A DNA stretch of 36,814 nt from Acidobacteriota bacterium (GTDB lineage: Bacteria; Acidobacteriota; Terriglobia; Acidiferrales; UBA7541). The position numbers were made by a program, and so were the translations under genes. Where the stretch lies: assembly GCA_021818865.1 (NCBI GenBank), contig JAKASX010000029.1, positions 1 through 36,814 on the forward strand, given 5' to 3'. This document shows positions 1-36,814 of the stretch, in pieces (positions within the stretch are counted from its first letter, which is position 1; every line of letters starts with the position of its first letter). The notes beneath the pieces were generated by a model. The model ran no database searches, was not told the origin of the DNA, and was given only the letters and a program-made list of their open reading frames with translations.

Positions 1-33
1 GCCGAAGAACGGGAATCCGAGCGAGCACGGTGA
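1..33 (+). CDS. possible 3' end of a gene cut by the left edge
   Basis: The first ten codons read AEERESERAR and end in TGA at 31-33. The charged Glu/Arg-rich tail would fit the C-terminus of a bacterial protein, but only 33 bases are visible, so neither the frame nor a family can be confirmed. It could equally be non-coding. Confidence 0.2.
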   Translation, partial: AEERESERAR

Positions 34-307
34 GCCGGGATGGCCGTTTGGAGTCACGATACGCGAACGAGTATACACCAGTCTGGCCTGTCAAGCCGAT
101 GGGAAATCAATAAGGCGTCAGGGTCGGTGGGAGATCCCCGGGTCCGCGTGACCACCCCTGCTGGCGGGACCATGCAGCGCCAGGGAAACCACCCGCAAGC
201 CGATTTCGGCCCGAAATCCCCGGCGAAAAGGTCGAGATAAGGACGGTTGCGGCGAAAAATTCAAGCCGCAGCCACTGCGTCCCCCATGCTGCGGGGCCTT
301 GCCAGGT
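34..307. other. intergenic stretch with no recognised gene
   Basis: No convincing coding sequence. A short open frame from 40 to 240 on the plus strand has no recognisable domain and no good ribosome-binding site. The overlapping minus-strand frames look like by-products of high GC. I see no RNA gene or repeat here. Confidence 0.5.
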
Positions 308-336
308 TTGAATTTGGCCCCGGCGGCGTGTAGCAT
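308..336 (+). promoter_or_regulatory. candidate sigma70 promoter for ppa
   Basis: TTGAAT at 308-313, a 17-base spacer, then TAGCAT at 331-336. Both boxes keep four or more consensus positions. Transcription would begin near 343, about 28 bases ahead of the ppa start codon. Confidence 0.45.
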
Positions 337-370
337 CGAGCTTCCACCCACCAACGCGGGAGATCGCCCG

Positions 371-913
371 ATGAAGCTCCACGAAATGGACGCCGGCCCC
401 GATTGTCCGGAAATCGTGCGGATGATCGTGGAAATTCCCAAAAATTCCGCCAACAAATACGAATTTGACACCGAACTCGGCGTTTTTCGCCTGGACCGGC
501 CTCTCTATTCACCCATGCACTACCCGGGCGATTACGGCTTCATTCCCGGCACGCTCGCCGAGGACGGCGATCCCATGGACGTCCTGGCGATGGTCGACGA
601 GCCGAGCTTCACCGGCTGCCTGATCGAAGTTCGCCCGATCGGCCTGCTCGATATGAGCGACGAAAACGGCGTGGACCAGAAAATCCTCGCCGTTCCCGAG
701 GCCAACCCGCGCTACGAGGAAATTCACACGATCGACCAGATTCGCCCGCACGTTCGCCGCGAAATCGAGCACTTTTTCACGATCTACAAGGAGCTCGAAG
801 GCAAACGCACCGAGCTGCGCGGCTGGCGCGGACCGAAAGAGGCGCGCGATATCATCGTGTTCACGCGCCAACGATTTCTCGACCGCCGCGCCTCGGCCGA
901 AAAACGCCCCTGA
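371..913 (+). CDS. ppa: inorganic pyrophosphatase (family I)
   Basis: Soluble cytoplasmic pyrophosphatase that hydrolyses PPi to two phosphates and so drives biosynthetic reactions forward. The 180-residue protein has the family I core in order: MIVEIPKNSANKYEFD near the N-terminus, then HYPGDYGFIPGTLAEDGDPMDVL, which holds the Asp cluster for Mg2+ and PPi binding, and a late segment with KELEGKRTELRGW. The length matches bacterial family members of about 175-180 residues. The ATG at 371 follows GGGAG at 358-362 with an 8-base spacer. A frame extended upstream to 299 would add residues without a ribosome-binding site and would overlap the promoter. The gene stands alone or is followed 33 bases later by the next frame. 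Confidence 0.95.
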   Translation: MKLHEMDAGPDCPEIVRMIVEIPKNSANKYEFDTELGVFRLDRPLYSPMHYPGDYGFIPGTLAEDGDPMDVLAMVDEPSFTGCLIEVRPIGLLDMSDENGVDQKILAVPEANPRYEEIHTIDQIRPHVRREIEHFFTIYKELEGKRTELRGWRGPKEARDIIVFTRQRFLDRRASAEKRP

Positions 914-946
914 CCGGGCGGAATCTTCCTTTTCCGCGGAGGCCTG

Positions 947-1387
947 GTGAGCCAGCCCGAAGAACCGTCGCTCGGTGAAAGCCATCGCCGCATTCTCGCC
1001 GCGCTCCTGCGCGGGTTCGAGGATATGCGCGCGGAAATCGAGCGATGGATCGACCCGCGGCCGGGCGCGCTCGTCGCAATCGAGGAACGTCTTGGCGAGC
1101 CGGAAATTCGGCGCCTGCGCGAGCTGCTCGATCGTCTCGGCAGGGAACTTGACTCCATGGCGCGCGAATTTCATCTGGAACCCTCGTCGCGCTCGGCGTC
1201 GCGCTCGATCGAGGCGCTGCTCGTCGAGCATCTTTCGCTGCTCGAGGAAACGGCTGGCGGCGAACTCGCCGGCTACGGCGCGCTCGACGCCGCTTCGCGC
1301 GAGCGGCTCCGTGCGGAGCTCGATCGGCTGCACGCGATTTTCGACGGCATGCTCGAACTCGTGCGGCGCAAGCGCCCGCGCAAGTGA
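947..1387 (+). CDS. hypothetical helical protein
   Basis: 146 residues starting at GTG 947, with GCGGAGG at 936-942 as a plausible ribosome-binding site. I recognise no family. The protein is rich in Glu, Arg, Leu and Ala, has no membrane segment or signal peptide, and looks entirely alpha-helical, with heptad-like stretches such as RRLRELLDRLGRELDSMARE. It ends in a basic RRKRPRK tail. It lies 33 bases after ppa on the same strand and may share its transcript. Codon use is like the neighbours, with GC-rich third positions, which supports a real gene. Function unknown. Confidence 0.6.
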   Translation: MSQPEEPSLGESHRRILAALLRGFEDMRAEIERWIDPRPGALVAIEERLGEPEIRRLRELLDRLGRELDSMAREFHLEPSSRSASRSIEALLVEHLSLLEETAGGELAGYGALDAASRERLRAELDRLHAIFDGMLELVRRKRPRK

Positions 1388-1435
1388 GCCGCGCCTCGCG
1401 CCGCTCAGTCTGTTGCTCCAGCCGCACGCAAACGA

Positions 1436-1451
1436 TCGGGCGAATGCCCGA
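1436..1451. repeat. short perfect hairpin between genes
   Basis: TCGGGC-GAAT-GCCCGA is a 6-bp perfect stem with a four-base loop, 48 bases after the preceding stop codon. It has no following T-run, so it is only a weak terminator candidate. Confidence 0.35.
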
Positions 1452-1530
1452 AAGGCCAACCTGCTGCGTTATCGTGGCGTCTAATCGCACTGAGATACCC
1501 CTGTGGCGGGGTCATGTGAGAGGGATGCTG

Positions 1531-2388
1531 ATGATAAAACGTTTGGGAATTTGGATCCTGGCTCTGGTTTTCGCCGCCGTCGCGGCGCAGGCCGCGACCC
1601 TGCAACTGAAGGACGGCCGGATTTTCGACGGCACCTACCTCGGCGGGACGAAAGACCAGGTGCAGTTCCTGATCGACGGCCAGGTGCGGATCTTCAACAC
1701 CTCCGATGTCGCTTCGATCGATTTCACCACCCCCGCGCCCGGGCCTGAGCTGCGCGGGTCTCAGCCCGCGTCGCCCGAGCTGGTTGCTCCGCAACCGGCT
1801 CCGCAACCCGCTCCGCAACCGGCGTCCGCGCCATACAACCAGAACGCCGGTCTCATTCAGAGCGTCACGGTGCCGCAAGGCACTCCCATCATGGTCAGCA
1901 TGATCGATAGCGTTGACTCCAACGTGAATCGCCCCGGCGACATCTTTCACGCCAGCCTGGTGGATGATTTGAAGATCGGCGACGTGGTCGTCGCGCGGCG
2001 CGACGCCGGCGTTTACGGCAAGCTCGTTCAGGTGAAATCCGCCGGCAAAATGACGGGGCAATCCGAACTGCGCCTGGAACTCATCAGCATTCGCACCGTC
2101 AACGGCACGCTTCAGCCGATCGTCACCGGTGAGTATGAAGCCGTCGGCAAATCGCAAACGAAGAAGACGGTGAAGCATTCCGTCATCGGCGCCGTCGCTG
2201 GGGGAATCATCGGCGCGATCGCCGGCGGCGGCGAAGGCGCCGCAGCCGGAGCCGGAATCGGCGCTGCGGCTGGCGCGGGCGTTTCGCTCATCACCCACGG
2301 CCAGCAGATCAAAATCCCGAGCGAAACGATTTTGAAATTCCAGCTCGCGCAACCGTTCATGATCACCGTGGCGAAGCAGTCCCAGTAG
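1531..2388 (+). CDS. exported glycine-zipper protein, unknown function
   Basis: 285 residues. An N-terminal signal peptide (MIKRLGIWILALVFAAVAAQA, cleavage after about residue 21) precedes a small beta domain of about 45 residues (TLQLKDGRIFDGTYLGG...), a Pro/Gln linker of APQP repeats, a second beta-rich domain (VTVPQGTPIMVSMID...), and a C-terminal glycine zipper around GAVAGGIIGAIAGGGEG, followed by a final beta strand. This suggests a periplasmic or outer-membrane-associated protein. The zipper resembles the Rick_17kDa/YmgG-type segments found in envelope proteins, but I cannot name a function. ATG 1531 is preferred over ATG 1525 because GAGAGGG at 1518-1524 sits 6 bases before it and directly abuts the earlier ATG. 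Confidence 0.75.
   Translation: MIKRLGIWILALVFAAVAAQAATLQLKDGRIFDGTYLGGTKDQVQFLIDGQVRIFNTSDVASIDFTTPAPGPELRGSQPASPELVAPQPAPQPAPQPASAPYNQNAGLIQSVTVPQGTPIMVSMIDSVDSNVNRPGDIFHASLVDDLKIGDVVVARRDAGVYGKLVQVKSAGKMTGQSELRLELISIRTVNGTLQPIVTGEYEAVGKSQTKKTVKHSVIGAVAGGIIGAIAGGGEGAAAGAGIGAAAGAGVSLITHGQQIKIPSETILKFQLAQPFMITVAKQSQ
1786..1821 (+). repeat. 12-bp tandem repeat encoding an APQP linker
   Basis: Three copies of GCTCCGCAACCS in tandem, in frame, encode (APQP)3. The repeat separates the two beta domains of the exported protein and could vary in copy number by slippage. Confidence 0.7.
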
Positions 2389-2469
2389 CGGCCGCGCGAA
2401 CGCGTTTCCCGCGGACGCGGGCTCCATTCGGCAGGAGTTCGCGGCCCTGGGGCACTATTGACTCTTTGA

Positions 2470-2538
2470 GTACCGGTACGAGTGTCGCGGTCGTACTACG
2501 CTGAATTTTCTTGCTACGCTCGTCGCTGGGTCGTAGCA
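2470..2538. promoter_or_regulatory. palindromes upstream of the XRE regulator
   Basis: GTACCGGTAC at 2470-2479 is a perfect 10-bp palindrome just after TTGACT (2458-2463), a good -35 hexamer. A second inverted repeat pairs TGCTACG (2512-2518) with CGTAGCA (2532-2538) across 13 bases, 30 bases before the start codon. Either could be an operator for autoregulation. No clear -10 box is seen at the right spacing. Confidence 0.4.
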
Positions 2539-2567
2539 TACCGTCGGCATGGCAGGGGGCATGCGAT

Positions 2568-2978
2568 ATGCCTAAGGAAAAACCGAAACTGCACATCGGC
2601 GACGTGATCCGTAACTACCGCACCGGGCGTGGTTTGTCCCAGGGCGATATCGAGCGGCGCACGGGCCTGCTGCGCTGTTACCTTTCGCGCGTTGAAAACG
2701 GCCACACCGTTCCTTCGCTCGAAACGCTCGCCAAAATCGCCGAAGCGATGGGCATCAGCCTGGCCGATTTCTTCCCCGTGCCCGATACGCCGGAGGAACG
2801 CGAAGCGCGCCGCGCCGCCGGCGAGCTTTCCGAAGACGAACTCCGCGTCCTCGCCGATGTGAAGCGCTACACCGAAGGGCTCTCCGACACCGACAAAATG
2901 CTGGTGCTCGCGATGATTCGCCGCATGGCCGCCGTTCCGCCCGAGGCTCGGCGCACGCTCCAGCGCCGCGGCTTCTAG
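2568..2978 (+). CDS. XRE-family transcriptional regulator
   Basis: 136 residues. The N-terminal half is a Cro/C1-type helix-turn-helix: IGDVIRNYRTGRGLSQGDIERRTGLLRCYLSRVENGHTVPSLETLAKIAEAMG, where RCYLSRVENG is the recognition helix region and the domain ends in the typical LADFF. The C-terminal 60 residues are helical and charged, with no ligand domain I recognise, and may mediate dimerisation. The start at ATG 2568 follows GGCAGGGGG (2551-2559). An upstream in-frame ATG at 2511 lacks a ribosome-binding site and would run through the inverted repeat. The gene is monocistronic; its target is unknown, and the palindromes upstream suggest autoregulation. Confidence 0.85.
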   Translation: MPKEKPKLHIGDVIRNYRTGRGLSQGDIERRTGLLRCYLSRVENGHTVPSLETLAKIAEAMGISLADFFPVPDTPEEREARRAAGELSEDELRVLADVKRYTEGLSDTDKMLVLAMIRRMAAVPPEARRTLQRRGF

Positions 2979-3000
2979 ATTTTCCCGCACAATCGAAAAT

Positions 3001-3210
3001 AGCTCGGGCATCCTGCCTGTGGTTGCCCCAAGTCCCGCTGTCATGCTGAGCCCCGGTTCCCGGGGGTGTTTCGCGACGACCGGAGGGAGTCCCGACGCAC
3101 TTCGCCGGGAAGCATCCCGCTGCTACACCGCACCTGGCACAGCCATCCCGCCTGCGTGTGTATTTCGCCCTCGGGTGGCACAGGCATCTTGCCTGTGGCG
3201 CCTGCGCCCT
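3001..3210. repeat. dispersed intergenic hairpin repeat block, copy A
   Basis: A non-coding stretch built from repeat parts that recur at 22.2 and 25.1 kb. It holds TCATGCTGAGCCCC (from 3041), an expanded GC-rich insert with its own CCCCGG/CCGGGG stem, GGAAGCATCCCGCTGCTACACCGCACCTGGC, and then a perfect hairpin, CACAGGCA-TCT-TGCCTGTG (3179-3197). A shorter GGCA-TCC-TGCC version lies at 3007-3017. It separates the XRE gene from the convergent thioesterase gene. Confidence 0.7.
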
Positions 3211-3726
3211 CTAACGCTTCTTTCCAGCGCCTTTGTCGACTCTCGCCGTTCGCTTCCACTGCTTTCCGTCCCGCACGCTCGCCTTCGCGAAGAAACTTTC
3301 CGTCTGCACCACCGCGCGAAACACGCGTCCGCGCCCCAGCAGTTCGCGTCCCGCGAGCGCTTCGACGTCGAACGCCAGAAATCTGCCGTCCATCCCGGTG
3401 AGCCGCGCATGCGCCCGCACGCGCGCACCCTCCGGCGCGGCTTTCAAATGGTCCACTTCGATTCGCGTCCCCACGCTGATCGTGCCTTTCGCGAGTCGCG
3501 GCCGTATCGCCAGCGCAGCGGCGGTTTCCATCATCGCGATCATCGCCGGCGTCGAAAGCACGGCCGGCAATCGCTCGTCGTAATGAGCGATCGTCCATTC
3601 ATGCGGCACGACTCTCGTGAAATTCGCCGCGAGTCCAAGCCGGATCGCCGGCGTTTTGCGCGCCTTCTTCTGCTTCACCGCGCCTCCTTTTTGACCTTCG
3701 TGTTTCGCAACGTCTCGCTTCATCAC
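3211..3726 (-). CDS. FlK-like hot-dog thioesterase
   Basis: 171 residues. The core matches the fluoroacetyl-CoA thioesterase (FlK) branch of hot-dog fold acyl-CoA thioesterases: LSTPAMIAMMETAA followed by VGTRIEVDHLKAAPEG. The three FlK catalytic residues are Thr42, Glu50 and His76. Here Thr59, Glu67 and His93 have the same 8- and 26-residue spacing, so the active-site triad is probably intact. The substrate is unknown; relatives are mostly generic acyl-CoA thioesterases and fluoroacetate specificity is not implied. A basic Lys/Arg-rich N-terminal extension of about 25 residues precedes the domain, and a start closer to it is possible. The start codon overlaps the stop of the upstream phosphodiesterase gene by four bases, so the two are translationally coupled. 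Confidence 0.8.
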   Translation of the reverse strand: MMKRDVAKHEGQKGGAVKQKKARKTPAIRLGLAANFTRVVPHEWTIAHYDERLPAVLSTPAMIAMMETAAALAIRPRLAKGTISVGTRIEVDHLKAAPEGARVRAHARLTGMDGRFLAFDVEALAGRELLGRGRVFRAVVQTESFFAKASVRDGKQWKRTARVDKGAGKKR

Positions 3727-4445
3727 CGCTCGCCCGCCGCCTGCGCCACGCGCTCGGGCCAGTCGCTCATGATACCGTCAACGCCCAGTTCGATCATCCG
3801 GCGAATATCGCCGGAATCGTTCACTGTCCATGCGACCACCCCTAATCCCGCCTTTCGCGCCCGCCGCATCATCCGCTGATTGATTCGTTCGTGCCATGAA
3901 GCGAGAATCGCCGCTCCCACGCGCCGCGCCGGCCCGATCGCCGGGCCCCTGCGGCCCACAAGCAGCGCCGTCCGGAGCGACGGTTCGATGACGCGCATCC
4001 GTGCGAGCGCCCTCGCGCTGAACGACAGCACCATCACGCGTCCCAGCGCCTGCCGCTCGCGCAATACTCGCGCCAGCGCGATCGCCTGCGCCGATTTCAG
4101 CCGCGCTTTCAATTCCAGATAAATGCCGAAATCGAGCCATTCGGCCAGGTCCAAAGCCTCTTCGAGCGTCGGTACCCGCTCGCGCACGTAGCTCGGAGCA
4201 AACCACGCGCCCGCATCGAGCCGCCGCAGCTCGGCGAGCGTGAAATCCGCCACACGCCCGCGTCCGTTCGTCGTGTGATTCACACGCGCGTCGTGGATCA
4301 GCACGAACCGGGCGTCGCGCGTCACGCGCAAATCCGTTTCGATGAACCGCGCGCCCAATTCGACGGCGCGACGAAAAGCCGCGAGCGTATTTTCCGGCCT
4401 GTGCGCCGAAGCGCCGCGATGTGCGATCACCTGGGGTGCAGCCAT
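3723..4445 (-). CDS. ugpQ: glycerophosphodiester phosphodiesterase
   Basis: 240 residues. The enzyme hydrolyses glycerophosphodiesters to glycerol 3-phosphate and an alcohol. GDPD motifs are all visible: HRGAS (residues 9-13, catalytic His9 and Arg10), ENTLAAF, the metal-binding ETD (Glu36, Asp38), HDARVNHTTNG (catalytic His51), and YLELK (Glu111). It lacks a signal peptide, so it is a cytoplasmic UgpQ-like form and not the periplasmic GlpQ. The TIM-barrel length of about 240 is typical. It is first in a two-gene minus-strand operon with the thioesterase. Together they might recycle lipid-derived diesters and acyl thioesters, which is inference from adjacency only. Confidence 0.92.
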   Translation of the reverse strand: MAAPQVIAHRGASAHRPENTLAAFRRAVELGARFIETDLRVTRDARFVLIHDARVNHTTNGRGRVADFTLAELRRLDAGAWFAPSYVRERVPTLEEALDLAEWLDFGIYLELKARLKSAQAIALARVLRERQALGRVMVLSFSARALARMRVIEPSLRTALLVGRRGPAIGPARRVGAAILASWHERINQRMMRRARKAGLGVVAWTVNDSGDIRRMIELGVDGIMSDWPERVAQAAGER

Positions 4446-4489
4446 GACAAGTTCATCTTACGAGGAAAGACGCGCTTTGGGAGCCTGGC

Positions 4490-4798
4490 TCACTTTGATT
4501 CCATCGCAGGAGGTTTGATCTGAATAAATCTCGTTTTCCAAAAGTGACGGACGGCCAGAGCTTCCAAGGTCTGAGGGAGTACAGAAATATTTCTTGTAGT
4601 GGCTCGCGGATTGACGCGTGTCGCCGCGAACCTCAGGAGCACGCCCAGGACTGAAAAGACCAGAAAAAATCCGGTTCTTCCGCGAACGGTGGCAATGAGC
4701 GGTTTTCCACAATGAGGACAGTTTCCTGTAGGGAAACCTTCGGATGAATTCTCAAAAGGAGTATTGAGTTCACCGTTGCATGTGGGGCATCGGGGCAT
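4490..4798 (-). CDS. small zinc-ribbon membrane protein, hypothetical
   Basis: 102 residues from ATG 4798. MPRCPTCNGEL and NCPHCGKPL give two CxxC knuckles 26 residues apart, typical of a zinc ribbon, followed by one likely membrane helix (FFLVFSVLGVLLRFAA). The remaining 45 residues are not obviously structured, and the base composition is lower in GC than the neighbours, so the 3' part may be degraded or frameshifted. A longer frame starts at 4855. Function unknown; zinc-ribbon plus membrane-helix proteins of this size are common and uncharacterised. Confidence 0.5.
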   Translation of the reverse strand: MPRCPTCNGELNTPFENSSEGFPTGNCPHCGKPLIATVRGRTGFFLVFSVLGVLLRFAATRVNPRATTRNISVLPQTLEALAVRHFWKTRFIQIKPPAMESK

Positions 4799-4921
4799 TT
4801 TCGCTTGCATTCCTGCCCGGATATTCAAGCATGGAATGGGCAAAACTAACAGCATCGAACTCCAGTTCTTGAAGGCTGAAAAGGACGCATGCTCTCCTGA
4901 GTATAGGGTTGCGGTGGCGTC

Positions 4922-4950
4922 TTGACTTTCGCTTTTTTTTCGCCTATGCT
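4922..4950 (+). promoter_or_regulatory. strong sigma70-like promoter for dinB-dnaE
   Basis: TTGACT (4922-4927), a 17-base spacer containing a run of eight T, and TATGCT (4945-4950). This is the best promoter match in the window. It lies about 75 bases ahead of the dinB start. I see no obvious LexA box (neither CTGT-N8-ACAG nor GAAC-N4-GTTC) overlapping it. Confidence 0.6.
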
Positions 4951-5028
4951 GCTCTTGCCGGTTTGCCTCGGCCCTTGGCCCTCCCTTCCGCGCCGGGACG
5001 CCTAGCGATCCACAGCGAGGTCCATGCC

Positions 5029-6255
5029 ATGAACGTTGCCACGAACGTTCGCACGCGCCGCATTGTCCACGTCGACGTGGACGCCTTTTTCGCTTCGGTC
5101 GAGCAGGTGCTCGATCCGCGGCTGCGCGGGCGCCCCGTGCTGGTCGGCCGCGGCGTGGTGGCTTCGGCGAGTTACGAAGCGAAAGCGCGCGGAGTGCGCA
5201 CGGCGATGTCGTTTCGCCAGGCTCTGCGGCTCTGTCCGGACGCGGTGGTGGTTGCGGGCGCCTACGAGCACTACGCCGATTACGGCGCGCGCGTGCGGCG
5301 CATTCTGGAAAATTTCACGCCGTCGGTGGAATCCGCTTCGCTCGACGATTTCTATCTGGATTTCACCGGCGCCGAGCGTTTGTATCCGGATTGGCCGGCG
5401 GTGCTGCGGCGGCTGGCGCGTCGCGTCGAAAACGAAACCGGCCTCAGCGTTTCGGTGGGTGCGGCCACGTCGAAATTGATTGCGGCGATCGCTTCGCGGC
5501 TTGAGCGGCCGCGAGGTTTCTCCGTCATCGCGCCCGGCGACGAGCAGCGTTTTCTGGATCCGCTTCCGGTTGAAAAACTTCACGGCGTGGGCCGCGTGCA
5601 CGCACAGTCGCTCGGCGAGCGCGGCGTGCATACGGTCGGCGATTTGCGCCGGTTGCCGCTCGGCGTGCTGGTGGCCGCATTCGGGCCGGCCGTCGGGCGC
5701 CAATTGTGGGAACGCGCGCGCGGCCAGGATCCGCGCGCCGTGGAAGGGCTGGCCGTGCCGAAGTCGGTTTCGCGCGAAACGACGATTGCCGGCGGCACGA
5801 TCGATCTCGAATTGCTCGCCGGCCTTTTGGAATATCTGGCCGAGCGCGTTGCCTCGACGCTTCGCTCGATCGGCATGCAGGCGCGCGCCCTCACGCTGAA
5901 ATTCCGCTACGCCGATTCTTTTTCCGCCGCGCGCGAAGCTCGGCTCGATCCGCCGACGAACGACGAAAAGGCGCTACTCGCGCGAGCGATGGAACTTTTC
6001 GACACGCTCTATACGCGCCGCGTCGTGCTCGGCTGGATCGGCTTGAGCGTCGGGAGCCTCGAACCCGATCACCGGCAAAACGACCTGTTCGACGGGGAAT
6101 CGAACCGGCGCTGGTATCTGAATCGCGGCGTGGACGCGGTACGCGGGCGTTTCGGCTGGAACGCGGTGTTTTACGGCCGCGGCCTCGTGCTGCGCCGCCA
6201 TTACGCGACGAAACCCTCGGGCCTGGTGCTTTCGACGCCCTGTTTATCGCGGTAG
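5029..6255 (+). CDS. dinB: Y-family DNA polymerase (DinB/Pol IV-like)
   Basis: 408 residues. Translesion polymerase that copies past damaged bases with low fidelity. The palm carries HVDVDAFFASVEQ (metal ligand Asp16), ASYEAKARGVRTAM, and SLDDFYLDFTG at 104-114. In Pol IV the last motif is normally SIDEAYLD; here the second catalytic carboxylate is Asp107 in place of Glu. Thumb HhH motifs (LHGVGRVHAQSLGERGVHTVGDL) and the little-finger domain (KSVSRETT...) follow. QNDLF at 350-354 fits the beta-clamp binding consensus QL[SD]LF. ATG 5029 has GAGG at 5017-5020; an in-frame ATG at 4909 would precede the promoter. The dnaE gene begins 46 bases downstream. ImuB is the alternative, but the carboxylates and the clamp motif favour an active DinB. 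Confidence 0.92.
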   Translation: MNVATNVRTRRIVHVDVDAFFASVEQVLDPRLRGRPVLVGRGVVASASYEAKARGVRTAMSFRQALRLCPDAVVVAGAYEHYADYGARVRRILENFTPSVESASLDDFYLDFTGAERLYPDWPAVLRRLARRVENETGLSVSVGAATSKLIAAIASRLERPRGFSVIAPGDEQRFLDPLPVEKLHGVGRVHAQSLGERGVHTVGDLRRLPLGVLVAAFGPAVGRQLWERARGQDPRAVEGLAVPKSVSRETTIAGGTIDLELLAGLLEYLAERVASTLRSIGMQARALTLKFRYADSFSAAREARLDPPTNDEKALLARAMELFDTLYTRRVVLGWIGLSVGSLEPDHRQNDLFDGESNRRWYLNRGVDAVRGRFGWNAVFYGRGLVLRRHYATKPSGLVLSTPCLSR

Positions 6256-6301
6256 AGGACGCGCTGCGCGCACCCTCCGCGCGCCGCCGGGTGAATCGGC
6301 C

Positions 6302-9300
6302 ATGTTCGTTCATCTGCATTGCCACAGCCAATATTCGTTCCTGCGCGGCGTCGGGTCGCCCGCGGCGCTGGTGGCCGCGGCCGCGCGCCAGGCGATGCCC
6401 GCCGTCGCGCTCACCGATACCGACGGCCTCTACGCCGCGATTCCGTTCTATCAGGCGGCGCGCGAAGCGGGTATTCGTCCGGTTCTCGGCGCGGTATTGC
6501 CGGCAGGAGAGCCCGGCGAGGAATTTCCGCTCCTTTTGCTCGTCGCAAATAGGGAAGGCTACGCGAATCTGTGCCGCCTGGTGACGCGGCGCCAGCTCGA
6601 CGCGCGCCCGCTCCCGTGGGCTCTGCTCGATCTCGAACGCGAAGGCCTCATCGCGCTCTACGCGCCGGAACGAATCGCGCCGCCCGCGGCATCCGGCGCC
6701 AAATCCCGCGCAAGCGCTACCGCGTCGCCAATTCCGCAGCCGAAAAACCCAAAATCCCGCATCGCGCGTCTCAAGGAAATTTTCGGCAAAACTTTTTACC
6801 TCGAAACGCATCATTTTCCCGCGAGCGGCCGGGGTAACCTGCGCGAAGCCCTCGCGCTTTCCCGCTCTTTCGATCTCCCGCTCGCCGCGACGAACAACGT
6901 TCATTTCCTCGCGCCCGGCGAATTCCTCGATCATCGCGTGGTCAACGCGATTCGCACCGGCCGCCTGCTCAGCCGCATTGCGCCGCCGGAAATCGCCGAT
7001 GCCGAGGCTTGGTTCAAACCGTCGGGCGCGATGGAGCGCGCCTTCGCCGACCACCCCGAAGCGTTGCGCGCGACGCTCGAAATCGCCGAGCGCGCCGATT
7101 GCAAGCTGGAACTGGGAAAACCGATTTTGCCGTCGTTTCCGGTGCCCGAGGGCGAAACGCCGTTTTCCTATCTGTGGGAGCTGTGTTTCCGCGGCGCGCG
7201 CAAACGCTACCATCCGCCCGGTCCCGAAGTGATCGCGCGGCTCACGCGCGAGCTCGAAGTGATCGATCGCCTGGGCCTGGCGCCGTATTTCCTGCTCGTT
7301 TGGGATATCGTGCGTGAAGCGCGGCGCCGCGGCGTGCCCGCGGCGGGGCGCGGTTCGGCCGCCGGCTCGATGGTGAGCTATTGCCTGGGCATTTCGCGCG
7401 TCTGCCCGTTGCGCTGGGGGCTCTATTTCGAGCGCTTCCTCAACGAGCAGCGCGGCGACGTGCCGGATATCGATCTCGATCTGTGCGGCGCGCGCCGCGA
7501 TGAAATGCTCGACTACGTCTACGGGCGCTGGGGCGCCGACCACGTGGCGATGATCGGCAGTTTCATCACGATGCGCGCGCGGCTCGCCGTGCGCGAAGTG
7601 GCGAAGGTCTTCGGCGTGGCGCCGGGCGAGGTGAACCGCTTCACGCGCCGGCTGCCGCACCGGCCGGTGCGCGAAATCATGCAGGCGATTCGCGTGCTGC
7701 CGCAATGCCGCTCGCTGCCCGTGGACGAGGAGCCGTGGCGCACGATTCTCGACGTCGCATTGCGGCTCGACGAAACCCCGCGCCACATGGGCATCCATCC
7801 CTGTGGCACGGTGATCGCGCCGGGGCCGCTCGCCGCGCTCGTGCCGCTGGAAAAAGCGACGAAAGGCATCGTCGTCACGCAATACGACATGAACGCGGTG
7901 GAATCGCTCGGCCTGATCAAAATGGATCTGCTCGGCCAGCGCGGCCTCACCACCATTTCCCTGGCGCTCGCCGAAATCGAGCGCTCCGCCGGCCGCAAAA
8001 TCGATTTCGACGCGATTCCCGAGCGCGATTCCGCGACCTCCGCGATGCTCGCCGCGGGCCGCACGATGGGCGTTTTCCAGATCGAATCGCCGGGCCTGCG
8101 CGGCTTGCTGCGGCTGATGCGCGCCCGCACGATGGACCAGCTCTCGATCGCGCTCGCGATCATTCGCCCCGGCGCGTCCGAATACGGCGCCAAGGAAACC
8201 TTCGTGCGCCGCCTGCGCGGCCGGGAGCCGGTGCGCTACGCCCATCCTTCGCTCGAACCGATCCTCCGCGAAACGCTCGGCGTCTGCGTCTATCAGGAGC
8301 AGGTGATGCGCATCGCGCAGATCGCCGGTTCGCTCTCGCTCGCCGAAGCCGATCTGGTGCGCCGCTCCAGCGCGAAATTCGCCGACGAGCGCGAGCGCGC
8401 CCGCCTGCGCGCGAAATTCTTGAAAGCGGCGGCGCGGCTGGGCCTGGCGGGCGAATCGCTCGAAGATGTCTGGCAGATGGTGGAAAAATTCGCCGGCTTC
8501 GGTTTCTGCAAGGCCCACGCGGCCACCTACGCCGATCTCGCCTTTCGCATCGCCTGGCTGAAGGCGCATTATCCGGCGGAATTTCTCGCCGCGATGTGCA
8601 GCTCCGGCGCCGGCTTCTATCACGTCTCCGCCTACGTCGAGGAAGCCAAGCGCTGGGGCATTCCCGTGCTGCTGCCTTCGGTGAATCATTCCCGCGCCGA
8701 ATACAGCGTCGAGCCGCTCGCCGCGGGCGAAACCGGCGCAAACGGAAACGGCTCGGCGTCGGCGAAAAAAGCCCTGCGTATCGGCCTGATGCAGGTGAAG
8801 GGGCTCGGCGCGGAAACGATCGCCGCCATCCTCGCCGCGCGCCAGCGGGAAGGGAATTACCGCTCGATCGAGGATTTCCTGCGCCGCGTTCGCGCCGGCC
8901 GCGATGAACTCACCGCGCTCGTTCGCTGCGGCGCTTTCGACGATGTTCCCACCGGCGAAATTTCCGCCGCATCCGGCGGCGCGGATTCCGCGTCGCCGCA
9001 CGCGATCACGCGCCCCATGCGCCTTTGGCAGCTCCATCTCGCGCTCGCGCGTCGCGCGGCGGAGTCCGCCAAAGCGCCTGGCGCCCGCCCCGGCGATCTT
9101 TTCCCCGGTGCCGAACCCGCGGAATCCGCCGGCGATTCGGGCGAAATCCCGCTGCTCGCCGATTACGACCAGGAGCAGCACCTCGCCGCCGAACTCGAAT
9201 TGCTCGAAGTCGCCGCGAGCGGCCATCCGCTCGATGCGCTGCCGCGCAACGGCGAAATCTGGAGCACGGAACTCGCGCGCCACGTCGGCCGCCGCGTCCA

Positions 9301-9541
9301 GCTGCTCGGCTGGCTGGTGACGTTTCGCCCGGTCGGCACCAAGGATTACCGCAATATGATGTTCTTGACGCTCGAGGATCAGCGCGGCATTTACGAAGCC
9401 GTGCTGTTTCCCGACGCCTACGAGCGTTACGCCGGCCTGATTTTCGAAACGCGCCTGCTCCGCGTTTCCGGCCGCGTCGAAGACGAAGCCCAAATCCACT
9501 GCGACAAAATCGAGCGTCTGAGCGCGGGCTCCGGTTCGTGA
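6302..9541 (+). CDS. dnaE2: DNA polymerase III alpha-type subunit, DnaE2-like
   Basis: 1079 residues. C-family polymerase. An N-terminal PHP domain (HLHCHSQYSFLRG at 4-16) is followed by the palm with VPDIDLD (Asp389, Asp391) and KMDLLG (Asp542), the three catalytic aspartates. Helix-hairpin-helix (GLGAETIAAILAARQREG) and an OB-fold (VQLLGWLVTFRPVGTKDYRNMMFLTLEDQRG) close the protein. Replicative DnaE1 is usually about 1160 residues or longer, and the length plus FLRG and PDIDLD resemble the error-prone DnaE2 group. The linkage to a Y-family polymerase recalls the imuA-imuB-dnaE2 mutasome. A role in damage-induced synthesis is therefore likely but inferred; it could still be the only alpha subunit of this genome. 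Long antisense frames opposite it are artefacts of high GC. Confidence 0.85.
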   Translation: MFVHLHCHSQYSFLRGVGSPAALVAAAARQAMPAVALTDTDGLYAAIPFYQAAREAGIRPVLGAVLPAGEPGEEFPLLLLVANREGYANLCRLVTRRQLDARPLPWALLDLEREGLIALYAPERIAPPAASGAKSRASATASPIPQPKNPKSRIARLKEIFGKTFYLETHHFPASGRGNLREALALSRSFDLPLAATNNVHFLAPGEFLDHRVVNAIRTGRLLSRIAPPEIADAEAWFKPSGAMERAFADHPEALRATLEIAERADCKLELGKPILPSFPVPEGETPFSYLWELCFRGARKRYHPPGPEVIARLTRELEVIDRLGLAPYFLLVWDIVREARRRGVPAAGRGSAAGSMVSYCLGISRVCPLRWGLYFERFLNEQRGDVPDIDLDLCGARRDEMLDYVYGRWGADHVAMIGSFITMRARLAVREVAKVFGVAPGEVNRFTRRLPHRPVREIMQAIRVLPQCRSLPVDEEPWRTILDVALRLDETPRHMGIHPCGTVIAPGPLAALVPLEKATKGIVVTQYDMNAVESLGLIKMDLLGQRGLTTISLALAEIERSAGRKIDFDAIPERDSATSAMLAAGRTMGVFQIESPGLRGLLRLMRARTMDQLSIALAIIRPGASEYGAKETFVRRLRGREPVRYAHPSLEPILRETLGVCVYQEQVMRIAQIAGSLSLAEADLVRRSSAKFADERERARLRAKFLKAAARLGLAGESLEDVWQMVEKFAGFGFCKAHAATYADLAFRIAWLKAHYPAEFLAAMCSSGAGFYHVSAYVEEAKRWGIPVLLPSVNHSRAEYSVEPLAAGETGANGNGSASAKKALRIGLMQVKGLGAETIAAILAARQREGNYRSIEDFLRRVRAGRDELTALVRCGAFDDVPTGEISAASGGADSASPHAITRPMRLWQLHLALARRAAESAKAPGARPGDLFPGAEPAESAGDSGEIPLLADYDQEQHLAAELELLEVAASGHPLDALPRNGEIWSTELARHVGRRVQLLGWLVTFRPVGTKDYRNMMFLTLEDQRGIYEAVLFPDAYERYAGLIFETRLLRVSGRVEDEAQIHCDKIERLSAGSGS

Positions 9542-9585
9542 GATCCGGGCTTTCGGCTGGGCGTTGCGCCGGATACCCGTTCAGC

Positions 9586-9600
9586 GTAAGATCGTCTTAC
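9586..9600. promoter_or_regulatory. palindromic operator of the AbrB/PIN locus
   Basis: GTAAGA-TCG-TCTTAC is a perfect 6-bp inverted repeat ending one base before the antitoxin ATG at 9602. AbrB-family antitoxins bind such palindromes to repress their own operon, so this is a likely autoregulatory operator. Confidence 0.6.
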
Positions 9601-9601
9601 C

Positions 9602-9859
9602 ATGGAAACGAAACTTTCCAGCAAGGGCCAGGTGGTGCTTCCGGGTCCGATTCGCCGCCGGTTGGGCCTTCAGCCCGGCGACGCTCTCGAAGCGAACGTG
9701 CGGGCCGGGCGCGTGGTGCTGACGCCGCGCCGGAAACGCATACGGAAGGCGTCCCTACGCACCGATCCCACGACGCATCTGCCGGTGCTTACGGCCGGCC
9801 CCGCCGCGCCGAAGCTGACCAGCAAGCAGGTGCGCGAAATCCTCACGGAATTTCCATGA
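9602..9859 (+). CDS. AbrB-family antitoxin (VapB-like)
   Basis: 85 residues. The N-terminal 45 residues form a SpoVT-AbrB swapped-hairpin DNA-binding domain: METKLSSKGQVVLPGPIRRRLGLQPGD followed by LEANVRAGRVVLTPRR. The C-terminal part, ending LTSKQVREILTEFP, would wrap the toxin. It neutralises the PIN toxin encoded directly downstream and probably represses the operon through the GTAAGA/TCTTAC palindrome touching its start codon. Its stop codon overlaps the toxin ATG by four bases (ATGA), which couples translation and helps keep antitoxin in excess. No strong ribosome-binding site is visible because the palindrome occupies that position. Confidence 0.9.
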   Translation: METKLSSKGQVVLPGPIRRRLGLQPGDALEANVRAGRVVLTPRRKRIRKASLRTDPTTHLPVLTAGPAAPKLTSKQVREILTEFP

Positions 9860-10266
9860 AGTATCTTCTGGACGTGAATGCTCTGGTCGCGCTCGGTTTT
9901 TTCGAGCACGAATTCCACCTGCGCGTCGCCCGCTGGGTCGCGCAAGTGTCGTCCAAGGAAGCTCCCGAACTGGCCACTTGCGCGATCACCGAACTCGGAT
10001 TCGTCCGAGTCCTCGCGCAGGCGCCGGGCTACGGAATCGCCGTTTCTCAGGCGCGCAGTCTTCTACTCCGCATGAAACAGCACGAACAGGTCAAGTTCGC
10101 GTTCTTTGCCGACGACCTCAACATCTCCCATCTGCCCGCATGGGTGAAAACTCCCAGGCAAACGACCGACGGCCATCTCGCCATGCTCGCCGCAGCCAAT
10201 GGCGCGGTACTGGCGACGCTCGACCGTAAAATTCCCCGCGCGTTCCTGATTCCCGCCGCCGGATAA
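9856..10266 (+). CDS. vapC: PIN-domain ribonuclease toxin (VapC-like)
   Basis: 136 residues. PIN-domain endoribonuclease, the toxin of the pair. The conserved acidic residues are in place: Asp6 in MKYLLDVNALVAL, Glu46 in ATCAITELGFVRVL, Asp105 in TTDGHLAMLAAANGA, and Asp123 in LATLDRKI. Together they bind the Mg2+ or Mn2+ used for RNA cleavage. VapC toxins typically cut tRNA or the sarcin-ricin loop; the target here is unknown. The length matches the TA_VapC_Mtb-type families of about 130-145 residues. The gene is intact, with no truncation. It lies just after the dnaE gene, with no integrase nearby. Confidence 0.92.
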   Translation: MKYLLDVNALVALGFFEHEFHLRVARWVAQVSSKEAPELATCAITELGFVRVLAQAPGYGIAVSQARSLLLRMKQHEQVKFAFFADDLNISHLPAWVKTPRQTTDGHLAMLAAANGAVLATLDRKIPRAFLIPAAG

Positions 10267-10458
10267 CGTAGCCGCAGGCTTCAGAGTTTGTGTGACAACT
10301 TGCGAGCGCTCCCGTCAGCGGCTAAAGCCGCGCCCTTCCGAAAAACCTGGTTGCCACACAGGTTCTTCACCTGCGGGCCATCCCCGCTGCCAGGCGGACT
10401 GTTCCACGAGCACCATGACGGAAACCGCCTGGCGGAGAATTCCCAGAGAGAAACCTGG
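10267..10458. other. intergenic region with a short hairpin repeat
   Basis: Lies between the convergent vapC and yhaM genes. GCGGCT-AA-AGCCGC (10318-10331) is a perfect short hairpin, of the same style as other intergenic hairpins in this window. CAGGT-TCTTC-ACCTG (around 10360-10374) is a second, weaker stem. No gene is seen. Confidence 0.5.
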
Positions 10459-11484
10459 CTATCGCTTGAACTTCGGCGCGGGCTCGAAGAGCGACGCGGT
10501 GGAGGGTTCGGCGGCTGCCGGCGCGGTTTTCAGATAACGGTCGAGGCGCAGAATCTGGCGCGTGAGCGCCGGATTCCGTTCGGTCCATTCCGGCTCGGCG
10601 CTGGGCGATTCGAGCGAAGCGCGCATCGCGCCCATTTTCGAATCGAGATCGTCGAGGTAATGCAGCAGCACCGCTTCGCGAATCGCCGGCAAACACGGCG
10701 AGCCGAATTCCAGATGACCGTGATGGCTGGCGATCAAATGCTCGACGACGCGCGCGAGCGGAGCGGGGAAGCCCTCAATCGAATCCATCGCGCGGCGAAT
10801 CTGTTCGAGACCGAGCAAAATATGGCCGAGCAGCCGGCCTTCGGTGGAATACCCGGTTTCGCGCGTGTATTCGAGTTCGTCGATTTTGCCGACGTCGTGC
10901 AAAATCGCGCCGGTGAGCAGCAGGTCCAGGTCCACTTCTTTGCCGTAGTGCTCGGCCACCAGCCGGCACAATCCGCACAGGCTCACCACGTGCTCCACCA
11001 GGCCGCCGCGGTAGGCGTGATGCATCGTTTTCGCCGCCGGCGCCAGTTTCAGCCGCGCCGCAATCGCCGGGTCGTTCACCAGCGACTCCACCAGTTGCCG
11101 CAGGTAGGGATTGCCGATCGAGCCGGCAATCGCCGAAAGTTCCAGGTAAAGCCGGTCGATCTCTTCGGGCGAATGCGGAAAATAATCGCGCGGATCCACT
11201 TCCGATGGGTCGGCCTTGCGCAGCCGGTCGAGCTTCAGTTGCAGCCGGTTGCGATACGTTTCCGCGCGGCCCTGCACTTTCACGATGTCGTCGCGCCCGA
11301 TCGTCTGGATGACGGCGTCGAAGCCGTCCCACATGCGCGTTTCGATCGAGCCGGTGCGGTCGGAAAGCTCCAGGCGCAGGTACGGCTTTCCCTCGCGCGT
11401 TTGCAGCACTTCTTTTGCGGAAACGAGGAACGTCGAGGTAACCGGCTGATCAGGCTGTAAGTCAGCGACGAAAACCGATTTCAT
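10459..11484 (-). CDS. YhaM-like OB-fold/HD 3'-5' exoribonuclease
   Basis: 341 residues. An N-terminal OB-fold of about 95 residues (YLRLELSDRTGSIETRMWDG) is joined to an HD domain. The metal-binding set is visible: HHAYRGGLVEHV (155-166), ILHDVGKI (His196, Asp197), and ASHHG further on. This arrangement matches YhaM of Gram-positive bacteria, a 3'-5' exoribonuclease with some DNase activity, and many uncharacterised homologues. The C-terminal 30 residues are Ala/Pro-rich and probably disordered. It is the last gene of the rfaE2-mfd-surA-yhaM operon, with its start overlapping the previous stop by four bases. A role in RNA turnover or in degrading damaged nucleic acid next to Mfd is inference. 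Confidence 0.85.
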   Translation of the reverse strand: MKSVFVADLQPDQPVTSTFLVSAKEVLQTREGKPYLRLELSDRTGSIETRMWDGFDAVIQTIGRDDIVKVQGRAETYRNRLQLKLDRLRKADPSEVDPRDYFPHSPEEIDRLYLELSAIAGSIGNPYLRQLVESLVNDPAIAARLKLAPAAKTMHHAYRGGLVEHVVSLCGLCRLVAEHYGKEVDLDLLLTGAILHDVGKIDELEYTRETGYSTEGRLLGHILLGLEQIRRAMDSIEGFPAPLARVVEHLIASHHGHLEFGSPCLPAIREAVLLHYLDDLDSKMGAMRASLESPSAEPEWTERNPALTRQILRLDRYLKTAPAAAEPSTASLFEPAPKFKR

Positions 11485-12587
11485 CGCTCGCCCTTTTTCT
11501 TTTTCTTCTTGCCTTTCGAATCGAACTGGCTGGCGGACACTTCCGTGATGGCGGTCGAGGGAACCGCGTCGGTATCCACGTAGCCGGGCTGGATGGTGAT
11601 GTAGCTCTCCTTGCGGAGCTGTTCGAGAAACTTGCGCAGCGCCGGGCCGATCTTCTGCATGTAGATGGCGTTTTCGATGTCGGTTTCCACCGCGTCTATC
11701 GGCTGGATGCCGGCCTGATAGTGCTGCTCCACCTGAAACAACTCGTATTCACCGCTGATTTTCATCACCGGCGTCATCTGGTCGTGCTGGAGCGCGAAAA
11801 CGGCGTCCTCGATCGGCTTCTGCAGCATGCCACGCGTAAAATCGCCCAGCGTTCCGCCGGCCTGCGCCGTGGTGCCCTGCGAATAAATTTTCGCCAGTTG
11901 CCCGAAATCGTCGCCGTTCCCGACGCGCGTGCGGATCGTATCCATCTGCTTCTTGATCGCCGCAACCTGGGCAGGCGTTTTGCCCTGGATCGACATGAAG
12001 ATGCCGCGCAGTACCACGGACTCCGGCCGGTTGAACTTCGCCTTGTGCGCTTCGTAATACTTTTGGATCTGTTCGTGATCGATCTGGATGGTCCCGCCGA
12101 CGTCCTGCTGAATCAGCTTCTGCGTCAGCAGTTGGTTCTTGATCTCCTCCTTGTACGTATTCCAGTTCATTCCGGAGGCTTCGACGGCGCGCCGCAGCGC
12201 GCCCATGGAATCCAGGTGGTATTGGATGCGCGTCTTGTCGAGTTCCTTCACCATGTCGATATCGACGTTGATCCCTTCATCCTTGGCCTGTTCGACGAGC
12301 AGATCCTGATCGATCAGGTCGCGCAGCACGTTTTTCGCCCGGGTGTTGTAACGCGCGTCGAGCTCGGCCGGCGTGCAAGTGGGGCAATCGTGCTTGATCT
12401 CTTCCTTCAGCGCCTCTTGCGCGGCCGTGTATTGATGGCTTGTGATGATGTCGTCGTTGACGCGGGCGATGATTTTTTCCAGCACCACGCCCTTCGGCGG
12501 GGGTACCTCCTGGGCGCCCAGTCCCACCGTTGCACCGAAAAACAGGATTGCGGCAGCCGCCGCGATGCGCGTATTCATACCCCGCAT
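11481..12587 (-). CDS. SurA-like periplasmic peptidyl-prolyl isomerase
   Basis: 368 residues. A signal peptide (hydrophobic core AAAAAILFFGATVGLG, cleavage near residue 25) is followed by a SurA_N-type helical chaperone domain (IIARVNDDIITSHQ...) and one parvulin domain at about 185-290 (ESVVLRGIFMS ... AGGTLGDFTRGMLQKPIEDAVF). It would help fold outer-membrane proteins in the periplasm. E. coli SurA has two parvulin domains; this protein has one, as in many non-proteobacterial SurA/PrsA-type chaperones. The C-terminus is a Lys-rich stretch (KGKKKKKKGER). The start at 12587 is supported by GGAGG five bases upstream, which lies at the end of mfd. The gap to the mfd stop is one base, so translation is probably coupled. 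Confidence 0.85.
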   Translation of the reverse strand: MRGMNTRIAAAAAILFFGATVGLGAQEVPPPKGVVLEKIIARVNDDIITSHQYTAAQEALKEEIKHDCPTCTPAELDARYNTRAKNVLRDLIDQDLLVEQAKDEGINVDIDMVKELDKTRIQYHLDSMGALRRAVEASGMNWNTYKEEIKNQLLTQKLIQQDVGGTIQIDHEQIQKYYEAHKAKFNRPESVVLRGIFMSIQGKTPAQVAAIKKQMDTIRTRVGNGDDFGQLAKIYSQGTTAQAGGTLGDFTRGMLQKPIEDAVFALQHDQMTPVMKISGEYELFQVEQHYQAGIQPIDAVETDIENAIYMQKIGPALRKFLEQLRKESYITIQPGYVDTDAVPSTAITEVSASQFDSKGKKKKKKGER

Positions 12588-12588
12588 T

Positions 12589-15500
12589 TTAGCCTCCCGA
12601 TTCCAGCTCCTGCAATACGCTTGTGGCCGCGGCCGCCGGGCTGCCGGTTTCCGGCTTCCATTCGATCCAGAGCACGCCAGACGGATCGAGGCTCGCCCCG
12701 CGCCGCGACCTCACCAGCCGCACCAAGCGTTCCGGCCGGACCGGCGTATCGCCGTGAAAGTGCAGCGCTAGGCGATGGTTGCGCCGCTCGACGCCGGAAA
12801 TCAGCAGCCGCTCGCAGGCGGATTTCAGCATCGCGTATTCCACCAGATTCATCACCGATCGCGGAGGCGGCCCGAAACGGTCTTCGAGTTCGCGCAGCGC
12901 ATCCTGTCGTTCGCGCTCGGTGGCGATCGAGGCGATCCGCTTGTACGCGCGCAGCCGCGCGTTTTCGCCGGGAATGTAGCCCGAGGGAATGCGCACGTCG
13001 AGGCCCAGATTCAGCGTCACGCGCACTTCCGGCCGCGAAGCTTCGCCCTTCAGCCGCGCCACCGCCTGTTCGAGCATCTGGCAATACAGATCGAATCCCA
13101 CCGCGTCCACGTGGCCGTGCTGCTCGCGCCCCAGCAGATTGCCCGCGCCGCGCAATTCCAGGTCGAGCGCGGCGATGCGGAATCCGGCCCCGAGCTCGCT
13201 GAATTCCTTGAGCGCGGCCAGCCGCTGCCGCGCTTCCGAGGAAAGCGCCGCCGCCGTCGGCACCAGCAGATATGCATACGCCCGCTCTTCCGACCGTCCC
13301 ACGCGCCCGCGCAGCTGATAAAGCTCGGCCAGGCCGAAGCGGTCGGCGCGATTGATCAGGATGGTGTTTGCTCGCGGGATATCGAGCCCGTTTTCGATGA
13401 TCGTCGTCGAAACCAGAATATCGGCTTCGTGACGGATGAATTTCAGCATCACTTCTTCCAGCTGATGCTCGTTCATCTGTCCGTGCCCCACCACGATTCG
13501 CGCGCGCGGCACCAGCTTGTGAATCTTGTCGGCGAACGTCGCAATCGTTTCCACGCGGTTGTGCACGAAAAACACCTGCCCGCCGCGGTCCATCTCGCGT
13601 TCGACCGCCCGCCGCACCAGCTCCTCGTCGAAAGGCGCCACGATCGTCTGAATCGCCAGCCGTCCGCGTGGTGGCGTTTCGATCGTCGACATATCGCGCA
13701 ACCCGGCGAGCGACATATGCAGCGTGCGCGGAATCGGCGTCGCCGACATCGTCAGCACGTCCACGTTCCGCCGTAGCTCCTTCAGCCGCTCCTTGTGCGA
13801 AACGCCGAACCGCTGCTCTTCATCCACCACCAGCAGCCCCAGATCGTGGAAGCGGACGTCCCGCGAGAGCAGCCGGTGCGTTCCGATGAGGATGTCGATT
13901 TTTCCCGCTTCCAGATCCTCCAGTATGCGTTTCGCCTCGCGCCGGCTGCGCAACCGGCTGAGCATTTCGATCCGCACGGGAAACGCGGCCATGCGCCGGC
14001 GAAACGTCTCGTAATGCTGGAAAACGAGCACCGTCGTCGGCGCGAGCACGGCCGCCTGCCGCCCGTCGGCGACCACCTTGAACGCGGCGCGCACCGCGAC
14101 TTCCGTTTTGCCGTACCCCACGTCGCCGCACAGCAGCCGGTCCATCGGCAGCGGCGATTCCAGATCGCGTTTCACGTCTTCGATCGCGCGCTGCTGGTCG
14201 GGCGTCTCGTCGTAGGGAAAGGAATCCTCGAGTTCGCGTTGCCACGGCGTATCGCCGGGATAGCGATGGCCTTCGGCGGTTTTGCGCTGCGCGTAAAGCT
14301 GCAGCAGCTTTTCCGCCAAGTCGTCCACCGACCGCTTCACCCGCTTTTTTCGCGCCGTCCACACCGTCCCGCCGAGCTTGTCGAGCGGAGGCTTCGCTTC
14401 GCCGATCGTGCGGTATTTCTGCACCAGGTCCACGCGGGCCAGCGGCACGTAAAGCCGCGCGTCGTCGGCGTAGCGAAGCAGCATGAATTCGCCGCTCGAT
14501 CCATCCGCCGAAATCTGCCGCAATCCTTCGAACGCGCCGATGCCGTGGTCCACGTGCACTACGAAATCGCCCGGTTTCAAGTCGGAAAAATCGCTCGAAA
14601 ATCCCGCGGCGCGCCGCTTCCGTGGCCGCTCGATTTCCGCGTCGAAAAGGTCCGCGTAACCGTAGATAATCAGGTCGAGCTCGGGAAACCGCACGCCTTC
14701 TGCCAGCGGAATGCGCGCCAGGACCACCCCCGCCGCGCTTTCCTCGCCCGTTTCGGCCAGCCGCGCGGCGCCGGGCCCCTGCTCGAATTCGCCCAGCCGG
14801 CACGGCGTTTCATATTCGTGGCACAGATCCATCATCCGTTCGAGTTCGCCCGCGCTCGCCGCGGAAATCACCACCGCTTCGCCCGCCTCTAGCCGCGCGC
14901 GCAGCTCCGCCATGAACGGGGCCACGTTTCCGTGGTACCGCGCGGTCGGCTGGCTCGAAAGGACCGCTTGCGGCAACTCGCCCACGGCCAGCCGCACGAG
15001 TTCCAGCCGCCTCACGCCGTCGAGTGTGCGTTCCCACTCATTGAGGGGCATCGAATAGACGGTGGGAGCCGCCGGCGCGCTCGCTTCGTCGTGGTGCCGC
15101 GCTTCATTCCACGATTCTTCCATCCGCTCCCATAGCTTTGTCGCCGCGTCGGCGATCGCCGTCGGCTCGTCCACCACCACCAGAGGATCGGTAAGCAGAT
15201 CGAAAATCGTTTTCCGCGGAGGGTCGAGCGCCGCCGCGCGAAATTCCCATCCCGGTAGCAGCAGATCGGGTCCGCTGTGGATTTCCTCCTCCGCCGTCGC
15301 CACGCCCACCGCCGCCATTTGCGCCGCCGGCAGCGGGCATTCGCCGATCGGCGGCAAGACGACGCGTTCGAGCGGCCCAATCGAGCGCTGCGTCTCCGCG
15401 TCGAATTCCCGCAGCGATTCCACCGTGTCGCCAAAGAGCTCGATGCGCACCGGGCGCTTCGCGTCCGGTGGAAAAACGTCCACGATGCCGCCGCGCACCG

Positions 15501-16056
15501 CGAATTGTCCCGGCATTTCCGCCGTGTCCTGCCGGTCGTAGCCCGCGCGAGCCAGATGCTCCACCAACTCTTCGAGCGGAATCGACTGATCGCGCATTAC
15601 CTCCCGCGCGAGCCCGCGATAAAATTCGGCGTCGCGCGTTCGCGCCATCGCCGCGCCCACCGGCGCGATCACCGCGCGCGCCTGTCCCGAAGCGATCTGC
15701 CAGAGCGCCATCGCGCGTTCGCTCGAAATTTCCGGATGCGGGGAAAGTTTTTGGTAGGGAAGAACGTCGCTCGCCGGCAGCGTCACCACCTCGCCTGCCG
15801 CGCGTCCCGCGAGGATGCGATAGAAATACCGCAGCGGCTCCGCGAGGCGTTCGGCCCGGTCATTCGATTCCACCAGCAGCACCACCGGCCGGCCGATCGT
15901 CGCCGCCGCGTGCGCCGTCACCAGCACCTTCGCCGCGTCGGTCAGCCCAGCGAGCGTCGCTTGGCCGCGTTCCTCGCGCGCCGCGCCCAGCGCGCCGCTC
16001 ACCGCGCGGTCGCGTCCCACGCGGGCGAACCATTCGGCGAGCAAGGGCAGAATCAT
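12589..16056 (-). CDS. mfd: transcription-repair coupling factor
   Basis: 1155 residues, the usual full length. Mfd releases RNA polymerase stalled at DNA lesions and recruits UvrA. The domain order is intact: UvrB-like N-terminal module (about 1-330), the RNA polymerase interaction domain ([17 protein letters not shown], near residue 500), and the translocase, with Walker [10 protein letters not shown] near residues 642-650, the DEEQ box near 744, the helicase motif [12 protein letters not shown], and the TRG/relay region. The C-terminal module follows. It overlaps the rfaE2 stop by four bases and sits one base before the surA-like gene. The mfd-surA pairing is often seen in acidobacteria and deltaproteobacteria; this statement is from general knowledge and was not checked here. 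Confidence 0.97.
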
Positions 16057-16529
16057 GGCTCTTTGCGCCGAATCCGCCGGACGATTTCCGTGGTCGAATA
16101 CCCAGGCTCGATCTGGACGCGCACCACGCGTCCACCTGCCGCTTCCACTTCCTCACGCCCGACGATCTCGCTGGGTCCCCAGTCCCCGCCCTTCACCAGA
16201 ACGTCCGGCAGAATTTCCGCGATCAGCCGTTGCGGCGTCGACTCATCGAAAATCACCACCCAATCCACAGCCTCGAGCGACGCCAGCACCTCGGCTCGCT
16301 CGTCTTCGGAAACGAGCGGCCGGCCGGCTCCTTTCATCTCTCGCACGCTGCGATCGGAATTAATGGCGACGATCAGCGCGTCTCCGAGCGAGCGCGCTTC
16401 TTCCAGGGAACGGATATGGCCGGGATGCAGAAGGTCGAAACACCCGTTTGTGAACGCAATTCGCCGTCCGGCGCGTCGTGCCGCCGCTACTTGTTCGCGG
16501 AGTTGGCTTTCCCTGACGACCTGTCCCAA
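16053..16529 (-). CDS. rfaE2: D-glycero-beta-D-manno-heptose 1-phosphate adenylyltransferase
   Basis: 158 residues. Nucleotidyltransferase that adds ADP to heptose 1-phosphate for lipopolysaccharide inner core, corresponding to the C-terminal half of Hld[21 protein letters not shown] holds the HxGH motif (here HPGH), and the ISTTEI-type motif appears as [10 protein letters not shown] near the C-terminus. It is a stand-alone enzyme and no HldE kinase half lies nearby. It heads the minus-strand operon that continues into mfd. TAGAAT on the minus strand (16572-16567) is a possible -10 box, though without a matching -35. A fused or separate RfaE kinase should exist elsewhere in the genome. Confidence 0.92.
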
Positions 16530-16592
16530 TACGAACTCCGGATTCCACCGGACCTTCGATTATGCGATTCTACCACGCGAGGATTTGGAACG

Positions 16593-18146
16593 TTGATCGC
16601 CCGCTCCAGGTTGCTTCGCATCGCGTTCGCCCTGTTGCTGGTCGTTGCCGGTGCGTTGGCGCTCGCCCGCACGCGCCTGCCGGAGCGCAAAATCATCCTC
16701 GGCGACGCCTGCCACACACCCGCTCGCCTCATCGAGCCGGCGAGCGACCCAACCGGCCGCGTCGCGCTCGTGTTCCACGGCCTCGCTGCGAGCGCCGCGA
16801 TCATGGAGCCGCTTGGCGAGTCGCTCTCCGCGGCTGGCTGGCGTGTCTATCTGCTCGATCTCGCCGGGCATGGCCGCAGCCTGGAGCCGTTCTCCTACGC
16901 CAACGTGGAACGCTGCGCCCGCGGCGCCACGCAATATCTGCTGCGCGACGCCCGCATCGCGCCCGCAAAAACCGTCCTCGTGGGCCATTCGTTGGGTGCT
17001 GCCGCCGCGGTTCGCGTGGCGGCCGATGTTCCCGTCGCCGGTACCATCGCGATTTCTCCCGCACTTCTCGCCGTCCCGCGCCGCGCGCCCGCGAATCTTC
17101 TGATTCTCGCCGGCCAATTCGATTTCGGCGTGGTGAAGCGCGAAGCGCGGGCGCTTTTGCGCCTCGCCGGCGGCGATCGCGATTCTCCGGGCGATTTCGC
17201 CGCCGGCCGCGCGGCCCGGTTTCACGTGGTTTCCGGTGAATTGCACGGCACCATGGTGCTCGATCCGCGCGTCTGGCGCATGTCCGTCTCATGGGCGAAT
17301 CGCGCGGTAAATTCCGGCCACGCTCAGCCGGTCCCCGCGATCGCCACGCGTCGCCCGCTCGAAGCGCTTCTCGCCGGTTGCGCGCTGATTCTCAGCCTCG
17401 TTTTGCTGGTCGGGCCTTGGGAGTCCTTGCTGGCCCGATTCGCGTCTCTTCAGCCGTCTAGCGTTTCCGCCGCGCCCGGCACGCTCGCATCCGCAGCCAC
17501 CGAATGCGGCTTCGGATGGCGCCGCGCGCTGATCGTTTGGGTAATCGGCTCCTTTTTCGCCGTATCGCTCGTTGCGCTCACGCGTGCGCCCTACGTTTTG
17601 CGTCCCGTCGAACTCGCGGACGGCGACTGGGCCGCGCTCGTCGCTCTCGTTACCGGTCTCGTGCTCGCGTTTCTTTCCTGGAACCGCGCTCGTCCCTGGC
17701 TTCGCATCGAGCCGCGCGGCGAACTCGTCGCCGCTCTCGCAGGCGTTTCCATCGTGGTCGCGTTCGCCTTTGCGCTTCGGCCTGAATTCGTCGAAGCGTC
17801 GCTGATGCCTGCTCGCTTGTGGCGCTGGGCCGTGCTCGCCGTTTTCACCTGGCCCTATTTTCTTGCCGAGGAAGTGGCGCTTGGCCCTCCCTCGGGCGCG
17901 CGGCGTTTCGCGCTGTTTCTCGCGTTGCGCGCGATCGTGTGGCTGGCGCAGGCGTTTGCTCTTCTCGTTTTCTGGCGCTGGGGATTGTTGCTCGTTCTGA
18001 TTGTGTTCGGACTCGGCGCGGTTTCCGTTGGCCAGCGCCTCGCCGCCGATGTGCTCCGGCGTCGCGGCATGGCGCCCGCATCGGCTGCGCTCTTCGACGC
18101 GATCCTGGCCGCGGGCATGCTCGCGCTGGTTCTTCCGCTCCGGTGA
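16593..18146 (+). CDS. alpha/beta hydrolase fused to a polytopic membrane domain
   Basis: 517 residues from a TTG start preceded by GCGAGGA. A first hydrophobic segment (LLRIAFALLLVVAGALALA) anchors the protein or exports the hydrolase. The alpha/beta-hydrolase fold follows: VALVFHGLAASAAIM (oxyanion loop), DLAGHGRS, and the nucleophile elbow VGHSLGAAAAV. GQFDFGV supplies the likely acid and GELHGTMV the His, so the Ser-Asp-His triad looks complete. After about residue 255 come roughly seven hydrophobic helices (for example CALILSLVLLVGPW, ALIVWVIGSFFAVSLVAL, WGLLLVLIVFGLGAVSV) of unknown family. The substrate is unknown; a lipid or isoprenoid ester is conceivable because a geranylgeranyl-reductase-like gene starts six bases downstream. 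No upstream in-frame ATG offers a better start. Confidence 0.75.
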   Translation: MIARSRLLRIAFALLLVVAGALALARTRLPERKIILGDACHTPARLIEPASDPTGRVALVFHGLAASAAIMEPLGESLSAAGWRVYLLDLAGHGRSLEPFSYANVERCARGATQYLLRDARIAPAKTVLVGHSLGAAAAVRVAADVPVAGTIAISPALLAVPRRAPANLLILAGQFDFGVVKREARALLRLAGGDRDSPGDFAAGRAARFHVVSGELHGTMVLDPRVWRMSVSWANRAVNSGHAQPVPAIATRRPLEALLAGCALILSLVLLVGPWESLLARFASLQPSSVSAAPGTLASAATECGFGWRRALIVWVIGSFFAVSLVALTRAPYVLRPVELADGDWAALVALVTGLVLAFLSWNRARPWLRIEPRGELVAALAGVSIVVAFAFALRPEFVEASLMPARLWRWAVLAVFTWPYFLAEEVALGPPSGARRFALFLALRAIVWLAQAFALLVFWRWGLLLVLIVFGLGAVSVGQRLAADVLRRRGMAPASAALFDAILAAGMLALVLPLR

Positions 18147-18152
18147 ACGCTC

Positions 18153-19343
18153 GTGGCAAAATTCAACGGTGCGATGACTCCGCGTGAAATCCTCATCATC
18201 GGTGGTGGTCCCGCGGGCGCCGTCTGCGCCGAGCGCGCCGCTCGCGCCGGACTCGGCGTCACGCTGCTCGACGATCATCTGGCCTGGGAAAAGCCGTGCG
18301 GCGGCGGATTGACGCACAAGGCGCTTCGCGCATATCCCTTTCTGCTCGATGGGCCGCAGCGCAAAAAAATCGTTCGCCAAATTGAGCTAAAGGCTGGTGA
18401 TGACCCTCCGGCAAAAATAGCTCTCGATTCTCCGCTCGTCATTTACTCGCGCGAAACACTCAACGGTTTGCTCCTCGATCGCGCCGAGCGCGCCGGCTGC
18501 CGCATTCGCCTTGCTCGCGCCGTCTCGTTCGATGTTTCTTCCGCGCGGCCCATGATCTGCCTGGCCGACGGCACCCAACTGCAAGCCGATTTCGTCGTCC
18601 TCGCCGCCGGTGCGCGCAACCGTCTGTTGCCCGCCGCGTCCAAACCCGCTCCGGCTCCGCTCGCTCCAGCCGATTTCGAGCAGACCGCCGGCTACTACGT
18701 GCCCGCCGAATCGGACATTTTGAAAATCAAATTTCTTCCGGAATTTCGCGGCTATCTGTGGTCGTTTCCGCGTGCGGACCATCTCTCGGTCGGCATTTGC
18801 GGCAAGCTGGACGAATCGTCAACGGCCACGTTGCGCCGTCATCTCGACGCCTATATGGACGAAGAGGGTCTTTCGCGTGAGGGTGCGCGTTTTTACAGCC
18901 ATCTGCTGCCATCGCCCCGCGCGCAAACCCTCCGCTCGCGGCCGATTCTCGGTGCGAATTGGGCGCTCGCCGGCGACGCCGCCGCCATGGTGGATTCGAT
19001 CACCGGGGAGGGAATTTTCTACGCGATGCGTTCGGGCGAACTTTTGGGCGAATCGCTCGCCGCGGGCCATCCGGAAACGTATCCGCGCCGCCTGCGCGCG
19101 GAGTTCGGCTCGGAACTCGAGCGCGCCGCCGGGCTCGCTCCGCGATTCTACCGGGAGCGCTTCCTGGGAGCCGCGATCACCGTTCGCACCATCGATTTCG
19201 CCCGGCGCAGCCCCACCTTTCGCCGCCTGCTCGCCGGATTGTTCACCGGCTCGCAGGATTACCGCACGCTGCCTTTGCGCCTCTGGGCGCAACTGCCCAT
19301 CAGCCTCGCCGAAATGGCGTGGAGCACTCTCGCCGGTCGCTAG
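18153..19343 (+). CDS. geranylgeranyl-reductase-family FAD oxidoreductase
   Basis: 396 residues. A Rossmann FAD-binding motif IIGGGPAGAVCAERAARAG at about 15-33 is followed by KPCGGGLTHKAL (47-58), the signature of the geranylgeranyl reductase family (GGR, ChlP, digeranylgeranylglycerophospholipid reductase), and by GDAAAMVDSITGEGIFYAMRSGELL, the second FAD contact. Such enzymes saturate isoprenoid double bonds; many bacterial homologues act on menaquinone or polyprenyl chains, or on unknown substrates. The start is GTG 18153. ATG 18174 (MTPREIL) would also give the complete domain. It forms an operon with the hydrolase upstream and ends in a 4-base convergent overlap with rsmA. Confidence 0.85.
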   Translation: MAKFNGAMTPREILIIGGGPAGAVCAERAARAGLGVTLLDDHLAWEKPCGGGLTHKALRAYPFLLDGPQRKKIVRQIELKAGDDPPAKIALDSPLVIYSRETLNGLLLDRAERAGCRIRLARAVSFDVSSARPMICLADGTQLQADFVVLAAGARNRLLPAASKPAPAPLAPADFEQTAGYYVPAESDILKIKFLPEFRGYLWSFPRADHLSVGICGKLDESSTATLRRHLDAYMDEEGLSREGARFYSHLLPSPRAQTLRSRPILGANWALAGDAAAMVDSITGEGIFYAMRSGELLGESLAAGHPETYPRRLRAEFGSELERAAGLAPRFYRERFLGAAITVRTIDFARRSPTFRRLLAGLFTGSQDYRTLPLRLWAQLPISLAEMAWSTLAGR

Positions 19344-20116
19344 CGTTCCAGCCAGGCGAACAACTCGGCGATCTGCGCGACGCTCATCTCTTCCGCTCGC
19401 GCCGTCGCGCTCAACCGCATCGCCCCGAGCGCCTCCCGTACCTTTTCCGCGCCGTAGCGTCCCTTCAAATTATTCGCCAGCGTCTTGCGCTTCTGCGCGA
19501 AACACGCCGAAGCAAACTCCAGAAATCCCTCTTCATCCTCGATTCCCAGTCGCGCTCTTTCGCCCGGCGGCGTCATTCGCACCAACGCCGAATCCACTTT
19601 CGGCGCCGGCCGAAACGCTCCGGGCGGAATTCGCAGCAGAATTTCCGGCCGCGTATAAAACTGCGCCAGCACCGAAAGCCATCCGTAATCGCGGCTGCGC
19701 GGCCGCGCCGCCAGCCGCTCCGCCACTTCGAGTTGTATCACCACGTCAATTTCCTCGATCCGGTCCGCGCACGCGAAAAGTTTCCGCAGAATCGGCGAAG
19801 TGATGTAGTAGGGAAGCGAGCCGTAAACGCGAAACCGCGCCCCTCCGATTTTCGCGAGGTCGAGCGCCAAAACGTCTCCCTCGATAATTTCGACGTTCAA
19901 ACCCGCCGACGTTTCGCGCAATTTCCCGAGGAGCCGCGCGTCCAGTTCGATCGCAACGACGCGCCCGGCGCGCCCAGCGAGTTCGCGCGTCATTTCCCCG
20001 CGCCCCGCGCCGATTTCGAGCCACACCTGTTCCTTTGCCGGCGCGATTTGCTCCAGAATCCGCCCGCGCCAGCTCGCGTCCGCCAAAAAATGTTGTCCCA
20101 GCCGTTCCGGCGTCAT
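19340..20116 (-). CDS. rsmA: 16S rRNA dimethyladenosine transferase
   Basis: 258 residues. RsmA/KsgA dimethylates the two adjacent adenosines (A1518 and A1519 in E. coli numbering) near the 3' end of 16S rRNA during 30S maturation. GQHFLAD (7-13), the SAM-binding EIGAGRGEMT (34-43), and the C-terminal FAQKRKTLANNLKG are all characteristic. The catalytic motif IV, usually NLPY, reads SLPYY at 100-104, so Asn is replaced by Ser. Its ATG is 92 bases from the divergent glgA start. It ends tail to tail with the flavoprotein gene, the two TAG stops overlapping in CTAG. Confidence 0.95.
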   Translation of the reverse strand: MTPERLGQHFLADASWRGRILEQIAPAKEQVWLEIGAGRGEMTRELAGRAGRVVAIELDARLLGKLRETSAGLNVEIIEGDVLALDLAKIGGARFRVYGSLPYYITSPILRKLFACADRIEEIDVVIQLEVAERLAARPRSRDYGWLSVLAQFYTRPEILLRIPPGAFRPAPKVDSALVRMTPPGERARLGIEDEEGFLEFASACFAQKRKTLANNLKGRYGAEKVREALGAMRLSATARAEEMSVAQIAELFAWLER

Positions 20117-20158
20117 CGCCCGATGAGTTTATCAGCTATCGGGTGCGAGTCGCCCGTC

Positions 20159-20187
20159 TTGACGCGCGCGCGGGCATTCAGTAGGTT
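20159..20187 (+). promoter_or_regulatory. candidate promoter for glgA
   Basis: TTGACG (20159-20164), a 17-base GC-rich spacer, and TAGGTT (20182-20187). The -35 box is good and the -10 is weak. The start codon lies 22 bases after the -10, leaving a short leader. Confidence 0.4.
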
Positions 20188-20209
20188 TGGATTTCGGATC
20201 CGAGGCCAG

Positions 20210-21733
20210 ATGCGCATCCTGTTCGTCGCGCCGGAAGGCGTTCCTTTCTCGAAGACTGGCGGCTTGGGCGACGTCGTCGGCGGCTTGCCCAAGGAGCTCG
20301 CGGCGCTCGGCCACGAGGTCGCGGTCTTTCTGCCACTCTATCGCGGCACGAAAATTCAGCCGACGGTCGTTCACGCGAGCCTCAGCGTTCCCGTCGGCCG
20401 CGAATTGCGCTTTCCCTCCGTCGTCGGCGGATTCACCGAGGAAGGCGTTCGCTACGATTTCCTCGACGATCCCGAATTTTTCGATCGCGAAACGCTCTAC
20501 GGCGGCCCTTCCGGCGATTATCCCGATAACGCCGAGCGCTTCGCCGAGTTTTCCCGCGCCGCGCTCGAATACGCAAAACTCGTCTGGCGCCCCGACGTGA
20601 TTCATTGCCACGACTGGCAGACGGCGCTCGTGCCCATTTTCAAACAGTCGCTCTACGCCGCCGATCCGCTCCTCGCGCCGATTCCCACCATCCTCACCAT
20701 CCACAATCTCGGCTATCAGGGCCTGTTCGAGCGCGGCGTGCTGGCGCGCGTCGGCTTGCCCGAAAGCCTGTTTTCCATCGAAGGCATGGAATTTTACGGC
20801 CGCGTGAATTTCCTGAAAGGCGCGATTCTGGCGAGCGATTGGCTCACCACCGTCAGCCGCCGCTACGCCGAGGAAATTCAGACCGAGGAATACGGTTGCG
20901 GCCTCGAAGGCGTGATTCGCAAACGCTCGGATCGCCTGGTGGGCATTCTCAACGGCGTGGATTATTCCGCCTGGAATCCGGAGACCGATCCATTCATCCT
21001 GGCCCGCTATTCCGCCTCCGACCTTTCCGGCAAACAGGTCTGCAAGCACAATCTGCTCGAGGAATTCGGTTTGCCCGCGGGCCGGCTCGATCGCCTGGTC
21101 GTTGGCCTGATTTCGCGCTTCGTGGATCAAAAGGGATTCGATCTCATCGTGGAAGCGGCCGAAGAAATTCTGGCGGAAAATCTGCAGATCGTCGCGCTCG
21201 GCACCGGCATGCCGGAATACGAGGAGTTTTTCCGCGATCTCGCGGCCCGCTATCCGCAGCAAGTCGCCGTGCGAATCAACTACGACAACGGGCTCGCGCA
21301 CAAAATCGAAGCCGGAGCGGACCTGTTCCTGATGCCCTCGCGCTACGAGCCCTGCGGCTTGAACCAAATCTACAGCCTGCGCTACGGCACCCTCCCGCTC
21401 GTGCGCGCGACCGGCGGCCTCGACGACACCGTCGAGCCGTACGATCCGAGAACGGGCGAAGGCACCGGCTTCAAATTCTCGGACTACACATCCGAGGCCC
21501 TCCTCGCCTGCCTGCGCCAGGCGCTTGCCGTTTGGGGCGATTTCGCCGCGTGGCGCCAGCTCCAGGTGCGCGCGATGAGCCGGGATTTCTCCTGGCGCGC
21601 GTCCGCCGCGCGCTATGTCTCTTTGTATCAAGAGGCCCAACGTACGCGAATCCCCGCGGCCCTTGCTGCATCTGTAGATGTAGGTTCCGGAGGCGCCTCT
21701 CGTGCGTCCGCCGAATCCTCCCGAAAAGGATGA
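20210..21733 (+). CDS. glgA: glycogen synthase, GT5 family
   Basis: 507 residues. It transfers glucose from ADP-glucose to growing alpha-1,4-glucan chains. The N-terminal KTGGLGDVVGGLP (15-27) binds ADP-glucose. HCHDWQTA near 132-139 and the C-terminal GLISRFVDQKGFD, SRYEPCGLNQIYSLRYGTLPLVRATGGLDDTV (catalytic Glu of the EPCGL motif near 380) are diagnostic. A Ser/Ala-rich tail of about 25 residues follows the catalytic domain. The ATG at 20210 is preceded by CGAGG; the frame is open for over 400 codons upstream, but that part overlaps rsmA on the other strand and lacks similarity. The thioredoxin gene begins at its stop codon. Confidence 0.95.
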   Translation: MRILFVAPEGVPFSKTGGLGDVVGGLPKELAALGHEVAVFLPLYRGTKIQPTVVHASLSVPVGRELRFPSVVGGFTEEGVRYDFLDDPEFFDRETLYGGPSGDYPDNAERFAEFSRAALEYAKLVWRPDVIHCHDWQTALVPIFKQSLYAADPLLAPIPTILTIHNLGYQGLFERGVLARVGLPESLFSIEGMEFYGRVNFLKGAILASDWLTTVSRRYAEEIQTEEYGCGLEGVIRKRSDRLVGILNGVDYSAWNPETDPFILARYSASDLSGKQVCKHNLLEEFGLPAGRLDRLVVGLISRFVDQKGFDLIVEAAEEILAENLQIVALGTGMPEYEEFFRDLAARYPQQVAVRINYDNGLAHKIEAGADLFLMPSRYEPCGLNQIYSLRYGTLPLVRATGGLDDTVEPYDPRTGEGTGFKFSDYTSEALLACLRQALAVWGDFAAWRQLQVRAMSRDFSWRASAARYVSLYQEAQRTRIPAALAASVDVGSGGASRASAESSRKG

Positions 21734-21735
21734 AC

Positions 21736-22071
21736 ATGTCCGAAACACTGCAAAGCGTTACCGACGGCAACTTCGAAGCCGAAGTCCTGGCCGCCAGCAA
21801 GACCCAGCCCGTTCTGGTCGATTTCTGGGCCGAATGGTGCCGCCCGTGCCACATGCTGGCCCCGACGGTCGAACAGATTGCCACCGAGTACGCCGGCAAG
21901 CTGAAAGTGGTGAAGATGAACGTGGACGAAAACTCCAACGCCACGTTCAAGTACAACATCCGCGGCATTCCCACACTGCTCCTGTTCAAAAACGGCGAAG
22001 TCGCCGACCAGATCGTCGGCGCGGTGCCCAAGGAACAGATCCAGCGCGTGCTGGGCCGCGTCATCGCGTAA
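21736..22071 (+). CDS. trxA: thioredoxin
   Basis: 111 residues. Disulfide reductase with the thioredoxin fold: VLVDFWAEWCRPCHMLAPTVEQIA at 26-49 with the redox motif CRPC (Cys35, Cys38), and the cis-proline in RGIPTLLLFKNGE. The usual CGPC is CRPC here; a basic residue at this place changes the redox potential in some thioredoxins, but the protein is otherwise standard. ATG 21736 is preferred because AAAAGGA lies about six bases before it; ATG 21730 overlaps the glgA stop codon. It is co-transcribed with glgA. This pairing has no known functional basis. Confidence 0.95.
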   Translation: MSETLQSVTDGNFEAEVLAASKTQPVLVDFWAEWCRPCHMLAPTVEQIATEYAGKLKVVKMNVDENSNATFKYNIRGIPTLLLFKNGEVADQIVGAVPKEQIQRVLGRVIA

Positions 22072-22079
22072 GCAGCCGT

Positions 22080-22125
22080 CGCCGGGCCCCGCGCGGGTCC
22101 GGCGTCCCGCTTCTCAGGAGCGGGA
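22080..22125 (+). terminator. two tandem GC-rich hairpins after trxA
   Basis: The first runs from 22080 to 22104, a 10-bp stem with one G-T wobble and a five-base loop. The second, TCCCGCT-TCTCAGG-AGCGGGA (22105-22125), is perfect. They follow the trxA stop by 8 bases. No T-run follows, so they may be a weak terminator or an mRNA 3'-end stabiliser. Confidence 0.4.
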
Positions 22126-22195
22126 TTCTCGGATCGCCAGCCCAATTTTTCAGGCAGTCTGCTTCCTCCGCTGCCCGTGCATCCGGTGACGCAAG

Positions 22196-22300
22196 TATCG
22201 GGTGGCGCAGGCATCTTGCCTGCGAGCCTCTAACCCTTCCTGTCATGCTGAGCCCGGATTTTTGGGGCGAAGCATCCCGCCGCTGCACCGCACCTGCGAC
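22196..22300. repeat. dispersed intergenic hairpin repeat, copy B
   Basis: CGCAGGCA-TCT-TGCCTGCG (22206-22224) is a perfect hairpin, then ATGCT-GA-GCCC...GGGC-GA-AGCAT (22245-22275), followed by CCCGCCGCTGCACCGCACCTG. It shares its parts and order with copies at 3.0-3.2 kb and 25.1 kb. Relative to copy A, the second base pair of the small hairpin changes from A-T to G-C on both sides. The rest of 22126-22486 holds no recognised gene. Confidence 0.7.
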
Positions 22301-22486
22301 AAACGCCCTGCCCGTGCGGGCAAAGTTTGCCGGCGCTCCAGAAGGGCTTTCCTTCGCGAACTGTCACCTTCGCTTGCCACCACCGCGCGCCGGAAGGTAC
22401 GATAACCGGCGCAGGTCCCGCGCGGTATTTCTTCCTCGCCTCCGGATGGGCGCACGACAGAGGAGGCGTGTGGACTGGGTGCTCAC

Positions 22487-23812
22487 TTGGAAAAAGATCG
22501 AGAAACAGGCGGCAAAGCGGTTGTGGTGGTTGGAGCCCAATGGGGCGACGAAGGCAAGGGCAAGGTGGTGGATTATCTTTCCGCCTCGTTCGATCTGATC
22601 GCGCGCTATCAGGGAGGCCATAACGCCGGCCACACGGTCCTCTGGAACGGTAAAAAATTCGTATTGCAACTGGTGCCTTCGGGCATTCTTCGTCCCGGCA
22701 AAACGGCCCTCATCGGTCCCGGCGTCGTGTTCGATCCCGCGGCATTCCTCTCCGAGGTTGACGCTCTCGCGCAGGCCGGCATCGACGTTTCCGGGCGCCT
22801 GTTCGTCAGCAATCGCGCGCAGCTGATTTTCCCGTTTCATCGCCAGCTCGATCGCGCCTCGGAAAACGCCCGCGCCGGTGCGAAAATCGGCACCACCAGC
22901 CGCGGCATCGGCCCTTCCTACGAGGACAAAATGGCTCGGCGCGGCATGCGCGTGGGCGAACTGCTCGACGCGCAAAGTTTTCGCCGCAAGCTCGACGACC
23001 TCATTCGCGAGAAAAACGCGCTGAGCGAAGCCCTCTACGCGCAGCCGCTCGACGTCTCGGGTCTCGCCGATTCCTACGTCGCCATGGCCGACCGCATTCG
23101 CCCGTTCGTGGCCGATACTGCCGCGATGCTCTGGCGCGCCGCGGACGAAGGCCGCGCGCTGCTCTTCGAGGGCGCGCAGGGCACCATGCTCGATATCGAC
23201 CACGGCACGTATCCCTACGTCACCAGCTCCAATGCCACTTCCGGCGGCGCGGCAACGGGCCTCGGTTTTCCGCCCACGCGCATCACCGCCGTCGTCGGCG
23301 TCACCAAGGCCTATACCACGCGCGTCGGCAACGGCCCGTTCCCTTCGGAAATGCCCGAGCTCGAAGCGGGCGAAGTGCGCAATCGCGGCGTCGAATTCGG
23401 CGCCGTCACCGGCCGTCCGCGCCGCTGCGGCTGGCTCGATCTCTTCATGTTGCGCTACGCCACTCGCCTCAACGGCATCAGCTCGCTCGTCGTCACGAAA
23501 CTCGACGTCTTCGATACGCAGCGCGAAATCCAGGTCGCCGTCGGCTATCGCTACAGAGGCTCGCCGCTCGGCGAAATGCCCGCCGAAGCCGAAATCCTCG
23601 CTCAAGTCGAGCCCGAATACCGCACCCTGCCGGGCTGGTGCACGCCGACGAGCAGCATCGCCCGCTACGACGAACTCCCGCAAGCCGCGCGCGATTATCT
23701 GCGATTCGTCGCCGACGATCTCGGCGTCGAAATCGGCATGATTTCCACCGGGCCCGAGCGCGACGCCACCATCATCGCGCCCTCCACCCAGCTCGCTTCC
23801 TGGCTTCGCTGA
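22487..23812 (+). CDS. purA: adenylosuccinate synthetase
   Basis: About 441 residues from a TTG start. It converts IMP, aspartate and GTP to adenylosuccinate in AMP synthesis. VVVVGAQWGDEGKGKVVDYL is the P-loop, with the catalytic Asp of GDEGKGK, followed by YQGGHNAGHTV (catalytic His), then IGTTSRGIGPSYEDK, FEGAQGTMLDIDHGTYPYVTSS, and the IMP- and GTP-binding C-terminal motifs GRPRRCGWLDL, TKLDV and STGPERDATI. All active-site motifs are intact. The start is uncertain: a strong AGGAGG at 22461-22466 lies 20 bases from TTG 22487, too far, and the GTG codons at its ideal distance are in other frames. The moeA gene begins three bases after the stop. Confidence 0.95.
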   Translation: MEKDRETGGKAVVVVGAQWGDEGKGKVVDYLSASFDLIARYQGGHNAGHTVLWNGKKFVLQLVPSGILRPGKTALIGPGVVFDPAAFLSEVDALAQAGIDVSGRLFVSNRAQLIFPFHRQLDRASENARAGAKIGTTSRGIGPSYEDKMARRGMRVGELLDAQSFRRKLDDLIREKNALSEALYAQPLDVSGLADSYVAMADRIRPFVADTAAMLWRAADEGRALLFEGAQGTMLDIDHGTYPYVTSSNATSGGAATGLGFPPTRITAVVGVTKAYTTRVGNGPFPSEMPELEAGEVRNRGVEFGAVTGRPRRCGWLDLFMLRYATRLNGISSLVVTKLDVFDTQREIQVAVGYRYRGSPLGEMPAEAEILAQVEPEYRTLPGWCTPTSSIARYDELPQAARDYLRFVADDLGVEIGMISTGPERDATIIAPSTQLASWLR

Positions 23813-23815
23813 CCG

Positions 23816-25033
23816 ATGCTGTCTTGGCACGAGGCGCGCGAACGGGTCATCGCCATCGTTCGCGGCCGGATGCGTCCGCCGCGCCCGGAGCGCGTTCCGC
23901 TCCCGCGCGCCCTGGGCCGCGTCCTCGCCCAGCCTGTTTTCGCCGATCGCGATCAGCCCGCATTTCCCCGCTCGATTCGCGATGGCTACGCGATTCGCTC
24001 GGCCGAGACTTCGTCGCTTCCCGCCGAATTCGAAATCATCGCGGAAATCAAGGCCGGCAGCGCGTTCGACGGCGCGATCGGCGCGTTCCAGGCCGCGCGC
24101 ATCATGACGGGAGCGCCGGTTCCCGCGGGCGCCGACGCAGTGGTCATGCTTGAGCACGTCCGCGAAATTTCTTCAACGCGCATCACCGTGGATCGCCCCA
24201 TCGCGCCCGGCTTGCATTTCGTCGCGCAAGGCGCCGAAGCTCGCGCCGGGGCGAAACTCCTCGATCCCGGCCGCCGCATCGGCTTCGGCGAACTCGCTTT
24301 GCTCGCCGAAATCGGCTGCTCGCCCGTCCGCGTTTTCCGCCGTCCGCGCGTCGCCGTGCTCGCCACCGGCGACGAAATCGTTCCGCTCGAAATTCAGCCC
24401 GGCCCATTCGAAATTCGCGATACGAACAGCGTCTCGCTTGCCGCGCAGATTGCTCTTTCGGGCGCCGGAGTCGCCTCGCTGGGCCGCGCCGGCGATTCGT
24501 TCGAAGCGCTTCGCGCCGCCATCAAGGCCGCTTTGCGCGCCGATGCGATCGTTTTGAGCGGGGGCGTTTCGAAAGGGAAATACGATCTGGTCGAGGACGT
24601 TCTAAAGGAATTTGGCGCCGAATTCCATTTCGATTCCGTAGCGATTCGTCCCGGCCGGCCGGTGGTCTTCGGCTGGTGCGCGGGCAAACCGGTTTTCGGC
24701 CTGCCCGGCAATCCCGTTTCCACCATGGTCACCTTCGAGCTGTTCGTCAAGCCGGCGCTCGATCTGCTTTCCGGCGCCGAGCCGCGTCCGCTTCCTCTGG
24801 TTTCCGCCACGCTCACCGTTCCGCTCGACGAAAAGCCGGGCCTCACGCATTTCCTGCCCGCCCGCCTCGATTGGACGCCCTCTGGTCCCGAGGCACGCCC
24901 GGTGCCGTGGCGCGGCTCGGGCGACGTCGCCGGCATGGCGCAGGCAAACGCATTTCTCGTTGTTCCGGCCGATCGGCCCATCTGGAAAGCCGGCGAAGCC
25001 ATCCTCGCCCTGGTTCGCCGCGACCTGCTGTGA
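23816..25033 (+). CDS. moeA: molybdopterin molybdenumtransferase
   Basis: 405 residues. MoeA inserts molybdate into adenylated molybdopterin, the last step of molybdenum cofactor synthesis. Recognised parts are DRDQPAFPRSIRDGYAIRS near the N-terminus, IMTGAPVPAGADAVVMLEH, the MoCF-like domain with LATGDEIVPL and GGVSKGKYDLVEDVL near 249-263, and FGLPGNPVSTMVTFELFVKP near 294-313. The C-terminal beta domain is complete. It begins three bases after purA and is likely co-transcribed with it. moaC and mog follow after a repeat-containing gap, so the locus groups cofactor genes around purA. Confidence 0.95.
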   Translation: MLSWHEARERVIAIVRGRMRPPRPERVPLPRALGRVLAQPVFADRDQPAFPRSIRDGYAIRSAETSSLPAEFEIIAEIKAGSAFDGAIGAFQAARIMTGAPVPAGADAVVMLEHVREISSTRITVDRPIAPGLHFVAQGAEARAGAKLLDPGRRIGFGELALLAEIGCSPVRVFRRPRVAVLATGDEIVPLEIQPGPFEIRDTNSVSLAAQIALSGAGVASLGRAGDSFEALRAAIKAALRADAIVLSGGVSKGKYDLVEDVLKEFGAEFHFDSVAIRPGRPVVFGWCAGKPVFGLPGNPVSTMVTFELFVKPALDLLSGAEPRPLPLVSATLTVPLDEKPGLTHFLPARLDWTPSGPEARPVPWRGSGDVAGMAQANAFLVVPADRPIWKAGEAILALVRRDLL

Positions 25034-25081
25034 CCCTACGCCCCGTCTCGCACAATCGCCCCACGTTTCGTCCTTAGCCCA

Positions 25082-25195
25082 GCCATCCCGCCCGTGACCT
25101 CCTGAGCACCCTGTCATGCTGAGCCCCAGTTTTTGGGGCGAAGCATCCCGTCGCTACACCGCACGTGGCGCAGGCATCCTGCCTCGCATTTTTCC
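25082..25195. repeat. dispersed intergenic hairpin repeat, copy C
   Basis: ATGCT-GA-GCCCC-AGTTTTT-GGGGC-GA-AGCAT (25116-25146) is an exact two-helix hairpin with a symmetric GA/GA internal loop, followed by CCCGTCGCTACACCGCACGTGGC and a partly degraded small hairpin, CAGGCA-TCC-TGCCT (25171-25184). The order is the reverse of copy B, where the small hairpin comes first. The remainder of the moeA-moaC gap up to 25354 has no recognised gene. Confidence 0.7.
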
Positions 25196-25354
25196 TTCTT
25201 GATTTGCTCTACCCCCGCTGCGCCTCGGCCGCACGCGAGCCCCTTGAACAACGCAATTTCCCTCTATCCGGCAAAAACAGGAAATTGCTTGTAAAATCAT
25301 GCTGATGGGGAGCGAGCCGGAACCCCGCGGCGCGCTCGATGTCCTGGAGGATGG

Positions 25355-25846
25355 ATGGCGAAGCTGAGCCACTACGATTCGCGCGGCGCGGTGAAAATGG
25401 TGGACGTCGGCGCGAAACCCGCAACGCGCCGCACCGCCGTCGCTCACGCCTTCCTCCGCATCTCGCCGGCCGCGCTTCGCGCGATTCGTGGCCTGAAAAA
25501 TCCCAAGGGCTCTCCTTTCGAAATCGCTCGCATCGCCGGTATTCTCGCCGCCAAGCGCACCGCCGGCTTGATCCCTCTTTGCCATCCACTGCCGATCTCC
25601 CACGCCGACGTTCGGGCGCGCGCGCGCGCGCGGGGGGTCGAAATTTCCGCCAGCGTCTCGACCACCGCGCCCACGGGAGTGGAAATGGAAGCGCTCACTG
25701 CCGCCGCCGTCGCCGCGCTCACCATCTACGACATGACGAAAGCGCTCGATCGCGGCATGGAAATCACCCAGTTGCATCTCGTGGAAAAGCGCGGCGGCCG
25801 CAGCGGCACGTATCGCCGCCGCAGAAAGGAAAGGTCGCACGGGTAG
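25355..25846 (+). CDS. moaC: cyclic pyranopterin monophosphate synthase
   Basis: 163 residues. MoaC converts the MoaA product 3',8-cH2GTP to cyclic pyranopterin monophosphate in molybdenum cofactor synthesis. MVDVGAKPATRRTAVAHA, KRTAGLIPLCHPLPIS (catalytic region with the conserved Cys-His-Pro) and GVEMEALTAAAVAALTIYDMTKA are classic MoaC sequences, and Asp and Lys of YDMTKA are the catalytic pair. The usual MoaC is 155-165 residues. ATG 25355 follows GGAGG with a short spacer. The C-terminal tail is Arg-rich (SGTYRRRRKERSHG). The moaA gene is not in the window. Confidence 0.96.
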   Translation: MAKLSHYDSRGAVKMVDVGAKPATRRTAVAHAFLRISPAALRAIRGLKNPKGSPFEIARIAGILAAKRTAGLIPLCHPLPISHADVRARARARGVEISASVSTTAPTGVEMEALTAAAVAALTIYDMTKALDRGMEITQLHLVEKRGGRSGTYRRRRKERSHG

Positions 25847-25883
25847 TTTTTCCGCGCGTCGCCGCTCGACGCATGCCATGTAG

Positions 25884-25902
25884 GGGCGAGGTTCCCTCGC
25901 CC
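25884..25902. repeat. perfect hairpin between moaC and mog
   Basis: GGGCGAGG-TTC-CCTCGCCC is an 8-bp perfect stem with a three-base loop. It resembles the other short intergenic hairpins here in having a 2-4 base loop and no T-run. It lies 34 bases before the mog start. Confidence 0.6.
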
Positions 25903-25935
25903 GTCTCGGCCCGGCGGCGAAGGAGGAAATCGAAT

Positions 25936-26442
25936 ATGCGCGTCGCCATTCTCACCATCAGCGATTCCGTCGCGCGCGGCACGCGCGAAGACCGTTCCGG
26001 CCACGCCATCGCCGACCGCTGCCGCGAACTCGGCTGGGAAGTCGTTTCGCGCGCGGTGCTGGCCGATGAACTCGACCTGATCGCCGCGCGTCTCATTCAG
26101 CTCGCCGACTCCAATGCCGCCGACCTGATTCTCACCGTCGGTGGCACCGGCCTCGGCCCGCGCGACGTCACGCCGGAAGCCACCGAGCAAGCCGCCAAAC
26201 GCCTGGTGCCCGGCCTCGGCGAACGCATGCGCGCCGCCAATGCAGGCTCGAATCCGCGTTCGATTCTTTCGCGAAGCACCGCGGCTTGCCGCGGCCGCTC
26301 CCTCATTTTGAATCTTCCCGGCAGCCCGCGCGGCGCCGTCGAGTCCTTTGCCGTGGTCGAAGATGTCATTCTCCACGCTATCGAAATCCTTCACGGCGCG
26401 GGCCACGATCCCGCGCCGGCTTCCGGGAAGGCCCAATCCTGA
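25936..26442 (+). CDS. mog: molybdopterin adenylyltransferase (Mog/MoaB family)
   Basis: 168 residues. Adenylates molybdopterin before MoeA inserts molybdate. MRVAILTISDSVARGTREDRSGH, LILTVGGTGLGPRDVTPEAT (the substrate-binding GGTG loop) and LNLPGSPRGAVE match the MoCF-biosynthesis fold of MogA/MoaB. MoaB and Mog cannot be separated with certainty from sequence alone. ATG 25936 follows a strong AGGAGG (25921-25926) at nine bases. Its stop overlaps the ATG of the next gene by one base, which joins the molybdenum cofactor genes to the ATP synthase genes in one transcript, probably by chance of operon evolution. Confidence 0.92.
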   Translation: MRVAILTISDSVARGTREDRSGHAIADRCRELGWEVVSRAVLADELDLIAARLIQLADSNAADLILTVGGTGLGPRDVTPEATEQAAKRLVPGLGERMRAANAGSNPRSILSRSTAACRGRSLILNLPGSPRGAVESFAVVEDVILHAIEILHGAGHDPAPASGKAQS

Positions 26443-26711
26443 TGCCACAGCAAAAACCGGCTCGCAATCCGGCGGATTGGGTTCGCCAGTTGGCGCTGGC
26501 GCTCGATCTTCCGTTCCTCCTCGTTGGCTCCGTTCTGGGCGGTTGCCTGATTGGCTACCTGCTGGATTCTTGGCTCCATACGGAGCCTTGGCTAATGTTG
26601 GTTCTCGGTGCCCTGGGATTCGCGGCGGGTCTGCGCGCCGTGCTTCGTTCTCTCTCCACGCGGAGCGCTGGCCCCGGCCGGGGAAATCCTTCTGACGGAG
26701 CGAAGGTATGA
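26442..26711 (+). CDS. AtpZ-type F0 assembly protein
   Basis: 89 residues with two membrane helices (LPFLLVGSVLGGCLIGYLLD and LMLVLGALGFAAGLRAVL). The GG-containing first helix, the D-W linker and the position ahead of ATP synthase genes match the AtpZ/ATPase_gene1 family, small hydrophobic proteins thought to help assemble or support the F0 part of the ATP synthase. The start overlaps the mog stop, and the stop overlaps the next start (ATGA). It ends with a Ser/Pro/Gly-rich tail. The family is short and divergent, so confidence is moderate. Confidence 0.75.
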   Translation: MPQQKPARNPADWVRQLALALDLPFLLVGSVLGGCLIGYLLDSWLHTEPWLMLVLGALGFAAGLRAVLRSLSTRSAGPGRGNPSDGAKV

Positions 26712-27130
26712 TTGACCCGAACTTCTTCGGCGAGCGATCTCAGCGTCGCGTCGAACGGTTGACGCTCGCTCTAGGCCTCCTCGGCGCTATTGCCGCGTTT
26801 TTTTGGCGCGGCTGGCCCGAAGCGGCAGGGGTGCTTCTCGGCGGGGTGGTCGCCTGGGTGAATTTCCGCTGGATGCGCCAGTTCGTTAGCCACGTGGCGA
26901 AAATTTCTCTTGCGCAGGCCGGCCAGGAAAAGCCGCGCATGCCAAACCGCATTTTCCTCCAGATGTTCGGCCGGTACGCTTTGCTGGGACTTGCGCTCTA
27001 TGTTATGCTGATGCGCTTTTATTGGCCGGTCGTGGCCTTCGTGTGCGGTCTGTTCGCGCTGGTTGCGGCGGTACTCCTGGAAGTCCTCGGCGAGCTGGTC
27101 CTGGCGACGGGCAGACGCATGCTCGCCTGA
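26708..27130 (+). CDS. atpI: ATP synthase subunit I (AtpI-like)
   Basis: 140 residues with four predicted membrane helices (LTLALGLLGAIAAFFW, AAGVLLGGVVAWVNFRWM, YALLGLALYVMLMRFYWP, VVAFVCGLFALVAAVLLEVLGEL). The pattern, with GxxxGGxxAWxNFRWMR in the second helix, fits the ATP_synt_I family that precedes atpB in many operons and assists c-ring assembly. It begins inside the atpZ-like gene by four bases. It is followed by 196 bases without a gene before atpB. Confidence 0.8.
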   Translation: MIDPNFFGERSQRRVERLTLALGLLGAIAAFFWRGWPEAAGVLLGGVVAWVNFRWMRQFVSHVAKISLAQAGQEKPRMPNRIFLQMFGRYALLGLALYVMLMRFYWPVVAFVCGLFALVAAVLLEVLGELVLATGRRMLA

Positions 27131-27326
27131 GCGCCGGTAGCGCCGAAGCCGCTTGGCAGCGAATGGTTTAGCGTCCGGCCTCAACGAAACGGAATGAAGG
27201 GCACGGCGCGCTTGGCTTGCCGCCTTCGGGTGGCTTCCAGCGTGGCCGCGCCCGGGCAAACGTGTGGCGCGGGCTTTGGCCGGCCCCGCTTGACACCGGC
27301 GGACGCGAGGAAACGTTCGGAGACGT

Positions 27327-28139
27327 ATGGAAGCGAAACCGGAACTCTGGGTTACGAAATACGTGAATCTGCTCCTCGGCAAACCGGCCGCCTTGCTGCT
27401 GGCCGCGCTCGGTTTCCATCCCGATCCTCATGCTCCCATCCCCAACCACGTCGCGATGGAGTTTTTCGTTTTCGCGCTGGCGGCGATTCTTTTCTTGTGG
27501 CTGCGGCCGCGACTTTCGGTGGACCGCCCCGGTGCCACTCAGCAGTTCATGGAAGTCCTGTTCACGAACCCGTTCAGGCTCGGCTTGCGCGATATGGTGG
27601 ACGACTTCCTCGGCCATGGCGGCGAGCAGTATCTGCCGATGCTGGGGTCGATCGGTATGTTCATTCTCTTTGCGAACCTGATCGGCATGGTTCCAACCCT
27701 CGAATCGCCTACGGCGCAATACACAGTGCCGCTCGGTTGCGCCTTCCTCGTCTTCGTGTATTACAACTGGTGCGGCCTCCGGAAAAACGGCCCGTTACGC
27801 TACGCTTTTCAGTTCGCCGGCCCGATTCCGGCACTTGCCCCGCTTATGGTCCCGCTGGAAATTTTCAGCCATCTGGCCCGAATGCTTTCGCTCACGGTCC
27901 GGCTTTGGGCGAACATGATGGCGAGTGAAACGATCTACGGCGTCATTCTGGCCCTCACGATCGCCCTGTCTGTTTTTCTCGAGAAAATGAGCGTGATCGG
28001 CTATCTGTCGACGGTGGTGCCGCTGCTTGTGCCCGTCATCTTCATGGCTCTGCACATCTTCGTGGCCTTCATCCAGGCCTTCGTATTCACGATTTTGCCT
28101 GTGATTTATGTTTCAGGAGCGGTTGCCCATCAGCACTAA
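27327..28139 (+). CDS. atpB: ATP synthase F0 subunit a
   Basis: 270 residues. It forms the ion half-channels next to the rotating c-ring in the inner membrane. EIFSHLARMLSLTVRLWANMMA (178-199) holds the essential Arg192, equivalent to E. coli Arg210, and FIQAFVFTIL has Gln250 on the last helix. Five to six hydrophobic helices span the protein, and NLIGMVPTLESPTAQYTVPLG is the usual loop region. ATG 27327 has GAGG 17 bases upstream (27307-27310) and CGGAGA directly at 27319-27324. It is followed by atpE. Confidence 0.96.
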   Translation: MEAKPELWVTKYVNLLLGKPAALLLAALGFHPDPHAPIPNHVAMEFFVFALAAILFLWLRPRLSVDRPGATQQFMEVLFTNPFRLGLRDMVDDFLGHGGEQYLPMLGSIGMFILFANLIGMVPTLESPTAQYTVPLGCAFLVFVYYNWCGLRKNGPLRYAFQFAGPIPALAPLMVPLEIFSHLARMLSLTVRLWANMMASETIYGVILALTIALSVFLEKMSVIGYLSTVVPLLVPVIFMALHIFVAFIQAFVFTILPVIYVSGAVAHQH

Positions 28140-28245
28140 CGAATTGGGCGGCAAACAGGCCCAAGGGATTGAGTATCGCCGCCGACGCTGCCGAAACTTG
28201 CGGTACGGAACGCGCGGTGGCCACTTTCAGGACGGGAGGAAGCGG

Positions 28246-28572
28246 ATGAGGAAGTTGGTGGGGTTCATGGCAGTTATGATGACGACGCTTGTGCTGGCGC
28301 CGGCGGTTTTCGCCGCGCAGGGCACCGCCGCTGCCGGCGGCCACTCGACGGCGACATGGGTGGTAATCACCTCGGGTTTCGCCATGGCGATCGCCTCGGG
28401 CCTTTGCGGCATCGGCCAGGGCATCGCGAGCATGGGAGCCTCGCAGGGCTTCGCGCGCAATCCGGCGGCCAGCACGGTTATTCAGAACATGTTGATTCTG
28501 GCGCTCGTGCTGATCGAATCGGAAGCGCTCTACACGTTCGCCATCATCCTGTTCAAGGTCGTGGCGAAGTAG
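28246..28572 (+). CDS. atpE: ATP synthase F0 subunit c with signal-like N-terminus
   Basis: 108 residues, about 30 longer than E. coli subunit c. The extra N-terminus (MRKLVGFMAVMMTTLVLAPAVFAA) looks like a cleaved signal peptide, a feature seen in some bacterial c subunits. Two helices follow: WVVITSGFAMAIASGLCGIGQGIAS with Gln58, and a second ILALVLIESEALYTFAIILFKV carrying the ion-binding Glu91. The RNP loop (71-73) contacts the central stalk. Gln58, Glu91, Ser92 and Tyr96 correspond to residues used for Na+ in Ilyobacter-type rings (Gln32, Glu65, Ser66, Tyr70), with Thr67 replaced by Glu93. GGGAGG at 28234-28239 supports ATG 28246. No atpF, H, A, G, D or C gene follows. Confidence 0.95.
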   Translation: MRKLVGFMAVMMTTLVLAPAVFAAQGTAAAGGHSTATWVVITSGFAMAIASGLCGIGQGIASMGASQGFARNPAASTVIQNMLILALVLIESEALYTFAIILFKVVAK

Positions 28573-28729
28573 CAGCCCCGCCGTCAGTCGTTCGGCCGGC
28601 GCGTTGCTTGCGGTTTCCGCGCAGGGGGCACGTTGCAAGCCGCCAGAAAGCGGCGAGCCAAGCGTGCCCTCGCGCGTGTTTCTATCTTCGTTGTTTTTCG
28701 TGTCTGGTTCCCCGGCGGAACGCGATCCC

Positions 28730-28930
28730 ATGAACGTCACGATCAATGGCGAAGCCCGTGAAATCCCCGATGGGCTCTCCGTCGCCGATCTCGTCGCTCA
28801 TGTCGGCCTGAACGCCGGCCGCGTCGCCGTCGAGCACAACCGCGAAATCCTCCCTCGCGACCTCTGGCCCTCCACGCGCGTCTCGCCCGGTGACGTCTTC
28901 GAAATCGTCCATTTCGTCGGCGGCGGCTAA
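28730..28930 (+). CDS. thiS: thiamine sulfur carrier protein
   Basis: 66 residues. ThiS carries the sulfur, as a C-terminal thiocarboxylate, for building the thiazole ring of thiamine. The ubiquitin-like fold is recognisable (MNVTINGEAREIPDGLSVADLVAHVG), and the protein ends EIVHFVGGG, with the terminal GG that ThiF adenylates. MoaD is the alternative carrier, given the molybdenum cofactor genes nearby, but EIVHxVGGG and the length favour ThiS. The start ATG 28730 has no strong ribosome-binding site. No thiG, thiF or thiE follows, so the gene is an orphan in this window. Confidence 0.88.
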   Translation: MNVTINGEAREIPDGLSVADLVAHVGLNAGRVAVEHNREILPRDLWPSTRVSPGDVFEIVHFVGGG

Positions 28931-29005
28931 CTTGCGTTTGCCCGCCCGGCGGCAGACTCAGCCGCTCCGATCCTCAACGGCTTGTCGCCTCTGAAAGTGT
29001 GTAGC

Positions 29006-29023
29006 GGCGGGCTTCAGCCCGCC
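29006..29023. repeat. perfect hairpin between thiS and the antiporter
   Basis: GGCGGGCT-TC-AGCCCGCC is an 8-bp perfect stem with a two-base loop, in the gap 28931-29095 between convergent genes. It has the same form as other short intergenic hairpins in the window and could serve as a bidirectional terminator. Confidence 0.55.
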
Positions 29024-29095
29024 AAATGTTTTCCTCCATGCTCACGGATGCCCACGCCCCATGGGCTGCCACGCAGTTGCGCAGGGAAGCCAACC

Positions 29096-30460
29096 TCACC
29101 CGCTCACCGCCGCGCCCGCGCCCTCCGCGTGCTGTTCCTCCCGCTTCATCAACAGCCTCAGCAACGGCGGCGTCACCAGCGTCGTCACCACCACCATCAG
29201 CACCACCGCGGAAAAGAGCTTATCGCTCACCACGCCGAGCGCCCGCCCGATGCTCGCGAAAATCAACCCCACTTCACCCCTCGGCAGCATTCCCACGCCG
29301 ATCGAAAGCCAGCTCACGCCGCGCCCGGCTGCCGGTCCGGCCACCAGTTTCCCGGCGACCGCGACCGCCGTCAGCACCGCCGCCAGTTCCACCGTTCGCC
29401 AGTCGAGAAACGTTTCGAGCTTCACCTGCAATCCCATCAGCACGAAAAATACGGGCACCACCAGCGATTCGAGCGGGGAAAGCACTTCACGCAGCGAATG
29501 TTCGTCCTCGAGTTCCTGCGTGAAAAATCGTTCCAGAATCAGCCCGGCGGCAAACGCGCCCACGATCGTCGCCAGGCCGATCCGCGTCGCCAGCCAGCTC
29601 AGCACGAACGCCAGACCCAGCCCGAAGAGCAACCTCACGTTCCGGAATCCCATGCGCCGGATGCGCGGAACCAGCCGCGGCGTCAGCCATAATCCAGCCG
29701 CGATTGACCCGAAGAGAAAAATCACAGCCTTCAGCGTGATTCCGAGAACGCCCCAAAAACTCACCGTCCCATCCACCACCAGCGCCGTCACCACCGCCAG
29801 CACCAGCAGCCCCAGCACGTCGTCCACCACCGCCGCGCCCAGAACGATTCTCGCCTCGGTGGTTCGCGTCACCCCCAGATCGTGGAAGACGCGCGCGGTG
29901 ATGCCTACGCTGGTCGCCGTCAGGATTCCGCCGATGAAAAGGTCGTGCGCCGGCGTCGAGCCCGGCATCAGCAGTGCCATCGCCCCCAGTCCCAGCGCCA
30001 TTGGGCAAACCACCCCGACCAGCGCCACTAGAAACGACCGCTGTCCAACTTTTCGCATTTCGGTGACGCTTGTTTCGAGGCCCACCAGAAACAGCAGGAA
30101 AATCACCGCCAGCCGCGAAAGCTGGTCGACGAACAAGTCCACCGAAATCGCGCGCGGCCCAGCCGCTCCCGCGAGCGCCGCCACCAGCCTCGCCGTCCCC
30201 GGACCCGGCGGCGAAAGTTTTTGCGCCGCGCCCACCAGCGACACCGCGTGCCGCAGCGCGTAATCGGCGATCTGCCGCGCCAGGTCCCCTTCGCGCACCA
30301 CCGTGATGATCGGTTCACGCAGCCAATACGCCACGTTCCCGATCGCGATTCCCACCAGCAGCTCGCCCAGCACCGCCGGCTGCCCGACTTTCTGCATCAG
30401 CCAGCCACCCACCGCCGCGCTCAGGCCGATCAGCATCAGCGCGATCAGGATCGGTGCCAC
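29096..30460 (-). CDS. CPA2-family cation:proton antiporter
   Basis: 454 residues from a GTG start. Membrane antiporter of the monovalent cation:proton antiporter-2 family (KefB/GerN/NapA type). Twelve or so helices are visible. VLGELLVGIAIGN marks the first helices, and GAAVVDDVLGLLVLA near 208-222 holds the paired Asp213-Asp214 that bind cation and protons. GMLPRGEVGLIFASIG is the conserved later helix. The protein lacks the cytoplasmic RCK/TrkA-N domain of KefB/KefC, so it is not glutathione-gated. A 65-residue loop after the second helix (about 50-115, with KLSPPGPGTARL) is longer than usual. Likely substrate Na+ or K+. Confidence 0.88.
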   Translation of the reverse strand: MAPILIALMLIGLSAAVGGWLMQKVGQPAVLGELLVGIAIGNVAYWLREPIITVVREGDLARQIADYALRHAVSLVGAAQKLSPPGPGTARLVAALAGAAGPRAISVDLFVDQLSRLAVIFLLFLVGLETSVTEMRKVGQRSFLVALVGVVCPMALGLGAMALLMPGSTPAHDLFIGGILTATSVGITARVFHDLGVTRTTEARIVLGAAVVDDVLGLLVLAVVTALVVDGTVSFWGVLGITLKAVIFLFGSIAAGLWLTPRLVPRIRRMGFRNVRLLFGLGLAFVLSWLATRIGLATIVGAFAAGLILERFFTQELEDEHSLREVLSPLESLVVPVFFVLMGLQVKLETFLDWRTVELAAVLTAVAVAGKLVAGPAAGRGVSWLSIGVGMLPRGEVGLIFASIGRALGVVSDKLFSAVVLMVVVTTLVTPPLLRLLMKREEQHAEGAGAAVSG

Positions 30461-30666
30461 CGGGTCTGTCAGATGGGGCGTCAGGCGATTGTCCTTGCCG
30501 CCGGTTGCGGAATCGCTTCTATTTTGCCTATCGCTGCTCCGCCGCTAAAGCAAAATCGTGCGCCCCGAAGGTCGCCAGCCGCTGGTTCGCTGCCGCCTTG
30601 GTCTCGGGGCCCTCGCTCGCAGCGTGCCTCTTGCATCCTGCGCTGGCTGTGTCATGCTGGAAACAA

Positions 30667-30694
30667 GGAACCCGCGGCCCGGCATTTGCGTATA
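30667..30694 (+). promoter_or_regulatory. candidate ECF-type promoter for the PspC gene
   Basis: GGAACC (30667-30672), a 16-base spacer and CGTATA (30689-30694) resemble the GGAAC / CGT boxes of extracytoplasmic-function sigma factors. TATACT (30691-30696) could instead be a sigma70 -10 box, but no -35 fits. The assignment is tentative. The rest of 30461-30733 contains no gene. Confidence 0.3.
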
Positions 30695-30733
30695 CTTCGA
30701 CAGGGGAACGAAAGGTAGGGTTCGGAGGACGAA

Positions 30734-31066
30734 ATGTACTGCTCAGCCTGCCACCGCGAAATCACCGACTATTCGAATTTCTGCTCGTTTTGCGGCGCTC
30801 GCCAGTCGCCCAGCGTCGCGCCGCGGCGCCTGATGCGCTCGGCCTGGGACAAGAAAATCGCCGGCGTGTGCGGCGGATTTTCCGAGCATTTCGATATGGA
30901 TCCCACGATTTTCCGGATCATTTTCGTTTTCGTCACGCTGGCGACCGGACTCGTGCCCGGCATCATCGCCTACATTGTCGCGTGGATCCTGATGCCGCAG
31001 GCGCCTTACGTCGTCTCTCCCGCCGGCGCACCGCATTCCGCCGCGCCGCAAAGCCCCGCGCCATAA
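30734..31066 (+). CDS. PspC-domain protein with N-terminal zinc ribbon
   Basis: 110 residues. MYCSACHREITDYSNFCSFCGARQ is a zinc ribbon with Cys3, Cys6, Cys18 and Cys21. A PspC domain follows: KKIAGVCGGFSEHFDMDPTIFRIIFVFVTLATGLVPGIIAYIVAWILMP, with its membrane helix near 60-90. The C-terminal 18 residues are Ala/Pro-rich. PspC is part of the phage-shock envelope stress response in E. coli; stand-alone PspC proteins with a zinc ribbon are common in other phyla and mostly unstudied. TTCGGAGG lies directly ahead of ATG 30734. It is divergent from the antiporter and monocistronic. Confidence 0.88.
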   Translation: MYCSACHREITDYSNFCSFCGARQSPSVAPRRLMRSAWDKKIAGVCGGFSEHFDMDPTIFRIIFVFVTLATGLVPGIIAYIVAWILMPQAPYVVSPAGAPHSAAPQSPAP

Positions 31067-31150
31067 GTTACCGGGGCCGCGGAAAAGGGGTCTTTCCCGG
31101 ATTTCATTGGGATTCCGCTCATTCCAGCGAGCGCGCCCTCACGCCTGCCA

Positions 31151-31483
31151 CTACACCAGCGCCACTTCGCGCTCGAAATTGGGCTTCCTTTCGGCGTGGA
31201 GCTTCAAGGCTACGCCGCAAGCCGTAGCGATGCGCTCCAGCATCGAGAGCGAGCGTCCCGCGTATTCGGCATCCTCAAGACGAGCGATCACGGACTGCGT
31301 GGTGCCAATCTTCTTGGCGAGCTCGGCCTGAGTCAAGCCCGCGTCCTCCCGCATCTCGCGAACCAGGAGTGCCAGATCGATCTGATGCAGGGTGCGCCGA
31401 AACGTCTTCCGATACGTTGCGCTCTTCTGCGAGCGATGGCCGACGATTTCACTGTGCCTGTCGCGCCTGGCGGCGGGTCTCAT
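31151..31483 (-). CDS. XRE-family antitoxin (HigA-like)
   Basis: 110 residues from ATG 31483. The helix-turn-helix GLTQAELAKKIGTTQSVIARLED is at about 58-80, followed by SLSMLERIATACGVALKLH, the typical HigA/XRE pattern in which the second half makes contacts with the toxin. The N-terminus (MRPAARRDRHSEIVGHRSQ...) is basic. The upstream toxin gene overlaps it by four bases (ATGA), so the order is toxin first, as in higBA. It probably binds the palindrome inside the promoter of the pair and represses it. A longer frame to 31555 would overlap the toxin gene and is unlikely. Confidence 0.9.
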   Translation of the reverse strand: MRPAARRDRHSEIVGHRSQKSATYRKTFRRTLHQIDLALLVREMREDAGLTQAELAKKIGTTQSVIARLEDAEYAGRSLSMLERIATACGVALKLHAERKPNFEREVALV

Positions 31484-31887
31484 AGTCCCAGCTCCTTCAG
31501 GATAGCGTCTCTTTCCCTCTGCGATCCCGTGTAACGGTTTCGATGCTTCATCCACAGAAGTCTCAATTGCTCCGCCTTCCTGATTTCGGCATGTGGAGTC
31601 TGCTCCGTCTTTTTCTGGAATCCCGACGTAATCACGATCAACATTCCCGGCTGATAGAAAAACAAAACCCGGAAAATCCGGTCGAACTGTTTAATCCTTA
31701 GCTCGAATATGTCACCCGTGAGCTTCTTGACGAATTTGCCCTGCATCCGGTTCCCGTAGAGGCGAAGGCGCTCGATGAAGGCGTCTACCCTGGCAGCGGC
31801 TTTGTCATCCAGCGAGTCCACGAACTCCCGCGCTGGCGCTCGGCCGTTTGGCAATTCGACATACTCAATCGAGAATTCGCCGTTCAC
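31480..31887 (-). CDS. RelE/ParE-superfamily toxin (HigB/Gp49-like)
   Basis: 135 residues from a GTG start. The core EFVDSLDDKAAARVDAFIERLRLYG, then FVKKLTGDIFELRIKQFDRIFRVLFFYQPGMLIVITSGFQKKTEQTP, matches the Gp49/HigB group of RelE-type mRNA interferases that cleave mRNA on the ribosome. The FELRI...RVLFF strands and the FxKKTxQTP segment are the hallmark. A 30-residue helical C-terminus (AEQLRLLWMKHRNRYTGSQ...) completes the protein, which looks intact. The start codon lies only about five bases after the expected transcription start, so the toxin could be translated from a nearly leaderless mRNA. Confidence 0.9.
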   Translation of the reverse strand: MNGEFSIEYVELPNGRAPAREFVDSLDDKAAARVDAFIERLRLYGNRMQGKFVKKLTGDIFELRIKQFDRIFRVLFFYQPGMLIVITSGFQKKTEQTPHAEIRKAEQLRLLWMKHRNRYTGSQRERDAILKELGL

Positions 31888-31898
31888 GCGCTGTCAGA

Positions 31899-31927
31899 AG
31901 TATCGCATTATTGCGATAAAGGGTCAA
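31899..31927 (-). promoter_or_regulatory. toxin-antitoxin promoter with internal operator
   Basis: On the minus strand TTGACC (31927-31922), a 17-base spacer and GATACT (31904-31899) form a sigma70-type promoter. A perfect 7-bp inverted repeat, TATCGCA-TTAT-TGCGATA on the plus strand (31901-31918), lies between and over these boxes, so binding of the antitoxin would block RNA polymerase. A direct repeat GTATCTAT x2 (31942-31957) is just upstream. Confidence 0.65.
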
Positions 31928-31972
31928 TGGCCAGAGTCTCTGTATCTATGTATCTATGCGCACCAAAGATCG

Positions 31973-32377
31973 TCAACTCTTCGTCTTGAAAATCACCCGG
32001 TCGAACGACACCGGCCCCGGCCCGACCACCAGCAGCATAAACGCGGCCGCCGCCAGAATCATCGGAAATTCGTAATTACCCAGCGCCAGCACGCCGTGCG
32101 CCAATCCCACTTTCCAGATGGCGATGCTCATTTCCCCCGCCAGCAGCAGCGCCACCAGCCGCGTGAAGAGTCCCGCCACCAGCAAACACCCACCGAAAAA
32201 TTCCACCGTTCCGGCGATCAGCGCGAAATACCACGGAAATCCCATGTGCGGAAACGCCGCATACGCCGCCTGCCGGTGCGTGAAGAGTTTCGGATAGCCG
32301 TGGTAGAGGAAAATAATCGCCATCGCCCACCGCAGCGCCAGTTGGGCCACGGGCTTCAATTTTTCGAAATGTTGCAT
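31973..32377 (-). CDS. DoxX-family membrane protein
   Basis: 134 residues with four membrane helices (LRWAMAIIFLYHGYPKLF, WYFALIAGTVEFFGGCLLVAGL, LVALLLAGEMSIAIWKVGL, FPMILAAAAFMLLVVGPGP). HGYPKL on helix 1 and GxxEFFGG on helix 2 are DoxX-family signatures. Family members are membrane components of quinone-linked or redox stress systems, and the substrate is usually unknown. ATG 32377 follows AGGAG at seven bases; an in-frame ATG at 32425 is an alternative that adds a Pro/Ser-rich leader. An extended -10 element (TGTTACAAT on the minus strand, -10 at 32445-32440) is upstream. Diverges from the SH3-domain gene. Confidence 0.85.
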   Translation of the reverse strand: MQHFEKLKPVAQLALRWAMAIIFLYHGYPKLFTHRQAAYAAFPHMGFPWYFALIAGTVEFFGGCLLVAGLFTRLVALLLAGEMSIAIWKVGLAHGVLALGNYEFPMILAAAAFMLLVVGPGPVSFDRVIFKTKS

Positions 32378-32439
32378 CGGCCCGCTCCTGCTCGTCGGTT
32401 TCAGCCGGGGAGTCTTGTCCGCCATGAGAATCGGCTGGC

Positions 32440-32448
32440 ATTGTAACA
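32440..32448 (-). promoter_or_regulatory. extended -10 promoter for doxX gene
   Basis: On the minus strand TGTTACAAT forms an extended -10 element (TG-n-TACAAT). No good -35 is present, as is common for extended -10 promoters. Transcription would start near 32433. Confidence 0.4.
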
Positions 32449-32632
32449 GACAGGACACCGCGCCGCGCACGGCATCGTTTCGCGCATCCCGCTTCGCCTC
32501 CAACTGCGGTAGAATCCATTTGCGGGGTTGCGGAAGGGGCTTCCGGTCTGCGTTTCCGGCGCTTTTCCGCGTCCTCATCCAGTCGTGCCCGGGACTTCCG
32601 TGGTGGATTCCGGCTCGCGCGGAAGAAGAGCT

Positions 32633-33622
32633 ATGGTGCGTCGCGTCCTGTTCGCGCTGGTCTTGGTATTGCTGGTCGGTCTGGTGGCGGGAGCCTGGTG
32701 GTGGTGGCACAAGCCGCCCACGCCGAAAGGCGAGGCCTACACCTGCCTCGAAAATATTCCCCTTTGGAGCGGCGTCGGCCAAGTGCGCCAGCCGATCGCC
32801 CATCTCGCCTGGGGCCAAGAACTCACCATCCTCAATCGCTACAGCGACTACGTCGAAGTGCGCACGCCAAAAGGTCTCGTCGGCTGGGTGCGTGAGCGGC
32901 GCCTGATGACACCCGGCGTTTGGCATGACACCGGTCTTCTGGCCGCGCGCATTCGCCAAATGACCACGCAATCCTCGGGACAGACGGCCGTGCTGTCGAA
33001 TCTCCGGCTCGATCCGGGGATCAAGTCGCCGCGCATCGGCCAGTTGCTGCCGCATACCCCCGTGGAGATTCTCGCCCGTGGCGTCGCCGCCGCGCCCGCG
33101 AACACCGTCGGCTCGGGCGAGCCGCGCAAGCAGGATTGGCTGCTCGTTCGCGCCCGTCCCGGCAAGGGAATTCAGATGGCCGGCTGGGTGCTCGCCGAAT
33201 TCATCAATATCCACCTGCCCGCTTCGCTGCCCGCCTATACCAGCTCGGAAGGTCTCGAACCGATCGCCTGTTTCCCGCTGCGCTCGGTGAACGATCCCGC
33301 CTTCGGCCGCGAGGCATATTACTTGGTCGCCGGTTCGAATGGCGTCGAGGGCAGCGCCTGCGATTTCACCATGCTCCGCGTCTATACCTGGAGCGTCCTG
33401 CACCGGCGCTACGAAACCGCTTTCGTTCAAAATAATCTCTGCGGCAAGCTGCCCATTGACGTCAGCGTGCCTTCCGATCCGCGGCGCGACGTCACCTTCC
33501 ACTTCCGGAATCTCGCGCCTTCCGGCAAACAAACCCTCGCCTACACCATGCGCTACACCATGGTCCGCGCCTTGCCCGCGCAAAGCGCCACCACCACAGC
33601 AACGGCAGCCCTCACCCGCTGA
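32633..33622 (+). CDS. membrane-anchored SH3-domain protein, unknown function
   Basis: 329 residues. A single N-terminal membrane helix (VLFALVLVLLVGLVAGAWWWW) anchors it, facing the periplasm. Two bacterial SH3-like regions follow: LWSGVGQVRQPIAHLAWGQELTILNRYSDYVEVRTPKGLVGWVRERRL at about 40-90, and a second at about 120-190 (IGQLLPHTPVEILARG ... WLLVRARPGKGIQMAGWVLAEFI). The rest is beta-rich, with no enzyme motif. Bacterial SH3 domains often bind peptidoglycan or act as adaptors; the partner is unknown. ATG 32633 is supported by GGAAGAAGAG. The ABC-type permease starts 55 bases downstream. Confidence 0.78.
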   Translation: MVRRVLFALVLVLLVGLVAGAWWWWHKPPTPKGEAYTCLENIPLWSGVGQVRQPIAHLAWGQELTILNRYSDYVEVRTPKGLVGWVRERRLMTPGVWHDTGLLAARIRQMTTQSSGQTAVLSNLRLDPGIKSPRIGQLLPHTPVEILARGVAAAPANTVGSGEPRKQDWLLVRARPGKGIQMAGWVLAEFINIHLPASLPAYTSSEGLEPIACFPLRSVNDPAFGREAYYLVAGSNGVEGSACDFTMLRVYTWSVLHRRYETAFVQNNLCGKLPIDVSVPSDPRRDVTFHFRNLAPSGKQTLAYTMRYTMVRALPAQSATTTATAALTR

Positions 33623-33640
33623 CGCGATCCCTCTATAACC

Positions 33641-33649
33641 TGCTAAACT
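33641..33649 (+). promoter_or_regulatory. extended -10 element ahead of the large permease
   Basis: TGCTAAACT fits an extended -10 (TG-n-TAAACT). It lies 19 bases after the preceding stop codon and 29 bases before the TTG start of the permease. No -35 box at 17 bases is obvious. Confidence 0.35.
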
Positions 33650-33677
33650 GCTCGCAGCTACGCTCCGGGGTGCGCGA

Positions 33678-36089
33678 TTGGGCGCTCTGACTGACATTCG
33701 CTACGCTTTTCGGCGACTCGGAAAATCGCCCGGTTTCGTCGCCGTAGCTGTGGTCACTCTCGCGCTAGGCATTGGTGCAAACACGGCCATTTTCAGCGCT
33801 GTGTATGGCATCCTGCTCCGTCCATTGCTCCGGCCAGGCGCAGCGCGAAACGTCGCGATACGGTCGCGCCCGGTCGGCTTTCAGTCCGGCTATTGGGACA
33901 CCCCGATCGCTACGTTTTCATCCATTGAGAACGCGAAGGATGTCTTTTCCCACATCTCTTTCTTGCAGAGACGATTCAGCACGCTCACGGGGTTGGCAAT
34001 GCCCGAAGTTGTGGACGTGGGGCTGGTCCCGAGCAGTTTCTTTCGTTCAGCCGAAACGCCGCCGCTCTTCGGGCGTATCTTTTCGCCCGGAGAAGAAAAG
34101 CCCGGCCGCGATCTCGTTGCCGTTCTCAGCTACTCGCTATGGCAACGGCAGTTCGGCGGAAACCGGGCAATCCTTGGCAGAACGCTGCAACTTGATAAGA
34201 CCGTCTACACCGTCATTGGCGTCATGCCGCCGTCGTTCACTTCGGCGGACCTGTGGGTACCGATGGATCCGGCCACCGCGCTTTCGGCAAACGCGACGAC
34301 CACCTACGTCGCCATCTCCGCGCGTCTGCGCCGTGGTGTGAGCCTGCGGAGAGCGCAGGCGGCGCTCGACACGATCTCCACGCGCCTTGCGGCCGCATAC
34401 CCCGAAACGGAGAAGGGCTGGCGCATGATCGCCGTCCCTTACGTCGAAGCGGAAGTCGGCTCCGCACGCACGGGCTTGCTCTTACTGTTTGGAGCGGCGG
34501 GCCTTGTTCTGTTGATCGCGTGCGCCAATCTGGGCAACTTGCTGCTCGCGCGTGGACTCTCGCGAGCCAGGGAACTCGCTATACGCTCCGCGCTCGGTGC
34601 GACGCGCGGACGAATCGTGCGCAGCATGCTTATGGAAAGCCTCCTCGTCGCATTTGCGGGCGGCACGCTCGGGTTGCTCGTCGGCTGGTGGGGAACCGGG
34701 ATTCTGCGCGCCATTGCCCCACCGGATACGCCGCGTCTCGATAAAGTGGCTTTGAACCCAACTGTTTTTCTATTCACCCTCTGCGCCGCAATTCTTGCCG
34801 GAGCGCTCTCAGGGCTCGCGCCAGCGCTCCGAGCGTCCCGGCAGGACCCGAACGCCGGGCTCAAAGTAGGTGGGCAGGGGAGCGGCGATGGCGCGCAGCA
34901 CGGCCGACGCCTGCGCAACCTGCTCGTCGGCGCCGAGGTGGCGCTGTGTGTGGTTCTGCTTTCGGGCTCACTACTTGTCTTGCGCAGCTTCGATCGTCTG
35001 CTTCAAGTAAATTTCGGTTTTCCGACGAGCCACGTGCTCACCTTTGGCGTCTCGGTGCCGTCGTTCAAATACCCCAATACCCAGCAACAGCGGGCGATGG
35101 TCGACCGCATCCTTCGGGGCCTGCGCTCGCTGCCTGGCGTGCAAGCCGTGGGCGCACAGGTAAACCCAGTGCTGGAGGGGGCCGGCCTTAGCGGAAAATT
35201 CTCCGTTGAGAACTCGTCCGGAGGCGCCATCGCCGCGAACCAAAGTACGCAGGTCCGCTATGTCTCGTTCGACTATTTCCGCACGCTCGGCGCACCCATC
35301 CTCGCCGGCCGCCCATTCACGGAAAGCGAAGCACGCACGGGAGCGCCAGTGGCTCTTGTCAACCAGTCCTTCGCGCGCGATTATTTTCCTCACCAGAATC
35401 CCGTGGGCGGGCATCTTGTCGACGATAGCCTACGCGCCGCGCATGCTGCCGTCAGCATCGTGGGCGTTGTCGCAGATGTGAGAGATCGCGACGTGGCCAT
35501 GGCACCCGCTCCAACGGTTTACCTCCCGCTTTTCAGCGAGGCGAGCACCCTTTGGACGTGGTTCCTTGTGCGCACGGCGATTCCGCCGGCCAGCCTCGTG
35601 AGGCCCGTCGAAGCGCAGATATGGGAAATCGGTAAAGACCTTCCCATCCGGGACGTTCTCACGTTGAATCAGGCCATTTCGGAAGACCTGCACGAACCGC
35701 GCTTTCAGGCCGCGCTGTTTTCCACATTCGCCACGCTTGGCCTGATCCTCGCGCTCGTCGGAATCTACGGGGTGATCGCGTATTCGGTGGGCCGACGCAT
35801 ACGCGAGATGGGCGTACGGATGGCGCTCGGCGCCCGGCCGGCGGACGTCTTTCGATTGGTCGTGTGGGAAGCCGCGCTGCCGGTGGCAGCTGGCATTATG
35901 GCCGGGATCGCGGGATCTCTTGTCCTCACACGCTATTTGCGAAGCCTGCTCTACGAAGTGAGTCCCGCGGACCCGGCAACCTTCGCCGCCGCTGTCGGTC
36001 TGATGCTCCTCGTCGCGCTGATTGCCTGCCTCCTGCCGGCATGGCGGGCTTCCCGCGCCGACCCCGCGGCTGTTCTCCGCAGCGAGTGA
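33678..36089 (+). CDS. orphan ADOP-type MacB/FtsX permease
   Basis: 803 residues from TTG 33678 (CCGGGG eight bases ahead). The N-terminus (DIRYAFRRLGKSPGFVAVAVVTLALGIGANTAIFSAVYGILLRPL) is the hallmark of acidobacterial duplicated orphan permeases. The plan is helix, MacB periplasmic core domain (about 50-250), three-helix FtsX block (near 265-385, LLIACANLGNLLLARGLSRARELAIRSALGATRGR), a second periplasmic core (about 430-650), and a C-terminal FtsX block (ALVGIYGVIAYSVGRRIREMGVRMALGARPADVF ... LLPAWRASRADPAAVLRSE). It has no ATPase gene beside it. Function unknown, possibly macrolide or lipoprotein export. The start codon and the intact ends suggest a functional gene. Confidence 0.92.
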   Translation: MGALTDIRYAFRRLGKSPGFVAVAVVTLALGIGANTAIFSAVYGILLRPLLRPGAARNVAIRSRPVGFQSGYWDTPIATFSSIENAKDVFSHISFLQRRFSTLTGLAMPEVVDVGLVPSSFFRSAETPPLFGRIFSPGEEKPGRDLVAVLSYSLWQRQFGGNRAILGRTLQLDKTVYTVIGVMPPSFTSADLWVPMDPATALSANATTTYVAISARLRRGVSLRRAQAALDTISTRLAAAYPETEKGWRMIAVPYVEAEVGSARTGLLLLFGAAGLVLLIACANLGNLLLARGLSRARELAIRSALGATRGRIVRSMLMESLLVAFAGGTLGLLVGWWGTGILRAIAPPDTPRLDKVALNPTVFLFTLCAAILAGALSGLAPALRASRQDPNAGLKVGGQGSGDGAQHGRRLRNLLVGAEVALCVVLLSGSLLVLRSFDRLLQVNFGFPTSHVLTFGVSVPSFKYPNTQQQRAMVDRILRGLRSLPGVQAVGAQVNPVLEGAGLSGKFSVENSSGGAIAANQSTQVRYVSFDYFRTLGAPILAGRPFTESEARTGAPVALVNQSFARDYFPHQNPVGGHLVDDSLRAAHAAVSIVGVVADVRDRDVAMAPAPTVYLPLFSEASTLWTWFLVRTAIPPASLVRPVEAQIWEIGKDLPIRDVLTLNQAISEDLHEPRFQAALFSTFATLGLILALVGIYGVIAYSVGRRIREMGVRMALGARPADVFRLVVWEAALPVAAGIMAGIAGSLVLTRYLRSLLYEVSPADPATFAAAVGLMLLVALIACLLPAWRASRADPAAVLRSE

Positions 36090-36161
36090 TGGTCGGCCTG
36101 CGCGCACCAAAGAGCGCTTCCAGCCAATATTAAGGAGATCGGCCCGGGTCGAGAGCGCGCT

Positions 36162-36814
36162 CTACAGCGCCCCTTTGCCGAAGCTCACCCGCAATCCCGT
36201 CGAGAGCAGCAGATCGTTCCCCTTGATCCCGAACGGCGGATTGCTGATGTAGTTGTCCGTAAAAGTGACTTGCCAGCCAAGCCACGCCTTGATTTTCGTC
36301 GCGGCCGTCGAATTGAATGTGAATCGGTACCCGCCCGGCCCGCTGATCCCCGGATACAGATTGAAACTTTCGGTGAGGGTGGTCCGGCCATTCAGCCGCG
36401 TATCGAACGATTCCCCTGCGTTCATTTCCGCGTCCCTCTGCGTGATGGCGGCAAAGGATTGCGTGGTGGGTGGAGGACCGGGACTCGTCAGCTCGTACGC
36501 GCCGAAATATTCCTGGTTGTAGCCCGCGCCGCCGAAGACGTCGAACGTCGTCGTTTTCCCTTGCCAGACGTGATAACCCGCGCCGCCGTAAATCGTGTTC
36601 TGCAGGTCGAGGTGCTGCAGCTCGTTCGAATTGAAATCGGTGGCCGCGAAAGCGAACCACTTCGGGCTCACGTTGATGTCGCCGCGTACGCCGCCCGTAA
36701 TCTGATGCGCGATCGTCTGGCTGGGCGAGGTCGTGTCGTTGCGCCCGTAAACCGTGGTCATGTAGACCGAGATTTTGTCGCTCTGGGTCTGGCGAATCGC
36801 GTTTGCCGCCAGCG
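36162..36814 (-). CDS. DUF481 outer-membrane-type protein, 5' end outside window
   Basis: The visible C-terminal part of about 217 residues is open to the right edge and probably begins beyond it. KISVYMTTVYGRND, IAHQITGGVRGDINVSPKWFAFA, NTIYGGAGYHVWQG and GNDLLLSTGLRVSFG show the alternating beta-strand pattern and the motif spacing of DUF481 (PF04338, YdiY-like) beta-barrel proteins, which sit in the outer membrane and have no defined substrate. The final aromatic or hydrophobic residue after a Gly-rich strand fits a barrel end. It is convergent with the permease gene, with an AGAGCGCGCTCT palindrome (36152-36163) at its stop codon. Confidence 0.82.
   Translation of the reverse strand, partial: LAANAIRQTQSDKISVYMTTVYGRNDTTSPSQTIAHQITGGVRGDINVSPKWFAFAATDFNSNELQHLDLQNTIYGGAGYHVWQGKTTTFDVFGGAGYNQEYFGAYELTSPGPPPTTQSFAAITQRDAEMNAGESFDTRLNGRTTLTESFNLYPGISGPGGYRFTFNSTAATKIKAWLGWQVTFTDNYISNPPFGIKGNDLLLSTGLRVSFGKGAL

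Follow-up and report, generated by a model that had tools for sequence, protein, structure and literature searches.

A probable LexA-controlled operon pairing a DinB-type polymerase with a distinct DnaE in Candidatus Acidiferrales

Many bacteria have, in place of Pol V, a mutasome that employs a dead Y-family protein, and the reason for this is an open question. The locus described here, in which a Y-family polymerase gene with a live-looking active site precedes a gene for a C-family polymerase, bears directly on that question. It lies on contig C160 of a metagenome-assembled genome of a soil-type Acidobacteriota (Ca. Acidiferrales). The genome bin measures 3.97 Mb and is 95% complete, so that gene absences in it are not absolute. 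An earlier note on the window (the whole stretch of 36,814 nucleotides analysed) had proposed that the two polymerases might act together. The two ORFs that it described, a Y-family ORF followed after a gap of 46 bp by a 1079-residue C-family ORF, were confirmed in our analysis, which places both on the + strand and assigns the two families by Pfam/NCBIfam. The features of the locus are the following.

4909, + strand: opening of the Y-family ORF at a TTG (ORF call).
4922 to 4950, + strand: sigma-70-like promoter TTGACT-N17-TATGCT, family consensus TTGACTTTCGCTTTTTnTTCGCCTATAnT (conserved cassette promoter).
4928 to 4946, + strand: putative LexA operator TTCGC-N6-TTCGC followed by CTA (exact match), between -35 and -10.
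5029 to 6255, + strand: DinB-type Y-family polymerase, 408 aa (Pfam/NCBIfam IMS/Pol IV; AlphaFold model).
6076 to 6090, + strand: QNDLF beta-clamp-binding motif (from sequence), varying somewhat among orthologs but conserved.
6103 to 6183, + strand: RecA-NT-like tail motif NRRWYLNRGVDAVRGRFGWNAVFYGRG (alignment), modelled largely as a helix (residues 356-375).
6220 to 6252, + strand: C-terminal peptide GLVLSTPCLSR, 11 residues, invariant in aligned cassette orthologs and modelled as flexible.
6302 to 9541, + strand: C-family polymerase, 1079 aa, with PHP, palm/fingers, HhH and OB domains (Pfam/NCBIfam Pol III alpha).

The ATG at 5029, with a GAGG at 5017-5020, is the likely start of the Y-family gene. 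As the earlier note had stated, the encoded protein contains a QNDLF clamp motif and keeps its carboxylates: D16, D106 and D107 are present here and in every aligned cassette member, together with the FF steric-gate region. The third carboxylate is an Asp (SLDD) in all aligned cassette members, whereas E. coli Pol IV and the solo DinB of the source genome have a Glu (SLDE) at this position; such a change could lower activity. The AlphaFold model (mean pLDDT 87.6) displays a confident DinB fold with a well-formed core. The protein stops 53 residues past the clamp motif and carries no ImuB-C domain. Its RecA-NT-like tail aligns to the RecA N-terminus in the same register as UmuC, with a weak resemblance in ungapped comparison (in shuffle tests, p=0.02 against E. 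coli RecA and p=0.13 against the RecA of the same genome); an HMM profile search with this tail did not reach RecA. Finally, the last 15 residues are flexible in the model. An end that is invariant yet flexible suggests a docking peptide. Y-family proteins (PolY) of distant lexA-polY-dnaE operons end in RGFxLKTASLT[RK], which is akin to GLVLSTPCLSR (G-h-h-L-x-T-x-x-L-[ST]-[RK]). No such end was found in the PolYs of another acidobacterial family, f22, or in the solo DinB of the source genome. A Y-family tree did not resolve whether the cassette PolYs and those of lexA operons in other families are sisters. In genome G210, a 1424-aa open frame was noticed, which may be a DinB fusion.

The C-family protein retains the catalytic aspartates D389, D391 and D542. 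Its OB fold spans residues 999-1071 of 1079, and no C-terminal domain lies beyond it. At seven PHP metal positions examined, it reads HHQTVNH against HHDHEDH in the DnaE1 of the same genome; since this site is degenerate, PHP proofreading by the cassette DnaE is unlikely. DnaE2 in the broad sense has been described by the lack of a C-terminal domain past the OB fold, a degenerate PHP site and presence in addition to DnaE1 (Timinskas 2013, PMC3919608), and the cassette DnaE resembles it in all three respects. The search for a second dnaE, which the earlier note had advised, found a full-length DnaE (1345 bits) on contig C123; in the trees it groups with the DnaE1s of other Acidobacteriota, and it is the replicative enzyme.

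In phylogenetic analysis, the cassette DnaEs formed a single clade (support 100), which joined the DnaEs of the f22 lexA-polY-dnaE operons and of a Desulfosarcina ovata plasmid (support 99); the trees were unrooted and contained neither PolC nor DnaE3, and the D. ovata row was long-branched. The cassette clade stood apart both from DnaE1 (support 100) and from the group of ImuAB-linked DnaE2 and Streptomyces DnaE2B (support 99). With the LG+G4 set, joining the cassette DnaE to DnaE1 alone (p-AU 0.0006), to Streptomyces DnaE2B (p-AU 0.001) or to ImuAB-linked DnaE2 (p-AU 6e-9) was rejected, although the last grouping was not rejected in a mixture-model set made of other rows (p-AU 0.16). The score of the cassette DnaE against the curated error-prone DnaE2 model NF004225 was 672 bits, below the cut-off of 939. 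The earlier note's likening of the protein to error-prone DnaE2 does not extend to canonical DnaE2, which was ruled out by the curated cut-off and the position of the protein in a clade of its own, outside that of canonical DnaE2. A duplicate of DnaE1 was ruled out as well, by the tree tests, the domain content and the PHP site.

The same data bear on the view that the DnaE serves housekeeping replication or is a duplicated DnaE1, with a generic strong promoter as its upstream box. Identity to DnaE1 (38%) is slightly above that to canonical DnaE2 (about 34%), which speaks for this view. However, a separate full DnaE1 exists, trees that join the cassette to DnaE1 alone are rejected, the C-terminal domain and an intact PHP site are missing, and one genus genome in five does without the cassette DnaE. 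Moreover, the genome contains no more than three exact copies of the 19-bp box. We consider this view very improbable.

The upstream element TTGACT-N17-TATGCT was present at 4922-4950 as the earlier note had reported, and reads TTGACTTTCGCTTTTTTTTCGCCTATGCT in the source genome. Taken alone, the two hexamers are at chance level (2 matches for 0.9 expected); it is the recurrence of the entire element in orthologous promoters that raises the match well beyond chance. A generic promoter was rejected on the same ground, namely the recurrence of the box at orthologous places. Alignment of the regions upstream of lexA in relatives revealed the common element TTGAC-n-TTCGC-N6-TTCGCCTA, and the search for a LexA box ahead of dinB, which the earlier note had advised, thus yielded a box of the lexA-promoter type at 4928-4946. 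Among the cassette upstream regions available at their full length of 700 bp (n=29), 27 contained an exact TTCGC-N6-TTCGC and the remaining 2 had one mismatch, for a mean of 0.005 matches expected in shuffled sequences. All but one of the 30 related lexA loci carried the operator as well. It was also present at a lexA from a further acidobacterial family (f25) and at 11 of the 14 loci that hold a canonical imu cassette. For the three imu loci for which its position relative to imuA was worked out (L067, L075 and L078), it lies just 5' of imuA, in opposite orientation. The three exact copies of the 19-bp pattern in the source genome belong to lexA, to a gene of 172 aa and to the dinB-dnaE cassette; the 172-aa product appeared DinB/YfiT-like when its ORF was judged by eye.

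Because the operator is common to cassette, lexA and imu loci, control by LexA within the SOS response is the best reading. The hexamers of the "strong promoter" are there, but they are better read as a promoter that is most likely repressed by LexA, and DNA damage probably induces the dinB-dnaE pair. Both the LexA box of Ca. Acidiferrales and the binding of LexA to TTCGC-N6-TTCGC are inferred here from sequence. This proposed direct-repeat box would allow mapping of the SOS regulon in an uncultured soil group.

The window holds neither imuA nor lexA, as previously noted; the only lexA of the genome is at C104:47156. The genome contains only two Y-family genes. No ImuB was detected by the Y-family search, which does recover the ImuB proteins of relatives, and a search of the genome with the ImuA of a relative matched only RecA. 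Nor was a canonical DnaE2 found: DnaE1 and the cassette DnaE are the only matches to NF004225 in the genome, both below the cut-off.

The pair is conserved in relatives, a point that the earlier note had advised checking. Of the 95 order genomes, about 36 (counted by hand from a table) encode a DnaE of the window type, with approximately 60-80% identity over the matched stretches; among them are 4 of the 5 genomes of the genus. The DnaEs of named relatives are 54-78% identical, and almost all belong to Acidobacteriota group 2 / Ca. Acidiferrales; one record with the same DnaE is labelled Betaproteobacteria. Wherever a contig of these order relatives holds both genes, dinB lies 5' of dnaE on the same strand, at a distance of 44-326 bp except in two genomes with about 1.95 kb intervening. 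In one of them (L117), the insert comprises one gene that is TcmP-like and another that is related to spore photoproduct lyase; the genes inserted in the other (L108) are similar. Across 396 genomes of the phylum, DinB homologs from outside the order reached about 42% identity at best. Canonical DnaE2 was present in 26 of the 95 order genomes, about 6 of which also have the cassette (Fisher p = 0.10); the two systems are therefore partly alternative, not exclusive. The phylum search also revealed that several further families of Acidobacteriota have lexA-polY-dnaE operons in which the genes are arranged in the same order. Their Y-family proteins look active (SLDE/SIDE), and in most of these operons the DnaE is highly divergent, measures about 945 aa and retains its aspartates. 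These operons indicate that the three genes are linked in their own right.

Altogether, it is quite likely that the cassette is a DNA-damage-inducible, LexA-controlled lesion-bypass operon that works without ImuA/ImuB helpers. LexA, encoded elsewhere in the genome, would shut the promoter by binding the box between -35 and -10; upon DNA damage, RecA would become active, LexA would be cleaved, and dinB and dnaE would be co-expressed. DinB would then bind the beta clamp via QNDLF and probably RecA via its RecA-NT-like tail, and either insert nucleotides opposite lesions or serve as a scaffold recruiting the second polymerase. DnaE would extend from DinB or replace it, a role suggested by its intact polymerase aspartates and the absence of a recognisable proofreading site. 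Damage induction, contacts of PolY with RecA and DnaE, and the division of labour are all parts of a predicted scheme. Co-transcription of dinB and dnaE is in itself no proof of a complex.

How the two proteins would share the work is less clear. The most far-reaching reading, held with less than even confidence, is a two-polymerase mutasome under LexA, in which an active PolY and a DnaE of separate lineage form one inserter-extender machine bound to the clamp and RecA, with the C-terminal peptide of DinB docking DnaE; a dead ImuB-like partner could have evolved from such an active one. A little more doubtful is that the Pol IV-like and DnaE2-like polymerases are merely co-regulated SOS genes acting independently, with no complex. 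The evidence for joint action is limited to a common promoter and proximity, and the variable gap (44-326 bp), with some 1.95 kb of extra genes between the two in two genomes, fits such independence. Against it, the pair has been linked over the long term across the order, lexA, polY and dnaE occur in the same order in other families, and the C-terminal peptide of DinB does not vary although it is predicted to be flexible, as a docking peptide would be. It is also rather unlikely that DinB is a platform of the ImuB kind, whose main task, despite its retained carboxylates, would be to bring DnaE to the clamp, leaving DnaE to copy the lesions. The replacement of SLDE by SLDD in all aligned members would agree with this, and the D. 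ovata plasmid, which carries a dead Y-family partner beside a related DnaE and lexA, indicates that a partner of structural function alone is compatible with this type of DnaE. Yet relaxed selection would not preserve D16, D106, D107 and the FF steric gate, and the modelled core is that of a well-formed DinB fold. With a live-looking partner in a LexA-box operon on one side and a dead-partner sister on the D. ovata plasmid on the other, both the division of labour proposed for the two-polymerase mutasome and the route to ImuB would become directly testable.

In Bacteroidetes, the coupling of DnaE2 to an active Y-family polymerase, with no ImuA, has been described (Timinskas and Venclovas 2019, PMC6511836), and was named DnaE2B-PolY-RecA in a 2026 survey (Timinskas et al. 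2026, PMC12926913). The concept is therefore not new; what is new here is an Acidobacteriota variant of such systems. Acidobacteria were not found in a text search of PMC12926913, which covered its main text. ImuA/ImuB are reported missing from DnaE2B genomes (PMC6511836, PMC12926913), and neither was detected in the source genome. The cassette differs in its phylum, in the co-existence with canonical DnaE2 in some genomes (about 6 of 36), and in that a LexA-type operator, an SLDD site and a GLVLSTPCLSR end are documented for it. Compared with the active RecA-NT PolY of the Bacteroidetes system, the cassette DinB also keeps its carboxylates (with Asp as the third), but its RecA-NT resemblance is weak. 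This likeness is one of description, the DnaE2B sequences compared being those of Streptomyces only. A plasmid search gave no Bacteroidota DnaE2B among the 60 matches listed, and a search for Geobacter-type DnaE2B in the phylum of locus L130 added no further DnaE of that kind; the matches in that phylum resembled DnaE1 in length and rank.

Like ImuA-ImuB-DnaE2 (ImuC; DnaE2A), the cassette has an additional DnaE whose PHP site is degenerate and which lacks the C-terminal domain, a Y-family partner that carries a clamp motif, and an operon box common to lexA. In contrast, it has no ImuA, its partner is not inactivated and lacks ImuB-C, and its DnaE belongs to a different clade. The Streptomyces DinB2-DnaE2 system (DnaE2B-iPolY-RecA) shares the two-gene pairing of Y-family protein and DnaE, but its partner is inactive and grouping of the DnaEs is rejected (p-AU 0.001). 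In Geobacter sulfurreducens, a lexA-imuB-C-polY operon (PMC6511836) likewise ties an active Y-family polymerase to lexA, with a standalone ImuB-C and no DnaE2. The D. ovata plasmid locus lexA-DUF72-polY-dnaE (L058) has its lexA-linked, long-branched DnaE in the same clade as the cassette (support 99), whereas its Y-family partner is devoid of carboxylates, the active site being destroyed. Judged from these gene sets, the linkage of lexA, a Y-family gene and a DnaE is recurrent, with living and dead partners.

Two features lie beyond the dnaE gene of the cassette in the window:

9602-10266, directly after dnaE (60 bp): MazE/AbrB-type antitoxin gene and PIN-domain gene
12589-16056, minus strand (opposite to the cassette): Mfd, transcription-repair coupling factor

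The MazE/AbrB-type and PIN-domain genes form a VapBC-like toxin-antitoxin pair. Beside the Mfd gene are genes encoding a PPIase of the SurA type and a protein with HD and OB domains (HD-OB).

Other arrangements of polymerase genes occur at loci from other genomes:

L108 3083-4941 and L117 3094-4934 (two relatives): insert of ~1.95 kb separating polY from dnaE
L192 1784-6058: 1424-aa open frame with a DinB-type polymerase as its final part
L058 2339-8114 (plasmid of Desulfosarcina ovata): operon with the gene order lexA, DUF72, inactive Y-family protein, DnaE

The L117 insert encodes TcmP (three-Cys-motif partner protein) and a spore-photoproduct-lyase-like radical SAM protein, and similar genes are found in L108; the insert is possibly a UV-repair add-on. 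The long frame at L192 may be a fusion or else a chance frame. In the plasmid operon, the inactive Y-family protein is annotated as a hypothetical protein and DnaE as Pol III alpha. Operons of the type lexA-polY-dnaE were also observed in other Acidobacteriota families (L174-L188 and L193), with a highly divergent DnaE of ~945 aa on a very long tree branch. In one of these families, f22, the repeated element of the promoter upstream of lexA (L182, L183) is a different one, GTGTATAnnTTTACACTAT, hinting at another, putative LexA box.

Finally, the LexA-like box has a third exact copy in the window's own genome:

L226 (G000:C158:15685-15703): upstream of a 172-aa gene

Judged by eye, the product of this gene looks like a member of the DinB/YfiT damage-inducible four-helix family.

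Follow-up and report, generated by a model that had tools for sequence, protein, structure and literature searches.

Genes at the locus

The window, which is the whole stretch of 36,814 nucleotides analysed, contains a gene for an alpha/beta serine hydrolase fused to a membrane domain, followed on the same strand by a gene for a flavoprotein related to geranylgeranyl reductase (GGR). A block of three genes, which begins with a nucleotidyltransferase gene that we take to be hldE, diverges from this pair. The features are listed in Table 1.

Table 1. Features of the hydrolase-flavoprotein locus, in window coordinates
Feature	Position	Strand	Basis
surA-like periplasmic chaperone gene, next in block after mfd	11481..12587	-	SurA_N, rotamase domains
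mfd, next in conserved divergent block after hldE	12589..16056	-	TRCF, CarD_TRCF_RID domains
hldE/rfaE2-type nucleotidyltransferase, divergent from hydrolase	16053..16529	-	CTP_transf_like, 77.3 bits
Alpha/beta serine hydrolase fused to C-terminal eight-helix membrane domain	16593..18146	+	TTG start, 517 aa; Pfam, alignment, AlphaFold2
N-terminal membrane anchor of fusion, residues 4-26	16602..16670	+	AlphaFold2 helix; hydropathy peak over residues 13-21
Hydrolase domain (about residues 30-240; S133, D177, H218)	16680..17312	+	Pfam, conserved columns, VIA-align
Membrane domain of fusion, eight helices, Glu 427 conserved in aligned homologues, no Pfam family	17346..18143	+	AlphaFold2, Pfam, alignments
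GGR-like FAD protein (PCGGGLT, YLWSFP)	18174..19343	+	Motifs, TIGR02032 score, aligned starts; GTG 18153 start unlikely

The fusion reading frame of 517 codons has a ribosome-binding-like motif, GAGGA, 5' of its TTG, and this TTG and the bases directly 5' of it are identical in the sister genome G003. The flavoprotein frame read from GTG 18153 meets an in-frame stop in G003, while ATG 18174 is retained there and aligns with the starts of homologues. Therefore, the gap between the two genes is most likely 27 bases. An earlier sequence-only reading, which placed the flavoprotein six bases on, is right that it is the next gene, but not about this distance. The dN/dS values against G003 are about 0.20 for the fusion (0.21 for the membrane part alone) and 0.13 for the flavoprotein, indicating that both are real genes.

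Hydrolase domain of the fusion protein

The fusion protein passes the Pfam cut-offs of PF12146 (Hydrolase_4; 52.8 bits against 27, residues 57-163), PF00561 (Abhydrolase_1; 37.9 against 25.8, residues 59-147) and PF12697 (31.1 against 26.3). The nucleophile S133, in GHSLG (GHS(M/L)G), and H218 do not vary among 27 aligned sequences. The triad acid at position 177 is Asp in 16 of these rows, including the window protein, and Glu in the other 11. By these curated cut-offs and by its nucleophile elbow and triad residues, the fusion belongs to the alpha/beta hydrolase superfamily. Both the Ser-His-Asp hydrolase and the N-terminal anchor of the sequence-only reading are thus borne out, the latter by the predicted helix and the hydropathy peak in Table 1.

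Among solved structures, the best match by sequence is monoacylglycerol lipase, and VIA-align places feruloyl esterases and lipases at the top by fold (Z up to 24.2). These enzymes share the fold and the Ser-Asp/Glu-His order with the fusion, but the chains listed cover only its hydrolase domain. Esterase/lipase entries are also matched in PHROGs, where the flavoprotein has a single weak match to a ribonucleotide-reductase family. A role of the pair in anti-phage defence was considered and set aside, because PADLOC gives no match for either protein at E 1e-5.

Membrane domain of the fusion protein

The AlphaFold2 model contains eight helices of at least 16 residues C-terminal to residue 253, so that the C-terminal membrane helices noticed earlier are there, but number eight rather than about seven. 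They match no curated Pfam family, in agreement with the earlier view that the domain belongs to no recognised family. One membrane-domain Glu is kept in all 46 aligned rows, with near-duplicates counted in. The motif at Glu 427 is EEVALG in the window protein, and [DE]ExxxR is present in seven of eight rows from families f3, f5 and f9, while R is replaced by G at the EExxxR position in the f1 fusions.

The [DE]ExxxR-like motifs prompted a comparison with the CAAX-protease (CPBP) family. PF02517 is absent from the Pfam listings of 11 fusion proteins (E up to 1 or 5). Upon profile-profile comparison of the membrane domain with 29 CPBP proteins from relatives, hhalign gives 0.1% or less in several settings, the level of the reversed-alignment control, whereas the positive controls give 98.4% and 99.9%. 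A match to a known unrelated family is likewise not seen at the sequence level. A PDB sequence search with the membrane-domain profile returns nothing up to E 10, and the best match in plain Foldseek has E 0.82. Only VIA-align ranks a protein of this kind first, SpdC (6u0o_A; Z 8.7, rmsd 5.1, 189 residues; runner-up Z 5.7), at a score below the level that the tool regards as safe for helical bundles. CPBP membership was therefore rejected, but is retained as a lead; the model comparison gives a hint of an SpdC-like CAAX-protease fold. That no known fold matches clearly should not be taken as a sign of a new one.

It is extremely improbable that the fusion joins its hydrolase to a catalytically active intramembrane protease of the CAAX type. 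The motif in f3, f5 and f9 and the first rank of SpdC would fit such an enzyme. However, Rce1 and DidK have two His after the EE Glu (motifs 2 and 3; residue numbers as given in PMC10811503), whereas the window protein has no His C-terminal to Glu 427; in some f5 members, a His is present farther along. The G in place of R in f1, the missing PF02517 matches and the hhalign result, obtained while its positive controls work, also argue against this activity.

A closer parallel may be SpdC and LnsB, CPBP-like membrane proteins without catalytic residues. According to PMC5854430, SpdC has eight predicted helices, the same number as the membrane domain, and each of the two is described as acting with a second protein, in SagB-SpdC, a peptidoglycan release complex (PMC10811503), and in LnsA-LnsB (PMC7387801). 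They differ from the membrane domain in that its partner is a fused alpha/beta hydrolase, and in that its sequence profile shows no similarity to CPBP.

Flavoprotein

PCGGGLT, the signature named in the sequence-only reading, lies at residues 48-54 of the flavoprotein, numbered from GTG 18153. The active-site C49 within KPCGGG and YxWxFP (YLWSFP, residues 201-206) are each kept in all 16 aligned rows. Key residues for GGR catalysis, as described in PMC12004948, are Cys47 of the Sulfolobus acidocaldarius enzyme and YxWxFP, which positions the substrate. Because both hallmarks are present, the flavoprotein may fairly be expected to reduce isoprenoids. The closest solved relative is an archaeal digeranylgeranylglycerophospholipid reductase (98.8 bits). 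The TIGR02032 score is 136.7, under the cut-off of 158.8, which a relative from the phylum, L185, passes with 161.6. The flavoprotein shares the FAD fold, the CGG-loop Cys and YxWxFP with the GGR superfamily (TIGR02032; archaeal GGR, ChlP/BchP, MenJ and the sterol C-24 reductase Bsr), but scores far under the cut-offs of the specific models listed: 70.9 against 700 for NF045655 (MenJ menaquinone reductase) and 26.4 against 303 for NF008519, presumably the model for CbrA. Judged by sequence, it is a divergent relative of this superfamily rather than a filed member.

Escherichia coli CbrA is a bacterial GGR-like protein that acts on the carrier lipid and, according to PMC8469651, saturates its alpha-isoprene unit. 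CbrA of strain K-12 shares the KPCGG and EGIxYA motifs with the flavoprotein and aligns with it in hhalign at 98.3% over about 280 columns, but the identity is about 20% and YxWxFP is not found in CbrA. FixC scores about equally (65.5 against 59.1 for CbrA in hmmsearch, 97.9% against 98.3% in hhalign), so that the flavoprotein was not accepted as a CbrA orthologue. At a strict threshold, the flavoprotein group is detected in 59 of 396 Acidobacteriota genomes.

Conservation of the pair

The fusion is found in 37 of the 61 genomes of the window's family, a few copies being broken by contig ends. The flavoprotein follows it in 34 of these 37; in 33 it is the next gene on the same strand, and in the 34th (L009) its beginning lies at the contig end. 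In 30 of the 33 pairs, the two matches lie -4 to 123 bases apart. Two further families of the class also have the pair, f3 (its single locus, L063) and f9 (4/4, one of them matched in part). So does G426, from another class, with order and strand unchanged but at a different genomic location, where the neighbours look by eye like tgt and uvrA. The possibility that the two genes are adjacent in this genome only is thereby dismissed. The source of the pair is a soil acidobacterium, and the pairing recurs in distant relatives.

Each gene also occurs without the other. The fusion has no flavoprotein nearby at all loci of f5 (seven), f16 (four) and f41 (one), and in three genomes of genus g2 it is present while the flavoprotein is not found at E 1e-30. 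In f5 the fusion stays at hldE, and the flavoprotein is elsewhere or not found. Conversely, 23 of the 61 family genomes have the flavoprotein without the fusion, two of them retaining only a C-terminal remnant, and at the f2 and f6 loci L062 and L067 the flavoprotein lies at hldE and the fusion is absent. Absence in the class and phylum scans is weak evidence, because these scans scored only 9, 3 and 4 candidates in each genome. The gene caller was trained on the window genes. Its starts are approximate, and some f5 and f9 fusions that it missed or cut were recovered by tblastn. Outside Acidobacteriota, the search for the fusion covered plasmids and a genome collection scanned with two peptide patterns, which reach close sequences only. 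The membrane domain of L079 has no match among 72,556 plasmid records, and a plasmid-borne membrane domain was dropped for this reason. In the open-licence PubMed Central literature, judged by title and the start of the abstract, no paper on the pair was found.

Neighbouring genes

The fusion diverges from hldE at 27 of 30 loci in f1, 7 of 7 in f5, 3 of 4 in f9 (where a contig end truncates the remaining locus) and 1 of 1 in f3. Across the class, the block consists of surA-mfd-hldE and, divergently, hydrolase-flavoprotein-hemL. It is old and partly envelope-related. Because genes have repeatedly been lost from it, the fusion and the flavoprotein are linked but separable. It is quite possible that the two are neighbours by descent only, as parts of an old syntenic block with no common pathway. 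The independent gain or loss of hydrolase, flavoprotein and hemL beside hldE-mfd in the class, the f5 loci and loci L062 and L067 agree with this explanation, while the identical arrangement at a different site in another class (G426) and the short gaps in the family argue against it.

In the other families of the class, 8 of 17 loci have hemL after the flavoprotein on the same strand, with an overlap of 4 bases in five of the eight as called, and the three hemL proteins examined all score above the TIGR00713 cut-off. The flavoprotein could accordingly serve tetrapyrrole metabolism together with hemL, with the hydrolase as a bystander, but this is very unlikely. No hemL is matched near the flavoprotein in the window or at the 13 family loci L079-L091, nor is one seen by eye at L033-L061. 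In addition, no missing FAD step is evident, because a HemY-type protoporphyrinogen oxidase is present in 57 of 61 genomes. The same count led us to discard the idea, suggested by the coupling to hemL, that the flavoprotein is a replacement protoporphyrinogen oxidase.

Topology and possible function of the pair

In a model with the hydrolase outside, the mean numbers of Lys/Arg per predicted fusion loop are 1.85-2.69 inside and 0.08-2.08 outside, one predicted-outside loop (2.08) being about as positive as the inside loops. This distribution suggests that the hydrolase domain faces the periplasm. By eye, no hydrophobic signal is seen at the N-terminus of the flavoprotein, which should therefore be cytosolic. 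The active sites are thus predicted to lie on opposite faces of the membrane, and a lipid shared by them would need to flip.

The sequence-only reading proposed that the pair processes an isoprenoid or other lipid at the membrane. Its isoprenoid part is supported for the flavoprotein alone, by its Cys and YxWxFP; action of both proteins on one lipid is not supported, given the predicted opposite faces, the solitary occurrence of each gene and the hemL partner. It is accordingly unlikely that the two enzymes act one after the other on a single membrane lipid, isoprenoid or ester-linked, with the flavoprotein saturating a prenyl-linked lipid that the hydrolase then releases or trims. The retention of the pairing in several families and at two genomic sites, the GGR hallmarks, the carrier-lipid activity reported for CbrA and the release function of SagB-SpdC would be in keeping with such a succession, but the flavoprotein is no closer to CbrA than to FixC. 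A more elaborate version is quite a remote prospect. It would be an acidobacterial envelope module for a polyprenyl-linked lipid. Inside, the flavoprotein would saturate carrier isoprenes, as CbrA does in E. coli; outside, the hydrolase, fused to an inactive scaffold with the CAAX-protease fold, would cleave an ester bond of that lipid or free its cargo, in a one-chain counterpart of SagB-SpdC or LnsA-LnsB.

We tentatively prefer, with confidence somewhat short of even, to regard the two proteins as co-inherited envelope-lipid enzymes, a membrane-embedded, periplasm-facing serine esterase/lipase and a cytosolic isoprenoid reductase, which are not strictly interdependent. From the genes, their domains and catalytic motifs and the conserved pairing, we infer the following topology, chemistry and envelope role. 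The first gene would encode a serine esterase/lipase whose catalytic domain is held in the periplasm by the N-terminal anchor. The eight-helix domain probably holds or presents the lipid substrate, as has been proposed for LnsB and SpdC. The second gene would encode a cytosolic GGR-related FAD enzyme that reduces double bonds of isoprenoid chains. The two are probably co-expressed, without strict mutual dependence. Against this preferred reading, a single ancestral gene order could account for the pairing within the class, and each gene is found without the other. The positively charged loop predicted outside, the SpdC score below the safe level, the Foldseek and hhalign results for the membrane domain and the TIGR02032 score of the flavoprotein count against it as well.

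Significance

To our knowledge, CAAX-protease-like membrane proteins that lack catalytic residues and have a separate enzyme partner are few, and their mechanism is poorly understood. If one is naturally fused to a serine hydrolase, the fusion would directly reveal its partner and the membrane side used. Bacterial relatives of GGR have repeatedly been found with unexpected substrates, such as sterols and carrier lipid. The recurring neighbours of this flavoprotein group, hldE, the hydrolase and hemL, can steer searches for its substrate.

Arrangement and starts of the gene pair

The fusion gene encodes an alpha/beta serine hydrolase domain followed by a membrane domain, and the next gene encodes a geranylgeranyl-reductase (GGR)-like flavoprotein. 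The TTG start of the fusion and the bases just upstream of it are identical in the sister genome G003. The distance between the two genes is most likely 27 bases, because the G003 equivalent of GTG 18153 is followed by an in-frame stop, while the ATG at 18174 is kept. The sequence-only reading, which placed the flavoprotein six bases on, was thus correct in the adjacency but probably not in the distance. The dN/dS ratios against G003 are approximately 0.20 for the hydrolase and 0.13 for the flavoprotein.

Positions of the gene pair, its surroundings and related features
Feature	Position	Orientation	Remark
Y-family polymerase-like gene, then DnaE-like gene with PHP-type start	window 5029-9541		by eye; resembles a mutagenesis cassette
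Overlapping small AbrB-like and PIN-like genes	window 9602-10266		by eye; possibly a toxin-antitoxin pair
hldE-, mfd- and surA-type genes	left flank of pair	divergent	mfd and surA named from domains
Fusion	window 16593-18146	+	517 aa
Flavoprotein	window 18174-19343	+	PCGGGLT signature
rRNA adenine dimethylase gene	window 19340-20116	convergent to pair	right flank
Flavoprotein-hemL, 4-base overlap as called	L062:3216-5716, L063:2304-3790, L066:7416-9838, L072:8219-10668, L074:7123-9542	same strand	5 of 8 loci
ScyD/ScyE-type gene in G426	L172:3950-4978		342 aa; adjoins pair
C-terminal fusion remnants (L132/L133)	G007:C84:2012-2110; G019:C30:13074-13154		33 and 27 residues; just upstream of flavoprotein
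Frame near fusion remnant	L133 3264-4118	opposite strand	different hydrolase by eye

Distribution and gene order

The relatives of the window genome place it in the Acidobacteriota: the 13 named homologous loci come from MAGs that bear the titles 'Candidatus Acidiferrales', 'Acidobacteria' (with the label gp2 in one case) or 'Acidobacteriota'; the order Acidiferrales belongs to the class Terriglobia. In f1, the family of the window genome (whose genus is g1), 61 genomes including that genome were surveyed (E ≤ 1e-8 for the fusion and ≤ 1e-30 for the flavoprotein). With parts at contig ends counted, the fusion is detected in 37 of them and the flavoprotein in 56; 23 carry the flavoprotein alone and one carries neither gene. 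In 33 of the 37 fusion-bearing genomes, the fusion is immediately followed by the flavoprotein on its own strand; the match ends lie −4 to 600 bases apart, with at most 123 in 30 of the 33 pairs. In G045 (locus L009), the contig ends where the flavoprotein begins behind the fusion, and in G005, G017 and G027 of genus g2 (G027 is 59% complete) the flavoprotein is not found at E ≤ 1e-30. Loss of the fusion has occurred, with decay of the hydrolase gene in place, as shown by the C-terminal remnants that G007 and G019 retain beside the flavoprotein.

The membrane profile matches 67 of 299 genomes of the class, all in families f1, f5 or f9; the f3 locus L063 was found through the flavoprotein search. 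No clear standalone membrane domain is seen in the class, because the open frames around these matches are 293-983 aa long, except for a 155-aa frame where a contig begins and the G019 remnant (65 aa). Of the 396 phylum genomes, 47 pass 1e-15 with the profile of the whole fusion protein, for which three candidates per genome were scored, and 59 pass 1e-60 with that of the flavoprotein, for which four were. Outside the class, only the matches in G426, G308, G323, G336, G398 and G558 reach well into the membrane part, as judged by range.

The flavoprotein follows the fusion in the single f3 locus and in all four f9 loci (one a partial match), and in none of the seven f5, four f16 and one f41 loci. 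In G426, of another class, the two genes are 26 bases apart beside tgt and uvrA (by eye), and the adjoining gene scores 88 bits with the ScyD/ScyE family model (cut-off 80). The pair is therefore not confined to this genome. In the f41 loci L192, L197 and L200, the flavoprotein lies beside the tgt-like gene of G426 without the fusion; genes resembling the ScyD/ScyE-type gene flank it in L192 and L200 (by eye).

A divergent hldE-type gene adjoins the fusion in 27 of the 30 f1 loci read (hldE or mfd in 29), in 7/7 f5 and 1/1 f3 loci, and in three of four f9 loci, the fourth being cut by the contig start. In the other families of the class, 8 of 17 loci (L062, L063, L064, L066, L067, L069, L072 and L074) have hemL directly after the flavoprotein and in the same orientation, and its identity as glutamate-1-semialdehyde aminomutase is confirmed in all three proteins tested. 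Translational coupling of the flavoprotein to tetrapyrrole synthesis is possible, because the two genes, as called, overlap by four bases in five of these eight loci. The most economical history starts from an ancestral block, in which surA-mfd-hldE stood divergent to hydrolase-flavoprotein-hemL, and adds repeated loss and relocation of genes and a second placing of the pair. By eye, M16 peptidase-like genes follow the fusion on the same strand in f5 loci L124, L126 and L131. The f16 loci L173, L175, L176 and L177 contain the fusion with a metallophosphatase neighbour (by eye) and no flavoprotein; a DUF3052 protein lies beside the fusion in L173, L175 and L177 (by eye).

Hydrolase and membrane domains of the fusion

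Residues 57-163 of the fusion exceed the cut-offs of Pfam alpha/beta hydrolase profiles. Gly131-His132-Ser133-x-Gly135 and His218 are invariant in 27 aligned sequences, and the triad acid at position 177 varies between Asp (16 sequences) and Glu (11). In the AlphaFold2 model, built from 14 sequences with a mean pLDDT of 74.9, an N-terminal helix and a hydrolase fold are followed, past residue 253, by eight helices of at least 16 residues each. Structural superposition of the hydrolase part reaches Z 24.2 with feruloyl esterases and lipases. With the hydrolase outside, the loops contain on average 1.85-2.69 Lys/Arg inside versus 0.08-2.08 outside, which mostly fits the positive-inside rule; the predicted outside loop with 2.08 does not discriminate the topology.

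Pfam gives no family at its cut-off over the membrane domain in 11 fusion proteins, and profile-profile comparison of this domain with CAAX proteases of related genomes gives 0.1%, the same as the reversed control. These results agree with the sequence-only reading that the helices belong to no recognised family; its anchor-hydrolase-membrane architecture also stands, but with eight helices rather than about seven. For the domain modelled alone (L079, a family locus, first; 13 sequences, pLDDT 74.7, pTM 0.74), Foldseek gives nothing better than E 0.82. The top VIA-align match is SpdC (6u0o_A; Z 8.7, rmsd 5.1, 189 residues; second row Z 5.7), although VIA-align's own note warns that, for helical bundles, a Z below about 13 may reflect no more than a shared arrangement. 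An excerpt of PMC5854430 describes SpdC as having an Abi domain and eight predicted helices, and one of PMC7387801 states that it lacks the key catalytic residues. By helix count, helices 2-8 of the model correspond to SpdC from residue 10 onwards. Glu427, which is conserved in 46 of 46 aligned rows including near-duplicates and members from other classes, would fall in the EE-bearing helix of Rce1, if the register taken from the aligned ranges and from the helix numbering is correct. [DE]ExxxR is present at this position in seven of eight rows of f3, f5 and f9 relatives. The modelled likeness to SpdC, against which the profile-profile result counts, may serve as a lead.

Identity of the flavoprotein

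The closest model of the flavoprotein is TIGR02032 (136.7 bits, below the cut-off of 158.8), which its phylum relative L185 passes with 161.6 bits; its scores with the specific models BchP, MenJ, QhpG and ChlP are far off. Among solved structures, an archaeal digeranylgeranylglycerophospholipid reductase is its best relative (98.8 bits), and flavin halogenases come next. All 16 aligned sequences contain the active-site Cys and YxWxFP, which are named as features for GGR catalysis in an excerpt of PMC12004948. Bacterial GGR relatives act on varied substrates: the same source describes a sterol C-24 reductase in Myxococcota, and an excerpt of PMC8469651 describes E. coli CbrA as saturating the alpha-isoprene unit of a carrier lipid. 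The flavoprotein shares KPCGG with CbrA, but its similarity to CbrA does not exceed that to FixC. It is predicted that the flavoprotein should reduce an isoprenoid.

Possible role of the pair

That the hydrolase acts on an envelope lipid is suggested by its conserved divergence from hldE, by the proximity of surA and by the periplasmic face predicted for it. Occurrence of the pair at two genomic sites argues for some common purpose. A single pathway shared by the two enzymes, as proposed from the sequence alone, would account for this pairing, but is unlikely, because the genes are often separate and the enzymes are predicted to face opposite sides of the membrane, which disfavours obligatory consecutive steps. 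The frequent separation is what speaks for pure neighbourhood of the two genes, a possibility of some weight against which the two-site pairing counts. When the pairing is weighed against the separation and the opposite faces, co-inherited envelope-lipid enzymes are tentatively preferred to both. A polyprenyl carrier is a possible substrate. The observation of the pair holds up, and the two genes have long been paired. The components belong to, or sit close to, known enzyme superfamilies; what is new is the joining of a serine hydrolase to this membrane domain, together with the gene company of the fusion.
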